Program-made: the position numbers and the translations under genes | In this document: positions 1 through 64,000 of the stretch, in pieces | Numbering within the stretch: position 1 is the first letter of the stretch | How the letters are laid out: the number at the start of each line of letters is the position of its first letter | Notes under the pieces: generated by a model | Databases searched by the model: none | Seen by the model: only the letters and a program-made list of their open reading frames with translations | What the model was told of the DNA's origin: nothing | NCBI GenBank assembly: GCA_013215095.1 | Contig: JABSPM010000028.1 | Location: 1-64,000, forward strand | Reading direction: 5' to 3' | From: Flavobacteriaceae bacterium | GTDB taxonomy: Bacteria; Bacteroidota; Bacteroidia; Flavobacteriales; Flavobacteriaceae | Length of the DNA stretch: 64,000 nt

Positions 1-1
1 C

Positions 2-856
2 TTATATCGTATGCACTTAAAGGATACGCTGCAGCTGCCTTTAATAGGAGAAGGTAAGCCGGTGATACCGGATCCAAGAATTAATGATAAGCGATGGAGT
101 GGTATTGCCTTGGAATGGATGGCATACGGCTATGGTGTGTCGCTTACCCCATTACAGACCTTAACCTTTTATAATGCTATAGCAAATGATGGTATAATGG
201 TTAGGCCAAGGTTTATAAGTGCGGTTAAAGAATTTGACAAGGAAATTGAGGTATTTGATAAAGAGGTGATTAATGAGAAAATATGTGCTCCAGAGACCGT
301 GGCAAAATTAAAACAATTATTAGCTAATGTGGTTGAAAAGGAGCACGGTACAGGTCATAGTTTGTATTCGGAAAACTTTTCGATGTCAGGAAAGACAGGA
401 ACCTGCCAAAAGAATTATAGAGATAAAGATAAGTTGAATTACATCTCGTCTTTTGCTGGTTTTTTTCCGTCTGAAAATCCGAAATATTCATGTATTGTGG
501 TTATTCATGAGCCTGATAAAAGTGTAGGTTATTATGGGGCGGATGTGTCTGGTCCTGTGTTTAAAAAAGTGGCCCAAAAGATATTTTCTGACACACCAGT
601 TGTGGATGAGGTACTTGATTTGGATAGGGCTATGGTGGCAGTAGAAGAAAGTTACGAACGCTATTTTGAAGTGGCTCAGAAATACATCACCATAATGCCT
701 GATGTAAAAGGTATGCCAGCAATGGATGCTATGACTTTATTGGAAAATATGGGAATGAAGGTGAGGCTTGTTGGGCAAGGTAAGGTAAAAACGCAATCAG
801 TTAATAAGGGTGTGAAATTAAAAAAGAAACAAACTATAGTGTTAGAGTTATCATGA
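2..856 (+). CDS. ftsI: Penicillin-binding protein (FtsI/PBP2-type transpeptidase), 3' part
   Basis: Septal peptidoglycan transpeptidase that cross-links glycan strands during division. The reading frame is open back to base 2, so the 5' end lies outside the window. The third penicillin-binding motif is visible as SGKTGT, with its Lys codon at 392-394; the SxxK and SxN motifs must lie upstream. The last 55 or so residues form a PASTA-like domain beginning near MPDVKGMPAMDA, as in other Bacteroidota FtsI proteins. The stop overlaps the murE start (ATGA). Its position at the head of the mur/fts cluster supports FtsI over a generic PBP2. Confidence 0.93.
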   Translation, partial: LYRMHLKDTLQLPLIGEGKPVIPDPRINDKRWSGIALEWMAYGYGVSLTPLQTLTFYNAIANDGIMVRPRFISAVKEFDKEIEVFDKEVINEKICAPETVAKLKQLLANVVEKEHGTGHSLYSENFSMSGKTGTCQKNYRDKDKLNYISSFAGFFPSENPKYSCIVVIHEPDKSVGYYGADVSGPVFKKVAQKIFSDTPVVDEVLDLDRAMVAVEESYERYFEVAQKYITIMPDVKGMPAMDAMTLLENMGMKVRLVGQGKVKTQSVNKGVKLKKKQTIVLELS

Positions 857-2316
857 TGTTGCTGAAAGATGTTTTATATAGCGTGAATTTGAATACAGTC
901 ATTGGATCTACCGATGTGGCAGTTCGTGATTTAGAATTTGATTCAAGAAAAATCACTAAGAATGCGGTTTTTGTAGCTATAAAAGGCGCTGTAGTTGATG
1001 GACATGATTTTGTCAACGACGTCATAGGACGTGGTGCTTCGGTGGTGATTTGTGAACGTATTCCGGATGAACTTGTTCATGGGGTGACTTATGTGAGGGT
1101 TGAGAACTCTGCCAAGGCATTGGCAATAATGGCTTCTAATTTTTATGGCGTGCCGTCTGCAAACTTAAAGTTGGTTGGTGTTACAGGAACTAACGGAAAA
1201 ACGACTGTAGCTTCCCTGTTGTATCAACTGTTTGAAAGCGCAGGTTATAAAGTAGGGTTATTGTCTACGGTGAAAATTATGGTGGGTCATAAGGAATATA
1301 AAGCGACACATACTACGCCAGATTCATTAACAATCAATAAATATTTGAACGCGATGAATCAAGAAGGTGTTGAGTTTTGCTTCATGGAAGTAAGCTCGCA
1401 TGGAATACATCAATATAGAACAGAAGGATTGCATTTTGAAGGCGGAGTTTTTACCAATCTTTCTCACGATCATTTGGATTATCACAATACATTTGCTGCT
1501 TATAGAGATGTGAAAAAGGGATTTTTTGATGCACTTCCAAGTTCGGCCTTTTCACTCGTAAATAGTGATGATAAAAATGGTTTGGTTATGCAGCAAAATA
1601 CCAAATCTAAAAAATACACTTACGCTTTAAAGTCTTTTGCAGATTACCGCGCGCAGATTTTAGAAAACCAACTCAATGGTTTGTTACTGAAAATTAATGC
1701 AAATGAGGTCTGGACAAAGTTAATAGGAAGCTTTAATGCCTACAATCTTTTGGCAATTTACGGCACAGCGGATTTGTTAGGTTTAGAGTCGGTTGAGATT
1801 TTGAGATTGTTGAGTGTGCTAGAAAGTGTAAGTGGGCGATTTGAATACTTGATTTCAGAGAAAAGAATCACTGCAATTGTAGATTATGCACATACCCCAG
1901 ATGCATTAAAGAATGTTTTGGAAACCATTAACAGTATAAGAACTCAAAACGAATCGCTGATTACTGTAGTGGGGTGTGGCGGAGATAGAGATGTAGCGAA
2001 GCGTCCAAAAATGGGACGTATTGCTGCGGCTTTGAGTACAAAAGTGATTCTAACTAGTGATAATCCAAGAACAGAAGATCCTCAGGTAATTATTGATGCA
2101 ATGGAAGCTGGTGTAGAAGCACAAGATTTTAAAAAAATATTGTCTGTAGTAGATAGAAAACAAGCAATTAAAGTAGCGTGTCAGTTAGCTCAAAGTAATG
2201 ATATCATTTTAATTGCTGGCAAAGGGCATGAAACATATCAAGAATGTAACGGTGTAAGAATCGATTTTGATGATTATAAAATAGTAAACGAAATCTTAAA
2301 GCAATTGCAAAAATAA
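853..2316 (+). CDS. murE: UDP-MurNAc-L-Ala-D-Glu:meso-diaminopimelate ligase
   Basis: Cytoplasmic Mur ligase that adds the third stem residue to UDP-MurNAc-dipeptide using ATP. The 487-residue protein has the ATP-binding motif TGTNGKT at residues 111-117. It also has DNPR at residues 403-406, the signature of meso-diaminopimelate-adding MurE; lysine-adding enzymes have a different residue set. This predicts DAP-type peptidoglycan, as expected for a Gram-negative member of Bacteroidota. The start overlaps the ftsI stop as ATGATG, so Met1 or Met2 could be used. A gap of about 55 bases separates it from mraY. Confidence 0.96.
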   Translation: MMLLKDVLYSVNLNTVIGSTDVAVRDLEFDSRKITKNAVFVAIKGAVVDGHDFVNDVIGRGASVVICERIPDELVHGVTYVRVENSAKALAIMASNFYGVPSANLKLVGVTGTNGKTTVASLLYQLFESAGYKVGLLSTVKIMVGHKEYKATHTTPDSLTINKYLNAMNQEGVEFCFMEVSSHGIHQYRTEGLHFEGGVFTNLSHDHLDYHNTFAAYRDVKKGFFDALPSSAFSLVNSDDKNGLVMQQNTKSKKYTYALKSFADYRAQILENQLNGLLLKINANEVWTKLIGSFNAYNLLAIYGTADLLGLESVEILRLLSVLESVSGRFEYLISEKRITAIVDYAHTPDALKNVLETINSIRTQNESLITVVGCGGDRDVAKRPKMGRIAAALSTKVILTSDNPRTEDPQVIIDAMEAGVEAQDFKKILSVVDRKQAIKVACQLAQSNDIILIAGKGHETYQECNGVRIDFDDYKIVNEILKQLQK

Positions 2317-2371
2317 TTTGTTATGAATGCTCGTAGATATCAAAGGAAATAAAACTCAAAAAAGAAATTAA

Positions 2372-3613
2372 ATGTTATACTACTTATTTGAATATTTAGA
2401 AAAAGAATTTCAGTTTCCTGGGGCGTCACTTTTTGGGTATACAACCTTTAGAGCAGCTATGGCCGTACTTCTTTCGTTGTTAATTTCAACTATTTTCGGA
2501 AAACGTATTATAAATTTTCTTAGAAAACAACAGGTTGGTGAAACTATTAGGGATCTTGGTTTGAAAGGACAAAATGAAAAAGCAGGAACACCAACTATGG
2601 GTGGAATTATTATTATTTTGGCAACTTTAGTTCCTGTGTTATTGCTGGCTAAGTTGGATAATATCTATATTATTTTATTGCTAGTTACAACAGTGTGGAT
2701 GGGGGTAATTGGGTTTATCGATGACTATATCAAAAAATTTAAAAATGATAAGGAGGGATTAAAAGGTAGATTTAAAATTTTAGGTCAAGTAGGTTTGGGA
2801 ATTATCGTTGGTGCAACATTATATTTTAATCCAAACGTTACGATTAAAGAAAAGTTGCCAGTTGCAGCGCAACAGCAGATTTTAGCCGAGCATCCTAATG
2901 CCGCTCCAGCGCAGTTTTTTAAGGCTGAGGAACAATCTACAAAAACAACAATTCCTTTTGTAAAGGGTAATGCATTTGATTATGCAGATTTGATTACTTG
3001 GATAAATGTAGATTGGGAAAAATATGCGTGGGTAATTTTTATTCTAGCGTCTATTTTTATTATTACTGCCGTTTCTAATGGTGCAAATCTAACAGATGGT
3101 ATTGATGGCTTAGCAGCAGGAACTTCGGCAATTGTTGTGCTAACTCTTGGTGTGTTTGTTTTTGTTTCAGGACATATTGTCTTCTCGGATTACCTTAATA
3201 TTATGTATATCCCAAGAATCCAGGAAATAACGATTTATATCGCAGCATTTGTTGGTGCACTTATTGGATTTTTGTGGTACAACGCTTATCCTGCTCAAGT
3301 TTTTATGGGAGATACAGGAAGTTTAACAATAGGAGGAATTATTGCAGTTATCGCTATAGCGGTTAGAAAAGAATGGTTGATTCCTGTGTTGTGTGGAATT
3401 TTCTTGGCAGAAAATTTATCGGTAGTGATGCAGGTGAGTTATTTTAAATATACCAAGAAGAAATATGGAGAAGGGAAGCGTATTTTTAAAATGTCGCCTT
3501 TACATCATCACTATCAAAAATTAGGTTATCACGAAAGTAAAATTGTGACACGCTTTTGGATTATTGGAATTCTATTAGCAATTGTGTCAATTGTGACATT
3601 GAAAATTAGATAA
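2372..3613 (+). CDS. mraY: Phospho-MurNAc-pentapeptide transferase
   Basis: Integral membrane enzyme that transfers phospho-MurNAc-pentapeptide from UDP to undecaprenyl phosphate, forming lipid I. At 413 residues it is longer than the roughly 360 of E. coli MraY. The extra length is mainly a polar segment of about 65 residues between two membrane helices, near residues 155-220. Catalytic motifs are present: Asp-Asp at 117-118, NLTDGID at 239-245 and the HHH motif at 378-380. The stop overlaps the murD start as TAATG, indicating coupled translation. Confidence 0.96.
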
Positions 3614-4947
3614 TGAAACGATTAGTTATACTTGGAGGTGGCGAAAGTGGCGTAGGAACAGCGCTTTTAGGAAAGGCAAAAGGCTTTGATGTTTTTGTGT
3701 CTGATAGTGGAGGAATAAAAAGAAAATATAAGGACGTTCTTATACAAAATACGATTGAATGGGAAGAACATCAGCATACAAAATCTAAAATATTGAATGC
3801 TGATGTGGTAATGAAAAGTCCAGGTATACCAGAAACGGTGCCATTGGTGCAAATGCTTAAGAAATGTGCCATTGCTGTGGTTTCAGAAATAGAATTTGCT
3901 GCAGAGTATACTGATGCAAATATTGTTGGGGTAACTGGGAGTAATGGTAAAACCACAACAACGATGCTTATACATCATATTCTGAAAGGTGGTCAACTTA
4001 ATGTGACTATGGGAGGTAATATAGGAGAGAGTTTTGCTAAAGCGGTTGTAGATGATAGTTACGAGCATTATGTTTTAGAGTTGAGTAGTTTTCAGCTCGA
4101 TGGGATTGAAAATTTTAAGCCACATATTGCAGTGATTACCAATATTACACCAGATCATCTAGATCGCTATGGGTATAATTTTGAAAATTATGTGGCATCT
4201 AAATTTAGAATCGCCATGAATCAAACCGCAGATGACTATTTAATTTATGATGCAGATGATGAGGTTGTAACTAGATATCTAAATGCGCATCCTTTGCAAT
4301 CAAGATTGTTGCCTTTTTCATTAACAAAAACATTGAATCAAGGCGCTTATTTAGAAAATGAACATATAAAACTAACAATTGAAAATAACACGATAATTAT
4401 GCCAGTAGCAAAATTAGCCCTAGAAGGAAAACATAATGTAAAAAACGCAATGGCCGCATCTACTGTGGCGCAGTTGTTAAGGATTAGAAAAAACACCATT
4501 AGAGAGTGTTTGCAAAATTTTCAAGGTGCAGAACATCGTTTGGAAACGGTCTTGAAAATTAATAAAGTACAGTATATTAATGATTCTAAGGCTACAAATG
4601 TTAATGCGACCTATTTTGCATTGGAGAGCATGAGTTCACCGACGGTTTGGATTGTTGGAGGAGAAGATAAGGGTAACGATTATAGTGAGTTATTTTCTTT
4701 TGTAAACGAAAAAGTAAAAGCAGTCATATGTTTAGGTCTTGATAATAAGAAGCTTGTAGAGAGTTTTGGCAATATGGTAGATGTGATTGTGGAAACACAA
4801 TCTATGAAAGAGGCTGTTAAAACGGCTTATAAAATTGCAGAGGCGGGAGATAATGTGTTATTATCGCCAGCATGTGCTAGTTTTGATTTGTTTAAGAATT
4901 ATGAAGACAGAGGAAGGCAATTTAAAGAAGTCGTTAGAAATTTGTAA
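3613..4947 (+). CDS. murD: UDP-MurNAc-L-alanine:D-glutamate ligase
   Basis: Cytoplasmic Mur ligase that adds D-Glu to UDP-MurNAc-L-Ala. The 444-residue protein has an N-terminal nucleotide-sugar-binding fold, the central ATP loop TGSNGKTT (Lys113) and a C-terminal domain containing NDSKATN. Length is normal for the family. It overlaps mraY upstream and ftsW downstream, each by one base (TAATG), so it belongs to the same transcript. Paralogues murE and murC in the cluster are told apart by their own motifs. Confidence 0.95.
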   Translation: MKRLVILGGGESGVGTALLGKAKGFDVFVSDSGGIKRKYKDVLIQNTIEWEEHQHTKSKILNADVVMKSPGIPETVPLVQMLKKCAIAVVSEIEFAAEYTDANIVGVTGSNGKTTTTMLIHHILKGGQLNVTMGGNIGESFAKAVVDDSYEHYVLELSSFQLDGIENFKPHIAVITNITPDHLDRYGYNFENYVASKFRIAMNQTADDYLIYDADDEVVTRYLNAHPLQSRLLPFSLTKTLNQGAYLENEHIKLTIENNTIIMPVAKLALEGKHNVKNAMAASTVAQLLRIRKNTIRECLQNFQGAEHRLETVLKINKVQYINDSKATNVNATYFALESMSSPTVWIVGGEDKGNDYSELFSFVNEKVKAVICLGLDNKKLVESFGNMVDVIVETQSMKEAVKTAYKIAEAGDNVLLSPACASFDLFKNYEDRGRQFKEVVRNL

Positions 4948-6149
4948 TGCAACAATTAATTAATAATATAAAAGGAGATCGGTCAATTTGGGCAATAGCA
5001 GCGTTGCTTGCGGTGTTGTCATTTCTTCCTGTTTATAGTGCTTCTAGTAATTTGGCTTATACGAATGGAGATGGTAATACCTTTGGTTATTTTGTAAAAC
5101 ATTTTGTGCATTTGTTTCTTGGATTTTTTATTATTTATGCGGTGCATAGAATACCTTATCGCTATTTTCGGGGATTATCCAATATATTTATATATGTCGT
5201 ATTGTTGTTGTTAGTGATAACCTTGTTACAGGGTACAACTATCGGTGGTGCAAATGCGAGCCGTTGGATTAAAGTGCCTTTTGTTGGGTTTACGTTTCAA
5301 ACTTCGGCGTTTGCTTCTGTAGTTTTAATGGTTTACGTAGCGCGCTATTTGTCAAAGATTCATTCGGTAAGCGTGAGTTTTAAGGAGACTATTCTTCCTT
5401 TGTGGTTGCCTGTGTTTTGTGTGTTAGCTTTAATCTTACCAGCTAATTTATCTACAGCGACAATTATCTTTGCTATGGTTGTGTTAGCAGCCTTTATAGG
5501 AGGATATCCGCTACGTTATTTGGGGATTGTTGTCGGAGGAGGCGCATTGGTGTTGGCGTTTTTTGTTTTAACAGTTATGGCCTTTCCAGATTTGATGGAA
5601 AATAGAGTAGATACATGGAAAAGTCGCGTTGATGAATATTTAAGTAATGAAGATAAAGGAGAAGCTTATCAAATAGAAAAAGCTAAAATAGCCATCGCTT
5701 CTGGGGGGGTAAAAGGTCTTGGTCCGGGAAAGAGTATTCAGAAGAATTTTTTACCTCAGTCATCTTCAGATTTTATTTATGCGATTATTGTTGAGGAGTA
5801 TGGGCTTTTTGGCGGTTTGTTTTTGCTGTTCATGTATTTGTGGATGTTGTTTCGTATTGTTATTGTGTCCCAAAAAGCAGACACTGTTTTTGGGAAATTG
5901 ATAGTCATTGGCGTTGGTTTGCCAATTGTATTTCAAGCTTTAATTAATATGGCAGTAGCGGTAGGTTTAATTCCAGTTACCGGGCAAACATTACCATTAA
6001 TAAGTAGCGGAGGAACCTCTATTTGGATGACCTGTTTGTCTATTGGGATTGTATTGAGTGTGAGTGCACGAAGACAGGATATTAAAGCACAAGAAGCTGA
6101 TGAAGGTGAAGTAGATAATCCTTTGGGAATTTTAGCAGAAACGATATAA
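4947..6149 (+). CDS. ftsW: SEDS-family septal peptidoglycan polymerase FtsW
   Basis: Multi-pass membrane protein of the SEDS family that polymerises lipid II at the septum with its partner FtsI. The 400-residue sequence is strongly hydrophobic with about ten membrane spans. It contains the typical late segment PVTGQTLPLISSGGTS. The Bacteroidota form has a short cytoplasmic tail after the last helix, rich in Glu and Asp. The murD stop overlaps its start, and murG follows without a gap. RodA is the alternative, but the position between murD and murG favours FtsW. Confidence 0.94.
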   Translation: MQQLINNIKGDRSIWAIAALLAVLSFLPVYSASSNLAYTNGDGNTFGYFVKHFVHLFLGFFIIYAVHRIPYRYFRGLSNIFIYVVLLLLVITLLQGTTIGGANASRWIKVPFVGFTFQTSAFASVVLMVYVARYLSKIHSVSVSFKETILPLWLPVFCVLALILPANLSTATIIFAMVVLAAFIGGYPLRYLGIVVGGGALVLAFFVLTVMAFPDLMENRVDTWKSRVDEYLSNEDKGEAYQIEKAKIAIASGGVKGLGPGKSIQKNFLPQSSSDFIYAIIVEEYGLFGGLFLLFMYLWMLFRIVIVSQKADTVFGKLIVIGVGLPIVFQALINMAVAVGLIPVTGQTLPLISSGGTSIWMTCLSIGIVLSVSARRQDIKAQEADEGEVDNPLGILAETI

Positions 6150-7244
6150 ATGAAAACACTAAAAATCATATTGTCAGGAGGGGGGACAGGAGGGCATATT
6201 TATCCTGCAATCTCTATTGCTAATGAACTTAAATTGCGTTATCCAAATGCAGAATTTTTGTTTGTGGGTGCTTCTGATAAAATGGAAATGGAAAAGGTTC
6301 CAGATGCGGGGTACCAGATTAAAGGCTTGTGGATTTCTGGAATTCAAAGAAAGTTGACTTTGAAAAATGTATCCTTTCCATTTAAGCTCATAAGCAGCTT
6401 GATAAAATCGCGTAAAATTATAAGCCATTTTCAACCAGATGTTGCTATAGGAACAGGAGGGTTTGCTAGTGGACCATTGTTACATGTGGCAATGTCTAAG
6501 GGTGTGCCGAGTTTGATTCAAGAACAAAATTCATTTCCAGGAATTACAAATAAGATTCTGTCTAAAAAAGCAGATGTGATTTGTGTGGCGTATGATGGCT
6601 TAGAGCGATTTTTTCCGAAGCAAAAAATCATTAAAACGGGAAACCCTGTGCGGCAAGATATATTACATGTGGAAGAAAAGTTAGGGCAAGCCAAAGCACA
6701 TTTTAAGTTGAATGATAATACATTGACGTTGCTCGTCCTCGGAGGTAGTTTGGGGGCAAAACGGATTAACGAGCTCATAGAGTCAAAATTAGAATTTTTT
6801 CAAACTCAAAATGTTCAGGTTATATGGCAATGTGGTAAGTTGTATTATGAAGAGTATCAGAAATATGATGCTATGAAACATGTGCAGATACATGCGTTTT
6901 TGAACCAGATGGATATGGCGTATGCAGCCGCTGATATTATTATTTCTAGAGCTGGAGCAGGCTCTGTGTCAGAACTATGTATTGTGGGTAAGCCTACAAT
7001 TTTTATCCCATCGCCTAATGTGTCTGAAGATCATCAAACAAAAAACGCAAATGCTATTGCAGATAATGGGGGTGCAGTTTTAATTAAAGAATCGGATTTG
7101 GATATAGATTTCGAGAATAAATTTTCACAAATCGTCCATTCAAAAGAAAAACAAAATGAACTTAGTGAAAATATCAAAAAACTGGCTTTAGTAAACGCCA
7201 CGAAAGACATTGTTGATGAAATTGAAAAACTATTAAACACCTGA
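6150..7244 (+). CDS. murG: UDP-GlcNAc:lipid I N-acetylglucosaminyltransferase
   Basis: Membrane-associated GT28 glycosyltransferase that converts lipid I to lipid II. The 364-residue protein opens with the glycine-rich loop [12 protein letters not shown] at about residues 9-20, and has a second glycine-rich loop [11 protein letters not shown]. The C-terminal donor site shows [11 protein letters not shown], with the Ser-Arg-Ala-Gly pattern of the family. The start follows directly on the ftsW stop. The murC start lies two bases beyond its own stop. Confidence 0.96.
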
Positions 7245-7246
7245 TC

Positions 7247-8593
7247 TTGAAAACTTTAGAAAACATATATTTTATTGGAATTGGCGGTATAGGAATGAGC
7301 GCTTTAGCAAGGTATTTTATTGCCGACGGGAAACATGTGGCGGGTTATGATAAAACACCATCCAATGTCACTGATGATTTACAAGGCTTAGGGGCAAATA
7401 TTCATTTTGATGATAGCGTCGATTGTATAAAAGAAAACTATTTAGATGCTACAAAGACGCTTGTCGTATATACACCAGCTATTCCGAATGAGCATCGTGA
7501 ATTAAATTATTTTAAGACCAATGGTTTTAGAGTTCTAAAACGTTCTGAGGTTTTGGGTTTAATCACTAAGAATACCACTTGTTTAGCGGTTTCTGGAACA
7601 CATGGGAAAACGACAACAACAAGCATTTTAGGGCATTTACTCAAAGTGTGTGATGTGAATATGACGGCGTTTTTAGGTGGGGTTTCTGAGAATTATAATT
7701 CTAATTTGATTCAAAACGGTGCCGAGGTTTCAGTTGTTGAAGCAGATGAATTTGACCGTTCCTTTCTTACGCTTTCGCCAGATTATGCTTGTATTACTTC
7801 AATGGATGCAGATCATTTAGATATTTACGGAGAGAAATCTGCCTTAGAGGAATCTTTTAGAGATTTTATAAATAATATAACGCCTAATGGAAAACTCTTT
7901 GTTAAAAAAGGATTGCCAGTTAAAGGTTGGACATATGCGGTAGAGGAAGATGCTGATTATAAGGCGGTCAACGTTAGGATAGCAGAGGGGACTTATGTTT
8001 TTGATGTAGTGACTCCTACTCAAGAGATTAAAGATGTTACATTTGGATTGCCAGGGCGTCATAATTTGTCAAATGCATTAATTGCTTTAGTTATGGCTTT
8101 GGAGTTTGGTTGTGATGCTTTTAATCTTGTTAAAGCATTAGCCTCTTACAAAGGTGTGAAAAGACGTTTCACCTATGAGATAAAAACAAAAAAAATGGTC
8201 TTTATTGATGATTATGCACATCATCCAGAAGAAATAAATGCCGTTTATCAAGCGGTTAAAGAAATGTATCCAGAAGATAAGTGTGTTGTGGTTTTTCAAC
8301 CGCACCTATTTAGTAGAACTCGAGATTTTGTAGATGAATTTGCAAAAAGTTTAGCGCAATTTGATGAGGTGTTATTATTGGATATTTATCCAGCAAGAGA
8401 GTTGCCTATAAAAGGTGTTGATGCTCAGTGGCTTCTAGGTAAAATTGAAAACCCGAATAAGAAGTTGATTTTGAAATCTGAAATTGTCTCGGAATTGAAA
8501 AATAGTGCGTCAAAAATCATCCTTACCTTAGGTGCTGGCGATATTGGTATGGAGGTAAATCGTATAAAAAAAGAATTAAGCATTGCGAATTAA
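7247..8593 (+). CDS. murC: UDP-N-acetylmuramate:L-alanine ligase, TTG start
   Basis: Mur ligase that adds the first stem residue, L-Ala, to UDP-MurNAc. The 448-residue protein has the N-terminal Rossmann loop GIGGIGMSALA and the ATP loop GTHGKTTTT (Lys121), both MurC-specific in form. The initiation codon is TTG at 7247. No ATG occurs in frame upstream of the GIGGIG loop after the murG stop, so TTG is the only start that keeps the fold complete. Its 3' end overlaps ftsQ by 11 bases. Confidence 0.95.
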   Translation: MKTLENIYFIGIGGIGMSALARYFIADGKHVAGYDKTPSNVTDDLQGLGANIHFDDSVDCIKENYLDATKTLVVYTPAIPNEHRELNYFKTNGFRVLKRSEVLGLITKNTTCLAVSGTHGKTTTTSILGHLLKVCDVNMTAFLGGVSENYNSNLIQNGAEVSVVEADEFDRSFLTLSPDYACITSMDADHLDIYGEKSALEESFRDFINNITPNGKLFVKKGLPVKGWTYAVEEDADYKAVNVRIAEGTYVFDVVTPTQEIKDVTFGLPGRHNLSNALIALVMALEFGCDAFNLVKALASYKGVKRRFTYEIKTKKMVFIDDYAHHPEEINAVYQAVKEMYPEDKCVVVFQPHLFSRTRDFVDEFAKSLAQFDEVLLLDIYPARELPIKGVDAQWLLGKIENPNKKLILKSEIVSELKNSASKIILTLGAGDIGMEVNRIKKELSIAN

Positions 8594-9302
8594 CTGGAAT
8601 TACATAAAAGCCTTTGTTTTACTAATATTAGTAGTATTTTTGCATGCCTTTTCCGTAGGTCGCAATGCGGAAAGAAAATTGACCGATGTTTCGGTTAGTT
8701 TTTTGGGTGATGAGAACCTGTATGTTACAGAACAAACGGTTAATAAGTTGTTGATACAAAGTGAGTACGACTTTACGACTGTGCCTAAAGAAACTTTAGA
8801 TTTGAATGTCGTAGAATCTGCTTTAAATGCAAATCCTATGATTAAAAAAGCTCAGGTCTATTTGAGTATTAATGGTGAGGTTTTAGCAGAGGTAGAACAG
8901 CGTAATCCTATTGCAAGGATACATGATGATACATCGTATTATATTGATGATGAAGGTTTAGTGATGCCGCTGTCGACAAAATATACAGCTCGTGTACCAT
9001 TGGTAACAGGGGTAATAGATGAGAATGATTTGGAAAATGTGTTTCTGATGGCAACAAAAATATATAATGATGCTTTTTTGAAAAAACATATTACTCAAAT
9101 CCATCAAAATGATAGCAAGGAGATTGTGTTAAGCGCGAGAATTTTGGATTTTGAAATTTATATTGGCGATTTAAATGCTATAGATAAAAAAATAAATAAT
9201 TTCAAAGCTTTTTATCAAAAAGCTAGAAAAGACAAGGTTTTAGGTAAGTATAGTAAAGTGAATTTGCAATTTGTAAATCAAGTTGTGTGCACTAAAAAGT
9301 AG
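8583..9302 (+). CDS. ftsQ: Cell division protein FtsQ, TTG start
   Basis: Bitopic divisome protein linking early and late division proteins. The 239-residue sequence has a short cytoplasmic start, one membrane helix (about residues 9-22) and a periplasmic POTRA-like region followed by a beta domain. Sequence similarity in this family is weak, so the call rests mainly on topology and on its position between murC and ftsA. The start is TTG at 8583, inside the end of murC. The next in-frame ATG would remove the membrane helix. Confidence 0.85.
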   Translation: MRINWNYIKAFVLLILVVFLHAFSVGRNAERKLTDVSVSFLGDENLYVTEQTVNKLLIQSEYDFTTVPKETLDLNVVESALNANPMIKKAQVYLSINGEVLAEVEQRNPIARIHDDTSYYIDDEGLVMPLSTKYTARVPLVTGVIDENDLENVFLMATKIYNDAFLKKHITQIHQNDSKEIVLSARILDFEIYIGDLNAIDKKINNFKAFYQKARKDKVLGKYSKVNLQFVNQVVCTKK

Positions 9303-9305
9303 ATT

Positions 9306-10640
9306 ATGGAAACTCATAAAATTTCGATAGGATTAGATATTGGGACCACAAAAATTGTGGCCATGGTTGGACGTCAAAATGACTACGGCAAATTAGAAAT
9401 CCTTGGCGTTGGTAAGTCAAAAAGTTTAGGCGTGCATAGAGGTGTGGTCAATAATATTACACAAACGATACAATCTATTCAGCAAGCAGTTCAAGAAGCA
9501 GAGGCAGCTTCAGGAGAAAAAATTGAAGAGGTTACGGTGGGTATCGCTGGTCAACATATTCGTAGTTTACAACATAGTGATTATATTACAAGGTCAAATT
9601 CAGAATTGGTTATTAACGATGAGGATATCGATTGCTTAATCAATCAGGTGCATAAGCTGGTAATGCTTCCTGGTGAGGAAATTATTCACGTGTTACCCCA
9701 AGAATATAAGGTGGATGGTCAGGCAGAAATAAAAGAGCCCATTGGAATGTATGGAGGGCGTTTGGAAGCTAATTTCCATGTGGTGGTTGGGCAAGTATCA
9801 TCAATAAGAAATATTGGACGCTGTGTAAAAAGTGCAGGCTTGGGACTAGATGGCATTACATTGGAACCTTTGGCTTCAGCAAACGCGGTCTTAAGTCAAG
9901 AAGAGAAAGAAGCCGGAGTGGCGTTGATAGATATAGGAGGAGGAACTACTGATTTGGCAATTTTTAGAGATGGAATTATTAGGCATACTGCTGTCATTCC
10001 CTTTGGAGGAAATGTCATTACCGAAGACATTAAAGAGGGGTGCTCAATTATAGAAAAGCAAGCTGAATTACTCAAAATTAAATTTGGTTCTACATGGCCA
10101 GGAGAAAATAAAGATAATGAGATTGTATCAATTCCTGGATTAAGAGGAAGGGAACCAAAAGAAATAACCCTTAAAAATTTATCAAAAATAATCCATGCTA
10201 GAGTTGTGGAAATTATTGAACAAGTTTATGTAGAAATCAAAAACTATGGTCATGAGGAACAAAAGAAAAAATTAATTGCAGGCATTGTGTTAACTGGAGG
10301 AGGTAGTCAGTTGAAACATTTAAAGCAATTGGTAGAATATATTACAGGAATGGATACTAGGATTGGATATCCAAATGAACATCTTGCTGGAGGAAGTGAT
10401 GAAGAAGTAACAAGTCCATTGTTTGCCACAGCAGTAGGATTGGTAATGGAAGGCTTGAAACATCAAGAGAAAAAACAACAAGAGAAAGAAGATGTTGTTA
10501 AGGAACTTGAAGATTCAAATGAAGATGACGCAACTGCCGGAGCAGATGAACCTGTGGTGGATACATCAAAAAGAAGACAAAAGTCATTCCTTGATAGGCT
10601 TACGGAGCGTGTTAAGGATTTTTTAGATAACGCAGAATAA
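9306..10640 (+). CDS. ftsA: Cell division protein FtsA (actin-like membrane tether)
   Basis: Actin-fold ATPase that anchors FtsZ to the membrane and recruits later division proteins. The 444-residue protein begins with the phosphate-1 motif GLDIGTTKIVAMVG and carries the phosphate-2 motif DIGGGTTDLAIF starting at Asp209. The last 20 or so residues (SFLDRLTERVKDFLDN) form an amphipathic membrane-targeting helix, preceded by an acidic spacer typical of Bacteroidota FtsA. ftsQ lies three bases upstream and ftsZ 27 bases downstream. Confidence 0.96.
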   Translation: METHKISIGLDIGTTKIVAMVGRQNDYGKLEILGVGKSKSLGVHRGVVNNITQTIQSIQQAVQEAEAASGEKIEEVTVGIAGQHIRSLQHSDYITRSNSELVINDEDIDCLINQVHKLVMLPGEEIIHVLPQEYKVDGQAEIKEPIGMYGGRLEANFHVVVGQVSSIRNIGRCVKSAGLGLDGITLEPLASANAVLSQEEKEAGVALIDIGGGTTDLAIFRDGIIRHTAVIPFGGNVITEDIKEGCSIIEKQAELLKIKFGSTWPGENKDNEIVSIPGLRGREPKEITLKNLSKIIHARVVEIIEQVYVEIKNYGHEEQKKKLIAGIVLTGGGSQLKHLKQLVEYITGMDTRIGYPNEHLAGGSDEEVTSPLFATAVGLVMEGLKHQEKKQQEKEDVVKELEDSNEDDATAGADEPVVDTSKRRQKSFLDRLTERVKDFLDNAE

Positions 10641-10667
10641 TAAAATAAAACCAGTAAAACGAGAAAT

Positions 10668-12581
10668 ATGAGTAGCAACAACGATTTTGGGATAACGTTT
10701 GACTTGCCTAAGAATCAATCTAATGTCATAAAAGTAATTGGCGTTGGTGGCGGTGGAAGCAATGCTATAAACCATATGTTTCAACAAGGCATAAAAGGTG
10801 TTGATTTTGTCATCTGTAATACAGATGCACAAGCACTTAATAATAGTGGAGTGCCCAATAAAATACAATTGGGTGTAAGTCTAACAGAAGGATTAGGGGC
10901 TGGCGCAAATCCTGAAGTAGGAGAGCAAGCTGCAATAGAGAGTATCGAAGAGATTCGCCGTATGTTAGATACAAATACAAAAATGGTATTTATTACCGCC
11001 GGAATGGGTGGTGGAACAGGAACAGGAGCTGCGCCGGTTATTGCAAAAATGGCTAAAGAATTGGATATTCTTACGGTTGGTATTGTTACAATGCCTTTTC
11101 AATTTGAAGGAAAATTGAGAATTCAGCAAGCGCAAAAAGGTTTAGAAAAACTAAGGGATCATGTGGACTCTCTAATCGTTATTAATAATAATAAATTAAG
11201 AGAAGTTTACGGTAATTTAGGGTTTAAAGCAGGGTTCTCTAAAGCAGACGAAGTGTTGTCTACGGCTTCACGAGGAATTGCAGAAGTGATTACGCATCAT
11301 TATACACAAAATATTGATTTGCGTGATGCGAAAACAGTTTTAAGTAATAGCGGAACAGCAATAATGGGGTCTTCTACTGCCGCAGGGTCAAACCGTGCAC
11401 AAGAAGCAATTACGAAAGCTTTAGATTCACCATTACTTAATGATAATAAAATTACTGGTGCTAAAAACGTACTGTTGCTTATTGTTTCTGGTTCACAAGA
11501 AATTACTATTGATGAAATTGGAGAAATTAATGACCATATTCAAACCGAAGCTGGTTATGGCGCTAATATTATTATGGGGGTTGGTGAGGATGAGTCCTTA
11601 GAAGATTCTATTTCTGTGACGATAATAGCAACGGGTTTTAATGTAGAACAACAAGATGAAATTACAAATACCGAAACAAAGAGAGTGGTTCATGCGTTAG
11701 AGGATGAGCAAGGCGCAAAACAGGATGTGTTTAAGGTAAAAGAACCTGCAACTATTCCTCCAAAAACGGTTTTAGAGCGTGATGAAAAGAAAATTGTTCA
11801 TTCCTTAACTGAACTGGATAAGGAAATCCCAGAAATGGATTTGGTGCCTACGAACTCCATAATCAAAAATATCGATGTGCTTTATGAAGAGGTTGCGACT
11901 GATGTTTCTGAAGACGATTTTATAATTAATGATATACAATCGGAAAACGAGAAGCAAGTTGCTGAAGATGACGTTGTAGAGGAGCAAACTGTGTTGACGT
12001 TTGACTTGCCTATTGCACCCTCAAAATCAATAGAAAGTAAAAGTGAACACGAGGCAAAAGAAGACCTGCGTTTTGAATTATGCGATGAAGTTAAAGATAT
12101 TGAGGTTAATGGGTATGTTGAAGTTGTTTCTGGTGATGAAGCTCATAATGCTAATGATAACGGTGGAAAAAGATATGATTTAGAGGATTTTATGGAGCCT
12201 GAAATATCTAAGGAAACTTCAGATGAGAAACTATCTTATTCCCAAAACGATATTGTTTTTGAGCGAAAGGAAGTTGAAGAGAAGCACCTTGAGGAGGAAG
12301 ATTTAGAAGAATTAGATCCATTTAATAGTCCAATATCTAAACATTTAAAAGAACGTGCCAACGAGCGCAGAAGAAAAATGAAAGAGTTTAATTATAAATT
12401 CAATAATGCTAAAATTGAAGATATAGAAAAAGAGCCTGCTTATAAGAGGCAAGGAGTAGATTTGGATGCGGTGCAGCATTCTTCTGAGAATAACGCCTCT
12501 AGAATGTCCGTTGGATTTGATGATAATGATGATGTGCAATTGCGAAATAATAATTCTTTTTTACATGATAATGTGGATTGA
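10668..12581 (+). CDS. ftsZ: Cell division protein FtsZ with long acidic C-terminal linker
   Basis: Tubulin-like GTPase that forms the division ring. The GTPase fold covers about residues 15-330 and has the tubulin signature GGGTGTG at 114-120. After the fold comes an unusually long, acidic, low-complexity linker of roughly 290 residues, ending in a short conserved-looking tip, SFLHDNVD. E. coli FtsZ is 383 residues against 637 here. It is the last gene of the dcw cluster and is followed by a strong terminator. Confidence 0.97.
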   Translation: MSSNNDFGITFDLPKNQSNVIKVIGVGGGGSNAINHMFQQGIKGVDFVICNTDAQALNNSGVPNKIQLGVSLTEGLGAGANPEVGEQAAIESIEEIRRMLDTNTKMVFITAGMGGGTGTGAAPVIAKMAKELDILTVGIVTMPFQFEGKLRIQQAQKGLEKLRDHVDSLIVINNNKLREVYGNLGFKAGFSKADEVLSTASRGIAEVITHHYTQNIDLRDAKTVLSNSGTAIMGSSTAAGSNRAQEAITKALDSPLLNDNKITGAKNVLLLIVSGSQEITIDEIGEINDHIQTEAGYGANIIMGVGEDESLEDSISVTIIATGFNVEQQDEITNTETKRVVHALEDEQGAKQDVFKVKEPATIPPKTVLERDEKKIVHSLTELDKEIPEMDLVPTNSIIKNIDVLYEEVATDVSEDDFIINDIQSENEKQVAEDDVVEEQTVLTFDLPIAPSKSIESKSEHEAKEDLRFELCDEVKDIEVNGYVEVVSGDEAHNANDNGGKRYDLEDFMEPEISKETSDEKLSYSQNDIVFERKEVEEKHLEEEDLEELDPFNSPISKHLKERANERRRKMKEFNYKFNNAKIEDIEKEPAYKRQGVDLDAVQHSSENNASRMSVGFDDNDDVQLRNNNSFLHDNVD

Positions 12582-12619
12582 TATCCAGTAGGTTTTAAGA
12601 TATAAACGTTTCGTTTTAT

Positions 12620-12657
12620 AACCCGAAATTTACGCTTGTAATTTCGGGTTTCTTTTT
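12620..12657 (+). terminator. Rho-independent terminator of the dcw cluster
   Basis: An 11-bp perfect stem, AACCCGAAATT against AATTTCGGGTT, with a 9-base loop, followed by TCTTTTT. It lies 38 bases after the ftsZ stop. Confidence 0.9.
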
Positions 12658-12729
12658 GCAGTGAAATCAATAGTATTCCTCCGAGCAACTACACTTTATT
12701 TTTTTAGAAAAATTATGAGGTAATAGAAG

Positions 12730-13790
12730 CAGGGCAAAAGCACTATGAAATATTTGTTGTTTAGTGATAAAAAGTCTATTTGTCGCACCGTTAATTGATG
12801 TGATTTTTATGTGTTTTACTGATTAATAAAGCAATAATAAACAAAATAATATCATCTAATTTGATAACTATTTTAAGCGAAGTAAAAGATCTGAGATGTG
12901 ATTTACTGAAACTTCATAAACTAAATCACATCCTCTTTATCTCAGTGTTTGGAGTGATTTGTGGCGCAGATACTTGGAAAGAATTGAAGTTATTGCTAAA
13001 GATAGAAAAATATTAAGAGGTGCAAAATCAAATGGAAGACCATCTCCCATTCATATGGTAAGTGCTTGGTCTAAAGAACAAAATATTGTAACAGGACAGA
13101 TAAAGACTAAATAGAAATCAAACGAGATTACTGTGATTCTCGAACTTTTAAATATACTATCTTTAAAGCATACCGTTGTTACTATTGACGCTATGGGTTG
13201 CCAAAAAGAAATCGCCTTAGTAATTGTAAAAGAAAATACAGATTATATTTTGACAGTAAAAGAGAGTCAAAAGCAGTTGCATCAAGATATTAAAGATGAA
13301 TTTAGATTTGGTAAAACAATAACATTTTTCATCTCTCAAGATTTACATGGACGTATAGAAACTAGAACTTGCAGTGTTCTAAACAATTTGAAATATATTG
13401 ACCCATCTAACAAATGGTAAAAATTAACAACAGTTATAAAAGTTGAGGGTATTCGTGAGTTTAAAAACTCAAACAAACCAAAAGAAATAGCAACATGGTG
13501 TTATGTCTCTAGCTTATAGTGTAATGCAGGCTATTTTCAAAAAGCAATACTAACGCATTGGGGTATAGAAAGCAAACTTCACTGGAGTTTAGATATTGCA
13601 TTCCGTGAAGATGTTTCTAGAAAAAGAATTGGAAATTCAGCACAAAACTTCTCTATGATAGCAAAAATGGCGCTAAACCTATTAAAAAATAAAAAAACAG
13701 AAAAGGCAGGTTTGTAAAGTAAAAGATTTAAAGCTACTTTGGATGAAAACTACCTAAAAAAAATAATCGGAATATAGTGTCTTTGCCTTA
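12730..13790 (+). mobile_element. Decayed ISAs1-family insertion sequence
   Basis: Remnant of an IS whose broken transposase reads on the plus strand. The outer ends are imperfect inverted repeats: 12730-12746 and the complement of 13774-13790 share GGCAAA followed by CACTAT, 13 of 17 positions in all. No target-site duplication could be recognised. At about 1.06 kb it is slightly shorter than usual for the family, matching an internal deletion in the transposase. It sits just after the ftsZ terminator. Confidence 0.75.
12870..13777 (+). pseudogene. ISAs1-family transposase, frameshifted with several stop codons
   Basis: Translated fragments match the ISAs1 transposase layout in order: an N-terminal piece with VFGVICGADTWKEL, then RKILRGAKSNGR, HMVSAWSKEQ, KSNEIT, VTIDAMGCQKEIA, and near the end THWGIESKLHWSLDIAF and IAKMALNLLK. 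About 60 residues and the frame are lost between the first two pieces. Downstream the frame holds but is broken by TAG at 13112, TAA at 13418, TAG at 13517 and TAA at 13715. The longest intact stretch is 13133-13420. It cannot make an active enzyme. Confidence 0.85.
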
Positions 13791-13926
13791 TATGTTGTTT
13801 TGACTGAGCTTAAGCTATGGTTTAGTGTGACTTTGCTATCTGTCTCTAAAGAAATTGATCTTACTCAATTAAAAATCATTAATCTTGTTTTATCTTCGCA
13901 TTTGTATAAAAAATTGAATTTAAAGT

Positions 13927-14871
13927 ATGAGTGTTATTTGGGTAATCCTTGGATTTATTTTACTTGTTGTAGGTGGTGAGTTTTTGGTAAGGTCTTCTGT
14001 GGCTTTATCGTTTAAGTTGAATTTGTCTAAAATGGTGATTGGTATGACTGTTGTGTCCTTTGCTACTTCTGCGCCAGAACTTTTGGTGAGTTTAAATGCT
14101 GCTTTGAGTGGGTCGCCTGCTATTGCTATAAATAATGTTATTGGATCAAATATAGCTAACATTGGTTTTGTGCTTGGAATTACAGCATTGATAGGGACTA
14201 TTGCAGTGGATAGGTCTTTTTATACGTTGAATTGGCCAGTGATGATGCTGTTTAAAATATTGCTATTTTACTTTCTGTCTAATGATAATAAGTTAACGGC
14301 TATTGAGGGTGGTATTTTGTTTATTGGTTTAATTGCTTTTATAGTCGTGCTGATAAAAGGTGCAAAGTCAGAAGATTTGGATGGTGACGTTGATGAGGGG
14401 TTGTCTAAGGTGTCTTATTTTAAGATTTTTGTCTGGCTTAGTATTGGTGGTGTTGCATTATATTTGGGAGCAAAATGGCTGGTGGATGGTGCTGTTGAAA
14501 TAGCGCAGTCGGTTGGCGTAAGTGAAGCTGTTATTTCAGTAACTATGATTGCTATTGGAACAAGTGTTCCTGAGTTGGCAGCTTCTGTAATTGCGGTGGC
14601 AAAAAAGGAAAAAGCTATTTCATTGGGGAACTTAATTGGTTCTAATATATTTAATATTGGTTCTGTGCTTGGGTTGACATCAATTATTAAGACTATTCGT
14701 GTGACAGATGCTATGATTTTATCAAGGGATATTTTTTGGATGTTGATGTTTGCAGCGGTGTTGTTACCTTTAGTTTTTATTCCAAAGCGTTTTCAGTATA
14801 ATAAACTCGAAGGTATTATTTTGGTTGGTGCTTATGGTGCGTTTATAGCTCTAGTGTTTTTGGGGAGTTAA
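13927..14871 (+). CDS. Calcium/sodium antiporter (CaCA family, YrbG-like)
   Basis: Inner-membrane exchanger expected to extrude Ca2+ in exchange for Na+. The 314-residue protein has about ten membrane helices in two inverted halves. Each half carries an alpha-repeat: SFATSAPELLVSLNAALSG near residues 40-58 and AIGTSVPELAASVIAV near 215-230. The acidic Glu of each PEL motif is the ion ligand in this family. It lies alone after the IS remnant and converges on the type II glutamine synthetase, with a shared terminator between them. The ion pair is inferred from family only. Confidence 0.9.
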   Translation: MSVIWVILGFILLVVGGEFLVRSSVALSFKLNLSKMVIGMTVVSFATSAPELLVSLNAALSGSPAIAINNVIGSNIANIGFVLGITALIGTIAVDRSFYTLNWPVMMLFKILLFYFLSNDNKLTAIEGGILFIGLIAFIVVLIKGAKSEDLDGDVDEGLSKVSYFKIFVWLSIGGVALYLGAKWLVDGAVEIAQSVGVSEAVISVTMIAIGTSVPELAASVIAVAKKEKAISLGNLIGSNIFNIGSVLGLTSIIKTIRVTDAMILSRDIFWMLMFAAVLLPLVFIPKRFQYNKLEGIILVGAYGAFIALVFLGS

Positions 14872-14893
14872 AGTGTAGTATTTAAATGTATAG

Positions 14894-14923
14894 AAAAGGC
14901 TGAGTAGATACTCAGCCTTTTTA
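14894..14923. terminator. Bidirectional terminator between the antiporter and glnA
   Basis: An 11-bp stem, AAAAGGCTGAG against CTCAGCCTTTT, around a 6-base loop, with a T tract on the plus strand and an A tract on its 5' side. It can serve both converging genes. Confidence 0.85.
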
Positions 14924-14948
14924 TATGATGAAAACAAAGTGAAATAAA

Positions 14949-15959
14949 TTACACTTTCGCAGACTTTACAGTTTTAATAATTCGTGCTGCAATTTTGTAA
15001 GGATCGCCATTAGAAGCAGGGCGTCTGTCTTCTAGCCAGCCTTTCCAGCCTTTTTCTACTGTGATAATTGGGATTCGGATAGAAGCACCTCTATCTGAAA
15101 TACCATAGCTAAAGTCAGAAACATGTGCGGTTTCGTGTAAGCCTGTTAAGCGCTCGTCGTTATTGGCGCCATATACGTCAATATGTTGTTCGGTTACGGG
15201 TCTAAAAGCTTCACATATCTTCATGTAGGTTTCTTTGCTTCCGCAAGTTCTTAGTGTTGTGTTTGAGAAGTTGGCGTGCATACCACTACCATTCCAATCG
15301 CCTTTGACAGGTTTTGGATGGTATTCAATATAGTAGCCGTACTTTTCTGTTAAGCGATCGAGTAGGTAGCGTGCTATCCAAATTTCATCTCCAGCTTTCT
15401 TTGCGCCTTTTGCAAACAATTGGAACTCCCATTGGCCTGGAGCAACTTCTTGGTTAATGCCTTCAAAGTTTAATCCAGCATCAATACATAGATCCGCATG
15501 CTCTTCTACAAAGTCGCGCCCCCAAGTATATCGCCCACCAACAGAACAATAGTATTTTCCTTGTGGTCCAGGGAAACCACCTCTAGGAAATCCTAATGGC
15601 AGGTCTGTTTTTTGATCCATTAAGAAATATTCTTGTTCAAATCCAAACCAGAAATCATTGTCATTGTCATCAATTGTAGCTCTTGCGTTTGATGCATGAG
15701 GTGTACCATCCGAGTTTAGAACTTCAGCCATTACCAAGAATCCGTTTTTTCTAGTTGGGTCTGGATAGATTGCAACGGGCTTTAATAAGCAGTCAGAAGC
15801 ACCGCCTTTAGCTTGTTCGGTTGAGCTTCCGTCAAAAGACCATATAGGACAATCTTCTAGTTTTCCGCTAAAGTCATCTTCAACTTTAGTTTTACTTCTC
15901 ATGTTTTGAGTTGGTTGGTGACCGTCTAACCAAATGTACTCAAGTTTTGATTTTGCCAT
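14949..15959 (-). CDS. glnA: Glutamine synthetase, type II (eukaryotic-like)
   Basis: ATP-dependent synthesis of glutamine from glutamate and ammonia. The 336-residue length and the N-terminal segment LEYIWLDGHQPTQNMRSKT followed by CPIWSFDGSST are typical of type II enzymes, not of the 470-residue type I. Active-site segments GFEQEYFLMD, NGSGMHANFSN and RGASIRIP are present, and the C-terminus has RRPASNGDPYKI. It is divergent from the type III enzyme across a 240-base gap, so the locus has two different glutamine synthetases under possibly shared control. Confidence 0.95.
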   Translation of the reverse strand: MAKSKLEYIWLDGHQPTQNMRSKTKVEDDFSGKLEDCPIWSFDGSSTEQAKGGASDCLLKPVAIYPDPTRKNGFLVMAEVLNSDGTPHASNARATIDDNDNDFWFGFEQEYFLMDQKTDLPLGFPRGGFPGPQGKYYCSVGGRYTWGRDFVEEHADLCIDAGLNFEGINQEVAPGQWEFQLFAKGAKKAGDEIWIARYLLDRLTEKYGYYIEYHPKPVKGDWNGSGMHANFSNTTLRTCGSKETYMKICEAFRPVTEQHIDVYGANNDERLTGLHETAHVSDFSYGISDRGASIRIPIITVEKGWKGWLEDRRPASNGDPYKIAARIIKTVKSAKV

Positions 15960-15995
15960 CTCTTAATGTTGTGTTTTTGAATGAAAATTAAAGCA

Positions 15996-16003
15996 CAAAT
16001 ATA
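15996..16003 (-). promoter_or_regulatory. Predicted -7 element for type II glutamine synthetase
   Basis: The minus strand reads TATATTTG, a full match to the Bacteroidota TAnnTTTG element, 37 bases before the start codon. No clear -33 TTG was seen. Confidence 0.5.
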
Positions 16004-16057
16004 GGGATATCATTTATAACTCTATTTTTTTTGGGGTTAAATTGTGTGAAAATATTA

Positions 16058-16065
16058 TATTTTTG
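16058..16065 (+). promoter_or_regulatory. Predicted -7 element for type III glutamine synthetase
   Basis: TATTTTTG matches TAnnTTTG. It would give a leader of about 130 bases before the ATG at 16200, long enough for leader control. The match lies in T-rich sequence, so it may be chance. Confidence 0.35.
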
Positions 16066-16199
16066 GTTTTTGCCCTGTATTTTTTAGGGGGTGTCTTTTA
16101 TAAATTTTATTTTAGAGCAATAAAGTGTTAATTTCTTAATAACTTAGCTACCTAAAATTCAAAGCATTCAATTATCAGCTTCTAAAACGATTAATTATC

Positions 16200-18386
16200 A
16201 TGTCAACATTACGATTTTATGCCATTAAAGAGAGTTTAAATCGCGCTCCAATTAAGATTGAGACAACTGTAAAACGTTCCGAAATTTTTGCACAAAACGT
16301 GTTTAATGCCACTGCTATGCTGCAATCCTTAACTAAGGATGCTTATGCGAGTGTTGTGAATGCTATTGAAAATGGTTCGAAAATAGACCGAAGTATCGCA
16401 GATCAAATTGCTTCTGCGATGAAAGATTGGGCTTTATCCAAAGGAGTAACCCATTATACGCATTGGTTTCAGCCTTTAACAGGTGCTACAGCAGAAAAGC
16501 ATGATGCGTTTTTTGAAACTATAGGTGATGGACAAGCTATTGAGGCTTTTGGTGGTGATCAATTGGTTCAGCAGGAACCAGATGCATCTTCTTTTCCTAA
16601 TGGTGGTTTAAGGAATACTTTTGAAGCTCGTGGTTATACGGCTTGGGATCCAACATCTCCAGCATTTGTTTACGGAACAACTTTGTGTATTCCTACGGTA
16701 TTTGTAGCATATACAGGAGAAGCCTTAGATAATAAAACGCCATTGTTAAGAGCTCTGCAAGCTGTGGATGCTGCTGCCGTTGCTGTGGCAAAATATTTTG
16801 ATAAGAATGTAAAAAAAGTAAATGCGTCTTTAGGTTGGGAACAAGAATATTTTTTGATAGATAAGGCCTTGGTAGCGTCTCGACCAGATATAATGCTGAC
16901 AGGAAGAACCTTGTTAGGGCATCCACCATCAAAAGGACAGCAGTTAGATGATCATTATTTTGGAAGTATTCCTAATAGGGCTATGGCTTATATGAGAGAT
17001 CTGGAAACTGAATGCATGCTTTTAGGAATTCCGGTGAAGACTAGGCATAATGAAGTTGCACCAAATCAATTTGAGTTGGCTCCAATATATGAAGAAACAA
17101 ACCTCGCTGTGGATCATAATTCTTTGTTAATGGATGTTATGGACAAAGTAGCAGAACGACATCATTTTAAAGTGCTGTTTCATGAAAAACCCTTTGCAGG
17201 TGTCAATGGCTCTGGGAAACATAATAATTGGAGTTTGAGTACAGATACTGGTATCAATTTATTAGGTCCAGGAAAAACCCCAATGAGTAATCTTCAGTTT
17301 TTAACTTTTTTTGTAAGTACGATAAAAGCGGTTCATGACAATGAAGAGTTGTTGAGAGCGTCTATAGCAAGTGCTAGTAATGATCATCGTTTAGGAGCAA
17401 ATGAAGCGCCACCAGCTGTTATTTCGGTGTTTATTGGTGAGCAATTAAGTAAGGTTTTAAATGAGTTGGAAAGTGTGACAAAAGGAAAATTATCGCCAAA
17501 GGAAAAAACAGATTTAAAATTAAATGTGGTTGGTAAGATTCCAGAAATACTATTGGATAATACAGATAGGAATAGAACATCACCTTTTGCTTTTACAGGA
17601 AATAAATTTGAGTTTAGAGCTGTGGGGTCGACGGCAAATTGCGCTAATCCAATGACGGTTTTAAACTCTATTGTAGCGAAACAATTGATTGAATTTAAGG
17701 CGGATGTTGATGCTTTGATCGATTCTAAGGAGATGAAGAAAGATGATGCTATTTTTAACGTGATTAGAGAATACATAAAACAATTCAAGGCAATATTGTT
17801 TGAGGGTAATGGTTATGGGGAGGCTTGGCAGAAGGAGGCTAAAAAGCGCGGTTTGAGTAATGCTAAGACCACGCCTGAAGCATTAAAAGCTAATGTGTCC
17901 GAAAAAACTATTGCTCTTTTTGAATCGCTTGATGTAATGACCAAAGTGGAAATTAAAGCGCGTTATGAAATTCAAGTTGAAGCATATGCGATGCATGTGC
18001 AGATAGAAAGTAGAACTCTTGGAGATATTGCTAGAAACCATGTTATTCCTACGGCTGTTAAATACCAAAATATTTTAATAGAAAATGTAAAAGGGATTAA
18101 GGCTATTTACGGAAAAGAGTTTAAAAAATTTGCTCAAGAACAATTGGAGCTTATCGAGGATATTTCTAAGCGTATCGGGGCAATAAATTCTAATGTTACC
18201 AAGATGATAAATGAACGTAAGAAGGCCAATGTAATTAACAATTCTGAACAAAAGGCAGCTTATTATTGCGATAAAGTAAAGCCGTTTTTTGAAGAAATTA
18301 GATACCATTGTGATAAATTAGAATTGATGATTGATGATGAGCTTTGGCCTTTGACTAAGTATAGAGAACTCTTATTTACGAGGTAA
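16200..18386 (+). CDS. glnN: Glutamine synthetase, type III
   Basis: Large glutamine synthetase of the Bacteroidota/cyanobacterial type. The 728-residue length fits GSIII. Family segments include GWEQEYFLID, TRHNEVAPNQFELAP, FHEKPFAGVNGSGKHNNWS and NRTSPFAFTGNKFEFRA, which cover the metal, glutamate and ATP sites. The N- and C-terminal regions outside the catalytic fold are long, as in GSIII dodecamers. Neighbouring glnA is an unrelated-length type II enzyme in the opposite direction. Which enzyme dominates under nitrogen limitation cannot be read from the sequence. Confidence 0.96.
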   Translation: MSTLRFYAIKESLNRAPIKIETTVKRSEIFAQNVFNATAMLQSLTKDAYASVVNAIENGSKIDRSIADQIASAMKDWALSKGVTHYTHWFQPLTGATAEKHDAFFETIGDGQAIEAFGGDQLVQQEPDASSFPNGGLRNTFEARGYTAWDPTSPAFVYGTTLCIPTVFVAYTGEALDNKTPLLRALQAVDAAAVAVAKYFDKNVKKVNASLGWEQEYFLIDKALVASRPDIMLTGRTLLGHPPSKGQQLDDHYFGSIPNRAMAYMRDLETECMLLGIPVKTRHNEVAPNQFELAPIYEETNLAVDHNSLLMDVMDKVAERHHFKVLFHEKPFAGVNGSGKHNNWSLSTDTGINLLGPGKTPMSNLQFLTFFVSTIKAVHDNEELLRASIASASNDHRLGANEAPPAVISVFIGEQLSKVLNELESVTKGKLSPKEKTDLKLNVVGKIPEILLDNTDRNRTSPFAFTGNKFEFRAVGSTANCANPMTVLNSIVAKQLIEFKADVDALIDSKEMKKDDAIFNVIREYIKQFKAILFEGNGYGEAWQKEAKKRGLSNAKTTPEALKANVSEKTIALFESLDVMTKVEIKARYEIQVEAYAMHVQIESRTLGDIARNHVIPTAVKYQNILIENVKGIKAIYGKEFKKFAQEQLELIEDISKRIGAINSNVTKMINERKKANVINNSEQKAAYYCDKVKPFFEEIRYHCDKLELMIDDELWPLTKYRELLFTR

Positions 18387-18570
18387 AGATGGTATAGGGA
18401 TTTTTGTAGGTCTTTTTACTGCTTTTAGGATGTTCTTAATAGATTTGCAATGAAGAATTTATGTTGCCTTTGGTATGGAAGAAGTTTCAATTCAAGGTAT
18501 GTTGTCTCAAATATAATAAGGGATTGCATAATTCTATTTATTTCTATAGAATAAAACTAAATAACTTTAT

Positions 18571-18578
18571 TACTTTTG
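18571..18578 (+). promoter_or_regulatory. Predicted -7 element of the PurM-like gene
   Basis: TACTTTTG matches TAnnTTTG and ends 23 bases before the ATG at 18602. It sets the start: an upstream in-frame ATG at 18461 would lie before the promoter. Confidence 0.6.
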
Positions 18579-18601
18579 TGTATCGAAAACCAAGGTTAGA
18601 A

Positions 18602-19780
18602 ATGAGTAAAGAAGTCAGCAAGCGCTACGCACAAAGAGGAGTTTCAGCATCTAAGGAAGATGTGCATAATGCTATCAAAAATATAGACAAAGGGTTGTTT
18701 CCTAAAGCCTTTTGTAAAATTGTTCCAGATTATTTAACAAATGACGAGGACTATTGCTTGATTATGCATGCAGATGGTGCAGGCACCAAAAGCGCCTTGG
18801 CTTATATGTACTGGAAAGAAACTGGAGATCTTTCGGTGTGGAAAGGAATTGCTCAAGATGCTTTAATTATGAATATTGATGATTTGCTGTGTGTCGGTGC
18901 TACAGACAATATTATGCTCTCATCTACAATTGGACGCAATAAGAACTTAATTCCAGGAGAGGTTATTGCTGCCATTATTAATGGTACTGAAGCTTTAATT
19001 TCTGAACTAAAAGAGTTTGGAGTAACCATTCATTCTACAGGTGGAGAAACAGCGGATGTTGGAGACTTGGTGAGAACAATTATTGTAGATTCTACAGTAA
19101 CGGCTAGAATGAAACGTTCCGATGTTATTGATAATGCTAATATTAAAGCAGGTGATGTTATTGTAGGTCTGGAATCTTTTGGTCAAGCCTCTTATGAGAA
19201 GAATTACAATGGAGGGATGGGGAGTAATGGTCTAACATCTGCACGTCATGACGTCTTTCATAGCTATTTGGCAGAAAAGTATCCGGAAAGTTTTGACGCA
19301 GCGGTACCTAAGGATTTAGTGTATTCTGGGAATGTAAAACTTACAGATCGTGTTGAGAATGCGCCAATTGATGCAGGGCAATTAGTCTTGTCGCCAACAC
19401 GTACTTATGCGCCAATTATAAAAGCAATACTTTCAGAATACAATGCAGATGATATACACGGTATGATTCATTGTAGTGGAGGTGCGCAAACAAAAGTGCT
19501 TCATTTTGTGGAAAATTTACATATAATAAAGGACAATATGTTTGATGTTCCGCCTTTATTTAAACTTATTCAAGAGCAGTCTAATACAGATTGGAAAGAA
19601 ATGTACCAAGTCTTTAATTGTGGGCATCGTATGGAGGTTTATGTGTCTCCTGAGGTGGCGGAGCATATTATTTCGATTTCAAAATTGTTTAATGTAAAGG
19701 CTCAAATTGTTGGAAGTGTAGAGGCCTCAGATGCTAAAAAATTAACAATTAAGAGTGAGTTTGGAGTATTTAGTTATTAA
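18602..19780 (+). CDS. purM: PurM-like AIR synthase (phosphoribosylformylglycinamidine cyclo-ligase)
   Basis: Predicted to close the imidazole ring of FGAM with ATP in purine synthesis. The 392-residue protein starts MSKEVSKRYAQRGVSASKED. It has the PurM/AIRS pattern: LIMHADGAGTKS, WKGIAQDALIMNIDDLLCVGA and STGGETADVGDL. It is longer than the roughly 345 residues of E. coli PurM and diverges from it, but this form is usual in Bacteroidota. It is not next to other pur genes. The 47-residue upstream extension is rejected because a -7 promoter element lies inside it. Another AIRS-superfamily role remains possible. Confidence 0.8.
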   Translation: MSKEVSKRYAQRGVSASKEDVHNAIKNIDKGLFPKAFCKIVPDYLTNDEDYCLIMHADGAGTKSALAYMYWKETGDLSVWKGIAQDALIMNIDDLLCVGATDNIMLSSTIGRNKNLIPGEVIAAIINGTEALISELKEFGVTIHSTGGETADVGDLVRTIIVDSTVTARMKRSDVIDNANIKAGDVIVGLESFGQASYEKNYNGGMGSNGLTSARHDVFHSYLAEKYPESFDAAVPKDLVYSGNVKLTDRVENAPIDAGQLVLSPTRTYAPIIKAILSEYNADDIHGMIHCSGGAQTKVLHFVENLHIIKDNMFDVPPLFKLIQEQSNTDWKEMYQVFNCGHRMEVYVSPEVAEHIISISKLFNVKAQIVGSVEASDAKKLTIKSEFGVFSY

Positions 19781-19786
19781 TTTTTT

Positions 19787-20827
19787 ATGTTTCAATATTC
19801 AATTAGCCCAATAGTTCTTATAGCTTGTGTCTTATGTTTTGTGAGTGATGTGTTTGCACAAGAATTAGTGCAAAAAGATACATTGCAAGAACCCGTAGAT
19901 GTAATTGCTGCTAAAGCAATTGCGGGAATAACAAACGCCTTTAAAGTTAAATCCGATACTGTACTGCCGTTATGGACTGAAGTTAACAAGGCAACTTTAG
20001 ATGTTAATGAAGTTGCTTTTGTAAACTGGAATGCAGGAGGGACAAACTCTATTTCTGGGCTTCTGGGTTTAGAGTGTCAAAGAAACTACAAAAAAGATCA
20101 TATGGCATGGGAAAATAAAATGTTTGCAAGATATGGTCTTAATAAACAACAAGAGCAAAAACTGCGCAAAACCGATGATATTTTAGAAATACATTCACGT
20201 TTTGGTTATAGAAAGGATACTATTTCTAATTGGTATTATTCGGCAAATTTTAGTTTTAAAACACAGTTTGCTAATGGTTATAATTATTCCAATAGCGATT
20301 CTAATGCAATCTCTAAATTTATGGCGCCAGGATATCTGTTTTTAGGGGCGGGAACGGCATTTGGGGAGCATATCAAATCATTTTCGATGTACTTTTCACC
20401 TCTAACTTTAAAGTCAACTTTCGTTTTAGATAGAAGGTTGGCAGATGCAGGTTCTTTTGGAGTAGAGGCTGCCAAATATGATGCCGAGGATAGGAAAATT
20501 TCTGATGGTAATCGCTCAAGGCATGAAGTAGGTGTTTTAGTTTCAAGTACTTTTAATAAACAAGTGTTTAGTAATATTTCTTTGAAGCATTTAATAAGCC
20601 TTTATACAGATTACTTAAATGACTTTGGAAATATTGATGTAGATTGGGAAGTGTATTTTGATTTTAAAGTTAATCAATACGTGAGAGCTTCTTTAGGATC
20701 ACATCTTAAATATGATAATGATGTCAAAACTGTTGTAGAAAATGAAACTACAGGTGAGACCATTCAAAAAGGAGCTAAAGTGCAATGGAAACAACTTTTG
20801 GGACTTGGTGTATCTGTAGCTTTTTAA
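19787..20827 (+). CDS. DUF3078 secreted/outer-membrane protein
   Basis: The 346-residue protein begins with a cleavable signal peptide (hydrophobic core SPIVLIACVLCFVSDVFAQ, cleavage probably after FAQ). The rest has alternating hydrophobic strands and aromatic residues, as in outer-membrane beta proteins. The segment WNAGGTNSISGLLGLE is characteristic of DUF3078. Its start lies 6 bases after the PurM-like gene, so they probably share a transcript. The function of DUF3078 is not established; a structural or transport role in the outer membrane is a guess from the fold type only. Confidence 0.85.
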   Translation: MFQYSISPIVLIACVLCFVSDVFAQELVQKDTLQEPVDVIAAKAIAGITNAFKVKSDTVLPLWTEVNKATLDVNEVAFVNWNAGGTNSISGLLGLECQRNYKKDHMAWENKMFARYGLNKQQEQKLRKTDDILEIHSRFGYRKDTISNWYYSANFSFKTQFANGYNYSNSDSNAISKFMAPGYLFLGAGTAFGEHIKSFSMYFSPLTLKSTFVLDRRLADAGSFGVEAAKYDAEDRKISDGNRSRHEVGVLVSSTFNKQVFSNISLKHLISLYTDYLNDFGNIDVDWEVYFDFKVNQYVRASLGSHLKYDNDVKTVVENETTGETIQKGAKVQWKQLLGLGVSVAF

Positions 20828-20882
20828 TGTTTTGTGAATATTAATACCATAATTAGGATTTCTTTAGGAAGTTATAATAAGC

Positions 20883-21533
20883 TTAATGTGGTATGTAATG
20901 ATAATCTTGAAGTTCATGGGTGTCATTAATCTGCTTTGTCCAACCGTTTTTTAAAAGGTAAATCGTATCTGATATTTCGGTAATATGCTCGTGTATATGG
21001 TCAGAAATAACCAAAACTTTGTTTGCTTTTTCAGACTGTATTAGTGTTTTAATAATTTCAATTATTAAAGGCGCTAAATGTGTAAAGGGCTCGTCTAGAA
21101 ATACAATTTCACTAGGACTTTTTAGGATGGCATGGACTTCAATCAATCGCTTTTCGCCGCCAGAGAAGGTGTGAAATTTTTTGTTTTCAAGATTGGTAAA
21201 TGAAGGAAATTGAGAGGTGAAATTATTCCAATTTACATTATAATTTTTAAAAAGTGTTTTCAGTTTAAAGTTTTTTGGAACAAAATGATATTGCGGTAAA
21301 TATTTTACTTTACCAGTTTGGTATAATGGTTTTAAAAGAGGCTTGCCATCAATTCGAACCAATTTGTATTTGGATTTTAAGGCTCCAAATATAACTTCGA
21401 ATAAAGAGGTTTTTCCTGCACCATTAGAGCCCAAAATACCAGTGATTTTACCAGTTTCAGCTTTGAGGTAGATGCCATTGAGTATTGTTTTGTTTTTTAA
21501 GTAAAGTTCTACATTGTCTATTTCTAAAATCAT
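20883..21533 (-). CDS. ABC transporter ATPase
   Basis: A 216-residue nucleotide-binding subunit with a complete motif set: Walker A GSNGAGKT at 35-42, signature FSGGEK at 123-128 and Walker B IVFLDEP at 143-149, then a switch histidine in VISDHIHEH. It is small for an importer ATPase, fitting a single-domain exporter type. Its start overlaps the stop of a 95-residue membrane protein by four bases (ATGA), so the two are very likely translated together and may form one transporter. The substrate is unknown. Confidence 0.88.
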   Translation of the reverse strand: MILEIDNVELYLKNKTILNGIYLKAETGKITGILGSNGAGKTSLFEVIFGALKSKYKLVRIDGKPLLKPLYQTGKVKYLPQYHFVPKNFKLKTLFKNYNVNWNNFTSQFPSFTNLENKKFHTFSGGEKRLIEVHAILKSPSEIVFLDEPFTHLAPLIIEIIKTLIQSEKANKVLVISDHIHEHITEISDTIYLLKNGWTKQINDTHELQDYHYIPH

Positions 21534-21817
21534 ATAAATTCTTTAATCACTTCTATAAATACTATCGTTATTGCAGCATCAAAAATAAATAGAACAGTAA
21601 ATAACTGTAGTGATGATATGCCTAAGTTGTTGTAAAAAATCAATTTTCGCTTTGCATGTGTTACATTGCATAAATAACAAACAAAAATAGTACAGAACAA
21701 TTTTGTGATGACTGCAGGGATAATATAGGGATTAATAATGGTTAAGCCAATATTAATCACAAACGACCAAACTGCAAAAGGTCTGTAAAACGTTAGTATC
21801 GTAAGGAAGCGCTGCAT
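21530..21817 (-). CDS. Small membrane protein, partner of the ABC ATPase
   Basis: A 95-residue hydrophobic protein with about three predicted membrane segments (near residues 14-35, 38-52 and 70-92) and a short positively charged loop, HAKRK, in between. No family was recognised. It overlaps the downstream ATPase gene by ATGA, which suggests it is the membrane part of a minimal ABC system. That would be small: ABC-2 permeases usually have six helices, so an oligomer or a missing further subunit would be needed. Divergent from prfA. Confidence 0.65.
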   Translation of the reverse strand: MQRFLTILTFYRPFAVWSFVINIGLTIINPYIIPAVITKLFCTIFVCYLCNVTHAKRKLIFYNNLGISSLQLFTVLFIFDAAITIVFIEVIKEFI

Positions 21818-21879
21818 GTCTGTTTTTAACGAATTAAATGATTATTTATTTTTCATAGCTGATATGTTTCATGAGGATG

Positions 21880-21908
21880 TTGACAATTCATAAATTATCG
21901 TATTTTTG
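21880..21908 (+). promoter_or_regulatory. Predicted promoter of prfA
   Basis: TTG at 21880-21882 (within TTGACA), 18 bases, then TATTTTTG at 21901-21908. Both halves of the Bacteroidota consensus are present, 22 bases before the prfA ATG. Confidence 0.7.
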
Positions 21909-21930
21909 CGACACAATTTTTCAGAATTAG

Positions 21931-23007
21931 ATGTTAGAGAAAATACAGATTATAAAGCAGCGTTTTGATGAAGTTAATGATTTGATCATTCAGCCAGATA
22001 TTATTTCGGATCAAAAACGTTATATTAAACTCAATAAGGAATATAAAGATCTTAAGAAGATTGTAGATAAGGCTGCTATATATGAGTCTTTATTGCAAAA
22101 TATTTCTGAGGCCGAAGAAATTATAGCAGATGGTAGTGATGCCGAGATGGTAGAAATGGCAAAAATGGAATTGGATGAAGCAAAGGAAAAGCTGCCTGAC
22201 TTAGAAGAAGAAATTAAATTTATGCTCATACCACAAGACCCTGAAGATTCAAAAAATGCAGTGGTTGAGGTAAGAGCAGGAACAGGTGGTGATGAGGCTA
22301 GTATTTTTGCCGGAGACTTATATAGAATGTATTCTAAATATTGCAGTGACAAAGGCTGGAAGTTGGAGGTTATGAATATGAGTGAAGGAACCTCTGGAGG
22401 GTTTAAAGAAATTATATTTGAAGTCTCTGGAGAAGATGTATATGGCACCTTAAAATTCGAAGCTGGAGTGCATCGTGTACAACGCGTGCCACAAACAGAA
22501 ACACAAGGGCGTGTGCATACCTCAGCGGCAACTGTGATGGTGTTGCCAGAGGCTGAAGAAATTGACTTTGAGTTAGATATGACGGAGGTTAGGATAGAAC
22601 GTACAACATCTACTGGTCCTGGAGGGCAGTCTGTAAATACAACCTATTCTGCAATTAAATTGCATCATGAGCCAACAGGAATGATTGTAAGTTGTCAAGA
22701 TCAAAAATCATCACATAAAAACTTAGAGAAAGCATTAAAGGTTTTGCGTTCTAGATTATATGATAAAGAATTAGAAAAGCAACAAGCTGCAGATTCTGCA
22801 AAACGTAAAAGTATGGTGTCTTCTGGAGATCGCAGTGCTAAGATTAGAACCTACAACTACCCACAAGGTCGTGTTACAGATCATAGAATCGGATTGACAT
22901 TGTATGACCTGTCGAATATTATTAATGGAGATATTCAAAAAATAATAGACGAGTTGATGTTGGTGGAAAATACTGAAAAATTAAAAGCTGATAGCGACCT
23001 ACTTTAA
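21931..23007 (+). CDS. prfA: Peptide chain release factor 1
   Basis: Recognises UAA and UAG in the ribosomal A site and triggers peptide release. The 358-residue protein has the catalytic GGQ motif at 231-233 within [11 protein letters not shown], followed by the SSHKNLEKA region. Its length and the N-terminal coiled-coil domain fit RF1 rather than RF2; no in-frame UGA shift site is present. It has its own predicted promoter and a strong terminator follows, so it appears to be a single-gene unit. Confidence 0.95.
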
Positions 23008-23015
23008 AATTTATT

Positions 23016-23040
23016 AAAGCCTCTTTTGAGGCTTTTTTTA
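23016..23040 (+). terminator. Rho-independent terminator after prfA
   Basis: Perfect 8-bp stem AAAGCCTC / GAGGCTTT around TTTT, followed by a T run. It begins 9 bases after the prfA stop. Confidence 0.9.
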
Positions 23041-23086
23041 TAAACCAATTTGTTATCCTAAGATATTTAGGAATCTTTTGTAATTT

Positions 23087-23905
23087 ATGACAACACAACA
23101 ATTAATAGAACAAATAAAAATCAAAAAGTCATTCTTATGCATTGGCTTGGATGTAGATTTAAAAAAAATTCCACAGCACTTATTAAAAGAAAAAGATCCA
23201 ATCTTTGCTTTTAATAAAGCCATTATTGATGCGACCCATCATCTGTGTGTGGCTTATAAACCCAATACAGCATTTTATGAAGCTTATGGAATTAAAGGGT
23301 GGCCAGCTTTAGAGAAAACCATAAATTATATTAATGAAAAGTATCCAGAGATTTTTACAATAGCTGATGCCAAGCGAGGAGATATAGGTAATACGAGTAC
23401 AATGTATGCCAAAGCCTTTTTTGAAGATTTAGCTTTTGATAGTATTACCGTTGCACCTTATATGGGAAAGGATTCAGTAGAACCATTTTTAGCGTTCGAG
23501 GATAAACATACTATACTTTTGGCATTAACTTCTAATCAAGGTGCTTTTGATTTTCAAACCAAAATTATAGACAGAAAAGAAGTCTATAAACAAGTTTTAG
23601 AAACGTCAACATCTTGGAAAAATAGTAAGAATTTGATGTATGTAGTTGGCGCAACTAAAGCTGAATATTTGGCCGAGATTAGACAAATAATTCCAGAACA
23701 ATTTTTGTTAGTACCAGGAGTAGGAGCGCAAGGCGGAAATCTTCAAGACGTTTGTAAATATGGCATGGTTAAAGATAGCATAGGTCTATTAATCAATTCG
23801 TCTAGAGGTATCATTTATGCTTCTAATGGCGAAGATTTTGCTGAAGCTTCTGTGCGTAAAGCGAGAGAATTGCAAGAACAAATGGCTGCTGTTTTAAAGA
23901 CGTGA
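23087..23905 (+). CDS. pyrF: Orotidine 5'-phosphate decarboxylase
   Basis: Last step of UMP synthesis, OMP to UMP plus CO2. The 272-residue protein has the catalytic DAKRGD motif at 94-99 (Lys96 is the proton donor) followed by IGNTSTMYA. The length and motif form match the longer type-2 PyrF found in Bacteroidota and Actinobacteria. The C-terminal phosphate-binding part, [12 protein letters not shown], is present. A BtuF-like gene follows after 7 bases, probably on the same transcript. Confidence 0.94.
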
Positions 23906-23912
23906 GGTTTTC

Positions 23913-24704
23913 ATGATAATTAAAGACCAGATAGGAAGACTTTTTGAATTGCGTACTACACCAAAACGTATCGTTTCTTTAGTGCCGTCACAAACCGAAT
24001 TATTAGTTGATCTTGGATTAGAAGATTGCATTGTTGGAGTGACCAAGTTCTGTATTCACCCAAAGCATTTACGTAAGACAAAAACACGGGTAGGAGGCAC
24101 TAAGGAAATTCATATAGATAGAATAAAAGCTCTAAATCCTGATATTATTCTATGTAATAAAGAAGAAAATACCAAGAAGATTGTAGAAGCTTGTGAAGCC
24201 ATTTGTCCTGTTCATGTGTCTGATATTTTTACCATGGAAGATACTTTGGAGTTAATGCTGCAGTATGGTATTTTATTTGAGGTCGAATCGAAAGCAAAAG
24301 CATTGGTAAGGCGCATTGGAAACGAATGGCAAGAATTTAAGATCTACATTGCTTCCAAACCTAAATTGAAAGTCGCATACTTTATTTGGAAAACGCCGTG
24401 GATGGTTGCTGGGGCTAATACATTTATCAATTATTTGTTGACGTGTAATGGTTATGAAAATGTCTTTGGTGATAAGACGAGATATCCTACGGTAGAATTA
24501 ATAGATTTAAAAGCTAAGGCTGTTAATCACGTGTTCTTGTCTTCAGAGCCTTATCCCTTTAAAACAAAACATGTAAAAGAATTCCAAGAAAATATGGGGC
24601 AGTCCATAGGAGTACATATTGTAGATGGCGAAATGTTTTCGTGGTATGGGTCTCGACTTCAATACGCGTTTAGTTATTTTAAATCCCTAAGACAAAGGCT
24701 TTAG
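23913..24704 (+). CDS. BtuF/TroA-like metal-chelate-binding protein without signal peptide
   Basis: The 263-residue protein has the helical-backbone periplasmic binding fold seen in cobalamin and siderophore receptors: RIVSLVPSQTELLVDLGL near the start, IKALNPDIILCNKEEN, and a C-terminal half with KAKAVNHVFLSSEPYPF. No signal peptide or lipobox is present at the N-terminus (MIIKDQIGRLFELR), so it may act in the cytoplasm or be exported in another way. No permease or ATPase is adjacent; the upstream neighbour is pyrF. The ligand is unknown. Confidence 0.8.
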   Translation: MIIKDQIGRLFELRTTPKRIVSLVPSQTELLVDLGLEDCIVGVTKFCIHPKHLRKTKTRVGGTKEIHIDRIKALNPDIILCNKEENTKKIVEACEAICPVHVSDIFTMEDTLELMLQYGILFEVESKAKALVRRIGNEWQEFKIYIASKPKLKVAYFIWKTPWMVAGANTFINYLLTCNGYENVFGDKTRYPTVELIDLKAKAVNHVFLSSEPYPFKTKHVKEFQENMGQSIGVHIVDGEMFSWYGSRLQYAFSYFKSLRQRL

Positions 24705-24881
24705 ATCTCTGTCTAAGTATTTTAAACGATTGAGTTTATTGAGCATTATCATAGCTCGATATTCCGAGATATCACTAAGCGCATGGTCGGTCTGCCTTAG
24801 GTTATACGCTTCCTCAATAAGTTGTTTATACTGAATAAGGAGTTTGTTCTTATAGTTTTTAATTTTGATTTTAGTGTCCAT
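24687..24881 (-). CDS. Small helical protein, Lacal_2735-like (DUF6435)
   Basis: A 64-residue, lysine-rich, probably all-helical protein. The central part, YKQLIEEAYNLRQTDHALSD followed by a predicted second helix, resembles the small flavobacterial Lacal_2735 family, although the usual MF-FKKK start is replaced by MDTKIKIKN. Function is unknown. Its 3' end overlaps the end of the converging BtuF-like gene by 18 bases. Family assignment is from memory of the pattern, so only moderate confidence. Confidence 0.6.
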   Translation of the reverse strand: MDTKIKIKNYKNKLLIQYKQLIEEAYNLRQTDHALSDISEYRAMIMLNKLNRLKYLDRDLKPLS

Positions 24882-25426
24882 TAGGGTTGCGTTAATAATC
24901 TAACTAAAGATATTTAAAATATTGTAAACGAGCAAGACATTTCGTAAAATAATAGCGCTACTTTTTTTGAGCGAAAAAACTTCCTTATAAGTAATGACTT
25001 AAGGCGGGTTTGATTGTTTTTGAGAACTGAGGATTTTGTATGAAACTAAAAATGTATGCGAAATACTATCTTTCTTTATTGTTTAATTCTTACAATTTCA
25101 CGTTTTATAAGTTGCCAGACAAAAGGATGCGTCAAGACAAACTAATAAATCTCACTAAAATTAAGAGCGAAAAATGACGGCATAAGAGATACAAGTCAAG
25201 CAAGTAAATGTGAAAAATTTTTGTATGACCTCAAAAATTAAGCGTTTCAGATGACTTTAACATTTTATGCAGAATGCTGTATGAATTTCTTGAAAGGTCA
25301 TTTGATTTTTAATTAGGCATAGTAAAAACTCTAAAAAAGTATCTTATTATTAAAGCTTTATAATATATACTTTAATTAAATTATTAACGCATATTCATAC
25401 TCAACAAAAAAATAAACCTTTAAGAA
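24882..25426. other. Gene-poor stretch with no supported feature
   Basis: About 545 bases of AT-rich sequence. A 45-residue open frame at 25040-25177 on the plus strand (MKLKMYAKYYLSLL...) has no recognisable content or start signal and is not called. No hairpin with a T tract or RNA gene was recognised. Confidence 0.5.
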
Positions 25427-25579
25427 TTAAAGGCTAAAATTACGTTTAATCTCTTTGAGGTATTCAATGGCATTGATATCATCTACAAAGTTAGCAATCT
25501 TAGTTTCTAGTTCTTGAAGGCTTAATATCTTATTTAAGTTGGGTTTAACTTTACCAACTTTGCAATACTGTTTGCTCAT
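25427..25579 (-). CDS. Possible 50-residue protein, unknown
   Basis: Short frame starting MSKQYCKVGKVKPNLNK and continuing with an amphipathic helical stretch (ELETKIANFVDDINAIEYL) that has a natural, non-repetitive amino-acid composition. It ends FSL at 25427. No family was recognised, and it is preceded only by AT-rich sequence without a clear ribosome site. It lies between two minus-strand genes in the same direction. It may be a real small gene or the remnant of a larger one. Confidence 0.4.
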   Translation of the reverse strand: MSKQYCKVGKVKPNLNKILSLQELETKIANFVDDINAIEYLKEIKRNFSL

Positions 25580-25658
25580 GGTGTTTTTATTTATTTACGA
25601 GTAAAATTACAGTTTGGATGTTAGCTAAGTTTTAATTTTGGGTTATTGAATTGATGTA

Positions 25659-26366
25659 TTAATCTTGAATGGCAAAAACTTGTCTTAGTAAATCGGTTGT
25701 TCTACTAGAAACTTTAGTTCTGATTTCCTTTTCTTCAACAGCAATCATCGTATAAACCCCATCTAAAGCTTTTTTAGTGACATAATCTGTAAGATCTGTG
25801 TTTACCTTGTTAGTGAAAGGTATGGCGTTGTATTTATTAATAAGTTTAGCCCAAATCTCATCAGCACCTACTTTATTGAATGAATTTTCAATTACAGGGT
25901 GAAATTTTTCGTAAAGGGCAGCATTTGTTCGAGCCGACAAGTATTGTGTAGCAGCATCATCATTACCAAGTAAAATATTTTTAGCATCATCAAAAGTGAT
26001 GCCTTTTACGGCGCTTACAAAAATTGGTGTAGCTTCCTTTACAGCATCTTCCGCAGCTCTATTTAACACTTTTAAGCCCTCATCAGCTAATTTACTAAGT
26101 CCAATATCTCTTAGCCCTTGATCCACTTTTTTAAGTTCTTTTGGTAAAGCTATTTTTACCAACTCATTTTTAAAAAAACCATCTTTTGCCGTTAGCTTAC
26201 TTACTTGTTTGTCAATCCCAAGATCTAAGGCTTGACGTAAACCTCCAGCAATGTCTAAATTACCAATAGTTGAGATGTCTTGTGGCAATTGATTAACCAC
26301 TTGTTGTAATTCGGCACAAGATACAAATGTCAGTGCAACCACTACATATAAAATTCTTTTCATCAT
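25659..26366 (-). CDS. DUF4197 lipoprotein
   Basis: The 235-residue protein has a lipoprotein signal with the lipobox ending VSC (Cys17), so it should be lipid-anchored in the envelope. The remainder is helical and fits DUF4197: GLRQALDLGIDKQV, ITFDDAKNILLGNDDAATQYL, and a C-terminal VNTDLTDYVTKKALDGVY. DUF4197 has no established function. It is alone on the minus strand with its own predicted promoter. The start ATGATG allows Met1 or Met2. Confidence 0.88.
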   Translation of the reverse strand: MMKRILYVVVALTFVSCAELQQVVNQLPQDISTIGNLDIAGGLRQALDLGIDKQVSKLTAKDGFFKNELVKIALPKELKKVDQGLRDIGLSKLADEGLKVLNRAAEDAVKEATPIFVSAVKGITFDDAKNILLGNDDAATQYLSARTNAALYEKFHPVIENSFNKVGADEIWAKLINKYNAIPFTNKVNTDLTDYVTKKALDGVYTMIAVEEKEIRTKVSSRTTDLLRQVFAIQD

Positions 26367-26388
26367 AGTTTAAGGTGTTTATGTAAAG

Positions 26389-26420
26389 CAAATATAGATG
26401 TAGTTGGAGTGTTTTTCCAA
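26389..26420 (-). promoter_or_regulatory. Predicted promoter of the DUF4197 gene
   Basis: On the minus strand, TTG at 26420-26418, then 21 bases, then TATATTTG at 26396-26389, 22 bases before the ATG. Spacing is at the long end for Bacteroidota promoters. Confidence 0.55.
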
Positions 26421-26490
26421 TTTATGGTCATATAATTTTGAAATTATCCTGAAAACAAAGATGATACGAGAATTTTTTAGGCTTAATAAT

Positions 26491-26667
26491 TTATAAAGCG
26501 TTTAGTTTTAAATCCTTTTCATCGAAACCTTGGTATCTCGAAAGGTCTAGAATATACATTGAAATATTGTGCTTACTTTCCGTTAAACAACTAAAACAAA
26601 AATCATATATGTTCCCTACATTTGGGTCTCCCTCTAATGCAAGTTGAGGTTTAATATATAGAACGAG
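26491..26667 (-). pseudogene. Unrecognised coding remnant, 58 codons without a start
   Basis: The minus strand is open for 58 codons. The translation has protein-like composition (ALEGDPNVGNIYDFCFSCLT, then ILDLSRYQGFDEKDLKLNAL) and ends in a normal stop. No ATG occurs before MYILDL, and a stop lies directly upstream, so this looks like the 3' end of a gene whose 5' part is gone. No family was recognised. It lies in the 400-base gap before icmF and could be chance, but the amino-acid content argues against that. Confidence 0.4.
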
Positions 26668-26769
26668 TTAACAGCATGGAGTTTGAGTGTCTTAGATGTT
26701 TTTCAAAGAACGGTCGTTTATTTTGATTATTTCGTAAATTGCGCACAATGAAAACAAGTTTTTATACGA

Positions 26770-29700
26770 ATGGAACAAATTACACCTTATAAACCCAAAC
26801 ATAAAGTTAGAATTGTAACAGCGGCATCCTTATTCGATGGTCATGATGCGTCAATTAATATTATGAGACGTATCATCCAATCAACAGGATGCGAAGTTAT
26901 TCATCTTGGACATGATAGAAGTGTTGAGGAAGTTGTTAATACTGCTATCCAAGAAGATGCTAATGCCATTGCGATGACTTCCTATCAAGGTGGTCATAAT
27001 GAGTATTTTAAGTATATGTACGATTTGCTTAAAACGAAAGGAGCAGAACATATTCGAATTTTTGGAGGCGGTGGAGGTGTAATCTTACCAGAAGAGATTA
27101 AAGACTTAATGACTTACGGAATTACACGTATTTATTCTCCAGACGATGGCCGAGAACTTGGACTTCAGGGAATGATTAATGATTTGGTAGAACGTTCAGA
27201 TTTTGCTATTGGAGATGATTTAAATGGAGAATTAGAATCCATATCATCTAAAGATGTTAATGCAATTGCCCGTGTAATTTCTTCGGCAGAGAATTTTCCG
27301 GAGATTGCTAGAGATACTTTAGATGCTATACGTGTTAAAAACGAAACTTCAAAAACACCAGTTCTTGGAATCACAGGAACAGGAGGTGCAGGAAAGTCGT
27401 CTTTAGTTGACGAATTGGTAAGACGGTTTTTAATTGATTTTCCAGAAAAGACTATAGGATTAATTTCTGTAGATCCATCAAAACGTAAAACAGGAGGCGC
27501 CTTGTTGGGCGATCGTATTCGTATGAATGCGATTAATAATGAGCGTGTCTATATGCGCAGTTTGGCAACACGTCAATCTAACTTAGCCTTGTCAAAACAC
27601 GTTAGTGATGCGGTCCAGGTATTAAAAGCGGCAGCATATGATTTAATCATTTTAGAGACTTCAGGTATTGGGCAATCAGATACCGAAATTATTGAGCATA
27701 GTGATGTTTCCTTATATGTAATGACACCAGAATTTGGTGCTGCAACACAATTGGAAAAAATAGATATGTTAGATTTTGCAGATTTAGTAGCGATTAATAA
27801 ATTTGATAAACGCGGTGCATTAGATGCGCTACGAGATGTGAAAAAACAGTACATGCGTAATAATAATCTTTGGGATATACACCAAGATGATTTGCCAGTT
27901 TTTGGAACAATTGCATCACAATTTAATGATCCAGGCATGAACACCTTATACAAAGCTGTAATGAATACTTTGGTAGAGCGTACTGAAGCAGATTTGGTGT
28001 CATCTTTTGAGATTTCTAAAGAAATGAGTGAGAAAATCTTTGTGATTCCACCAGCTAGAACACGCTACTTGTCTGAAATTTCAGAAAGTAATAGGGCTTA
28101 TGATACTAATGTAAATAAACAAGTAAAAGTCGCTCAAAAGCTTTACGGTATATTTAAAACAATTGAATCTGTTGCAGAGATGCAACCAGAGCTTAATAAA
28201 ACTGGACTTAACGAAACTCAAATTTTAGACCAAGTAAATACAGAGGAACTACCATTTGTAAAATTGCTTCTAGCACATTTTGATAAGATGAAAATGAATT
28301 TGGATCCTTATAATTGGGAAATACTTACCAAATGGAAAACGAAAGTAAGTGCATATAAAAATCCTATATACACTTTTAAAGTAAGAGATAAAGAACTAAA
28401 AGTAGAAACACATACAACGTCATTATCACATACTCAGATTCCGAAAGTAGCTTTGCCAAAGTATGAGGCTTGGGGAGATGTTTTACGTTGGAGTTTGCAA
28501 GAAAATGTGCCAGGAGAATTTCCGTACACATCAGGATTGTATCCATTTAAACGCACAGGAGAAGATCCAACACGTATGTTTGCTGGAGAAGGTGGCCCAG
28601 AACGTACCAATAGACGTTTTCATTATGTGAGTTTGGGTATGCCAGCAAAGCGTTTATCAACAGCTTTCGACAGCGTGCCGCTCTATGGTAATGACCCCGA
28701 TCATCGTCCCGATATTTATGGGAAAATCGGTAATGCAGGTGTGTCTATATGTTGTCTTGATGATGCTAAGAAATTATACTCTGGTTTTAACTTATCGCAT
28801 CCGATGACATCGGTTAGTATGACTATTAATGGTCCAGCGCCAATGTTGTTAGGGTTTTTCATGAATGCTGCTATTGATCAGCAATGTGAGATTTATATAA
28901 AAGATAATGCATTAGAGGCTGAAGTTGAAGCTAAAATTCAAGAGATATATAAAGACAAAACTCGCCCAACATATACTGGAGATCTGCCTGAAGGAAATGA
29001 TGGACTGGGCTTAATGCTATTGGGGGTTACAGGAGATCAGGTGTTGCCAAAAGACGTTTATAAGGCTATAAAAGCAAAAACAATTTCTCAAGTAAGAGGA
29101 ACAGTTCAAGCGGACATTTTAAAGGAAGATCAGGCACAAAATACATGTATTTTTTCTACTGAATTTGCCTTGCGCTTAATGGGAGATGTACAAGAATATT
29201 TTATTGAAAACAATGTACGTAACTTTTATTCGGTATCAATTTCTGGATATCATATTGCAGAAGCGGGTGCCAATCCAATTACTCAGTTAGCTCTAACTTT
29301 GGCTAACGGGTTTACTTATGTTGAGTATTATCTATCTAGAGGTATGGATATCAATAAATTTGGGCCAAACTTATCATTCTTCTTTTCTAATGGTATTGAT
29401 CCAGAATATGCTGTGATTGGTCGTGTAGCAAGACGCATTTGGTCAAAAGCTTTAAAACATAAGTACAATGCCAATTCAAGGGCACAAATGTTAAAATATC
29501 ACATTCAAACTTCTGGTCGAAGTTTGCATGCTCAAGAGATTGATTTTAATGATATTCGTACTACATTACAGGCTTTATATGCCATTTATGATAATTGTAA
29601 CTCACTGCATACCAATGCCTATGATGAGGCAATTACGACACCAACAGAAGAATCTGTGCGTCGAGCTATGGCAATTCAGTTGATTATTAATAAAGAGCTA

Positions 29701-30189
29701 GGATTGGCTAAGAATGAAAATCCAATTCAAGGCGCCTTTATTATTGAAGAGTTAACAGATTTAGTAGAAGAAGCCGTACTCGTAGAATTTGATAGAATTA
29801 CCGAAAGAGGTGGTGTGCTTGGTGCTATGGAAACGATGTATCAACGTTCTAAAATTCAAGAAGAAAGCTTGTATTATGAAACATTAAAGCATACGGGAGA
29901 ATTTCCAATAATTGGAGTAAATACCTTTTTAAGTAGCAAAGGCTCGCCAACGGTATTGCCTGCTGAAGTGATTAGAGCTACCGAAGATGAAAAACAATTC
30001 CAAATCAAAACACTAGAAAGTTTACATGAAGCGCATGATACAAAAGCGATGTTAACGCGCCTACAAGAAAAAGCTATTACTAATAAAAATATCTTTGAAG
30101 ATTTGATGGAAGTTTGTAAAGTATGTTCTTTAGGCGAAATTACAAGTGCTTTGTTTGAAGTAGGAGGGCAGTATAGACGTAATATGTAG
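26770..30189 (+). CDS. icmF: Fused isobutyryl-CoA mutase IcmF (B12 domain, G-protein chaperone, mutase)
   Basis: Coenzyme-B12 enzyme interconverting isobutyryl-CoA and n-butyryl-CoA. Its 1139 residues hold, in order, a B12-binding domain with DGHDAS at 23-28, a MeaB-like GTPase with Walker A GTGGAGKS at 203-210, and a TIM-barrel mutase domain from about 560. Two specificity positions match isobutyryl-CoA mutase rather than methylmalonyl-CoA mutase: Phe in FPYT (584) and Gln in AQNTCIFS (790), where methylmalonyl-CoA mutases have Tyr and Arg. No B12 riboswitch was recognised upstream. The single-chain fusion carries its own repair chaperone. Confidence 0.92.
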
Positions 30190-30445
30190 GGCTGAATCTG
30201 AAAAGTGAGATGATATTTTATAAGAATCATTTAATGCGCTATTATAAATGAACTTGGAAACCAGTAAGAGGGTTTTGTTTAACGCAGATTGCATACATTT
30301 TTATTATAAGTATGGCGTGTTATAGTTAGGGTGAAAAAGTAAAGATTTGGAGCGCTTTGTATATGTGTTTTGATGTTCCAACCCGTAAGATGCGTTTAAA
30401 AAATAAGAGTTCTGTTCTTTAGTGGAGACCTCTAATGTTATACCA
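30190..30445. other. Intergenic stretch after icmF, nothing recognised
   Basis: AT-rich sequence between icmF and the terminator that precedes the cysteine-rich peptide. No open frame with recognisable content, RNA gene or repeat was seen. Confidence 0.5.
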
Positions 30446-30452
30446 TAAAATA

Positions 30453-30483
30453 AAAAAGATGTGCAATTGTGCATCTTTTTTTG
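30453..30483 (+). terminator. Terminator-like hairpin upstream of the cysteine-rich gene
   Basis: AAAAAGA and TGCA pair with TGCA and TCTTTTTTT around ATTG, with a two-base bulge on the left arm. The long T run marks a plus-strand terminator. It lies inside a longer in-frame extension of the cysteine-rich frame, which argues that the extension is not coding. Confidence 0.6.
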
Positions 30484-30521
30484 TGTTTCTCCGTCTTATA
30501 AGTGTAATTAAAAAGCTCATA

Positions 30522-30626
30522 ATGATGAAATATAAAGAATGTACTTGTACTTGCGAAAGCTGTACAAAAGGACAATGTAATGGCTGTACCTGCGAAAACT
30601 GCTCATGTATTGGGTGTAATTGTTAA
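30522..30626 (+). CDS. Cysteine-rich mini-protein, metallothionein-like
   Basis: A 34-residue frame (two possible starts in ATGATG) with 11 cysteines, at residues 7, 9, 11, 14, 19, 22, 24, 27, 29, 32 and 34. CTCE-x-C occurs twice and CxGCxC twice, with Lys, Glu and Asn between. There is no signal peptide, so it should be cytoplasmic and could bind Zn, Cu or Cd as thiolate clusters. It is far shorter than known bacterial metallothioneins and lacks histidine. An in-frame extension back to 30435 is rejected because a terminator lies in it. SigZ follows in the same direction. Confidence 0.65.
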   Translation: MMKYKECTCTCESCTKGQCNGCTCENCSCIGCNC

Positions 30627-30864
30627 ATAAGACTTATTATCTTAAGCCTAGTAAAACCTGTCATCTTAGACGCTTTTACTTCGTTTAATACCAGTGATTC
30701 TGTTAAATTACACATTAGAAAAATGATACTTTTTTGTGTTAGATAAAAAAGAAAAATCAGTCATAGCCTTAGTTAAGAGTTGTTTTTATTTTGAAAGATA
30801 ACGCAAAAAAGTATCATTTTAATTGAGTAATTTAGGAGTAGAGATGGTGTATAATAATATTTTG

Positions 30865-30872
30865 TAGTTTTG
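30865..30872 (+). promoter_or_regulatory. TAnnTTTG element abutting the sigZ start
   Basis: TAGTTTTG fits the -7 consensus but ends only 3 bases before the ATG at 30876, so transcription from it would give a leaderless message or skip the first codon. Confidence 0.35.
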
Positions 30873-30875
30873 TAT

Positions 30876-31418
30876 ATGACCACTCAAGAAATTTGGAATA
30901 CCTATCATTTGGATGTGAAACGTTTTGTGTTGTCTAAAGTACATGACGAAAGTTTGGCTGAAGATATTGTACAGAATACCTTTATTAAAGTGCATACCAA
31001 ACTTAGTGCATTGAAAGACCCAATGAAGTTAAAGTCTTGGGTAATGATGATAGCTAGAAATACGACGGTAGATTATTTTAAGAGCCACAAATCGGCGTCA
31101 TTTTCTGAGGTAATCTTACCCGTTGAAGACGTGCCAAAGCAAGACGCACATGATGAAACTGATTGCCTTTATGTTATTATTAAAGGTCTGCCAAAGAAAT
31201 ATAGAGATCCTTTAATTTTGTCTGATATTAAAGGTATGAAGCAAGCAGAAGTTGCAAAACAATTAAAACTAGCCTTATCTACAACGAAGTCTAGAATTCA
31301 GAGAGCACGCAAATTAATAGCTAAAGGTTTTATGGATTGTTGCGATTATAAGCTCAATGACAAAGGTTTTCTTGTCGGTGAAGTTAAAGACAAGGAAGAT
31401 TGTAAAATTTGTAATTAA
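30876..31418 (+). CDS. sigZ: RNA polymerase sigma factor SigZ (ECF type)
   Basis: An ECF-type sigma-70 factor of 180 residues. Region 2 is DESLAEDIVQNTFIKVHTKL with LKSWVMMIARNTTVDYF. Region 4 is LPKKYRDPLILSDIKGMKQ followed by a helix-turn-helix, LALSTTKSRIQRARK. A C-terminal tail, MDCCDYKLNDKGFLVGEV, then KEDCKIC, is typical of SigZ and adds four cysteines that could sense metal or redox. No anti-sigma gene is adjacent. The ATG at 30876 is preferred to a TTG six bases earlier. Its stop overlaps the converging YgiQ stop. Confidence 0.9.
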   Translation: MTTQEIWNTYHLDVKRFVLSKVHDESLAEDIVQNTFIKVHTKLSALKDPMKLKSWVMMIARNTTVDYFKSHKSASFSEVILPVEDVPKQDAHDETDCLYVIIKGLPKKYRDPLILSDIKGMKQAEVAKQLKLALSTTKSRIQRARKLIAKGFMDCCDYKLNDKGFLVGEVKDKEDCKICN

Positions 31419-33367
31419 CGACGGCGTTTCTTTTTGTAATTTTTGGATTTTGTTTTGGATGACCTTGGCTTGAAAGGAATCGTGTCATCAAACGTGTTTT
31501 TTGCGTGTTTGGGTGTGTTTTGTCGCCAAGATTCATCTTTAGGTATTAGACTTTTTAATAAATCAGTGCGCCCAACTTTCGTTAAGGTGTTTTTTATCCA
31601 TTGACGGTTTTCTTTTTTGTACCAAAAGAAGAATTTATGTTGGTCTAATTTTTCCTGACGTGTTTTTGGTGTGTTTACAGCTTTTAGCGTATAAGGATGG
31701 TAGCCACTATAATAAATAACGGTTGCAACCGTCATAGGAGTTGGGGTAAAGTCTTGTACTTGCTCTAACTGAAATCCCATGTCCTTAGTTTCAACAGCTA
31801 AATTAGCCATGTCTTCTGGTTCACAAGCGGGATGGCTAGAAATGAAGTATGGAATTAATTGGAGGTTAAGAGCTTTCTTTTTGTTGATTTTATCAAAACG
31901 CGCCTTAAATTTATGAAAATAAGTAAACGATGGCTTACGCATTAATTTTAAAACAGGATCGGAGGTATGCTCAGGAGCTACTTTTAAACGTCCAGAAACA
32001 TGTTTCGTCATTACTTCTTCAGTGTAGGCGTCCAATTCTTCGACATCCGCATGTTTGTTAAATTCTGGAACCAACATGTCGTGCCTGATACCACTACCAA
32101 TAAATGATTTCTTTACTTTGGGGTGTGCGTCAACAGCTTGATATAATTGGGTTAATGGTTTGTGAGAAGTATCTAAATTACTACATATTACAGGTGAAAT
32201 ACAAGAAGGGGATACACATTTGTCACAAATAGACTGGATCTTTCCTTTCATTTTGTACATATTGGCAGATGGTCCACCTATGTCTGATAAATACCCTTTA
32301 AAATCTTCCATCTGTGCTACATCATCCACTTCCTTAAGTACTGATTCCTGACTTCTACTCGCAATGAATTTTCCTTGATGAGCCGAAATAGTACAAAAAC
32401 TACAACCGCCAAAACAACCGCGATGAATATTTATTGAAAATTTAATCATCTCATAGGCAGGAATAGGACCTCTTTTGTTGTATTTTGGGTGTGGCATCCT
32501 TGTAAAAGGCAAATCAAAAGAAGCGTCAATTTCTGCTTCGGTCATGGTTGGAAATGGCGGATTAATCATTAATCGTTTATTTCCAATTTTTTGAAAAATA
32601 CGACGAGCGTATAATTTGTTAGACTCTTGCTCTATAATTTTGAAATTGGCAGCATAGGCCTTTTTGTCTTTTAAGCAGGTAGCATGAGATGCAATTTCTA
32701 CATCTTGCCAATTTTTATTTTTTGGTATTTTTTCATCTTCCGACAGTAAAACAGCCGTTTGTTTTATGGTTTTTAGACTAGAGAAAGGTACACCGCGTTC
32801 CAGTAGTTCTACAAGTTCGCGAAGGGGCTGTTCCCCCATTCCATATACCAACATATCTGCCCCAGAGGATTCTAATATAGAAGGTAATAATTTATCCGAC
32901 CAATAGTCATAATGTGTAACACGTCTTAAAGAGGCTTCAATTCCTCCAATTAAAACAGGGACATCCGGAAATTTTTCTTTTAGAATTTTGGTGTAGATTG
33001 TTGTTGCATAATCTGGGCGAAATCCTTTATCCCCATTGGGTGTATAGGCATCTTTGTCTCGGCGTCGTTTACTGGCGGTATAATTACTGACCATAGAGTC
33101 CATACAACCAGCAGTAACACCAAAGAATAGTCGAGGTCTTCCTAGTTTTGTGAAATCTTGTAAGTTATCATGAACATTAGGTTGCGGCACTATGGCAACA
33201 CGAAGTCCATAGCTTTCCAAAATTCGACCTATAACTGCGGGGCCAAATGAGGGATGATCAACATATGCGTCTCCACTAAATAGGATAACATCTAATTCAT
33301 CCCAACCATGAAGCGCCACTTCTTTGTTTGTAGTGGGTAACCAATCTGAAAGCCGTCTTATCCTCAT
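31415..33367 (-). CDS. YgiQ family radical SAM protein (UPF0313)
   Basis: The 650-residue protein combines an N-terminal domain with SGDAYVDHPSFGPAVIGRIL and a radical-SAM core. The cluster motif is CFGGCSFC, with cysteines at about 318, 322 and 325 inside IHRGCFGGCSFCTISAHQ. The C-terminus is very basic (SSKTKSKNYKKKRRR). The family reaction is unknown; an rRNA or tRNA modification has been suggested for relatives but is not shown here. The start is chosen at the first ATG before the conserved SDWLPTT segment. Confidence 0.92.
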   Translation of the reverse strand: MRIRRLSDWLPTTNKEVALHGWDELDVILFSGDAYVDHPSFGPAVIGRILESYGLRVAIVPQPNVHDNLQDFTKLGRPRLFFGVTAGCMDSMVSNYTASKRRRDKDAYTPNGDKGFRPDYATTIYTKILKEKFPDVPVLIGGIEASLRRVTHYDYWSDKLLPSILESSGADMLVYGMGEQPLRELVELLERGVPFSSLKTIKQTAVLLSEDEKIPKNKNWQDVEIASHATCLKDKKAYAANFKIIEQESNKLYARRIFQKIGNKRLMINPPFPTMTEAEIDASFDLPFTRMPHPKYNKRGPIPAYEMIKFSINIHRGCFGGCSFCTISAHQGKFIASRSQESVLKEVDDVAQMEDFKGYLSDIGGPSANMYKMKGKIQSICDKCVSPSCISPVICSNLDTSHKPLTQLYQAVDAHPKVKKSFIGSGIRHDMLVPEFNKHADVEELDAYTEEVMTKHVSGRLKVAPEHTSDPVLKLMRKPSFTYFHKFKARFDKINKKKALNLQLIPYFISSHPACEPEDMANLAVETKDMGFQLEQVQDFTPTPMTVATVIYYSGYHPYTLKAVNTPKTRQEKLDQHKFFFWYKKENRQWIKNTLTKVGRTDLLKSLIPKDESWRQNTPKHAKNTFDDTIPFKPRSSKTKSKNYKKKRRR

Positions 33368-33374
33368 ACCGCTG

Positions 33375-33382
33375 CAAATGTA
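33375..33382 (-). promoter_or_regulatory. TAnnTTTG element abutting the ygiQ-like start
   Basis: The minus strand reads TACATTTG and ends 7 bases before the ATG, which predicts a nearly leaderless message. Confidence 0.45.
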
Positions 33383-33422
33383 CGACCTTTTTTAGACTTA
33401 AGAATTATCTAAATCAAAGCTC

Positions 33423-33815
33423 TTATAGCGTTAACATCCAATGACGCTGCAACTTACTGAAAAGTTTGAGTTCTTTTCTTAATATGGGTAAGAACTCTTT
33501 GCCATTGCTTTCGCATGTTTCAAGGCGTTTACAGCTTTTGTATAGTAGGTTAGTAATAACCCTTACTTTGGCTGCGTGCTTATATTTTTTTTCGCTATAA
33601 AAGTGTGATTCGGCTTTTATGATTTCGGGCGCTAAAAGTTCAGATTGCTGCACAATATCTCCAGAAAAATAAATGTGCTGTTGTTCTTTGCCATCAAGTT
33701 TTAGTCGACACAAATCATAATTTAAATAGTCTGCTATACGACGTGATAATTTAAAAATATCTAAGGCTTTATTGTAAATAGGTAGGTTGTGATTGTGCGG
33801 GGTTTTGTAGTACAT
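33423..33815 (-). CDS. Four-helix-bundle-like protein, unknown
   Basis: A 130-residue, mainly helical, basic protein. The start of the folded part, LPIYNKALDIFKLSRRIADYL, resembles the first helix of small four-helix-bundle proteins that occur beside rRNA or retroelements, but the rest does not match well enough to assign a family. No signal peptide or membrane segment. Divergent from the Lrp gene, and same direction as the YgiQ gene 55 bases downstream. Function is not inferable. Confidence 0.6.
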   Translation of the reverse strand: MYYKTPHNHNLPIYNKALDIFKLSRRIADYLNYDLCRLKLDGKEQQHIYFSGDIVQQSELLAPEIIKAESHFYSEKKYKHAAKVRVITNLLYKSCKRLETCESNGKEFLPILRKELKLFSKLQRHWMLTL

Positions 33816-33890
33816 CTGTTTTTTCTTAGCAATACCTCAAAATTAGTGTGAATTAATATTACTTGTCTTTATTTTTTTAATTAAAAGTGT

Positions 33891-33898
33891 TATTTTTG
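33891..33898 (+). promoter_or_regulatory. Predicted -7 element of the Lrp-type gene
   Basis: TATTTTTG matches TAnnTTTG, 37 bases before the ATG at 33936. Confidence 0.5.
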
Positions 33899-33935
33899 AT
33901 TAATATATAAAGTAAAATTAGTTTTTTGTTTAAAA

Positions 33936-34370
33936 ATGAAATTAGATAGTATAAGTCGTCATATACTCCAACTCTTGCAAGAAAATGCACGGGTCTCTAA
34001 TGCGGAAATTGCCAGAAATGTTGGTGTTACATCTCCTGCGGTGGCCGAACGCATTCGCAAAATGGAAGATGCAGGAATTCTTAGGAAATATACAGCTATT
34101 GTGTCTCATTATGAAATGGGGTATCAGCTAAGAGCATTAATTACATTACGATCTTTTATGGGAAGACTTAAAGCATTTTTAGAAAAAGTAAAAACTTTTG
34201 ATGAAGTGGTTAATTGTTATCGCATAACTGGTAATGAAAATATAGTGATGGAGGTGGTTTTGAACAATCAAAAACACTTAGAAGAGTTTATTGATCAGCT
34301 CATTAGTTATGGTGAAACTAAAACACAAATCATATTGTCTCACGTGGTTGAACATAAAGCTATAGGATAA
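33936..34370 (+). CDS. Lrp/AsnC family transcriptional regulator
   Basis: The 144-residue protein has an N-terminal helix-turn-helix (residues about 20-45, NAEIARNVGVTSPAVAERIRKM) and a C-terminal RAM effector-binding domain with ITGNENIVMEVV. It begins LDSISRHILQLLQENARVSN, the standard Lrp opening. Such proteins bind DNA as octamers and respond to amino acids. No biosynthetic operon is adjacent; downstream is a decayed SDR gene, so the local target is unclear. Confidence 0.92.
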   Translation: MKLDSISRHILQLLQENARVSNAEIARNVGVTSPAVAERIRKMEDAGILRKYTAIVSHYEMGYQLRALITLRSFMGRLKAFLEKVKTFDEVVNCYRITGNENIVMEVVLNNQKHLEEFIDQLISYGETKTQIILSHVVEHKAIG

Positions 34371-34510
34371 TCAGTGTGTTTCGGCTCAGTTCCTTAGCTT
34401 TAATGACTTTTGAAGAATGTTGTGAAATAGGTAAGTTGTGTTGTGAGCTGTTTTTGGAGGTTGGAGGAGTTACATGTCCTAAAAGTTTATGAGGTATTTG
34501 TAAAACTAAT

Positions 34511-34931
34511 GATTGGGTCTTTTCTTCTATTGGAATAACCCGACAAAAGTAGGGGTTAAGCTCTATCGATGTTAACTATCAAGGAAAATCTAATTTATTA
34601 AAGCAAGCTAATCAAGCAAATGTATAAGCATTTCTATATGTTTCGGCTATTGGAGGTGACCAACTAAGAAATCTTAAGATTTTTGAGGCCAAAGAGCGAT
34701 TTGTTGACGAGTTAAAAGCATCTGGTTTAAATGATACCATTATGAGACCCAAAGATTTTTATTTGATATGAGAGAAGTTTTACGACTTCTAAAATATATG
34801 TACCTATTGAATTTTTTCTGACATTTATGGCTTTTGATAATAAATCAGAACAATTTGGGCAATATCATCTTGATGCCTTTTTTAAAGAAGAAGTCAAAAA
34901 GATAAAATTATCTAAAAAACTGAGAGTGTAA
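34511..34931 (+). pseudogene. Decayed NAD(P)-binding SDR (NmrA/YwnB-like)
   Basis: Translated pieces align in order to an atypical SDR: WVFSSIGITRQK, DVNYQGKSNLLKQANQANV, FLYVSAIGGDQLRNLKIFEA, KERFVDELKASG, then after a frame change FLTFMAFDNKSEQFGQYHLD. Stops interrupt it after RQK, after QANV and after the KASG block, and the substrate-binding part between the last two pieces is missing. The N-terminal Rossmann loop was not found. No functional product is possible. It follows the Lrp gene, suggesting a lost target. Confidence 0.75.
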
Positions 34932-34983
34932 AGGGAATGTAAATTAACAAGCATATAAACTTCATTCATTATCTCATTATCTC

Positions 34984-35031
34984 ATTGCCTCATTATTCCA
35001 TTGCCTCATTATTCCATTGCCTTATTACTCA
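34984..35031. repeat. 16-bp tandem repeat, three copies
   Basis: ATTGCCTCATTATTCC occurs at 34984-34999 and 35000-35015 without change, then a diverged copy at 35016-35031. Shorter CATTATCT units precede it from about 34962. No protein reads through it. Confidence 0.85.
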
Positions 35032-35100
35032 CCCCCTATAAAGTTGAAAGATGTAGCGTGTACGTATTGGCTTTTTATAATAGATAATTTGTTTGAGAGA

Positions 35101-35478
35101 TTAGTTGATACGCCAAGGCGGGTTTTTGCGATGCTTTCCAGCATGATAAAAAATTAATTTATTACCATCGGGATCATGAAGATGTGCTTCTCTCCAAAGC
35201 CATGGTTTGTCTTCTGGTTGGGTTAGGAATACAATGCCTTTTGAGCTTAAATCTGTAACTAATTGGTCGAGATGCTCATCTTCAAAGTATAATGTAATAC
35301 CATCTCCTTGCGGTATTGTTTCTACTAAATGTATGGATAATGTTGTATTTCCATCAGGACACTCCAATCGCACATACCTAGGTAAAGCATCTACAATAAG
35401 TCCTAAGCCAAGGCTTATGTAAAAATTTTTAGACGTTTCTACATCTAAAGATGGTATTGTAATTTGATTTAAATTCAT
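35101..35478 (-). CDS. VOC family (glyoxalase/bleomycin resistance-like) protein
   Basis: A 125-residue single-domain protein of the vicinal-oxygen-chelate fold. It starts MNLNQITIPSLDVETSKNFY and ends with the typical DPDGNKLIFYHAG. The start is set at 35478, where ATG overlaps the MFS stop as ATGA; an in-frame extension to 35559 would run inside the MFS gene. VOC proteins bind a divalent metal and either act on or sequester small molecules. Coupling to an MFS exporter suggests a shared drug or toxin substrate, but this is inference. Confidence 0.85.
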   Translation of the reverse strand: MNLNQITIPSLDVETSKNFYISLGLGLIVDALPRYVRLECPDGNTTLSIHLVETIPQGDGITLYFEDEHLDQLVTDLSSKGIVFLTQPEDKPWLWREAHLHDPDGNKLIFYHAGKHRKNPPWRIN

Positions 35479-36677
35479 ACGTTTTGTTTTTTCATTAACT
35501 GTTGTAAATATAATAGTATAAGTAGGCATAAAACCATAAGAATAGTCATAATATTCCAAGTTGTGGCATATCCAAAACTATCAATTAATTGCAGTCCAGT
35601 ATTATGTCCAATGAGATGTGAAATGGCAAATGTCATACTGTATAATCCCATAAATTCACCTTGATTTCCTTGTTTAGCACGATGCATTACCAAAGCATTT
35701 GAAAATGGAAACGCTATCATTTCTCCAATTGTCATAAATAGCATTCCTATAATAAGAAGGCCTCCCCAAGGACTAAGATTTAGAACTAAAAAACTAAATC
35801 CAGTTAAGATAGCGCCAAAAATAATAAGTCCAAGCATTGTAAATTTTGAATTTTCTAACCATTTAACCAAAGGCATTTCTAATAAAAAAATTAAACTACC
35901 ATTCATGGTCATTAATAATCCAATTTCATTTTCAGGCAAATGATGTACCTCTTTGTAATATAAGGGTATCGTAGAAAAATACTGTAAAAAGGCAATTCCA
36001 AATAAGACCATGGCAATGAGAAATATAATGTATGAATAATCTTTATAAGCGGATTTTGGATGTTCAACTTTAATAGTATCAAGTGTCGTACTTTTTTTAG
36101 GATTTAGGGTGATTAATAGCAGAAGTCCCGCTAAAATACAAGTCATACCATCTATCCAAAATAAACCCGAATAGCTAAGCGTTACAATAATAAATCCACC
36201 TATTGCAGGACCACCAGAAAAACCTAGATTAATCGCTAAACGAATTAATGTGATTGAGCGAGTCTTATTTGCAGGTTTACTGTAGGCACTCACAGCAACA
36301 AACATTGCAGGTCTAAACATATCTGCAACTGTCATAAGTATAAAAATCCCTAAAGCGATTGTGTGTAGTGTTTCTAAACTTTGAAGCCAAATAAAGATAA
36401 TTCCCGAGCCTACTAAACTCAATACCATTATGCTATAATATCCAAATTTATCTGTCAGTTTGCCTCCTAGCCAAGAACCAACAAATGCACCTAAACCAAA
36501 AGCACTCATAATCCATCCCACATGACTTGCCGAAAAATCTAGGTTCTTCAAGTATATGGTTAAAAATGGAACAACCATAGTTCCGGCTCTGTTAATAAAT
36601 GTAATTAAAGCGAGCCACCAAACTTCTCGTGAGAGGTCCTTGAACGTGTTTAAGTAATTTGCAAAAAGTGTTTTCAT
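35475..36677 (-). CDS. MFS transporter
   Basis: The 400-residue membrane protein has about 12 hydrophobic helices and the MFS loop 2-3 signature in LGGKLTDKFGYY. The start is placed at MKTLFANYLNTF (36677). The 18 residues upstream in frame cross a 12-bp terminator-like hairpin and look non-coding. It is followed by a VOC gene with an overlapping stop and start. Sequence hints (efflux-type MFS with a small VOC partner) suggest drug export, but the substrate is not readable. Confidence 0.9.
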   Translation of the reverse strand: MKTLFANYLNTFKDLSREVWWLALITFINRAGTMVVPFLTIYLKNLDFSASHVGWIMSAFGLGAFVGSWLGGKLTDKFGYYSIMVLSLVGSGIIFIWLQSLETLHTIALGIFILMTVADMFRPAMFVAVSAYSKPANKTRSITLIRLAINLGFSGGPAIGGFIIVTLSYSGLFWIDGMTCILAGLLLLITLNPKKSTTLDTIKVEHPKSAYKDYSYIIFLIAMVLFGIAFLQYFSTIPLYYKEVHHLPENEIGLLMTMNGSLIFLLEMPLVKWLENSKFTMLGLIIFGAILTGFSFLVLNLSPWGGLLIIGMLFMTIGEMIAFPFSNALVMHRAKQGNQGEFMGLYSMTFAISHLIGHNTGLQLIDSFGYATTWNIMTILMVLCLLILLYLQQLMKKQNV

Positions 36678-36683
36678 ATCTGC

Positions 36684-36725
36684 TGAATGTAAAAATAAAA
36701 CGTCCGACTGTGAAGTCGGACGTTT
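36684..36725 (-). terminator. Terminator-like hairpin just upstream of the MFS gene
   Basis: A perfect 12-bp stem (AAACGTCCGACT at 36698-36709 against 36714-36725) with loop GTGA. On the minus strand it is followed by TTTTATTTTT. It ends about 20 bases before the MFS ATG, so it is either the terminator of a lost gene or an attenuator. Confidence 0.65.
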
Positions 36726-36825
36726 ATGCATTGGAATATCTTATATAAGTATCATCGTCATAAATAGCAAGTCCAACCGCACCAGGTAGAAGTACGTTGT
36801 TTTTTGTAATATTTGACGATAGGTC
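36724..36825 (-). pseudogene. Short coding remnant ending at the hairpin
   Basis: 33 codons are open on the minus strand without a start codon. The translation includes NNVLLPGAVGLAIYDDDTY and stops exactly where the terminator hairpin begins, as the 3' end of a normal gene would. A second frame upstream (MRPIVKYYK) joins it if one A is removed from an A6 run. No family was recognised. It may be a gene remnant or a leader peptide for the MFS gene. Confidence 0.35.
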
Positions 36826-36877
36826 TCATTGTTTTAATTTTGTTGTCTTCGAAGATAAGTAAAATATTTCTAAGTTG

Positions 36878-36885
36878 TATTTTTG
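36878..36885 (+). promoter_or_regulatory. Predicted -7 element of the DUF1684 gene
   Basis: TATTTTTG matches TAnnTTTG, 18 bases before the ATG at 36904. Confidence 0.5.
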
Positions 36886-36903
36886 TGAAAATAAAATTTA
36901 GTG

Positions 36904-37506
36904 ATGCGATTATTATTTGTGTTTTTAATAGCAATTTCAACAATAAGTTGTACTCAAAATAAGCAAACGCTCTTAGGAGAAACGAAGTTTCAAAAAAAGA
37001 TGAATGCTGATTTTAAAGACGTGACGACCTCGCCCTTAAAAGAGGAAGATTTGAAACACTTTAGAGGGTTAGATTTTTTTAAATTCGATTCTAGTTTTGT
37101 GGTTGAGGCAAAGTTAAAACATACTCCAGATGAAGCGTTTTTTGATATGAAAACTACAACAGACCGTGTTTCTGAAGAACGCGTGTATGGTGTGCTGTCA
37201 TTTATTCTTAAAGATGAATCTTTTGAGTTGAAGGTTTATCAAGGTAAAACATTAATGGAAACTGAGGGGTATGAAGATTATTTATTCTTGCCATTTTTAG
37301 ATGAAACTAATGGTGAACATACTTATGGGGGAGGTCGTTACATTGATTTGAGAATACCGAAAGACGATACCGTTATTTTAGATTTTAATACAGCCTATAA
37401 TCCTTTATGTGCTTATAACGATAAATATTCTTGTCCAATAGTACCAAGGCAAAATTATCTAAATACAAAGGTGAAAGCTGGAGTAAAAGCGTTTAAGAAA
37501 CATTAA
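36904..37506 (+). CDS. DUF1684 lipoprotein
   Basis: The 200-residue protein has a lipoprotein signal with lipobox ISC (Cys16). The C-terminal half shows the DUF1684 pattern: GGGRYIDLRIP, LDFNTAYNPLCAYNDKYSCP and PRQNYLNTKVKAGVK. The function is unknown, although several DUF1684 proteins are envelope-associated. A GTG three bases earlier could also start it. The converging crcB gene overlaps its end by four bases. Confidence 0.88.
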   Translation: MRLLFVFLIAISTISCTQNKQTLLGETKFQKKMNADFKDVTTSPLKEEDLKHFRGLDFFKFDSSFVVEAKLKHTPDEAFFDMKTTTDRVSEERVYGVLSFILKDESFELKVYQGKTLMETEGYEDYLFLPFLDETNGEHTYGGGRYIDLRIPKDDTVILDFNTAYNPLCAYNDKYSCPIVPRQNYLNTKVKAGVKAFKKH

Positions 37507-37874
37507 AATTGTTTTATCAAATACATGGCTAGAAATACCATGATAAACCCAGTAACAAAACTCATAAGCGTATATAATGTAAAACTAAAAAAATCTCCAG
37601 ATTTTAAAAACATATGGTTTTCATAAGCAAAGGTAGAGAATGTTGTAAATCCACCACAAAACCCTGTAGCTAATATTAAGGTTTGACTATGGGAAAAAGT
37701 AGAGTTTTTAGCTGCAAGACCTAAAATTAATCCAATGATAAAACTTCCTAAAATGTTGACGGTAAATGTGCCCCAAGGTATTCCAGATGCTGTGGAGCTA
37801 AGGTGTTTGCTAATAATATAACGCAGTGTGCTACCAAGTCCACCACCAATAAATACCAATAGTAAATTTTTCAT
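37503..37874 (-). CDS. crcB: Fluoride efflux channel CrcB/Fluc
   Basis: Exports fluoride as a dual-topology dimer. The 123-residue protein has four membrane helices and the family segments GGGLGSTLRYIIS, GTFTVNILGSFIIGL and GFCGGFTTFSTF; the last contains the Phe-box and sodium site. No fluoride riboswitch was recognised. The gene begins directly after the stop of the SRPBCC gene with no gap, so it is probably co-transcribed from 38885. Confidence 0.93.
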   Translation of the reverse strand: MKNLLLVFIGGGLGSTLRYIISKHLSSTASGIPWGTFTVNILGSFIIGLILGLAAKNSTFSHSQTLILATGFCGGFTTFSTFAYENHMFLKSGDFFSFTLYTLMSFVTGFIMVFLAMYLIKQF

Positions 37875-38885
37875 TTATTCTTTTATAGGGATATATAGTT
37901 CTGTAATCCAATCTGAAGGATTAGGAAAATCCTTCGGGTCATTTATGTAAATTTCAAAAGGTTTGAGTTCCGATTGTTCTAGAGCATTATCTCTAATGTA
38001 CTTTTGAGCGGCGGTCCATGCTGCTATGCGTTTCGTGTAATTCCCTTTTAAAATTGTTTTTAGAGCTTTTGTATGTGGGATGTAGGCGCAGAGAATACCG
38101 CTATCTTCTTTTGTGTCAACTTCTGTGTTAACAGATAATCCGTTGCTCATAACAAATGTGCTATCCGCAATATTCATGTTTTGATAGACAGTTAATGGTA
38201 TGCCCTTTACAGGAATATTATAAGACATCATATACCTAGCAATACTGCTGTAATGTTCTTTCATTTTTTGACTAATATTAGCGCTATTGGCATTTGTGGT
38301 TTTGTAGAGATAGTAACCGCCACCATAGCTTTTAATTCCTGTAATATTAATCTCGTATTTATGCATGCTTTCTAGAATTAAGTGTTCTAATTTCTCTAAA
38401 CTACGCTCAAAATTAGGACCAACCATTTTATCCATTCCGCCAGCAATAAGCGCAAAAAATTTCATCATGAAAGTCATTTTGTTTGATGTCATTCTTAATG
38501 TGATTTTATGGTCTTTTTCAAAATTCCAATAGACATGAGATATAGGTTGATTTTCAAACTGTAATTCGTGGTGGATTGAATCGTGAGGCGAAATCATTAT
38601 CGTTTTAATCTTTACTGTTCTGTCTTTTCTCTTCCAGCTATAAGAACTGTCAATAGGTGTGTTTTGTGTTGAGCATGATACATTGAGGCTTGAATCTTTT
38701 TCAATCCAAGGCGACCAATTGTCCCAGTTTTGGTAATCTCTAACTTGCTCAAATAGCAATTGCGTTGGCACATTAATAGTTCGACTTCGAGAGACATTAT
38801 ACGTGTTGGGTTGTACCGAAATATAGGTGCAGAACCCAATAATGAGAATTAATAATAGGAAGCAGATGTATTTAAAAACTCTCAT
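37875..38885 (-). CDS. Membrane-anchored SRPBCC/GyrI-like two-domain protein
   Basis: The 336-residue protein starts with a membrane helix or uncleaved signal (residues 4-23). A SRPBCC polyketide-cyclase-like domain follows (about residues 30-175, with QVRDYQNWDNWSPWIEKDSS). The C-terminal domain (about 185-336, GIPLTVYQNM to ELKPFEIYINDPKDFP) is GyrI-like, as in small-molecule-binding AraC effector domains. The combination suggests sensing or handling of a lipophilic ligand in the envelope. It lies directly upstream of crcB. Confidence 0.8.
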   Translation of the reverse strand: MRVFKYICFLLLILIIGFCTYISVQPNTYNVSRSRTINVPTQLLFEQVRDYQNWDNWSPWIEKDSSLNVSCSTQNTPIDSSYSWKRKDRTVKIKTIMISPHDSIHHELQFENQPISHVYWNFEKDHKITLRMTSNKMTFMMKFFALIAGGMDKMVGPNFERSLEKLEHLILESMHKYEINITGIKSYGGGYYLYKTTNANSANISQKMKEHYSSIARYMMSYNIPVKGIPLTVYQNMNIADSTFVMSNGLSVNTEVDTKEDSGILCAYIPHTKALKTILKGNYTKRIAAWTAAQKYIRDNALEQSELKPFEIYINDPKDFPNPSDWITELYIPIKE

Positions 38886-39014
38886 GTTTTGTTGCTTTTA
38901 ATATTGATGTAAAGATACATAATTTGAATGTTTCAGTCTCAAATGTCTAACACTTACAAATTACTTGATTTAAAAATGTTATTTTAGCGCTTAAGAAAAT
39001 AAAATAAAATTATA

Positions 39015-41063
39015 ATGACATTAAAAATAGGTATAACATCATTAGTTTTAGCCGCTACGATGTTTTCTTGTAAGCAAGAGCAAGTTCAGGAAGATAAAAA
39101 AATTAAAGAAGAATTGGTAGAGATGAAAGCAGAAGGGTTTAATCATATGGTTGAACAATTCGCGGATATTAAGCTGTTGAGATACCAAATCCCTGGTTTC
39201 GAAAATTTAACTCTAAAAGAGCAAAAGTTAGTCTATTATTTAACCCAAGCAGGATTGGCTGGCAGAGATATTATGTGGGATCAAAATTATAGACACAATC
39301 TTAAGATTAGAAAAGCACTTGAGCATATTTATACAAGTTATGAAGGCGATAAGACATCGGAAGATTGGTTGGCTTTTGAGGTGTACTTAAAGCGTGTCTG
39401 GTTTAGTAATGGAATACACCATCATTATTCTAATGATAAGCTCAAGCCAGAATTTTCTTCAGATTATCTAAAAACAGTATTAACCGCAACCAAAACGGTT
39501 TTAGAAGGGGAAGCCTTTGATGTTATTTTTAATGATAAAGATGCAAAAAAAGTTAACCAATCAAAAGATGTGGATAACGTAGCCTTGTCTGCGGTTAATT
39601 TTTATGGACCTCAAGTTACAAATGCTGATGTTGAAGCATTTTATAAAAAGAAAACATCTCCAAATCCAGACCAGCCATTATCGTATGGATTAAACTCTCA
39701 ATTAGTAAAAGAAAATGGAATGTTAAAAGAGCGCGTATATAAATCAGGAGGTTTATATGGTACTGCAATAGACCAAATTGTAAAATGGTTAGAATTAGCC
39801 AAAGGTGTTGCTGAGAATAAAGCACAAGGTGACGCTTTAGGCTTATTAATTCAATATTATAAAACGGGCGATTTGCAAACTTGGGATGATTATAATGTAG
39901 CTTGGACAGCTGCTACAGAAGGAAATATTGATTATATTAATAGTTTTATTGAAGTGTATAATGACCCTTTAGGGTATAGAGGTTCTTATGAATCTATTAT
40001 CCAAATTAAAGATTTTGATATGTCTCAAAAAATGGCGGTTCTGTCTGAAAATGCACAATGGTTTGAAGATAACTCACCATTAATGGATGCGCATAAGAAG
40101 AAAAATGTTGTTGGTGTAACCTATAAAGTGGTAAATGTTGCTGGTGAATCAGGGGATGCCTCGCCTAGTACGCCAATTGGAGTGAATTTGCCAAATGCAA
40201 ACTGGATTAGAGCTGCGGTTGGTAGTAAGTCTGTATCTTTAGGAAATATTATATTTGCTTATAACAATGCAGGCGGCTCAGGGAGATTAAAAGAATTTGT
40301 GCACGACCAGGAAGAGCATGATTTAGAGACGAAATATGGGCAATTAGCTGACAAATTACATACAGCCTTACACGAAGTCATCGGACATGCATCTGGGCAG
40401 TTAAACCCTGGAGTAGGTGAGACTAAAGAAACCCTTAAAAACTACGCCTCTACTTTAGAAGAAGGAAGAGCGGATTTGGTAGGACTTTATTATTTATATA
40501 ATTCAAAAATACAAGAACTAGGTTTAGTTGATGACTGGAAATCTGTAGGAAAAGCAGCATATGATGGTTATATTAGAAATGGATTGATGACGCAATTAAT
40601 TCGTTTAAATCTTGGAGATGATGTTGAGGAAGCACACATGCGTAATAGACAATGGGTGAGTGCTTGGGTATTTGAAAAAGGAAAAGCGGAAAATGTGATT
40701 GCAAAAGTAACTCGTGATGGAAAAACATATTTTAATATTAATGATTATGATAAGTTGCACGATTTATTTGGACAATTATTAAGAGAGACACAACGTATCA
40801 AATCTGAAGGGGATTTTGAAGCTTGTCAGACCTTAGTTGAAGGGTTTGGTGTAAAAGTAGATCAGGCTATTCATGCTGAGGTATTGGAACGTAATAAGCA
40901 ATTTAAATCGGCACCGTATAGCGGTTTTGTAAATCCCGTGTTAGTGCCAACGACCAATGTGTCTGGAGAAATTATGGAAATTAAAGTCATGCAGCCAATA
41001 TCTTTTGAAAACCAAATGTTAAGTTATTCTGATAAATATAATTTTTTGCCAGAGGAGAATTAA
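39015..41063 (+). CDS. Dipeptidyl peptidase III (M49), lipoprotein
   Basis: Zinc metallopeptidase that removes dipeptides from the N-terminus of oligopeptides. The 682-residue protein has the M49 zinc motif HEVIGH at 453-458 and the second motif EEGRAD near 482-487. It begins with a lipoprotein signal, lipobox FSC (Cys19), so it is lipid-anchored rather than cytosolic. The fold spans the rest of the chain. It is a single gene with its own terminator. Confidence 0.93.
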   Translation: MTLKIGITSLVLAATMFSCKQEQVQEDKKIKEELVEMKAEGFNHMVEQFADIKLLRYQIPGFENLTLKEQKLVYYLTQAGLAGRDIMWDQNYRHNLKIRKALEHIYTSYEGDKTSEDWLAFEVYLKRVWFSNGIHHHYSNDKLKPEFSSDYLKTVLTATKTVLEGEAFDVIFNDKDAKKVNQSKDVDNVALSAVNFYGPQVTNADVEAFYKKKTSPNPDQPLSYGLNSQLVKENGMLKERVYKSGGLYGTAIDQIVKWLELAKGVAENKAQGDALGLLIQYYKTGDLQTWDDYNVAWTAATEGNIDYINSFIEVYNDPLGYRGSYESIIQIKDFDMSQKMAVLSENAQWFEDNSPLMDAHKKKNVVGVTYKVVNVAGESGDASPSTPIGVNLPNANWIRAAVGSKSVSLGNIIFAYNNAGGSGRLKEFVHDQEEHDLETKYGQLADKLHTALHEVIGHASGQLNPGVGETKETLKNYASTLEEGRADLVGLYYLYNSKIQELGLVDDWKSVGKAAYDGYIRNGLMTQLIRLNLGDDVEEAHMRNRQWVSAWVFEKGKAENVIAKVTRDGKTYFNINDYDKLHDLFGQLLRETQRIKSEGDFEACQTLVEGFGVKVDQAIHAEVLERNKQFKSAPYSGFVNPVLVPTTNVSGEIMEIKVMQPISFENQMLSYSDKYNFLPEEN

Positions 41064-41092
41064 GTACCTTAATAAATCGAAATAATGAAAAT

Positions 41093-41123
41093 GGCACACG
41101 AATCAGTGTGCTGTTTTTTTTTT
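41093..41123 (+). terminator. Rho-independent terminator after dipeptidyl peptidase III
   Basis: GCACAC / GTGTGC stem around a six-base loop, followed by TG and about ten T residues. It lies 30 bases after the stop. Confidence 0.88.
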
Positions 41124-41255
41124 AACCAATACTAATATAAAATTAAAATTATACCATTTCTACAATGATTTGAATTTCAATACTTTAGCTTACTGAAAAT
41201 CTATCTTTTTTACTAGTAAAATCTGTCTAAATATTAATCGAACTTAGGTTAATAA

Positions 41256-41325
41256 GAGCCGTATGATGGGACTGTCACTTACGGTTCTGTAAGGTTTGGG
41301 GTGAAATTCCCCTTACCTACTCGAC
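41256..41325 (+). mobile_element. Group II intron 3'-end relic (domains V and VI)
   Basis: Bases 41256-41288 fit a group II intron domain V: GAGCCGTA pairs with TACGGTTC through one G-U pair, the catalytic AGC triad is present and a short upper hairpin follows. Bases 41289-41316 form a second hairpin (GTAAGG to CCTTAC) like domain VI. The sequence then reads CTACTCGAC, with an A seven bases from a possible 3' splice site ending in AC. No reverse transcriptase frame and no domains I-IV were found upstream, so this is a truncated relic. It sits 130 bases after a terminator. Confidence 0.75.
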
Positions 41326-41394
41326 AATTTACCTTTTGTGATATTTAAATTATGAATGGCTCATATTTTAGTTTTTTTTAATTAAGACATCGCA

Positions 41395-42804
41395 TTATCT
41401 ATCTAAAGACTTAATGTATTGTGTGGGAGTGACCTGAAACCGTTTCTTAAATACTTTATTAAAAGTAACTTTATTATTAAACCCAACTTTGTATGCAATA
41501 TCTATGATGGTTAACTTATTGTCCCCTTTATTTTTAATTATTTCTACAGCTTCATCAAGCCTAAATTTATTCATTAATTCAAAAAAATTCATATTAAAGT
41601 GCTCATTAATGATTTGAGAAGTATTATGCCTCGAAGTTCCTAATCGCTCGGATAACATAGTTAAACTTACACCTTCTGTTTTATATATTTTATCATCTTC
41701 CAGAATTTCCAATAATTTATCCCTAAGTTCCATGGAATAGTTTGGTGTTAAACTAGAGGTTTTATACTTGAATAAATTACCAGGATCTACAACCAACCTC
41801 ACTTTTCCTTTAAATATTTCAGGCTGTGCATAACTTATATAAGAGACATAAAATACTAAAGCGACCATTACTATAATTTGCAAATGAAAAAAGATGGGGA
41901 AATCAAAATACCCGGCGGTGGTGGCGGAATATAAGACAAACGTAATGATGTATAATACAAACATCCCAATGATATTTCTTTGCCATAGAAACTCATGTTT
42001 TCTTTCTTCTTCTACTTCTTTATTTACATCCGTTTTGTGTAATTTATAAGTTAAAAAGCCATATATAAGTAATGATAGTAACTTCCCCCAAAAAATAAAT
42101 TTCGCTTCTTTACTCAAAACATCATCCATATTAAACATGATTAGAAATTTCTCATGTGTACTTAATACATAAAATGGTATTAAATATAGTAACATCACAA
42201 CCGCAGGTATAAAATGACAAATATCCCGAATTCTTAAGGTGTAACCAGAGATAATTGTCTTGAAATATAAATACATTAAAGGACCATATAAGAATGTAAA
42301 TGTTGTAGATGCTAATAAAGTATTTGGAAAAAGATATTGGCAATTAATGAGGTATATACTCAAGTGAATGATAAACAAAGAATGTAGCATCAAGAAAAGA
42401 CTCATTAACAAGTTACCGCTCCGTTTTATGTCTCTTTTAATATTTAAAATGAGGCATAAGAACAACCCTAAAAAACCGGAAAACAAATACAATAATGCTA
42501 AAAAACTAAAACTTGGCTGATATCTTACCTTGAAATTTTGATACGTATCGGTATGCGCAATTTTTTTAAAAAAATGATCATTAATTAACGATAGATCATG
42601 AGTTTTGCGTATATATTTTTTAGCATAATATAACGCTTTTTCTGGATAAACACTATCTGCATAAATTTCAGCATATTTTCTAAAATCAAGAATAGAATCA
42701 TGCTGTACTTTTTTAGACCAACTGTGGTCATCGCTTGCATCAACCTTAAAACAGACTACACAAAAAAACATCAAAAAGACGAGAAGAAGTTTGTAAATTT
42801 TCAA
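41395..42804 (-). CDS. Membrane-bound AraC-family regulator
   Basis: The 469-residue protein has a signal-like start, a short periplasmic helical part (about 25-95), seven or so membrane helices (about 98-330) and a cytoplasmic AraC-type DNA-binding domain (about 365-469). The latter includes ITIMLSERLG-like and VGFNNKVTFNKVFKKRFQVTPTQYI segments, the second being the classic AraC C-terminal helix-turn-helix. It probably senses something in the membrane or periplasm. No target is evident; the M28 peptidase gene lies 500 bases upstream in the same direction. Confidence 0.85.
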   Translation of the reverse strand: MKIYKLLLVFLMFFCVVCFKVDASDDHSWSKKVQHDSILDFRKYAEIYADSVYPEKALYYAKKYIRKTHDLSLINDHFFKKIAHTDTYQNFKVRYQPSFSFLALLYLFSGFLGLFLCLILNIKRDIKRSGNLLMSLFLMLHSLFIIHLSIYLINCQYLFPNTLLASTTFTFLYGPLMYLYFKTIISGYTLRIRDICHFIPAVVMLLYLIPFYVLSTHEKFLIMFNMDDVLSKEAKFIFWGKLLSLLIYGFLTYKLHKTDVNKEVEEERKHEFLWQRNIIGMFVLYIITFVLYSATTAGYFDFPIFFHLQIIVMVALVFYVSYISYAQPEIFKGKVRLVVDPGNLFKYKTSSLTPNYSMELRDKLLEILEDDKIYKTEGVSLTMLSERLGTSRHNTSQIINEHFNMNFFELMNKFRLDEAVEIIKNKGDNKLTIIDIAYKVGFNNKVTFNKVFKKRFQVTPTQYIKSLDR

Positions 42805-43307
42805 AATTTTCTATTGATTAATATATTCACAGTAAAAAAAACACAATAAAGTATAAAATACAGTAAAACGTATAATAGTTTACTTCTTTTTGACGAAAAT
42901 TACCGTTTCAATACGAAATACACTTTCATGTAATCGAAAATTACAAAAAAGTAAAAGAAACATGTCAAGATAATCTAAAACATTTTAATTAATACAATTA
43001 AATTTTAGTGCACTGAAAAAAATAATTCACTGAATATTAGTGGGTTAAGTGTTAGGGTGTTTGGTCAAAGTATTTGTTTTCAGTGTATTAGATAAATAAT
43101 TCTATTAATTTTTCTAATGAATAAACCAATGCTTCTGCTAAAAGTAACGAATTAACTTCAGTTTTAAGTTCACATTTTCAAAATAAAATGAATTTAGCAA
43201 GAATAAAACTCATATCATATTTCATTATTACTTTATGTAAAGTGCAAACTGTTACTTTTGAAAAGTTATAGCTGTATTTTTTAGCTTTTCAGATTAAAAG
43301 TGGGACT
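42805..43307. other. AT-rich intergenic stretch, nothing recognised
   Basis: About 500 bases between the AraC-type regulator and the M28 peptidase. No coding remnant, RNA gene or clear terminator was seen. Short CACTGAAAA and TTTTCAGTG copies face each other within it and may be chance. Confidence 0.5.
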
Positions 43308-44711
43308 TTAATCTTTGATTTTTTGATGGTTCTTTATAGGATTAATTCCGTATTTATCAATCAAAAACACTAAAGCAGTCATTGTTGCTGCCCCCAATTC
43401 TAACTCTCTCTTATTCACGTGTTCAAAGGTGTCGTTTGCAGCATGATGATGATCAAAATAACGTTGCGAATCTGGTCTTAATCCAGACAAGACATTATTA
43501 TCTGTCTTTAAAGGCCCTACGTCGGCTCCACTTCCACCTTTTTTAAAATAATGAATAAGATACGGTGCAAATAAAGGTTTCCAACTTAAGATTTGATTAA
43601 AATTATTCGCATCACAATCAAAAGAAAATCCTCTTGGCGTAAATCCTCCAGCGTCACTTTCTAAGGCAAAAATGTGTTTTTCACCTTTACGATTAGCTTC
43701 GGCTGCATATTTTTTTCCTCCTCGAAGTCCATTTTCCTCATTCATAAACAATACCACGCGTAATGTGCGTTTTGGTTTAATTCCAGAAAGCTTAATCAAA
43801 CGCAGCACATCCATAGATTGAACACATCCTGCACCATCGTCATGAGCACCATCTCCCAAATCCCAAGAATCCAAATGACCACCTACAACCATAATTTCGT
43901 TAGGGAATTCACGCCCAGTAATCTCTCCTATTACATTATAAGATTTTACGTCTTTCAATTGTTTGCAATTTTGCTTGAAGTAAAATTTAATGTCTTTATC
44001 CAATTTTAGCATCGTACTTAAAAGCTCTGCATGATTGGTGCTAATTGCGGCAGATGGAATACGTTGTTCATTAGGCAAATTGCCATAAGTCATGCTTCCT
44101 GTATGTGGATAGTCGTCTAATCTCAAATTCATTGATCGCACAAGAGTTCCTACTGCTCCAAGCTTTCCTGCTTCCATAGCTCCAGAATAACGCTGGTCCA
44201 CACAACCGCCGTAAGCATTAAAGGTTTGAATTAGGGTTTCATCCATAGGCCGATTAAAAAACACAATCTTTCCTTCCACAGCTGTTCTGCCTAATTCTCT
44301 AAGTTCTTCTATTCCTTTAACTTCAATAACCTTTGCCTTTACGCCTAGAGATGATGTTGCTACCGAACCTCCTAGTGCGCAAATATTAACACCTACTGTT
44401 TCTCCCGGTTTAGTCTCTATATATGCAAACTCTGGGTTGCCTCTTATCCAGCGTGGCACCATAACTGGTTGTAACCACACTTTATCTAAGCCTAGTTTTT
44501 CCAATTCCTCTTTGGTGTAGGCAACAGCGCGCTCTGCATTTAATGAGCCCGATAAACGCCCTCCAATATCATTAGATAAATGTTCTAACCATTCATAACT
44601 CATACCGTTAGTTAAGGAAGAATCATATATCTTTTTAATAGTTTCTTTATCATCTTGGGCATGCAATAACATTGTAAACAATACTATAATGCTAAGAATT
44701 TTGATTTTCAT
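43308..44711 (-). CDS. M28 family metallopeptidase, secreted
   Basis: Zinc aminopeptidase or carboxypeptidase of the M28 family. The 467-residue protein has a signal peptide (core ILSIIVLFTMLLHAQ) and the co-catalytic metal ligands in order: GGHLDSWDLG, DGAHDDGAG, MNEENGLRGG, ESDAGGF and HHHAANDTFEHV. A PA-domain-like insert precedes the catalytic part, around GRTAVEGKIVFFNRP. It acts outside the inner membrane on peptides. Substrate range is not predictable. It stands as a single gene. Confidence 0.92.
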   Translation of the reverse strand: MKIKILSIIVLFTMLLHAQDDKETIKKIYDSSLTNGMSYEWLEHLSNDIGGRLSGSLNAERAVAYTKEELEKLGLDKVWLQPVMVPRWIRGNPEFAYIETKPGETVGVNICALGGSVATSSLGVKAKVIEVKGIEELRELGRTAVEGKIVFFNRPMDETLIQTFNAYGGCVDQRYSGAMEAGKLGAVGTLVRSMNLRLDDYPHTGSMTYGNLPNEQRIPSAAISTNHAELLSTMLKLDKDIKFYFKQNCKQLKDVKSYNVIGEITGREFPNEIMVVGGHLDSWDLGDGAHDDGAGCVQSMDVLRLIKLSGIKPKRTLRVVLFMNEENGLRGGKKYAAEANRKGEKHIFALESDAGGFTPRGFSFDCDANNFNQILSWKPLFAPYLIHYFKKGGSGADVGPLKTDNNVLSGLRPDSQRYFDHHHAANDTFEHVNKRELELGAATMTALVFLIDKYGINPIKNHQKIKD

Positions 44712-44775
44712 AATAATACGTTTTAAAGGTCTAAATATAGTTTATCTAAATTTTTGGTCCATATAAATATATCAC

Positions 44776-44800
44776 AAAAAAATCCAGCAAACGCTGAATT
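44776..44800 (-). terminator. Terminator after the PPK2 gene
   Basis: On the minus strand, AATTCAGC pairs with GCTGGATT (one G-U) around GTTT, followed by TTTTT. It lies about 150 bases after the PPK2 stop. Confidence 0.6.
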
Positions 44801-44950
44801 TTAAATATCTTTATATGAATCTAATACCGTTTCCCATTTGAAAGTACGGTAAAAAAAATATTTTTTCTTTTTAAAGGAGAAAAGGGTGTTTTATTCAAGT
44901 CATTTCAAATTGAATAAGAGATAATACATATAATTCTACAATTTACGTTT

Positions 44951-45826
44951 CTATTTTTCGCTTTGCAATTGCTCCTTATACTGTGCTAAATTAGCTTTGA
45001 TATCATCATCTAACTCTGGTGCTTTGATATCATCATATGTTTTTAGAGTATCATATAATATCTTAGCTACAGTATATCTTGCTACAGGTTTATTATCAGC
45101 AGGAATGGTGTACCAAGGTGCATGCAATTTTGAAGTTCTATTTATTGCATCTTCATAGTACAGTTGATACTTGTCCCAAAGTTTGCGTTCCTTCAAATCT
45201 CCTGGAGAAAACTTCCAATTCTTTTCTTGCTTATCTAATCGTCTCAACAATCTGTTTTTTTGTTCTGTCTTGGATAAATTCAGAAAAAATTTAAAAATAA
45301 GGGTTCCATTTTCTGCAATGTGTTTTTCAAACGCGTTAATTTGGTCAAAACGCTTATCCCAAAAGGCGTCGTTAATATCTTCTACGGTATTTACATTTGG
45401 AATATTTTCACCCAAAATATATTCTGGATGTACACGAGTTACCAATACATTTTCATAATGCGTCCGATTAAATATTCCAAATTTACCGCGTTGCGGCAAG
45501 GCGATATAATGCCTCCAAAGATAGTCATGCGCCAATTCTTTTGACGTGGGTACTTTAAAACTATGCACTATAATTCCGCGTGTATTGAATCCTTTAAAAA
45601 CCTCTCTAATCATGCTATCTTTACCCGCCGTATCCATTCCCTGAATACAGATAAGAACGGCATATTTTCCATGAGCATACATGGTATCTTGGAGTTTACC
45701 TAATTTCTTTCTAAGTTTTTTTAGCTCTTTTTCCACCGTATTATCATTTACACCAAGGTCAATTTGTGTTGGTCTATCAGAAATATGAATTGGGGATGTT
45801 ACTTTAAAATTTTCAATATGTATCAT
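44951..45826 (-). CDS. Polyphosphate kinase 2 family protein
   Basis: Transfers phosphate between polyphosphate and nucleotides. The 291-residue protein has the Walker A motif GMDTAGKDS at 63-71, the lid and Walker B segments FNRTHYENVLVTRVHPE, and LSKTEQKNRLLRR. The start is placed at MIHIENF, four bases after the sigma-54 activator stop; a seven-residue extension would run inside that gene. Class (ADP- or AMP-phosphorylating) cannot be settled by eye. It is probably co-transcribed with the activator. Confidence 0.88.
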   Translation of the reverse strand: MIHIENFKVTSPIHISDRPTQIDLGVNDNTVEKELKKLRKKLGKLQDTMYAHGKYAVLICIQGMDTAGKDSMIREVFKGFNTRGIIVHSFKVPTSKELAHDYLWRHYIALPQRGKFGIFNRTHYENVLVTRVHPEYILGENIPNVNTVEDINDAFWDKRFDQINAFEKHIAENGTLIFKFFLNLSKTEQKNRLLRRLDKQEKNWKFSPGDLKERKLWDKYQLYYEDAINRTSKLHAPWYTIPADNKPVARYTVAKILYDTLKTYDDIKAPELDDDIKANLAQYKEQLQSEK

Positions 45827-45830
45827 AGGG

Positions 45831-46997
45831 TTATTTTTTTGACGCAAATAATTTTACATCTGTTTCACTTACCTCTGCTTCACCTAGAATTATTAAGCGT
45901 TCTACAACGTTTCGCAATTCTCTAATATTTCCTGTCCAATCATATTCTTTTAACAATTGTATTGCCGCTTTAGAAAACCATTTCTTAGCAACACCTTGTT
46001 CGTTTGCAATCTTTTTAGAAAAATGTTCTATTAATAGAGGGATATCGTTTCTGCGCTCATTTAATGCTGGTACTTTTATTAAAATTACAGCAAGTCTATG
46101 ATATAAATCTTCTCTGAATTTTCCGTCACTAATTTCTTTTTTTAGGTCTTTATTAGTTGCTGCAATAACGCGTACATTAACCTTGATGTTCTTATCACTT
46201 CCCACCCTTTGAATACGACTTTCTTGCAATGCTCTCAAAACTTTTGCCTGGGCAGATAAGCTCATATCTCCAATCTCATCTAAGAAAATAGTACCTCCAT
46301 TAGCTGCTTCAAATTTTCCTGCTCTATCCTTATTAGCGCTAGTAAACGCTCCTTTCACATGTCCAAACAATTCACTTTCTATTAGTTCAGACGGAATTGC
46401 AGCACAATTTACTTCAATCATTGGTCCTTTTGCGCGTTCACTTTTTTCATGTAACCAATGCGCCACTAATTCTTTTCCTGTTCCATTAGGTCCCGTAACT
46501 AAAACTCTTGCATCTGTTGGTGCTACTTTGTCTATAATCAGTTTAATTTGAGAAATAGCGTCGCTTTCTCCAATCATTTCATATTTCTTACTTACCTTTT
46601 TCTTTAGTCGTTTGTTTTCAACAACCAATTCTTTTCTGTCTAAAGCATTTCTTACGGTATTTAACAAACGGTTTAAGTCTGGTGGTTTAGAAATATAATC
46701 AAAGGCTCCAAGGCGCATTGTATGCACGGCGGTATCCAAATCTCCATGTCCAGAAATCATGACTATGGGTATTTCTGGTTTTATTTTCTTGATTGCTGCC
46801 AAAACTTCAATGCCATCCATCTTTGGCATTTTTATATCACAGAGGACTAAATCATAATCCGATTTCTTAATCTTATCTATACCTTTTAGTCCATCCTCTG
46901 CTTCTTCTACTTTATACGTATCATTCTCTTCTGATAATATTTTTCCTAAGACACGTCTGATTGCTGCTTCGTCTTCTATAATTAAAATTTTAGGCAT
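45831..46997 (-). CDS. Sigma-54-type response regulator lacking a DNA-binding domain
   Basis: An NtrC-family two-domain protein of 388 residues. The receiver domain (1-120) has the phospho-acceptor Asp54 and Lys104. The AAA+ domain (about 145-375) has Walker A GPNGTGKE at 169-176, the sigma-54 contact loop GAFTSA at 216-221 and Walker B TIFLDE at 236-241. The chain ends 20 residues after the AAA+ domain, without the Fis-type helix-turn-helix normally found there. The loop is GAFTSA instead of GAFTGA. No histidine kinase is adjacent. PPK2 follows. Confidence 0.9.
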   Translation of the reverse strand: MPKILIIEDEAAIRRVLGKILSEENDTYKVEEAEDGLKGIDKIKKSDYDLVLCDIKMPKMDGIEVLAAIKKIKPEIPIVMISGHGDLDTAVHTMRLGAFDYISKPPDLNRLLNTVRNALDRKELVVENKRLKKKVSKKYEMIGESDAISQIKLIIDKVAPTDARVLVTGPNGTGKELVAHWLHEKSERAKGPMIEVNCAAIPSELIESELFGHVKGAFTSANKDRAGKFEAANGGTIFLDEIGDMSLSAQAKVLRALQESRIQRVGSDKNIKVNVRVIAATNKDLKKEISDGKFREDLYHRLAVILIKVPALNERRNDIPLLIEHFSKKIANEQGVAKKWFSKAAIQLLKEYDWTGNIRELRNVVERLIILGEAEVSETDVKLFASKK

Positions 46998-47121
46998 TTC
47001 TTTTTAGGTTTTTAGATTAAAGACAAAAGGGCAAATACACTTTTGGCTTTTAATTTATTTTGATGATATTTTGTCTTACAATGCTTTTAAATGTTCTTCT
47101 TAACCCTTTTGTAAAACAAGA

Positions 47122-47946
47122 TTAATGTTTATAAATATGCACGTCTGTTTGTGGAAACGGAATACTTATATGATGTTGTTTAAATAAACTATTGATTTGA
47201 AAACGCAAATCACTTTGAGGCATCACTGCTTCAAAACTATTGTCAAGTGTAAATACTAATTTAAAACTTAAAGCGTTAGCTCCAAAATCCATAAACAGGA
47301 CAATAGGCTCGGGCTGTTTTAAGACATTAGGATGTGTATTTGCCGCTTGTAATAATAATGTTTTTACAAGTTCAACATCACTTCCATATGCTACACCTAC
47401 GCTGACACTTTCTCTTGTTTTTGATCCATTCTCAGTCCAATTGTACAAAATAGAGGTCAAGTATTTATGATTTGGTATGACCAATACTTTATTATCTATA
47501 GTCACAGCTCTTGTGGTTCTTAGTTTTATCTCAACAACTCTGCCAACTTTTTCATCAATCTCAATAATATCACCGACATGTACAGATTGGTCTATTAAAA
47601 TAAAAATGCCTGAGATAATATCTTGAAAGAACGTTTGCAACGCTAAACCTACTCCGACCAAAAGAGCTGCAGATGTTGCAAAAATAGCAGTTACATTAAC
47701 CCCTATATTATCCATAGTGATAAGAATCACCACCACATAAATAAAATAGTGTGTAAAGGAAAATATGGAAGCAAACTTCAGTTTATCCTGTTCAGGAAGT
47801 TTTCTTGTAACGAGTCTTTTTAAGGTTTTTAAGACTAGGGCGGTTATTATAAAAACAACGATGAGTATGAGTACCATCTTAATAGACAGACTCACATTAT
47901 CCCCATCAAATATTTTAGAATTTAAAAGCGCATTAACCTCTTCCAT
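47122..47946 (-). CDS. Mechanosensitive ion channel (MscS family)
   Basis: The 274-residue membrane protein has three or so helices (about residues 20-40, 65-85 and 90-110) and the MscS pore helix region FATSAALLVGVGLALQTFFQD. The beta domain follows with HVGDIIEIDEKVGRVVEIKLR. It gates in response to membrane tension and releases solutes on osmotic downshock. It stands between the ABC-2 exporter and the sigma-54 regulator, all on the minus strand. Confidence 0.9.
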   Translation of the reverse strand: MEEVNALLNSKIFDGDNVSLSIKMVLILIVVFIITALVLKTLKRLVTRKLPEQDKLKFASIFSFTHYFIYVVVILITMDNIGVNVTAIFATSAALLVGVGLALQTFFQDIISGIFILIDQSVHVGDIIEIDEKVGRVVEIKLRTTRAVTIDNKVLVIPNHKYLTSILYNWTENGSKTRESVSVGVAYGSDVELVKTLLLQAANTHPNVLKQPEPIVLFMDFGANALSFKLVFTLDNSFEAVMPQSDLRFQINSLFKQHHISIPFPQTDVHIYKH

Positions 47947-47949
47947 GTT

Positions 47950-49263
47950 TTAGTATTTAAGCCACTTAATGATTTCTTTGTAGCTTGGTTTTTTACCATA
48001 CATTAAAATACCTACACGATAAATTTTAGCCGCAAACCAAACGGTAAGCATAAAGGTTCCTATAAGCAAAGCTATCGAAATTCCTTGTTGCCATAAAGGT
48101 ACGCCAAATGGAATACGCATTAGCATAACTACTGGAGAGGTTAAAGGTATAAAAGAGAACACTGTAGATACGGTACCATGAGGATCTTCGATAACTGTAA
48201 AGACACCAACATAAACTGCTAAAATTAAAGGCATTAAAATAGGCATCATAAATTGTTGCGTATCGGTCTCGTTATCAACTGCTGCACCAATAGCTGCGTA
48301 TAAAGAGCTATACAATAAATATCCTCCAATGAAGAATAAAACAAACGCTATGATGAGGTTAATAATTGGTAAACTTCTAAATTCATTAAAAATAACCTGA
48401 ATCTTATCATTCATTTCAAGATTTTCCATTGTTTGCTGCATTAATTCTTGCTGTGGAGTTTGCATTTGCATCATATCAATATTAAATACCACCGTTATCA
48501 CAGTTAACAAAATACCTCCAATAACCATCCAAATTAAGAACTGGGTTATTCCTGCCAATGACGTTCCAATGATTTTACCAAGCATCAATTGCACAGGTTT
48601 TACAGAAGATATAATAATTTCTATAATCCTACTTGTTTTCTCTTCAATGACACTTCGCATAATCATATTGCCATAAATGATAATAAACATAAACAATAGA
48701 TATCCTGCTGCTCCTCCAAAAATAAGCTTCATCACATTACCGATTTTTGAAGTGCGCTCTCCCAAGAAACTCTCTTGCGAAATATCTACATCTGCCTCAG
48801 TAGCTTTGATTTTGGTAATATCGACTCCTTGTTCTTTTAATTTTTCATCTTTAAACTCACGTTCTAGCCTACTCTCTAAACTTTTGATTAGTGTTATAGA
48901 TGGAGCGTCTTTTGAGTAAAAGGTTATCTGATTAGACACAGCGTCGATGTCTTTGCCATTGGCTATATGTAACAATCCATACTCCTCTTTAGATTCCACT
49001 GTCTGTTTTGCAGTTTCTAGTGCTATATTAGACAAATAAACATAGGTGGTATTTTCGGTGTTTTCAAAAACATTCGTTACTAAACCAGATTCATCTAAAA
49101 TAGAAATCGTACGATGTTTGTTGTTGTTAAGTTGGGTCAAATAAGCTACTAATGCAATCAATGCTATCATTATCATTGGACTTAAAATTGTCATAATGAT
49201 AAATGATTTGTTCTTTATCTTGGTAAGGTATTCTCTTTTTATGACTAATGATAAATGGTTCAT
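47950..49263 (-). CDS. ABC-2 type exporter permease (NatB-like)
   Basis: The 437-residue protein has an N-terminal membrane helix, a large extracytoplasmic domain (about 45-175) and five or six helices in the C-terminal half. This is the ABC-2/NatB layout. Its start is two bases from the ATPase stop, so the two form one transporter, with the ATPase first. NatAB family members export sodium, but the substrate here is not determined. Confidence 0.88.
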   Translation of the reverse strand: MNHLSLVIKREYLTKIKNKSFIIMTILSPMIMIALIALVAYLTQLNNNKHRTISILDESGLVTNVFENTENTTYVYLSNIALETAKQTVESKEEYGLLHIANGKDIDAVSNQITFYSKDAPSITLIKSLESRLEREFKDEKLKEQGVDITKIKATEADVDISQESFLGERTSKIGNVMKLIFGGAAGYLLFMFIIIYGNMIMRSVIEEKTSRIIEIIISSVKPVQLMLGKIIGTSLAGITQFLIWMVIGGILLTVITVVFNIDMMQMQTPQQELMQQTMENLEMNDKIQVIFNEFRSLPIINLIIAFVLFFIGGYLLYSSLYAAIGAAVDNETDTQQFMMPILMPLILAVYVGVFTVIEDPHGTVSTVFSFIPLTSPVVMLMRIPFGVPLWQQGISIALLIGTFMLTVWFAAKIYRVGILMYGKKPSYKEIIKWLKY

Positions 49264-49265
49264 AA

Positions 49266-50192
49266 CTAATTGTTTTTTATGGTTTGAATAAAAATATCAT
49301 TAGCAGTAGGTACTAATTCATTAAAGTGATTGACTTGTGCTTTACTAGTTAAAAATGACAACAAATCATTTGGTGATTGATTGGGTTGAATTTTAATGTT
49401 CAGCTTTAAATCGTTGTCTAATGATTTAAAATCAGCAGCTGAAATCTCAAATTTATCTTGGAGTTGTTGTTGCACTTCGGTTGTATTATCTGCAAGTAAA
49501 CCTACTTCATAAGTATTGGTTCTATATTGTCTCTTGATATCTGCTAATTTTCCATCTAAAATTTTATTAGACTTATGAATAAGAGCAATATGATCGCAAA
49601 GTTCTTCAACAGACTCCATGCGATGTGTAGAAAAAATTACCGTAGCACCTTCTGCTCTCAACTGTAAAATTTCATCTTTAATCAAATTGGCATTTATTGG
49701 ATCGAATCCTGAAAAAGGTTCATCAAAAATCAACAATTTTGGTTGATGCAATACTGTAACTATAAACTGAATTTTTTGTGCCATTCCTTTAGATAGTTCT
49801 TGGATTTTTTTGTTCCACCAATCACCAATTTCAAGTTTATCAAACCAATATTTCAAGCGTTTCTTTGCTTCAGCTTTATGCATACCTTTTAATTGGGCAA
49901 GATATAGGGCTTGTTCTCCAACTTTCATAGACTTATAAAGGCCTCTTTCCTCTGGCAAATATCCAATATTTTGAATGTGATGTGCTTGTAATGGCTCTCC
50001 GTCTAAATATACACTACCAGAATCTGGAATTGTAATTTGATTGATAATTCTAATTAAGGTTGTTTTTCCTGCGCCATTAGGACCAAGGAGTCCAAAAATA
50101 CTGCCTTTTGGCACTGCAATAGAAGCTTTGTTCAAAGCTGTAAATTCTCCAAATTTTTTAGAAACCGAATCGGTTACTAATAAATCATTCAT
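49266..50192 (-). CDS. ABC exporter ATPase (NatA-like)
   Basis: The 308-residue nucleotide-binding protein has Walker A GPNGAGKT at 37-44, signature LSKGMAQK near 145 and Walker B LLIFDEPF near 168, then a switch histidine in STHRMESVEEL. A C-terminal extension of about 85 residues follows the core, as in the DUF4162-containing ABC-2 ATPases. It is paired with the permease downstream. Confidence 0.9.
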   Translation of the reverse strand: MNDLLVTDSVSKKFGEFTALNKASIAVPKGSIFGLLGPNGAGKTTLIRIINQITIPDSGSVYLDGEPLQAHHIQNIGYLPEERGLYKSMKVGEQALYLAQLKGMHKAEAKKRLKYWFDKLEIGDWWNKKIQELSKGMAQKIQFIVTVLHQPKLLIFDEPFSGFDPINANLIKDEILQLRAEGATVIFSTHRMESVEELCDHIALIHKSNKILDGKLADIKRQYRTNTYEVGLLADNTTEVQQQLQDKFEISAADFKSLDNDLKLNIKIQPNQSPNDLLSFLTSKAQVNHFNELVPTANDIFIQTIKNN

Positions 50193-50309
50193 ACGGTTTT
50201 ATTTAAATAATAAGTTAGTCTTGTAAAGATATAAATGTTAATTCAATTTATTAGGAATACCTAAATTAAAAAGGTTTCAAAGCGGTTAAAAACATCATAT
50301 CTGTTTTAA

Positions 50310-50346
50310 AAAGAAAACCCACCCTTAAAAAATCTCAAGGATGGGA
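50310..50346 (-). terminator. Terminator of the grpE-dnaJ operon
   Basis: On the minus strand, CCCATCCTT pairs with AAGGGTGGG with one mismatch around a 10-base loop, followed by TTTTCTTTTT. It lies about 140 bases after the dnaJ stop. Confidence 0.65.
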
Positions 50347-50486
50347 AAAATTGCTATGAAAAAGAAAAATTATCACTAAAAAATATTAGCGATTTATCAA
50401 ATATAGTATTTTTTATTAAAATAATACAAAAAATATAAAATAATGTAATAATATTTTTCACTCAACAGTCATGTCACTTCGTAACA

Positions 50487-51602
50487 TCATGAAAACATGT
50501 CTTTTACCTTTTCAAAAAATGATTTATCCGAACTTTCAGGTTTTGGACTAAAATGTTCATCTTCTCTCATTTTTTCAAAAAATGATTTCTGTTCTTTATT
50601 CAATGTTTTGGGTGTCCACACATTAACATGTACTAGAAGATCACCTTGTCCATATCCATTAATACTTGGGATACCTTTTCCTCGTAATCTTAAAATTTTA
50701 CCCGATTGTACTCCAGCGTCAATCTTAATGCGTACTTTTCCTGTAACGGCGTCAATCTCTTTGGTTGTTCCTAAGACGGCATCTGGCAAACTCACATATA
50801 AATCATAATGTAAATTATCTCCTTCGCGTTTTAATGTTGCATGGTCTTGTTCTGTAATGGCTACTAATAGATCTCCAGCAATTCCGTTTCCAGGAGCTTC
50901 GTTTCCTTTTCCAGAAACTTTGAGTTGCATCCCATCAACAACACCAGCAGGAATTTTAATAGACACTGTTTCTTCTTGACTTATCATGCCATGCGCATCG
51001 GCATCAGCTGGTTTTTTATTAATGATTTGACCAGCACCACCACAAACATTACATGTAGATGCGGTTTGCATGCGTCCCAAAATTGTATTGGTTACACGTG
51101 TTACTTGTCCGCTTCCGTTACAAGTGCTACATGTTTTATAGGATACTCCAGGCGCTTGTACTTTACGTTTTACTTTAATCTTCTTCTCTACGCCATTAGC
51201 AATTTCTTCTAGAGAAAGTTTTACGCGTATGCGCATGTTACTTCCTTTAACAACACGTTGTCTTTGACCACTAAATCCGCCAAATCCACCCCCAAAAGCA
51301 CCTCCAAAGATATCTCCAAATTGGCTAAAGATGTCATCCATATTCATATGACTTCCACCGCCAAATCCGCCAGCACCTTCAAATGCAGCATGGCCAAATT
51401 GGTCATAACGTGCTTTTTTGTCAGCATCGCTAAGAACTTCATAAGCTTCAGCCGCTTGCTTAAACATTTCTTCAGCATTTTTATCATCTGGATTCTTATC
51501 TGGATGATATTTTATAGCCATTTTCCTGTAGGCTTTTTTAATCTCTGCTGCAGAAGCACTCTTGGTAACTCCTAATATTTCGTAATAATCTTGTTTTGCC
51601 AT
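50487..51602 (-). CDS. dnaJ: Chaperone DnaJ with two zinc-finger motifs
   Basis: Hsp40 co-chaperone that delivers substrates to DnaK and stimulates its ATPase. The 371-residue protein has a J domain with HPD at 33-35, a Gly/Phe-rich region (about 73-112) and a substrate-binding C-terminal region. The central cysteine region has only two CxxCxGxG motifs (Cys158/161 and 184/187); classical DnaJ has four. A single zinc site is therefore expected. It follows grpE with 27 bases between. Confidence 0.95.
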
Positions 51603-51629
51603 TTGTTTTTTAAAAAAATTATGAGCTAA

Positions 51630-52169
51630 TTATTGTCCAATCACTACTTTTGGAAAACGAATCACTTTTGTTCCTAGTTTATACCCTCTTTCAATGACGT
51701 CTATGATTTTTCCTTTCATATCTTCAGTAGGTGCAGCAATTTGTGTTACTGCTTCATGATTATCTGCATTAAAAACATCTCCATTAGTCACTTCAATTTT
51801 AGACAATCCTTTTTGCTCTAGGTTTGATAGTAATTTTTGATAAATTAACTCTACACCTTTTCTTAATTCTTCTGCCTCTTTATCTTCATTAATATGCATT
51901 AAGGCACGCTCAAAATCATCAAGAATTGGCAACAATGATACCATCACATCTTCGCTAGCTGTTTTAAATAATTCTAAACGCTCTTTTGAGGTACGTCTTT
52001 TATAATTTTCGAACTCTGCAAACAAACGCAAAAACTTGTCTTTTTCTACTTTTAACTCTTCAGTCAATTGTTCTTCTAGGGTTTGCTCCACTTTGGTTTC
52101 GTCTTGTATTTCAGTTTGTACATCTTCGATTACTTCGTCTTGTACTTTCTTTTCAGTTTTCTTACTCAT
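51630..52169 (-). CDS. grpE: Nucleotide exchange factor GrpE
   Basis: Exchanges ADP on DnaK. The 179-residue protein has an acidic, charged N-terminal region (about 1-45), a long coiled coil with KFLRLFAEFENYKRRTSKE, and a C-terminal beta domain ending VIERGYKLGTKVIRFPKVVIG, the most conserved GrpE segment. It is first in an operon with dnaJ. dnaK is not in this window. Confidence 0.94.
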   Translation of the reverse strand: MSKKTEKKVQDEVIEDVQTEIQDETKVEQTLEEQLTEELKVEKDKFLRLFAEFENYKRRTSKERLELFKTASEDVMVSLLPILDDFERALMHINEDKEAEELRKGVELIYQKLLSNLEQKGLSKIEVTNGDVFNADNHEAVTQIAAPTEDMKGKIIDVIERGYKLGTKVIRFPKVVIGQ

Positions 52170-52219
52170 GTTTTTATAAACTTGTCGTTTTAAAAAGTCA
52201 TTCTTTTAGAATGGGTGGC

Positions 52220-52251
52220 AAAAGTACTGCCATTATTATAAAAATGTCAAA
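52220..52251 (-). promoter_or_regulatory. Predicted promoter of grpE-dnaJ
   Basis: On the minus strand TTG at 52251-52249, 21 bases, then TACTTTTG at 52227-52220, 51 bases before grpE. No CIRCE inverted repeat was seen. Confidence 0.55.
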
Positions 52252-52302
52252 ATGTCATTAAATAATTTTATTTTTTTTTAAGCAAAAACTCAGTTAAATC
52301 TC

Positions 52303-52310
52303 TATTTTTG
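52303..52310 (+). promoter_or_regulatory. Predicted -7 element of the YceI gene
   Basis: TATTTTTG matches TAnnTTTG, 27 bases before the ATG at 52338. Confidence 0.5.
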
Positions 52311-52337
52311 TGAGTAACATAAAAATTTAACACTAAA

Positions 52338-52994
52338 ATGAGAACAAACGTATTGAAATTTTTGTCAATGGTTGCCGTTGCCGTAGCTATTATAGGATGT
52401 AAAGAAAAAGCTAATGAAGTTGAAACTAACGCTGCTAAAACTACAAGCGAAGCAAAAGTAACATCGGTAAAATACAAAGCAGATACTGCTGCATCATCTA
52501 TTGCTTGGACTGGTTTTAAACCTACAGGGAAACACAATGGAACAATTAATATTGAATCTGGTGTATTTAGTGTAAATGATGGCAAATTAGAAAGTGGGAC
52601 TTTCTTAATTGACATGAATTCTATTGTTGTTTCAGATATTCCAGCTGAAAACCCTAGAAACGCAGGCTTAGTAGATCACCTAAAAAACGAAGATTTCTTT
52701 GATGTCCAAAAATACGGTACAGCGGCTTTTGACATTACAGGATTTGAGGTGAAAGAGGGGAAAAATATGCTGTCTGGAAACTTAACAATGAAAGACAAAA
52801 AGAACAACATCACTATTCCCGTAACTTTAAAAATGGAAGGTGATATGATGACTATAACAAGTGAAGCCTTTACTATTGATAGAACAAAGTGGGATATCAG
52901 ATACAAGTCTAAATCTATTTTTGGTGACTTAGGAGACAAATTCATTAATGATGAGATCGAATTAAAAATCAACGTTAAGGCAAAAGCGTCTTAA
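52338..52994 (+). CDS. YceI family lipoprotein
   Basis: The 218-residue protein has a lipoprotein signal with lipobox IIGC (Cys21), a short linker and a YceI lipocalin-like beta-barrel domain from about residue 46. Family segments include SSIAWTGFKPTGKHNGTIN and DRTKWDIRYKSKSIFGDL. YceI proteins bind isoprenoid-like molecules and are often induced by stress. It stands alone with a promoter and terminator of its own. Confidence 0.9.
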   Translation: MRTNVLKFLSMVAVAVAIIGCKEKANEVETNAAKTTSEAKVTSVKYKADTAASSIAWTGFKPTGKHNGTINIESGVFSVNDGKLESGTFLIDMNSIVVSDIPAENPRNAGLVDHLKNEDFFDVQKYGTAAFDITGFEVKEGKNMLSGNLTMKDKKNNITIPVTLKMEGDMMTITSEAFTIDRTKWDIRYKSKSIFGDLGDKFINDEIELKINVKAKAS

Positions 52995-53012
52995 ATTAAC
53001 ACATGTATTTTT

Positions 53013-53047
53013 AAAAAAAGCCACGCATTCTTCGCGTGGCTTTTTTT
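53013..53047 (+). terminator. Rho-independent terminator after YceI
   Basis: GCCACGC / GCGTGGC stem extended by A/T pairs, 7-base loop, followed by seven T residues. Confidence 0.9.
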
Positions 53048-53079
53048 GTAATCAAGCATTTTATCCAATTTTTCAGACA

Positions 53080-53985
53080 TCACAATAGATCTTCTAAAGC
53101 AGGCTTGAGTTTATCATACTTAAAATGAAAACCAGCTTGCTCTACTTTTTTAGAACTTACATGTTGACTTTCTAAAACAAGTAGACTCATTTCTCCAAGT
53201 ATCATACGCATTATAAAGCTTGGAACTTTTGGCACAAGAATAGGTCTACTCAAAAGTTCACCTATAGCTTTCACCAATGCTTTTTGTTTTACTGCATTGG
53301 GAGCAACCCCATTAAATGTACCTTCTAGATTATTCTGAACAACAAATAGAAACCACCTCGCCAAATCATTAACATGAATCCACGATTGCCACTGCTCACC
53401 AGAACCTATTGCAGAGCCTACAAATGCCTTTATTGGCTTTACAAGTTGAACTAAAGCACCTCCTTGATTTGATAGCACCAAACCTATCCTGATGTTTGCT
53501 ACCTTAATATCCAATGCCTTAAAAGCACTAGCAGCAGCTTCCCATCGTTCAACCACCTGCCCTAAAAAACCAGTAGATTTCATATCGCAATCTTCCTCAT
53601 AAACTGCTTTGTAAGAATTTGGATAAATACCTGTAGCGCTAGCACTTATTAATTGCTTGATAGTTATATGCTCTTTCTCAATAGTTTTGAGCAGTACATT
53701 AAGTGTTTCTAGTCTACTATTTAACAGTGTTTCTTTATAAGATTTCGTCCATCTTTTGCTTACTGAGGCACCTGCCAAATTTATAATAACCTCAACATTT
53801 TTAAAGCAATTGATGTCAATAATTTCCTTAGCTGGATCCCAATAGAACCCCTTGTAATTAGCTTTAGTTTCTAACTTAGCTTTGCGTGTTGTTAGATAGT
53901 GTACAACATAATTATTGTCGTGACAAATTTTAACAATTTCTTGTCCGACTAATCCTGTTGCACCTGTGATAAGTATTGTTTTCAT
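53080..53985 (-). CDS. TIGR01777-type epimerase (atypical SDR)
   Basis: The 301-residue protein has the NAD-binding loop ITGATGLVGQEI at the N-terminus and the family segments NLAGASVSKRWTKSYKETLL and SASATGIYP. It ends with a conserved C-terminal domain in which GAPNA-like FNGVAPN precedes a helical tail. The product is predicted to be a sugar-nucleotide epimerase or reductase of unknown substrate. It starts near a TAnnTTTG element that would leave almost no leader. Confidence 0.85.
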   Translation of the reverse strand: MKTILITGATGLVGQEIVKICHDNNYVVHYLTTRKAKLETKANYKGFYWDPAKEIIDINCFKNVEVIINLAGASVSKRWTKSYKETLLNSRLETLNVLLKTIEKEHITIKQLISASATGIYPNSYKAVYEEDCDMKSTGFLGQVVERWEAAASAFKALDIKVANIRIGLVLSNQGGALVQLVKPIKAFVGSAIGSGEQWQSWIHVNDLARWFLFVVQNNLEGTFNGVAPNAVKQKALVKAIGELLSRPILVPKVPSFIMRMILGEMSLLVLESQHVSSKKVEQAGFHFKYDKLKPALEDLL

Positions 53986-53992
53986 TGTTTTA

Positions 53993-54000
53993 CAAATTTA
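53993..54000 (-). promoter_or_regulatory. TAnnTTTG element abutting the epimerase start
   Basis: The minus strand reads TAAATTTG and ends 7 bases before the ATG at 53985. Confidence 0.4.
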
Positions 54001-54097
54001 CAAATGGTTTTCATTTTTAGACCTAAATTACAGAAAGCTTAAAGTGAAATTGACTTAGATACGCTCTTAAATCGATGTCTTGTTTAAAGGTATGCTA

Positions 54098-54826
54098 CTA
54101 GGATTTTACTTTAGTCGCCCTGAGCATATGCCGTTTCCCTGGTGGTCCATCTAAGCGCTCTACTGCAAAACCTAGATCTTTCATCAAACGTTTTACTCGG
54201 CCAATCGCTGCATAAGTTACCAACACCCCATTATCTTTAAGCGCATCATACATACTTCTAAAAATAGAAGCACTCCATAAATCGGGTTGTACTCGAGCAC
54301 CAAACGCATCAAAATAAATGATGTCATAGCAGTTTTTGTCAGAGATGTCTTCAAAGAATTTTTTCTGTTTGGTTAAGATGAAATTTGGGGTTACAGCGAT
54401 TTGATTACCCCATTTTGATTGATGTATATTATCAAACAATTCACTTTGAGATGCATCAATTAAATCTACATAATTTAGTGCTTCAAGCTCATTAGACTGC
54501 ACTGGGTAAGCTTCTACACCAACATAATTAATATTTAGATTTAGAGCTTTTGCATTTAAGGCTGTTAAAAATGCATTAAGTCCAGTACCAAAGCCTATTT
54601 CTAAAATATTAGCAGCCTCTTTCGAAAGATTGCCTGCACCATCAAAATACGCATCATCGTTTAACATCGGAATAGTGTCTTTGTAAAAAAAATGAAGTAA
54701 TCCGTGTTTTATAAACACGTGATTTGCTTCATTAATTGCACCATGAATAGAATGGTATTGTTCATTCCACGCTTCAATTTGAATGGTCTTAGAACCATCT
54801 TTAGTCGTAATTATTTTTCGTTTCAA
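54098..54826 (-). CDS. mnmD: tRNA 5-methylaminomethyl-2-thiouridine methyltransferase MnmD
   Basis: Methylates the modified wobble uridine 34 of certain tRNAs. The 242-residue protein has the SAM-binding motif LEIGFGTGLNAFLTAL and the family segments DIIYFDAFGARVQPDLW and GPPGKRHMLRA at the C-terminus. It is the stand-alone methyltransferase half of E. coli MnmC (DUF752), without the FAD domain. It follows the haem lipoprotein gene with one base between, suggesting co-transcription. Confidence 0.9.
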   Translation of the reverse strand: MKRKIITTKDGSKTIQIEAWNEQYHSIHGAINEANHVFIKHGLLHFFYKDTIPMLNDDAYFDGAGNLSKEAANILEIGFGTGLNAFLTALNAKALNLNINYVGVEAYPVQSNELEALNYVDLIDASQSELFDNIHQSKWGNQIAVTPNFILTKQKKFFEDISDKNCYDIIYFDAFGARVQPDLWSASIFRSMYDALKDNGVLVTYAAIGRVKRLMKDLGFAVERLDGPPGKRHMLRATKVKS

Positions 54827-54827
54827 A

Positions 54828-55265
54828 TTATTTAATTAACAACTTCTTAATTCTTGGTATTGGTCCTGAACATTTTTTCAAATGACATGCAATACACGTA
54901 TTAATCGCATTATTGTATTTTAGAACTAAATCCTCTTTACTACTTTTAAATATGGCTTTTTCATGTTGTATAAACAGTTTTGAAAACGTTTCAAAAGTGT
55001 CGTCTCTATCCTTCGGATCGGTCATTGTCGCAGAATGAATAGTATTAAATTTTTCGGGATAACTAAGATTTAGCCTGCCTTCTATAACTTGTTGCTTGAT
55101 ACTTTCGTTAAATGTGTACATTTCCTTCATAAGATTTGACATTTCAGAGGTGGCAACCATCACAAATTCTTTTTTATCCTTTTCATCCTGAAGCTTTTTA
55201 GTAGCTTTATCTTTACAGCCGAAAGATAAGACGGATAAGACCACAACAACAAAAAGTATCTTCAT
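54828..55265 (-). CDS. Lipoprotein with a single c-type haem motif
   Basis: The 145-residue protein has a lipoprotein signal, lipobox FGC (Cys17), and one haem-attachment motif, CIACH at 124-128, near the C-terminus. The chain between is helical and rich in Lys and Glu, with Met residues that could ligate the haem. This fits a small lipid-anchored cytochrome resembling the cytochrome c' class, but no named family was recognised. It lies between DUF4920 and mnmD on one transcript. Confidence 0.75.
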   Translation of the reverse strand: MKILFVVVVLSVLSFGCKDKATKKLQDEKDKKEFVMVATSEMSNLMKEMYTFNESIKQQVIEGRLNLSYPEKFNTIHSATMTDPKDRDDTFETFSKLFIQHEKAIFKSSKEDLVLKYNNAINTCIACHLKKCSGPIPRIKKLLIK

Positions 55266-55272
55266 TGGAGCT

Positions 55273-55785
55273 TTATCCTTTTAATAAAACACCTGTTGCT
55301 TCAAATGCTAATGTAGTCTCAGGCTCCGTAATCGCCTCAATTGCTTTTTTTGGCTTACCTGCATCTTCCGCATAGTGACGTAATTCATCAACTGAAATTA
55401 CAGTAACATACGCTTTTCCATCAACAATCACTTCTCCCTTAGCATTCAAAGGCATAAAGAATCCGTAATCTTTAAAACGCACCATCATTTCTTTATTTTT
55501 ACCAAGATCCAACATCATCCAGCATCCTTTTTTAGAACACACCTCTAGAATTGTTCCTTTCACCTTGGTTTTAAGCGTATCTCCTTCTTTTAACTTCTGG
55601 TAACGTTCTGCCATTTCAGCAGATGTTATTGCGCCATCAGCTTCTATTTTATCTCCAAAAGAAGCGTACTTAACTTCGTTTTGTTCAGAACTTTGTATTT
55701 CTTTAGTCTCTACAACCTCTTTTTCATGGTTTTTACATCCAAATATTGCGGTAAATAGCATTAATAATACTACTATGTTTTTCAT
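55273..55785 (-). CDS. DUF4920 lipoprotein
   Basis: The 170-residue protein has a lipoprotein signal, lipobox FGC (Cys17), and then the DUF4920 domain: VKGTILEVCSKKGCWMMLDL, MVRFKDYGFFMPLNAKGEV and SVDELRHYAEDAGKPKKA. Two cysteines in CSKKGC may bind metal or form a disulphide. Function is unknown. It heads a three-gene operon with the haem lipoprotein and mnmD. Confidence 0.88.
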   Translation of the reverse strand: MKNIVVLLMLFTAIFGCKNHEKEVVETKEIQSSEQNEVKYASFGDKIEADGAITSAEMAERYQKLKEGDTLKTKVKGTILEVCSKKGCWMMLDLGKNKEMMVRFKDYGFFMPLNAKGEVIVDGKAYVTVISVDELRHYAEDAGKPKKAIEAITEPETTLAFEATGVLLKG

Positions 55786-55822
55786 AATATGAATTTTAAT
55801 CTATGGTTAATAAAATTATTTA

Positions 55823-55830
55823 CAAAGATA
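55823..55830 (-). promoter_or_regulatory. Predicted -7 element of the DUF4920 operon
   Basis: The minus strand reads TATCTTTG, a TAnnTTTG match, 37 bases before the ATG at 55785. Confidence 0.5.
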
Positions 55831-55871
55831 GGCTTTTCTAATTTCTTATATTATTAAGATTATATTTTCCG

Positions 55872-55879
55872 TACTTTTG
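55872..55879 (+). promoter_or_regulatory. Predicted -7 element of ilvE
   Basis: TACTTTTG matches TAnnTTTG, 22 bases before the ATG at 55902. Confidence 0.55.
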
Positions 55880-55901
55880 CACTCTTAAAAAGTGAAAGAC
55901 T

Positions 55902-56969
55902 ATGAAAGCAAATACAGCGGATAAACTTAGTATAAAACATATAGTTAATTCTAAAATCACATCGGTTGATTTTAATAATTTAGATTTTGGTAAAACATTT
56001 ACAGATTACATGTTTGAATGTGATTATGTAGATGGGCAATGGAAGAATCCAACGATAAAGCCTTATGGTCCTATGATCATCGATCCATCTGCAAGAGTTT
56101 TTCATTATGGGCAAGCCGTTTTTGAAGGGATGAAAGCCTTTAAAGATGATCATGGTGAAGTTTGGTTGTTTCGACCAGAGCAAAATTTTGAACGTATTAA
56201 TTTATCTTCTAAACGTTTAGCTATTCCTGAATTTCCTAAGGAATTCTTTTTCGAAGGTCTAACAACTCTTTTAAAATTGGACAAAGATTGGATTAAACCT
56301 GGTTTTGGAAACGCCTTATACATAAGACCTTTTGTAATTGCAACGGAGCCAGCTATTGCTGCTTCGCCTGCAGAGCAATACAAATTTATGATTATTTGTT
56401 CTCCAGCTAAAGCCTATTACACAGGAGAGATACGTGTATTATTTGCTGAAAAATACAGTCGTTCTGCGCATGGTGGTGTTGGATTTGCAAAGGCTGCAGG
56501 AAATTATGGTGCTCAATTTTATCCAACCAATTTGGCAAACCAAGCAGGCTTTCAACAAATTATATGGACAGATGCAATCCAACATGAGTACTTGGAAGAA
56601 GCAGGAACAATGAACATTTTCTTTAGGGTTGGAGACAAGCTTTTAACTGCACCAACTAATGACAGGATTTTAGATGGTATTACTCGTAAAAGTATCCTTC
56701 AAATCGCCCAAGACATAGGTGTTTCTTGTGAAGTACGCCCTGTTAGTGTTACAGAAATAAAGGCTGCAGCACAAGAAGGAAAACTTAAAGAAATGTTTGG
56801 CACAGGAACCGCTGCTGTTATTAGCACAATTTCTGCTTTTAAGCATGCTGACGATTTATACGAGTTACCTGAGCTAGAAAACTCTTATGCTAGCAAACTT
56901 AAAAACACGTTATTAAACATCCAATATAATGTAAGTCCAGATCCTCATGGATGGCGTTATAAGATATAA
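55902..56969 (+). CDS. ilvE: Branched-chain amino acid aminotransferase
   Basis: PLP enzyme transaminating Val, Leu and Ile. The 355-residue length and the segments YGQAVFEGMKAF, GNALYIRPFV and VGFAKAAGNYG (with the PLP Lys) fit the class-IV BCAT-2 type. The C-terminal GTAAVISTISAFKH is also typical. It could provide glutamate-linked amino groups for branched-chain synthesis or catabolism, in line with icmF and short-chain acyl-CoA metabolism. It has its own promoter and a terminator shared with mazG-like DNA. Confidence 0.95.
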   Translation: MKANTADKLSIKHIVNSKITSVDFNNLDFGKTFTDYMFECDYVDGQWKNPTIKPYGPMIIDPSARVFHYGQAVFEGMKAFKDDHGEVWLFRPEQNFERINLSSKRLAIPEFPKEFFFEGLTTLLKLDKDWIKPGFGNALYIRPFVIATEPAIAASPAEQYKFMIICSPAKAYYTGEIRVLFAEKYSRSAHGGVGFAKAAGNYGAQFYPTNLANQAGFQQIIWTDAIQHEYLEEAGTMNIFFRVGDKLLTAPTNDRILDGITRKSILQIAQDIGVSCEVRPVSVTEIKAAAQEGKLKEMFGTGTAAVISTISAFKHADDLYELPELENSYASKLKNTLLNIQYNVSPDPHGWRYKI

Positions 56970-56995
56970 CTATTTATTTCGTTGAAATAAGTACT

Positions 56996-57026
56996 AAAAA
57001 AAGAGAAGCAGCCGCTTCTCTTTTTT
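56996..57026. terminator. Bidirectional terminator between ilvE and the MazG-like gene
   Basis: AGAGAAGC / GCTTCTCT stem with loop AGCC, flanked by seven A on one side and six T on the other. It overlaps the MazG-like stop. Confidence 0.88.
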
Positions 57027-57411
57027 AGTGGTCTAAAATTGTTTTTATATCTGGTTTAAAATAATTTGGTCCTTTTAACACTTTGCCGTCGTCTCTATAT
57101 ATAGGTTCTCCATCTTCACCCAGCTTACTCATGTTACTGCGCTGAATTTCATCAAATACTTCTTCAATTTTATATTGCAAACCATGCTCTATAAGCGTGC
57201 CACACAGAATGTACAACATATCTCCAAGAGCATCAGCTACTTCTACTAGATCATTAGTATTTGCAGCCTCAAGATATTCTTCATTTTCTTCGCGCATCAA
57301 CTTATATCTCAGCATGTTTTTTTCTGTACCCAAATCTGCTTTAGGTGTTTCGCGATAACCAATTTTAAAGGCGGTATGAAAAGCTTTTACGGCTTCAATT
57401 TTTTTCTTCAT
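57025..57411 (-). CDS. MazG-like nucleotide pyrophosphohydrolase
   Basis: The 128-residue, all-helical protein has the MazG-type metal-binding pattern: REENEEYLEA followed by LVEVADALGDMLYILCG, giving EExxE then ExxD. This fold hydrolyses non-canonical NTPs to NMP and PPi. A C-terminal segment, DGEPIYRDDGKVLKGPNY, matches family members annotated as phosphoribosyl-ATP pyrophosphohydrolase-like. The exact nucleotide is unknown. It stands alone. Confidence 0.85.
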   Translation of the reverse strand: MKKKIEAVKAFHTAFKIGYRETPKADLGTEKNMLRYKLMREENEEYLEAANTNDLVEVADALGDMLYILCGTLIEHGLQYKIEEVFDEIQRSNMSKLGEDGEPIYRDDGKVLKGPNYFKPDIKTILDH

Positions 57412-57578
57412 TGTATTTACATTAATTTCGCTAAAAATAAAGAATTTATAATAACCATATATTGCTTTTATTTATGAAGCTGTATTTCGCTTGAAAATTT
57501 AAAAAGAAATTTATGGTTTATATTCCGAAAAAAAGCGGAATAATAATTTTTACTAGTTTTCTTTATAAAACAATCACT

Positions 57579-57764
57579 ATGTTTAGTCAAGGACAAATTA
57601 TTTTCGGAATTATATTTGCTATCGCATTTACAATTGTAATGATTACCATGTATAGAAAAGATATGAAACTTCACAGCAAATACTACAAAGGTAGTCGTTG
57701 GGTATTATTGGCATTTATAGCGTTCATTGGTATGATTGCCGCTATCAAGTTCTTATTAGGATAA
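57579..57764 (+). CDS. Small conserved-type membrane protein
   Basis: A 61-residue protein with two membrane helices (about 4-22 and 42-60) separated by a basic loop, RKDMKLHSKYYKGSRW. The start is set at MFSQGQIIFG; a 22-residue extension to 57513 is less natural and overlaps a small hairpin. This two-helix pattern recurs in flavobacterial genomes as an uncharacterised protein. Its 3' end overlaps the converging SanA-like gene by nine bases. Confidence 0.75.
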   Translation: MFSQGQIIFGIIFAIAFTIVMITMYRKDMKLHSKYYKGSRWVLLAFIAFIGMIAAIKFLLG

Positions 57765-58244
57765 CTTATCTTTATTAGCCAAATAAATGGCACGTTCATT
57801 ATGAAATTTCTGCGAGATAACGGTAATACTGTCTTGACCAAAGATGTCTTTCGCTCTAATCATAGAATCTAGAGTTCTAAATCCAGCATAATCGATGTGT
57901 ATTTTAGGTCTAGGAATACCTCTTTCAATAAGATCTGCCTTGAATAATGAGGGTTCATCATAAGACTTAGAACCATTGTCACCACTTACCAATATAATAT
58001 CAATCTTACCCGATTTATATAGGTTTACTGTGGCATCAATTCTGTATTGATAAAAAAGATTAATATCTCCATTTTTGAGGTATTTGCTTGTGCCAAGAAC
58101 GAGTCCAACTTTGTTTTTAGGAATTTCTGAGCTATGATTATAAGTTTTGTTTTTAGCATTACGGATAACCATATCATTACAACACATTATGCCAATGTAT
58201 GATAAGAACAGCATTAATAATAAGACGTCAAAAATGGATTTCAT
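57756..58244 (-). CDS. SanA/DUF218-type protein, C-terminally shortened
   Basis: The 162-residue protein has a membrane helix (about 5-24) and the SanA/YdcF (DUF218) core: VGLVLGTSKYLKNG, DIILVSGDNGSKSYDE, ERGIPRPKIHIDYAGFRT and ITVISQKFHNERAIYLA. SanA proteins are normally about 200-240 residues and continue beyond this last motif; here the chain ends LANKDKLS. About 40-50 residues are missing. It may be a truncated or decaying gene, or a short natural form. Function of the family is in envelope barrier or polysaccharide handling. Confidence 0.75.
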   Translation of the reverse strand: MKSIFDVLLLMLFLSYIGIMCCNDMVIRNAKNKTYNHSSEIPKNKVGLVLGTSKYLKNGDINLFYQYRIDATVNLYKSGKIDIILVSGDNGSKSYDEPSLFKADLIERGIPRPKIHIDYAGFRTLDSMIRAKDIFGQDSITVISQKFHNERAIYLANKDKLS

Positions 58245-58256
58245 ATGATCTCGTGT

Positions 58257-58928
58257 TTAGGTGTTATGAGCTGAGGGTTTCAGTTTTAAGTGTAGTGTAA
58301 GATAATAAATAAGGTATAAGAAGCAGCCAAAAGTTGCAGTAAAAAACCAAGCTTCATAATGTTGCTTGGGGCTAGTTATAATATCAAATACGGCAAGACT
58401 CAGTGATTGAGGGTTTTGTATGATATCCCAAGAATTAAAGCGCAAGAAACGGCCAATGTACATGCCAAAGGCAGTCAGTAAACAAATAGGCAGACTGCTA
58501 TAGTGTATCTTTTTATTGAAAAATTGTGCAAGTAAGTGTTCAAAATGTCTAAGGCTTAAGACGAAAAAAAACAAACCATTCATGGCAAAAGAGGATAGCA
58601 TTAAAACATCTAACCATAGCATTTTTGAAGTAGCATATTTAAGATGCAATAAATCAGTTATGATATAGGATGTATTTGGTAGAAAAAGCATCCATAGCAT
58701 CAATAGCCCAATTTTGATTAGTTTCGATAGTGTTGGTCTGCTTACAATATAGTAGCTAAGGCTGTAAGGGATGATGGCTAAAAATAAATTCCATAATAAG
58801 AATGCGTAAAAGAAAGATTGATGAATTTGCATGCGAAATGCCAATAGTATAAAACTTAAAAGTATCGCATAAAATAGCAATCTTAGTGGCGGATTAGGGT
58901 GTGAAATTAATAGTTTTATGGTTTGCAT
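58257..58928 (-). CDS. DUF1361 membrane protein
   Basis: The 223-residue protein has six to seven membrane helices and the DUF1361 pattern LWMLFLPNTSYIITDLLHL, then GMYIGRFLRFNSWDI. The family function is unknown. It overlaps the upstream DUF2809 gene by 13 bases and precedes the SanA-like gene by 12, so the three are probably one transcript of small membrane proteins. Confidence 0.85.
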   Translation of the reverse strand: MQTIKLLISHPNPPLRLLFYAILLSFILLAFRMQIHQSFFYAFLLWNLFLAIIPYSLSYYIVSRPTLSKLIKIGLLMLWMLFLPNTSYIITDLLHLKYATSKMLWLDVLMLSSFAMNGLFFFVLSLRHFEHLLAQFFNKKIHYSSLPICLLTAFGMYIGRFLRFNSWDIIQNPQSLSLAVFDIITSPKQHYEAWFFTATFGCFLYLIYYLTLHLKLKPSAHNT

Positions 58929-59308
58929 GCTAATTGATTGTATTTATGTTCTAGAAATAATAAGGTAAGGATGCCTAAGGTATAGGCTATAATATCCTCG
59001 AAATGAAATGTGCTTCCTAAAATGAGTTTTGCAAAAGTGTTGGACTCGAGTCCCAGAGGCTTTAAGATATTAAAAAATTGAAGAATTTCAATGTTATACG
59101 CAATACATAATACTAGTATTGATGCGGGCATTGGCTTAATATTTATTACACTTTTTATACCACAATACAGTAGCATAACCACGAGATAGTCACCTAAAGT
59201 ATAACGTATAAATCCCGTTTTAAAACATAAAGCAATAGCGATCTCGATGATTAGAAATATCATAAATGCTATAAAATATTTGTAGTGAAATGTAAAAGAA
59301 GGTTTCAT
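58916..59308 (-). CDS. DUF2809 membrane protein
   Basis: A 130-residue protein with four membrane helices and the DUF2809 features: RYTLGDYLVVMLLYCGIKS, AYNIEILQFFNILKPLGL and GSTFHFEDIIAYTLGI. Function is unknown. It is the first of a group of three minus-strand membrane genes (DUF2809, DUF1361, SanA-like). Confidence 0.85.
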   Translation of the reverse strand: MKPSFTFHYKYFIAFMIFLIIEIAIALCFKTGFIRYTLGDYLVVMLLYCGIKSVINIKPMPASILVLCIAYNIEILQFFNILKPLGLESNTFAKLILGSTFHFEDIIAYTLGILTLLFLEHKYNQLACKP

Positions 59309-59390
59309 ATCTTAAGAGGTAAACTGTGAAATATATCCTCGTTCTCATTACTAAGTAACGAGGATGTGCTAATTAAACTAAAACTAACCA

Positions 59391-60755
59391 TTATTCGTTG
59401 TTCCAATCAATTTTTCGAGAAACAAACATGACGGTCGAGAGAATTAAGAATAAGCCAATACTTCCAACCAGTAAGGCATAATTTTCCAATTGAATAATGA
59501 CGTATATAAAAATATAGAGAGTGGTTAATGATGTACCTATCAGTAAAGCAAATTGCCATGTGTTTAGTATGGATTTAGAATATAATGTGATCAAACCAAT
59601 AACAGATGTACCTGCTATAAGATAAGCTTTAAAAAAACTGCTGTGTTCAGATATAGAAACCAAAAGTGTATAAAACATGGTTAACGCTATACCAATCATG
59701 AGGTATTGAAAAGGATGAATTCCAATCTTGCTTATAGTCTGAATAAGAAAGAAAATTAAGAAGGTTAAACCTATAACGAGAAATCCGTATTTTGCAGAAC
59801 GTTCGCTTTTTTGATATTCATCAACCATAACCATAAATTCTGTACCAAATGCAAACTGAATTAAATTTGGCAAATCATTGATATATTGTTGAGAAAACGC
59901 TCTGTTGATATGTAGTACTTTCCAATTGGCTGAAAATCCATCTTTAGTTATTTCTTTGGTCTCGTTATCTGGTAAGAAAATTCCTGTAAAACTTGGATCT
60001 GGCCAGTTAGAGTTCATTGCCATCGTGGTGGTCTTGCCAATAGGAATCATCCTGATTTTTTTACTACCGTTAAACCTTATAGAGAAATGAAATGATTTAA
60101 GAGAGCGTATAGGAAGATCATCTGGTTTTATATAGTTAGATTCGAGCGCATCTAAATAGGAAGATTGGTCGCTAAAGTTGTTTTCAAAGATGTAATTGCT
60201 ATTATTGATTTTAAAATCAACATTTTCTTTAATTCCTTTTAAGTTAGATGTTTTGATGATAATTGAGACTTTATCCCAGATAATATCATCTTTTTTAATG
60301 TCTTTATAGTCTAATTGTATCGTGTCATAGCTGCCTTTAAAATCCATTTGAGTTGTAAATACAGCAGATTCAAAATTACCACGGTTGAGAGTTTTGCAAT
60401 CTATAAGGCAATTGGCATTCAAGGTTTCTGGAAATACATAAGCGTAGTTGATATGTGTTGTGGTTTCTGTGAAATAGCTTTTAGTGTCTTGGTTAAAGAT
60501 CTTAGTGTCAGTGTAAGTTTTATATGGTAGTTTTAAAATTGGACCATACACCAAGACATCATGTCCCCATTTTTCTTTGATTTCTGCGACGACATCATGT
60601 TGTCGCCCAGCACGTTCTGCAATTAAGCTATTGATGTAAGATAATGGAATGAGTAAAATAAGGATGAGTAAGCCTACCGTTAACATACGTGCAGTGATAG
60701 ATGTTTTGACCCAATACCCAAAGCGATTGTGTTTTTGGGGATGTTGAATTTCCAT
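59391..60755 (-). CDS. creD: Inner membrane protein CreD
   Basis: The 454-residue protein has an N-terminal membrane helix, a large periplasmic domain (about 45-320) and four or five C-terminal helices, the CreD layout. Family segments include PLSYINSLIAERAGRQHDVV and GYLVIGLTFLIFFLIQTISK-like FLVIGLTFLIFFL. CreD relates to beta-lactam tolerance and envelope stress in E. coli. No creBC two-component genes are nearby. Here it follows a winged-helix regulator and small membrane proteins. Confidence 0.9.
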   Translation of the reverse strand: MEIQHPQKHNRFGYWVKTSITARMLTVGLLILILLIPLSYINSLIAERAGRQHDVVAEIKEKWGHDVLVYGPILKLPYKTYTDTKIFNQDTKSYFTETTTHINYAYVFPETLNANCLIDCKTLNRGNFESAVFTTQMDFKGSYDTIQLDYKDIKKDDIIWDKVSIIIKTSNLKGIKENVDFKINNSNYIFENNFSDQSSYLDALESNYIKPDDLPIRSLKSFHFSIRFNGSKKIRMIPIGKTTTMAMNSNWPDPSFTGIFLPDNETKEITKDGFSANWKVLHINRAFSQQYINDLPNLIQFAFGTEFMVMVDEYQKSERSAKYGFLVIGLTFLIFFLIQTISKIGIHPFQYLMIGIALTMFYTLLVSISEHSSFFKAYLIAGTSVIGLITLYSKSILNTWQFALLIGTSLTTLYIFIYVIIQLENYALLVGSIGLFLILSTVMFVSRKIDWNNE

Positions 60756-60808
60756 ATGATAATTGATTTTTTTACTTTGAATTTCAAAGTAGATTAATAA
60801 AAAATTTT

Positions 60809-61102
60809 CTAGCGTTTATATATTATACGTTCCAAAGCCTTAATATGGTTTTCGAACTCTTTTTTTCCTAGTGGAGTAGTGCTATATCTTGTATTGGGTT
60901 TACGACCAATAAACAGCTTTTCTATAGCAATATACTCTACTTTTTCTAAAGCTTTTAAGTGACTTGCTAGATTACCATCAGTAACACCCAAAAGCTCTTT
61001 CAGCATATTAAAATCTGCATATTCATTGACCATAAGAATAGACATTATGCCAAGGCGAATGCGATGGTCAAAAGCTTTGTTTATGTTTTCTATCAAACTC
61101 AT
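60809..61102 (-). CDS. Winged-helix transcriptional regulator
   Basis: The 97-residue protein is a single winged-helix domain. The recognition part is LKELLGVTDGNLASHLKALE and the wing is IGRKPNTRYSTTPLG. It resembles ArsR/PadR-like small regulators without an effector domain. It lies between a membrane protein gene (overlap TAATG) and creD (53 bases), and is likely to regulate this operon. What it senses is not clear. Confidence 0.85.
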   Translation of the reverse strand: MSLIENINKAFDHRIRLGIMSILMVNEYADFNMLKELLGVTDGNLASHLKALEKVEYIAIEKLFIGRKPNTRYSTTPLGKKEFENHIKALERIIYKR

Positions 61103-61380
61103 TAACTTCCAGTAATTGGAGAACCAAATATACCAACTCTCATTTCAGCCCACAATAGTAATAGTAAAACAAAAAGAACAATAATAGTTTTATGTTTTAC
61201 TGTTTTTAAACGATTGAAAGCTACATTAATTAAAAATCCAACACCAAGTAATATTGCTCCAGCAATGACATAATCTTGAATCTCCCAATTCACATCAGGA
61301 TTAAACTGTGATGCAATAAACGGAATCATTAAGATGCAACAGACGCTAATGCATATGATTTTTATAATGTTGAATTTCAT
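61102..61380 (-). CDS. Membrane protein of the creD operon (92 residues)
   Basis: Small protein with three membrane helices (about 8-25, 36-53 and 66-83). No family was recognised. The start overlaps the upstream stop (ATGA) and its stop overlaps the winged-helix start, so translation coupling is likely. Function unknown. Confidence 0.65.
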   Translation of the reverse strand: MKFNIIKIICISVCCILMIPFIASQFNPDVNWEIQDYVIAGAILLGVGFLINVAFNRLKTVKHKTIIVLFVLLLLLWAEMRVGIFGSPITGS

Positions 61381-61712
61381 GATGAACTAATTTTTTGAAT
61401 AAAAATTGTGAAACCAAATAACTTAAATATCCATTTAGTACTCTCAATTAATAAAATCAAAAATGTTGTAAATATTATGCTATAAGGCACCATTAATAAA
61501 TAATTTGTTAGGTTATTTGGATTTCTTAACCTTGTACTGTTATAAACCATAGATGTTGCTTCTAATTTGAGCTTATCATTATTGATAAAGCTATTTTTAT
61601 CCAAATTATAGCTTTTTATTGTGCTCGCCATTTGGTAATAGCGATAATTAGCTGTGATAGCAATTAGAGCATATAGGGTTATAAAGCAGTATATGATAAA
61701 TTTAACGTTCAT
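61377..61712 (-). CDS. Membrane protein of the creD operon (111 residues)
   Basis: A 111-residue protein with two membrane helices (about 3-20 and 75-98) around a polar stretch. The start MNVKFIIYCF at 61712 is preferred because it lies four bases after the upstream stop; an alternative ATG at 61730 overlaps that gene. No family recognised. It is coupled to the next gene by an ATGA overlap. Confidence 0.6.
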   Translation of the reverse strand: MNVKFIIYCFITLYALIAITANYRYYQMASTIKSYNLDKNSFINNDKLKLEATSMVYNSTRLRNPNNLTNYLLMVPYSIIFTTFLILLIESTKWIFKLFGFTIFIQKISSS

Positions 61713-61716
61713 ATAA

Positions 61717-62340
61717 TCAGTTTTTATCATATTTAAAATACATCCAAGTACCATAGATAATATGGCAAACACCAAATCCTAAAACCCAAAAGAATAAACC
61801 ATAACCTAAATTCCAAACACAGGCTAAACCAATAATGATAAGGGTTATACCTAAATAACGAATAGCTCCTAAAGTATATTTGCTAGCATTTACACAAGCT
61901 AAGCCATAAAAAACAAGAGTAAGTGGTGCGACAAAGATGTAACTCTCTTTTTCTATAAGTGATAAAATAAAAAAACCTCCTGTTGCTAAAGGAATCGCAA
62001 AATTTATAACCAAACGTTTACTAGAATGATCCCAAAGCTTTTCTTTATTTCGCTTGGCTTTTTTCCAACTTAAAAACACACCTGTGAGAATTGATAATGC
62101 AACAACAGCAAATGCAATTCCAAATAATTGGAACATTTCTAGTTCATACAATACAATAGTTTTATAATCATCACCAATATTTTGTTTGACATAAATAATG
62201 TTATACGCAAGATATGCACCGATTAGGGCATAGATGCCTGCTAGAACTCCAGACAAACCGCTTAGGGAAATAAATCGAGAGGATTTAGTCATTAAATCTT
62301 TAATCTCAGAAAGGTCATTTAAGTATTTTTGTTGCTCCAT
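61717..62340 (-). CDS. Membrane protein heading the creD operon (207 residues)
   Basis: The 207-residue protein has a cytoplasmic start with LNDLSEIKDLMTKSSRFISLSG and five or six membrane helices. It is of a type often found beside winged-helix regulators and CreD in Bacteroidota. No function is known. It is the first gene of the five-gene minus-strand operon that ends with creD. Confidence 0.7.
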   Translation of the reverse strand: MEQQKYLNDLSEIKDLMTKSSRFISLSGLSGVLAGIYALIGAYLAYNIIYVKQNIGDDYKTIVLYELEMFQLFGIAFAVVALSILTGVFLSWKKAKRNKEKLWDHSSKRLVINFAIPLATGGFFILSLIEKESYIFVAPLTLVFYGLACVNASKYTLGAIRYLGITLIIIGLACVWNLGYGLFFWVLGFGVCHIIYGTWMYFKYDKN

Positions 62341-62437
62341 ATTAAAGTGCTTTGAATTACAAAGTAAATAAAAATAATTGGTGATTTTGTTAATACTTTA
62401 ATAAATTTGAATTGTGATTCAAAACGTTAGGCATTAA

Positions 62438-62824
62438 ATGAAACCTATAGACCAATATTTTTTAGACCAAAGAGCGCCTTATCAATCGATATTGCTATAT
62501 ATAAGAAGTGTGATATTGAGAACACTTCCAGAAGTCATAGAACGTTATAGTCATAATGTTCCATTTTACAATATAGAGAAAAAACCTATGTTGTATTTGA
62601 ATATTTTAAAAGGAAAAAATTATGTAGATGTTGCTTTTGTCCATGGCGTTGTTTTTGAAAAAGCGTTTCCAATGCTTAAAAACAATAACAAAAGAAAACA
62701 AGTGCGTTCTATTAAGGTCAAATCATTAGAAGATTTTAATGAATTACAGTTTGTCGAACTGCTTAAAGTTGCCGCAATTCAAACTCAAAAAAATAAACAG
62801 GCTTGGTACATTGATGGAAATTAA
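62438..62824 (+). CDS. DUF1801 family protein
   Basis: The 128-residue protein fits the YdhG-like DUF1801 fold: PYQSILLYIRSVILRTLPEV and VPFYNIEKKPMLYLNILKG, followed by VDVAFVHGVVF. No signal peptide. Function unknown; the fold binds small molecules in related proteins. It lies between the creD operon and kdsA on the opposite strand, and its stop meets the kdsA stop. Confidence 0.85.
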   Translation: MKPIDQYFLDQRAPYQSILLYIRSVILRTLPEVIERYSHNVPFYNIEKKPMLYLNILKGKNYVDVAFVHGVVFEKAFPMLKNNNKRKQVRSIKVKSLEDFNELQFVELLKVAAIQTQKNKQAWYIDGN

Positions 62825-63643
62825 TTACAACCCTTTTACCGTTTTTCTAATGGCAACCAAATTACGAAGTAAACCTTCCAAATGGTCCAAGTGTAGCATA
62901 TTAGCGCCATCACTTTTTGCATTAGCTGGGTTAAAATGAGTTTCAATAAATAAACCATCTACATTATTTACAACACCAGCTCTAGCTATGGTTTCAATCA
63001 TTTCTGGACGACCACCAGTAACACCACTAGATTGATTTGGTTGTTGCAAGCTATGTGTAATATCTAAGACGGTTGGTGCAAATTGACGCATCGTAGGAAT
63101 ACCTCTAAAGTCAACAATCATATCTTGATAACCAAACATAGTTCCTCTATCTGTAATCCAAGCTTTATTACTGCCAGAATCCTTTACTTTTTGTACCGCG
63201 TGTTGCATTGCTTCCGGACTCATAAACTGCCCTTTCTTTAGGTTGACAACTTTTCCTGTTTTAGCCGCAGCTACAACCAAATCGGTTTGACGCACCAAAA
63301 AGGCAGGAATTTGCAACACATCAACATATTGCGCTGCTAAGGCAGCATCCGAAGATTCATGAATATCGGTTACTGTTGGTACGTCAAAATGCGCTGATAC
63401 TTTTTTTAAGATTTCCAAGGCTTTTTCATCTCCAATACCCGTAAAACTATCAATTCTACTTCTGTTAGCCTTTCTAAAACTACCTTTAAAAATCAAAGGA
63501 ATTTCAAGTTTGTTAGTAATTTCTAAAATACGCTCTGCAATACGCATAGCCATATCTTCGCCTTCAATAGCACAGGGACCAGCTAATAAAAAGAAATTAT
63601 CAGAATCAGTGTGTTTTAGTTTTGGAATCTCGTTTAGGTTCAT
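62825..63643 (-). CDS. kdsA: 3-deoxy-8-phosphooctulonate synthase
   Basis: Condenses PEP and arabinose 5-phosphate to KDO 8-phosphate for the lipopolysaccharide core. The 272-residue protein has LLAGPCAIEGEDMAMRIAER at the N-terminus and IFKGSFRKANRSRIDSFTG. It also has DIHESSDAALAAQYVDVLQI and a C-terminal DGANMLHLDHLEGLL. The length is normal. It has its own predicted promoter, and no other KDO genes are adjacent. Confidence 0.95.
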   Translation of the reverse strand: MNLNEIPKLKHTDSDNFFLLAGPCAIEGEDMAMRIAERILEITNKLEIPLIFKGSFRKANRSRIDSFTGIGDEKALEILKKVSAHFDVPTVTDIHESSDAALAAQYVDVLQIPAFLVRQTDLVVAAAKTGKVVNLKKGQFMSPEAMQHAVQKVKDSGSNKAWITDRGTMFGYQDMIVDFRGIPTMRQFAPTVLDITHSLQQPNQSSGVTGGRPEMIETIARAGVVNNVDGLFIETHFNPANAKSDGANMLHLDHLEGLLRNLVAIRKTVKGL

Positions 63644-63664
63644 TTACGTCTTATTTTGAACTCA

Positions 63665-63694
63665 CAAAAATACATCAATTTTTTTTGATTCCAA
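63665..63694 (-). promoter_or_regulatory. Predicted promoter of kdsA
   Basis: On the minus strand TTG at 63694-63692, 19 bases, then TATTTTTG at 63672-63665, 22 bases before the ATG. Both consensus halves are present. Confidence 0.65.
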
Positions 63695-64000
63695 TCCTAG
63701 AAACTAACCTTAAAATGGTTTTTTAGAGTCCAAACGAACCTTCAGGAAAAATATTTAGGAATAGCCTAGGATGGTATGTTTGAAGCATCAGTGCAAGAAT
63801 CAAGGATTACATTATAAGAACCTATGCTACAGATTCGGATGTATATTATGAAAATCTAAAGATGAACTTAGGCATGGGTTGAACAGATTTTTAGGGTTAA
63901 GTTTTATTGAGATAAGAGCATATTTTTAGGCGGTGTTGTTGAAAGTTACACAATTACAAATATTTAACAAAATGAGCTTAATGTTGTTTTTAATGTAATA
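63695..64000. other. Window end, no supported feature
   Basis: About 300 bases of AT-rich sequence. Short open pieces on the plus strand were not recognised as part of any gene. A gene may continue beyond the window. Confidence 0.4.

What the first reader, a model, noticed from the sequence alone, without database searches (positions are those of the whole stretch)
41256..41325. Isolated group II intron domain V/VI relic behind a terminator
Domain V, a domain VI-like hairpin and a plausible 3' splice end are readable, but no reverse transcriptase or upstream intron domains exist. A 5'-truncated insertion from incomplete reverse transcription would leave this. It stands 130 bases after the terminator of dipeptidyl peptidase III; some group II introns target terminators, but the class of this one cannot be decided by eye.
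Basis: partly seen in the sequence, partly recalled or inferred. Interest (0 to 1): 0.55.

Follow-up and report, generated by a model that had tools for sequence, protein, structure and literature searches.

The report
Group II intron stub beside IS remnant
A dead 76-base tail of a bacterial self-splicing intron lies behind a peptidase gene, and its front was most likely cut off by a transposable element whose end still touches it; this is ordinary genome decay, not a working part.

Summary
Window 41250-41325 is domain V + domain VI and the 3' end of a group II intron (RF00029, 38.0 bits, E 4e-6, just under the 40-bit gathering score). It is up to 86-87% identical to domain V/VI of related introns in other genomes of its family. 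No domains I-IV and no reverse transcriptase are present. The proposed cause, incomplete reverse transcription, is not the best fit. Window 41164-41249 is about 90% identical to the end of an IS982-family insertion sequence with two larger copies in the same genome. The outermost base of its terminal repeat is 41249, and intron homology begins at 41250. The simplest history is an IS982 insertion about 6 bases before domain V, then deletion of the intron's front and most of the IS. The stub is decayed: two bases are missing from the domain V tip, and an internal-loop base is changed. The genome holds two full-length ORF-less relatives and several fragments, some lacking the 3' end. The IS-cut history is inferred, because no close relative shows the uncut site. 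Interest of the window feature is low; the ORF-less intron lineage is the more interesting by-catch.

The parts
41250..41325 (+). Group II intron relic: last ~6 nt before domain V, domain V (about 41256-41288), domain VI and the 3' intron end (...CTACTCGAC)
   Evidence: RF00029 38.0 bits E 4.2e-6; up to 86-87% identity to domain V/VI of related introns in family genomes; alignment of 17 distinct copies, window included
41256..41288 (+). Domain V hairpin; outer stem kept, tip short by two bases (hexaloop GGGACU in the predicted fold, where most relatives have a GAGA tip), internal-loop G changed to T
   Evidence: Fold; alignment columns 23-24, 26 and 36
41164..41249 (-). Remnant of one end of an IS982-family insertion sequence (about 86 bp), terminal repeat ending outward at 41249; the transposase would have read leftwards, away from the intron
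   Evidence: 89-90% identity to C90 and C27 copies; terminal repeat 1 mismatch in 22; transposase fragment of the C90 copy matches NF033520 IS982 at 95.9 bits and PF13612
39015..41063 (+). Dipeptidyl peptidase III-like peptidase (M49), the left neighbour
   Evidence: PF03571 E 1.7e-39
41092..41124 (+). Terminator-like hairpin and T-run behind the peptidase gene
   Evidence: Read directly from the sequence; not scored by a terminator scan
41395..42804 (-). AraC-type regulator gene, the right neighbour
   Evidence: PF12833 and PF00165; no tblastn match in the 80 peptidase loci

Best explanation
This is a dead stub of a group II intron. A small group II intron of the same family as the ORF-less copies elsewhere in this genome once stood here (shown: homology; inferred: that it was longer). 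An IS982-family element inserted about 6 bases upstream of domain V, or made an adjacent deletion ending there (shown: IS end and intron sequence abut at 41249/41250; inferred: order of events). Later deletion removed most of the IS together with the intron's front and its 5' exon junction, and point and indel decay blunted domain V. It has no function as an intron now (inferred).
For: RF00029 match. Homologous domain V/VI in other family genomes and in the own genome. IS end 41164-41249 with two larger IS982 copies in the genome. Terminal repeat outer end at 41249, intron homology from 41250: window TAATAAGAGCC against TAACAAGAGCC in L004 and TAATAAGAGCC in a G124 copy. Outer end of the repeat supported by C27, C90, C87 and both ends of the C69 derivative. 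Loss of two bases at the domain V tip; an A changed or lost that 16 of 16 other distinct copies keep. Other copies in the genome are cut at either end. [quoted passage not shown]
Against: No relative with the undeleted site is at hand: the genus search held only this genome, and none of the 80 relatives' peptidase loci shows the intron, the IS or the AraC gene there. The second IS end is absent from the window, so the rest of the IS history is unseen. No target duplication can be read. An IS insertion exactly at the edge of an already 5'-truncated intron gives the same picture.
Confidence: 0.85

Rival explanations
1. 5'-truncated retrotransposition: reverse transcription from the 3' end stopped just past domain V, leaving the stub; the IS end beside it came later or by chance.
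For: Only the 3' end is kept, as expected for a product of target-primed reverse transcription.
Against: The break coincides with the outer base of an IS982 terminal repeat, which needs an extra coincidence. Fragments lacking the 3' end exist in the same genome, so truncation in this lineage also comes about by DNA rearrangement.
Confidence: 0.08
2. Functional RNA or terminator co-opted from the intron end.
For: Stable hairpins (z -3.6).
Against: The hairpin stability is inherited from domains V/VI. Domain V is decayed at its tip and internal loop. The site is not shared by any of 80 related loci. No T-run follows directly.
Confidence: 0.03
3. The 3' half of a split intron that works in trans with a 5' half elsewhere (for instance the 3'-less copies on C96 or C36).
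For: 3'-less copies of the same family exist in the genome.
Against: Domain V has lost its conserved tip. No cognate reverse transcriptase/maturase was found in the genome, while the same query matches in 4 of 4 other genomes tried. No exon pair to join is apparent.
Confidence: 0.01

Closest known systems
Group II intron domain V/VI, Rfam RF00029
   Same: Full model length aligned, outer domain V stem, 3' end CTACTCGAC
   Different: 38.0 bits, under the gathering score of 40; domain V tip two bases short; no domains I-IV, no reverse transcriptase
ORF-less and IEP-bearing introns of the same family in the own genome (C76, C89) and in family genomes (G219, G143, G050 and others)
   Same: 75-87% identity across domain V/VI
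   Different: Those keep RF01999 domains I-IV (C76, C89) or an open reverse transcriptase frame (G219, G143); the window keeps only the last 76 bases
IS982-family insertion sequences (NF033520)
   Same: About 86 bp of one end with the terminal repeat
   Different: No transposase and no second end left in the window
Group IIC introns inserted after terminators or in attC sites (PMC4424553, passages read)
   Same: The stub stands behind a terminator-like hairpin of the peptidase gene
   Different: An IS remnant and other sequence lie between, and the original 5' exon is gone, so no target claim can be made

Membership tests
Group II intron (as sequence relic) | Domain V recognised by covariance model | tested here: met
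   RF00029 E 4.2e-6, 38.0 bits, but below the 40-bit gathering score
Group II intron (as sequence relic) | Homologous to bona fide group II introns | tested here: met
   76 nt up to 86-87% identical to domain V/VI of introns with an open reverse transcriptase frame or, at 76-78%, with domains I-IV in the own genome
Group II intron (as working element) | Domains I-IV and a 5' intron end | tested here: not met
   None in the window; own-genome searches hit other contigs only
Group II intron (as working element) | Intact domain V (triad, bulge, tip) | tested here: not met
   Tip two bases short, internal-loop G changed; AGC in the outer stem kept. The roles of these positions are recalled, not tested
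Group II intron (as working element) | Cognate reverse transcriptase/maturase in cis or trans | tested here: not met
   No match of this family's enzyme in the own genome; the same query matches in 4 of 4 other genomes, though in G161 at only 34% identity. Three maturase-domain relics of another group II class exist
Group IIC / terminator-targeting class | Insertion directly after a terminator or attC hairpin | tested here: inconclusive
   5' exon junction lost to the IS and deletion
IS982-family insertion sequence (remnant at 41164-41249) | Terminal repeat shared with copies that carry an IS982 transposase | tested here: met
   1 mismatch in 22; C90 transposase fragment NF033520 95.9 bits over 115 aa, below the whole-protein cut-off of 130
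IS982-family insertion sequence (remnant at 41164-41249) | Transposase gene and second terminal repeat | tested here: not met
   No ORF of 60 aa or more between 41064 and 41394; only one terminal repeat in the window at up to 4 mismatches

The most novel reading that the evidence does not exclude
The stub is one of at least seven remains of a non-autonomous, ORF-less group II intron lineage in a genome without a detectable cognate maturase, a lineage whose relatives enter one arm of attC-like palindromes. The window copy would be a leftover of such spread, later cut by an IS982 deletion. A working trans-splicing half is not formally excluded but very unlikely.
Probability: 0.3. Interest if true: 0.4.

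Novelty: new member of a known kind. Interest (0 to 1): 0.15.

Why it matters
[quoted passage not shown] It shows that a 5'-truncated intron should not be read as incomplete reverse transcription before the flank is checked for other mobile elements. It also points to an ORF-less intron family in the bacterial family of this genome. The review whose passages were read (PMC4424553) calls ORF-less group II introns rare in bacteria and says they nearly always live in genomes with related introns whose proteins may act in trans.

Tried and rejected
Gathering-threshold Rfam scan of the window: nothing; the relaxed scan was needed. Other relaxed Rfam matches in the same stretch (ceN93, a plastid domain V model, STnc40, 6A, FTX_1, SCARNA7) are below their gathering scores; the plastid one is the same domain V, ceN93 overlaps it, and the rest were treated as chance. 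Genus search: only the own genome is held, so no sister species could show the uncut site. 80 loci around related peptidase genes: no intron or IS sequence at the site (best DNA match 21 bases, E 0.02) and no match to the AraC gene or to the next gene beyond it; the upstream neighbour (37875-38885) was found in 70 of 80; flanks were limited to 4 kb and some contigs end earlier. No inverted repeat of 10 bases or more was reported by the repeat finder in 41060-41460 with a 7-base seed, so no palindromic target is visible at the window site. The closest solved enzymes to a relative's reverse transcriptase include 7uim and GsI-IIC RT (6ar1); this was not taken as a class assignment. Papers: five searches; of PMC4424553, PMC3552965 and PMC3522654 only passages were read; the other papers were seen in listings only. 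The searches were not meant to prove that the ORF-less family is unpublished, and no such claim is made.

Rows left out of the 17-row alignment: 18 non-window copies were supplied and two identical ones dropped; other loci that are overlapping duplicates, and the G219 copy with an insertion in domain V, were not supplied.

Full report
What is there. Window 41250-41325 (+) carries domain V, domain VI and the 3' end of a group II intron. Rfam at the gathering cut-off reports nothing in the window, but the relaxed scan of 41064-41460 gives RF00029 over its full length at 41254-41325 with 38.0 bits (gathering 40) and E 4.2e-6. The stretch folds far better than its shuffles (z -3.6, 0 of 200).

Relatives. 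The own genome (3.07 Mb, 118 contigs, completeness 99.77) has three more RF00029 matches at E <= 1: C76, C89 and C64. C76 and C89 are introns of about 640-665 nt with a domain I-IV match (RF01999, 66.1 and 76.1 bits) and too short for a reverse transcriptase gene. Further parts lie on C96 (two 5' parts; the second runs off the contig end, which explains its missing 3' part; the first loses homology and continues as other sequence), C64 (3' part) and C36 (about 100 bases of the 5' part). In 299 genomes of the family, 12 (own included) match the C89 intron at E <= 1e-5. Against the window's 76 bases, the copies in those loci reach 86-87% identity; the own-genome copies reach 76-78%. Some relatives carry an open reverse transcriptase/maturase (G219, G143, G010, G072, G176 loci; TIGR04416 over its cut-off for the two tested).

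The 5' break. Window 41164-41256 matches two other places in the genome at 89-90% (C27, C90), which continue into a transposase gene. The C90 fragment matches NCBIfam NF033520 (IS982 family, 95.9 bits; cut-off 130 for the whole protein, only 115 aa given) and Pfam PF13612. The terminal repeat begins ACCTGAG in C27, C90, C87 and at both ends of a short C69 derivative, with differing sequence outside; C97 has a poorer match with 4 mismatches. In the window the outermost base of that repeat is 41249. Intron homology runs from 41250: TAATAAGAGCC here, TAATAAGAGCC in a G124 copy, TAACAAGAGCC in C76. The two mobile elements therefore meet to within a base, about 6 bases before domain V. An IS982 insertion into the intron, or an IS-adjacent deletion ending in it, explains this at once. 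The rest of the IS and the intron's front are gone, so a further deletion must have followed; that order is inferred.

Decay. In an alignment of 17 distinct domain V/VI copies (window plus 16), the window departs at eight columns that are at least 75% conserved: two bases missing and an A-to-G at the domain V tip, an A-to-G in the distal stem, G to T in the internal loop (15 of 16 others have G), and three columns at the start of domain VI. By a leave-one-out count other own-genome copies depart more (C76 10, C89 13, C64 11; window 8), so the whole own-genome lineage looks decayed and the count does not single out the window copy. The missing tip is particular to it among these rows, apart from one base missing in C64.

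No maturase. A reverse transcriptase of this intron family from G219 matches in 4 of 4 other genomes tried (in G161 at only 34% identity) but not in the own genome; a second query was also empty. The three maturase-domain matches of the own genome carry stops or broken frames and lie beside a different domain I-IV family (RF02001).

Neighbourhood. The left neighbour is a dipeptidyl peptidase III-type gene (PF03571) and the right neighbour an AraC-type regulator. Among 80 related peptidase loci none has a match to the AraC gene within the fetched flank, while the gene upstream of the peptidase is found in 70 of 80. The gap where the stub lies is thus at or near a point where gene order has changed, in keeping with IS-mediated rearrangement, though this does not prove it.

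Comparison. Passages of a review (PMC4424553) say that most bacterial group II intron copies are truncated or inactivated, many amid other mobile DNAs, and that class IIC introns insert after terminators or at attC sites. Passages of a survey in Enterobacteriales (PMC3522654) report 55 distinct fragmented copies and list 135 distinct copies. The window feature is one more such fragment. Its original target cannot be read, so the class question stays open.

Verdict. Real, correctly recognised as a domain V/VI relic; cause most likely an IS982 insertion and deletion rather than incomplete reverse transcription; ordinary. The more interesting thread is the ORF-less lineage listed under things noticed.

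Noticed in passing
L004 916-1580 (C76), L011 940-1580 (C89), L140 (C96), L012 (C64), L141 (C36): An ORF-less group II intron lineage (RF01999 + RF00029) with two full-length copies and several fragments in a genome where no cognate reverse transcriptase was found.
   Followed up: partly
5' flanks of L004, L011, L126 (G219); 3' flanks of L004, L011, L109, two copies of L098, second copy of L118, L126: These introns, with or without a reverse transcriptase, appear to sit in one arm of a long imperfect palindrome, with CGTT 7-8 bases after the intron end in the seven listed: an attC-like target, by inspection and single-sequence folds only. Other copies, such as L105-L107, L110 and the window, lack it.
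   Followed up: partly
G050, contigs C8, C40, C27, C1, C32: Seven short matches to only the last ~36 residues of the intron reverse transcriptase, in a genome with one longer open copy (C60): looks like internally deleted, non-autonomous introns that spread.
   Followed up: no
L001 (C78), L002 (C91), L003 (C37): Three broken maturase-domain remains next to RF02001 matches: a second, different group II intron class decaying in the same genome.
   Followed up: partly
L013 1508-1550 (C69): A 43-base element made of little more than the two IS982-type terminal repeats facing each other, a minimal deletion derivative.
   Followed up: no
G219, reverse complement of L126, domain V near 2565: Domain V of an intron with an open reverse transcriptase frame is split by a GC-rich hairpin insertion of about 25 bases.
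   Followed up: no
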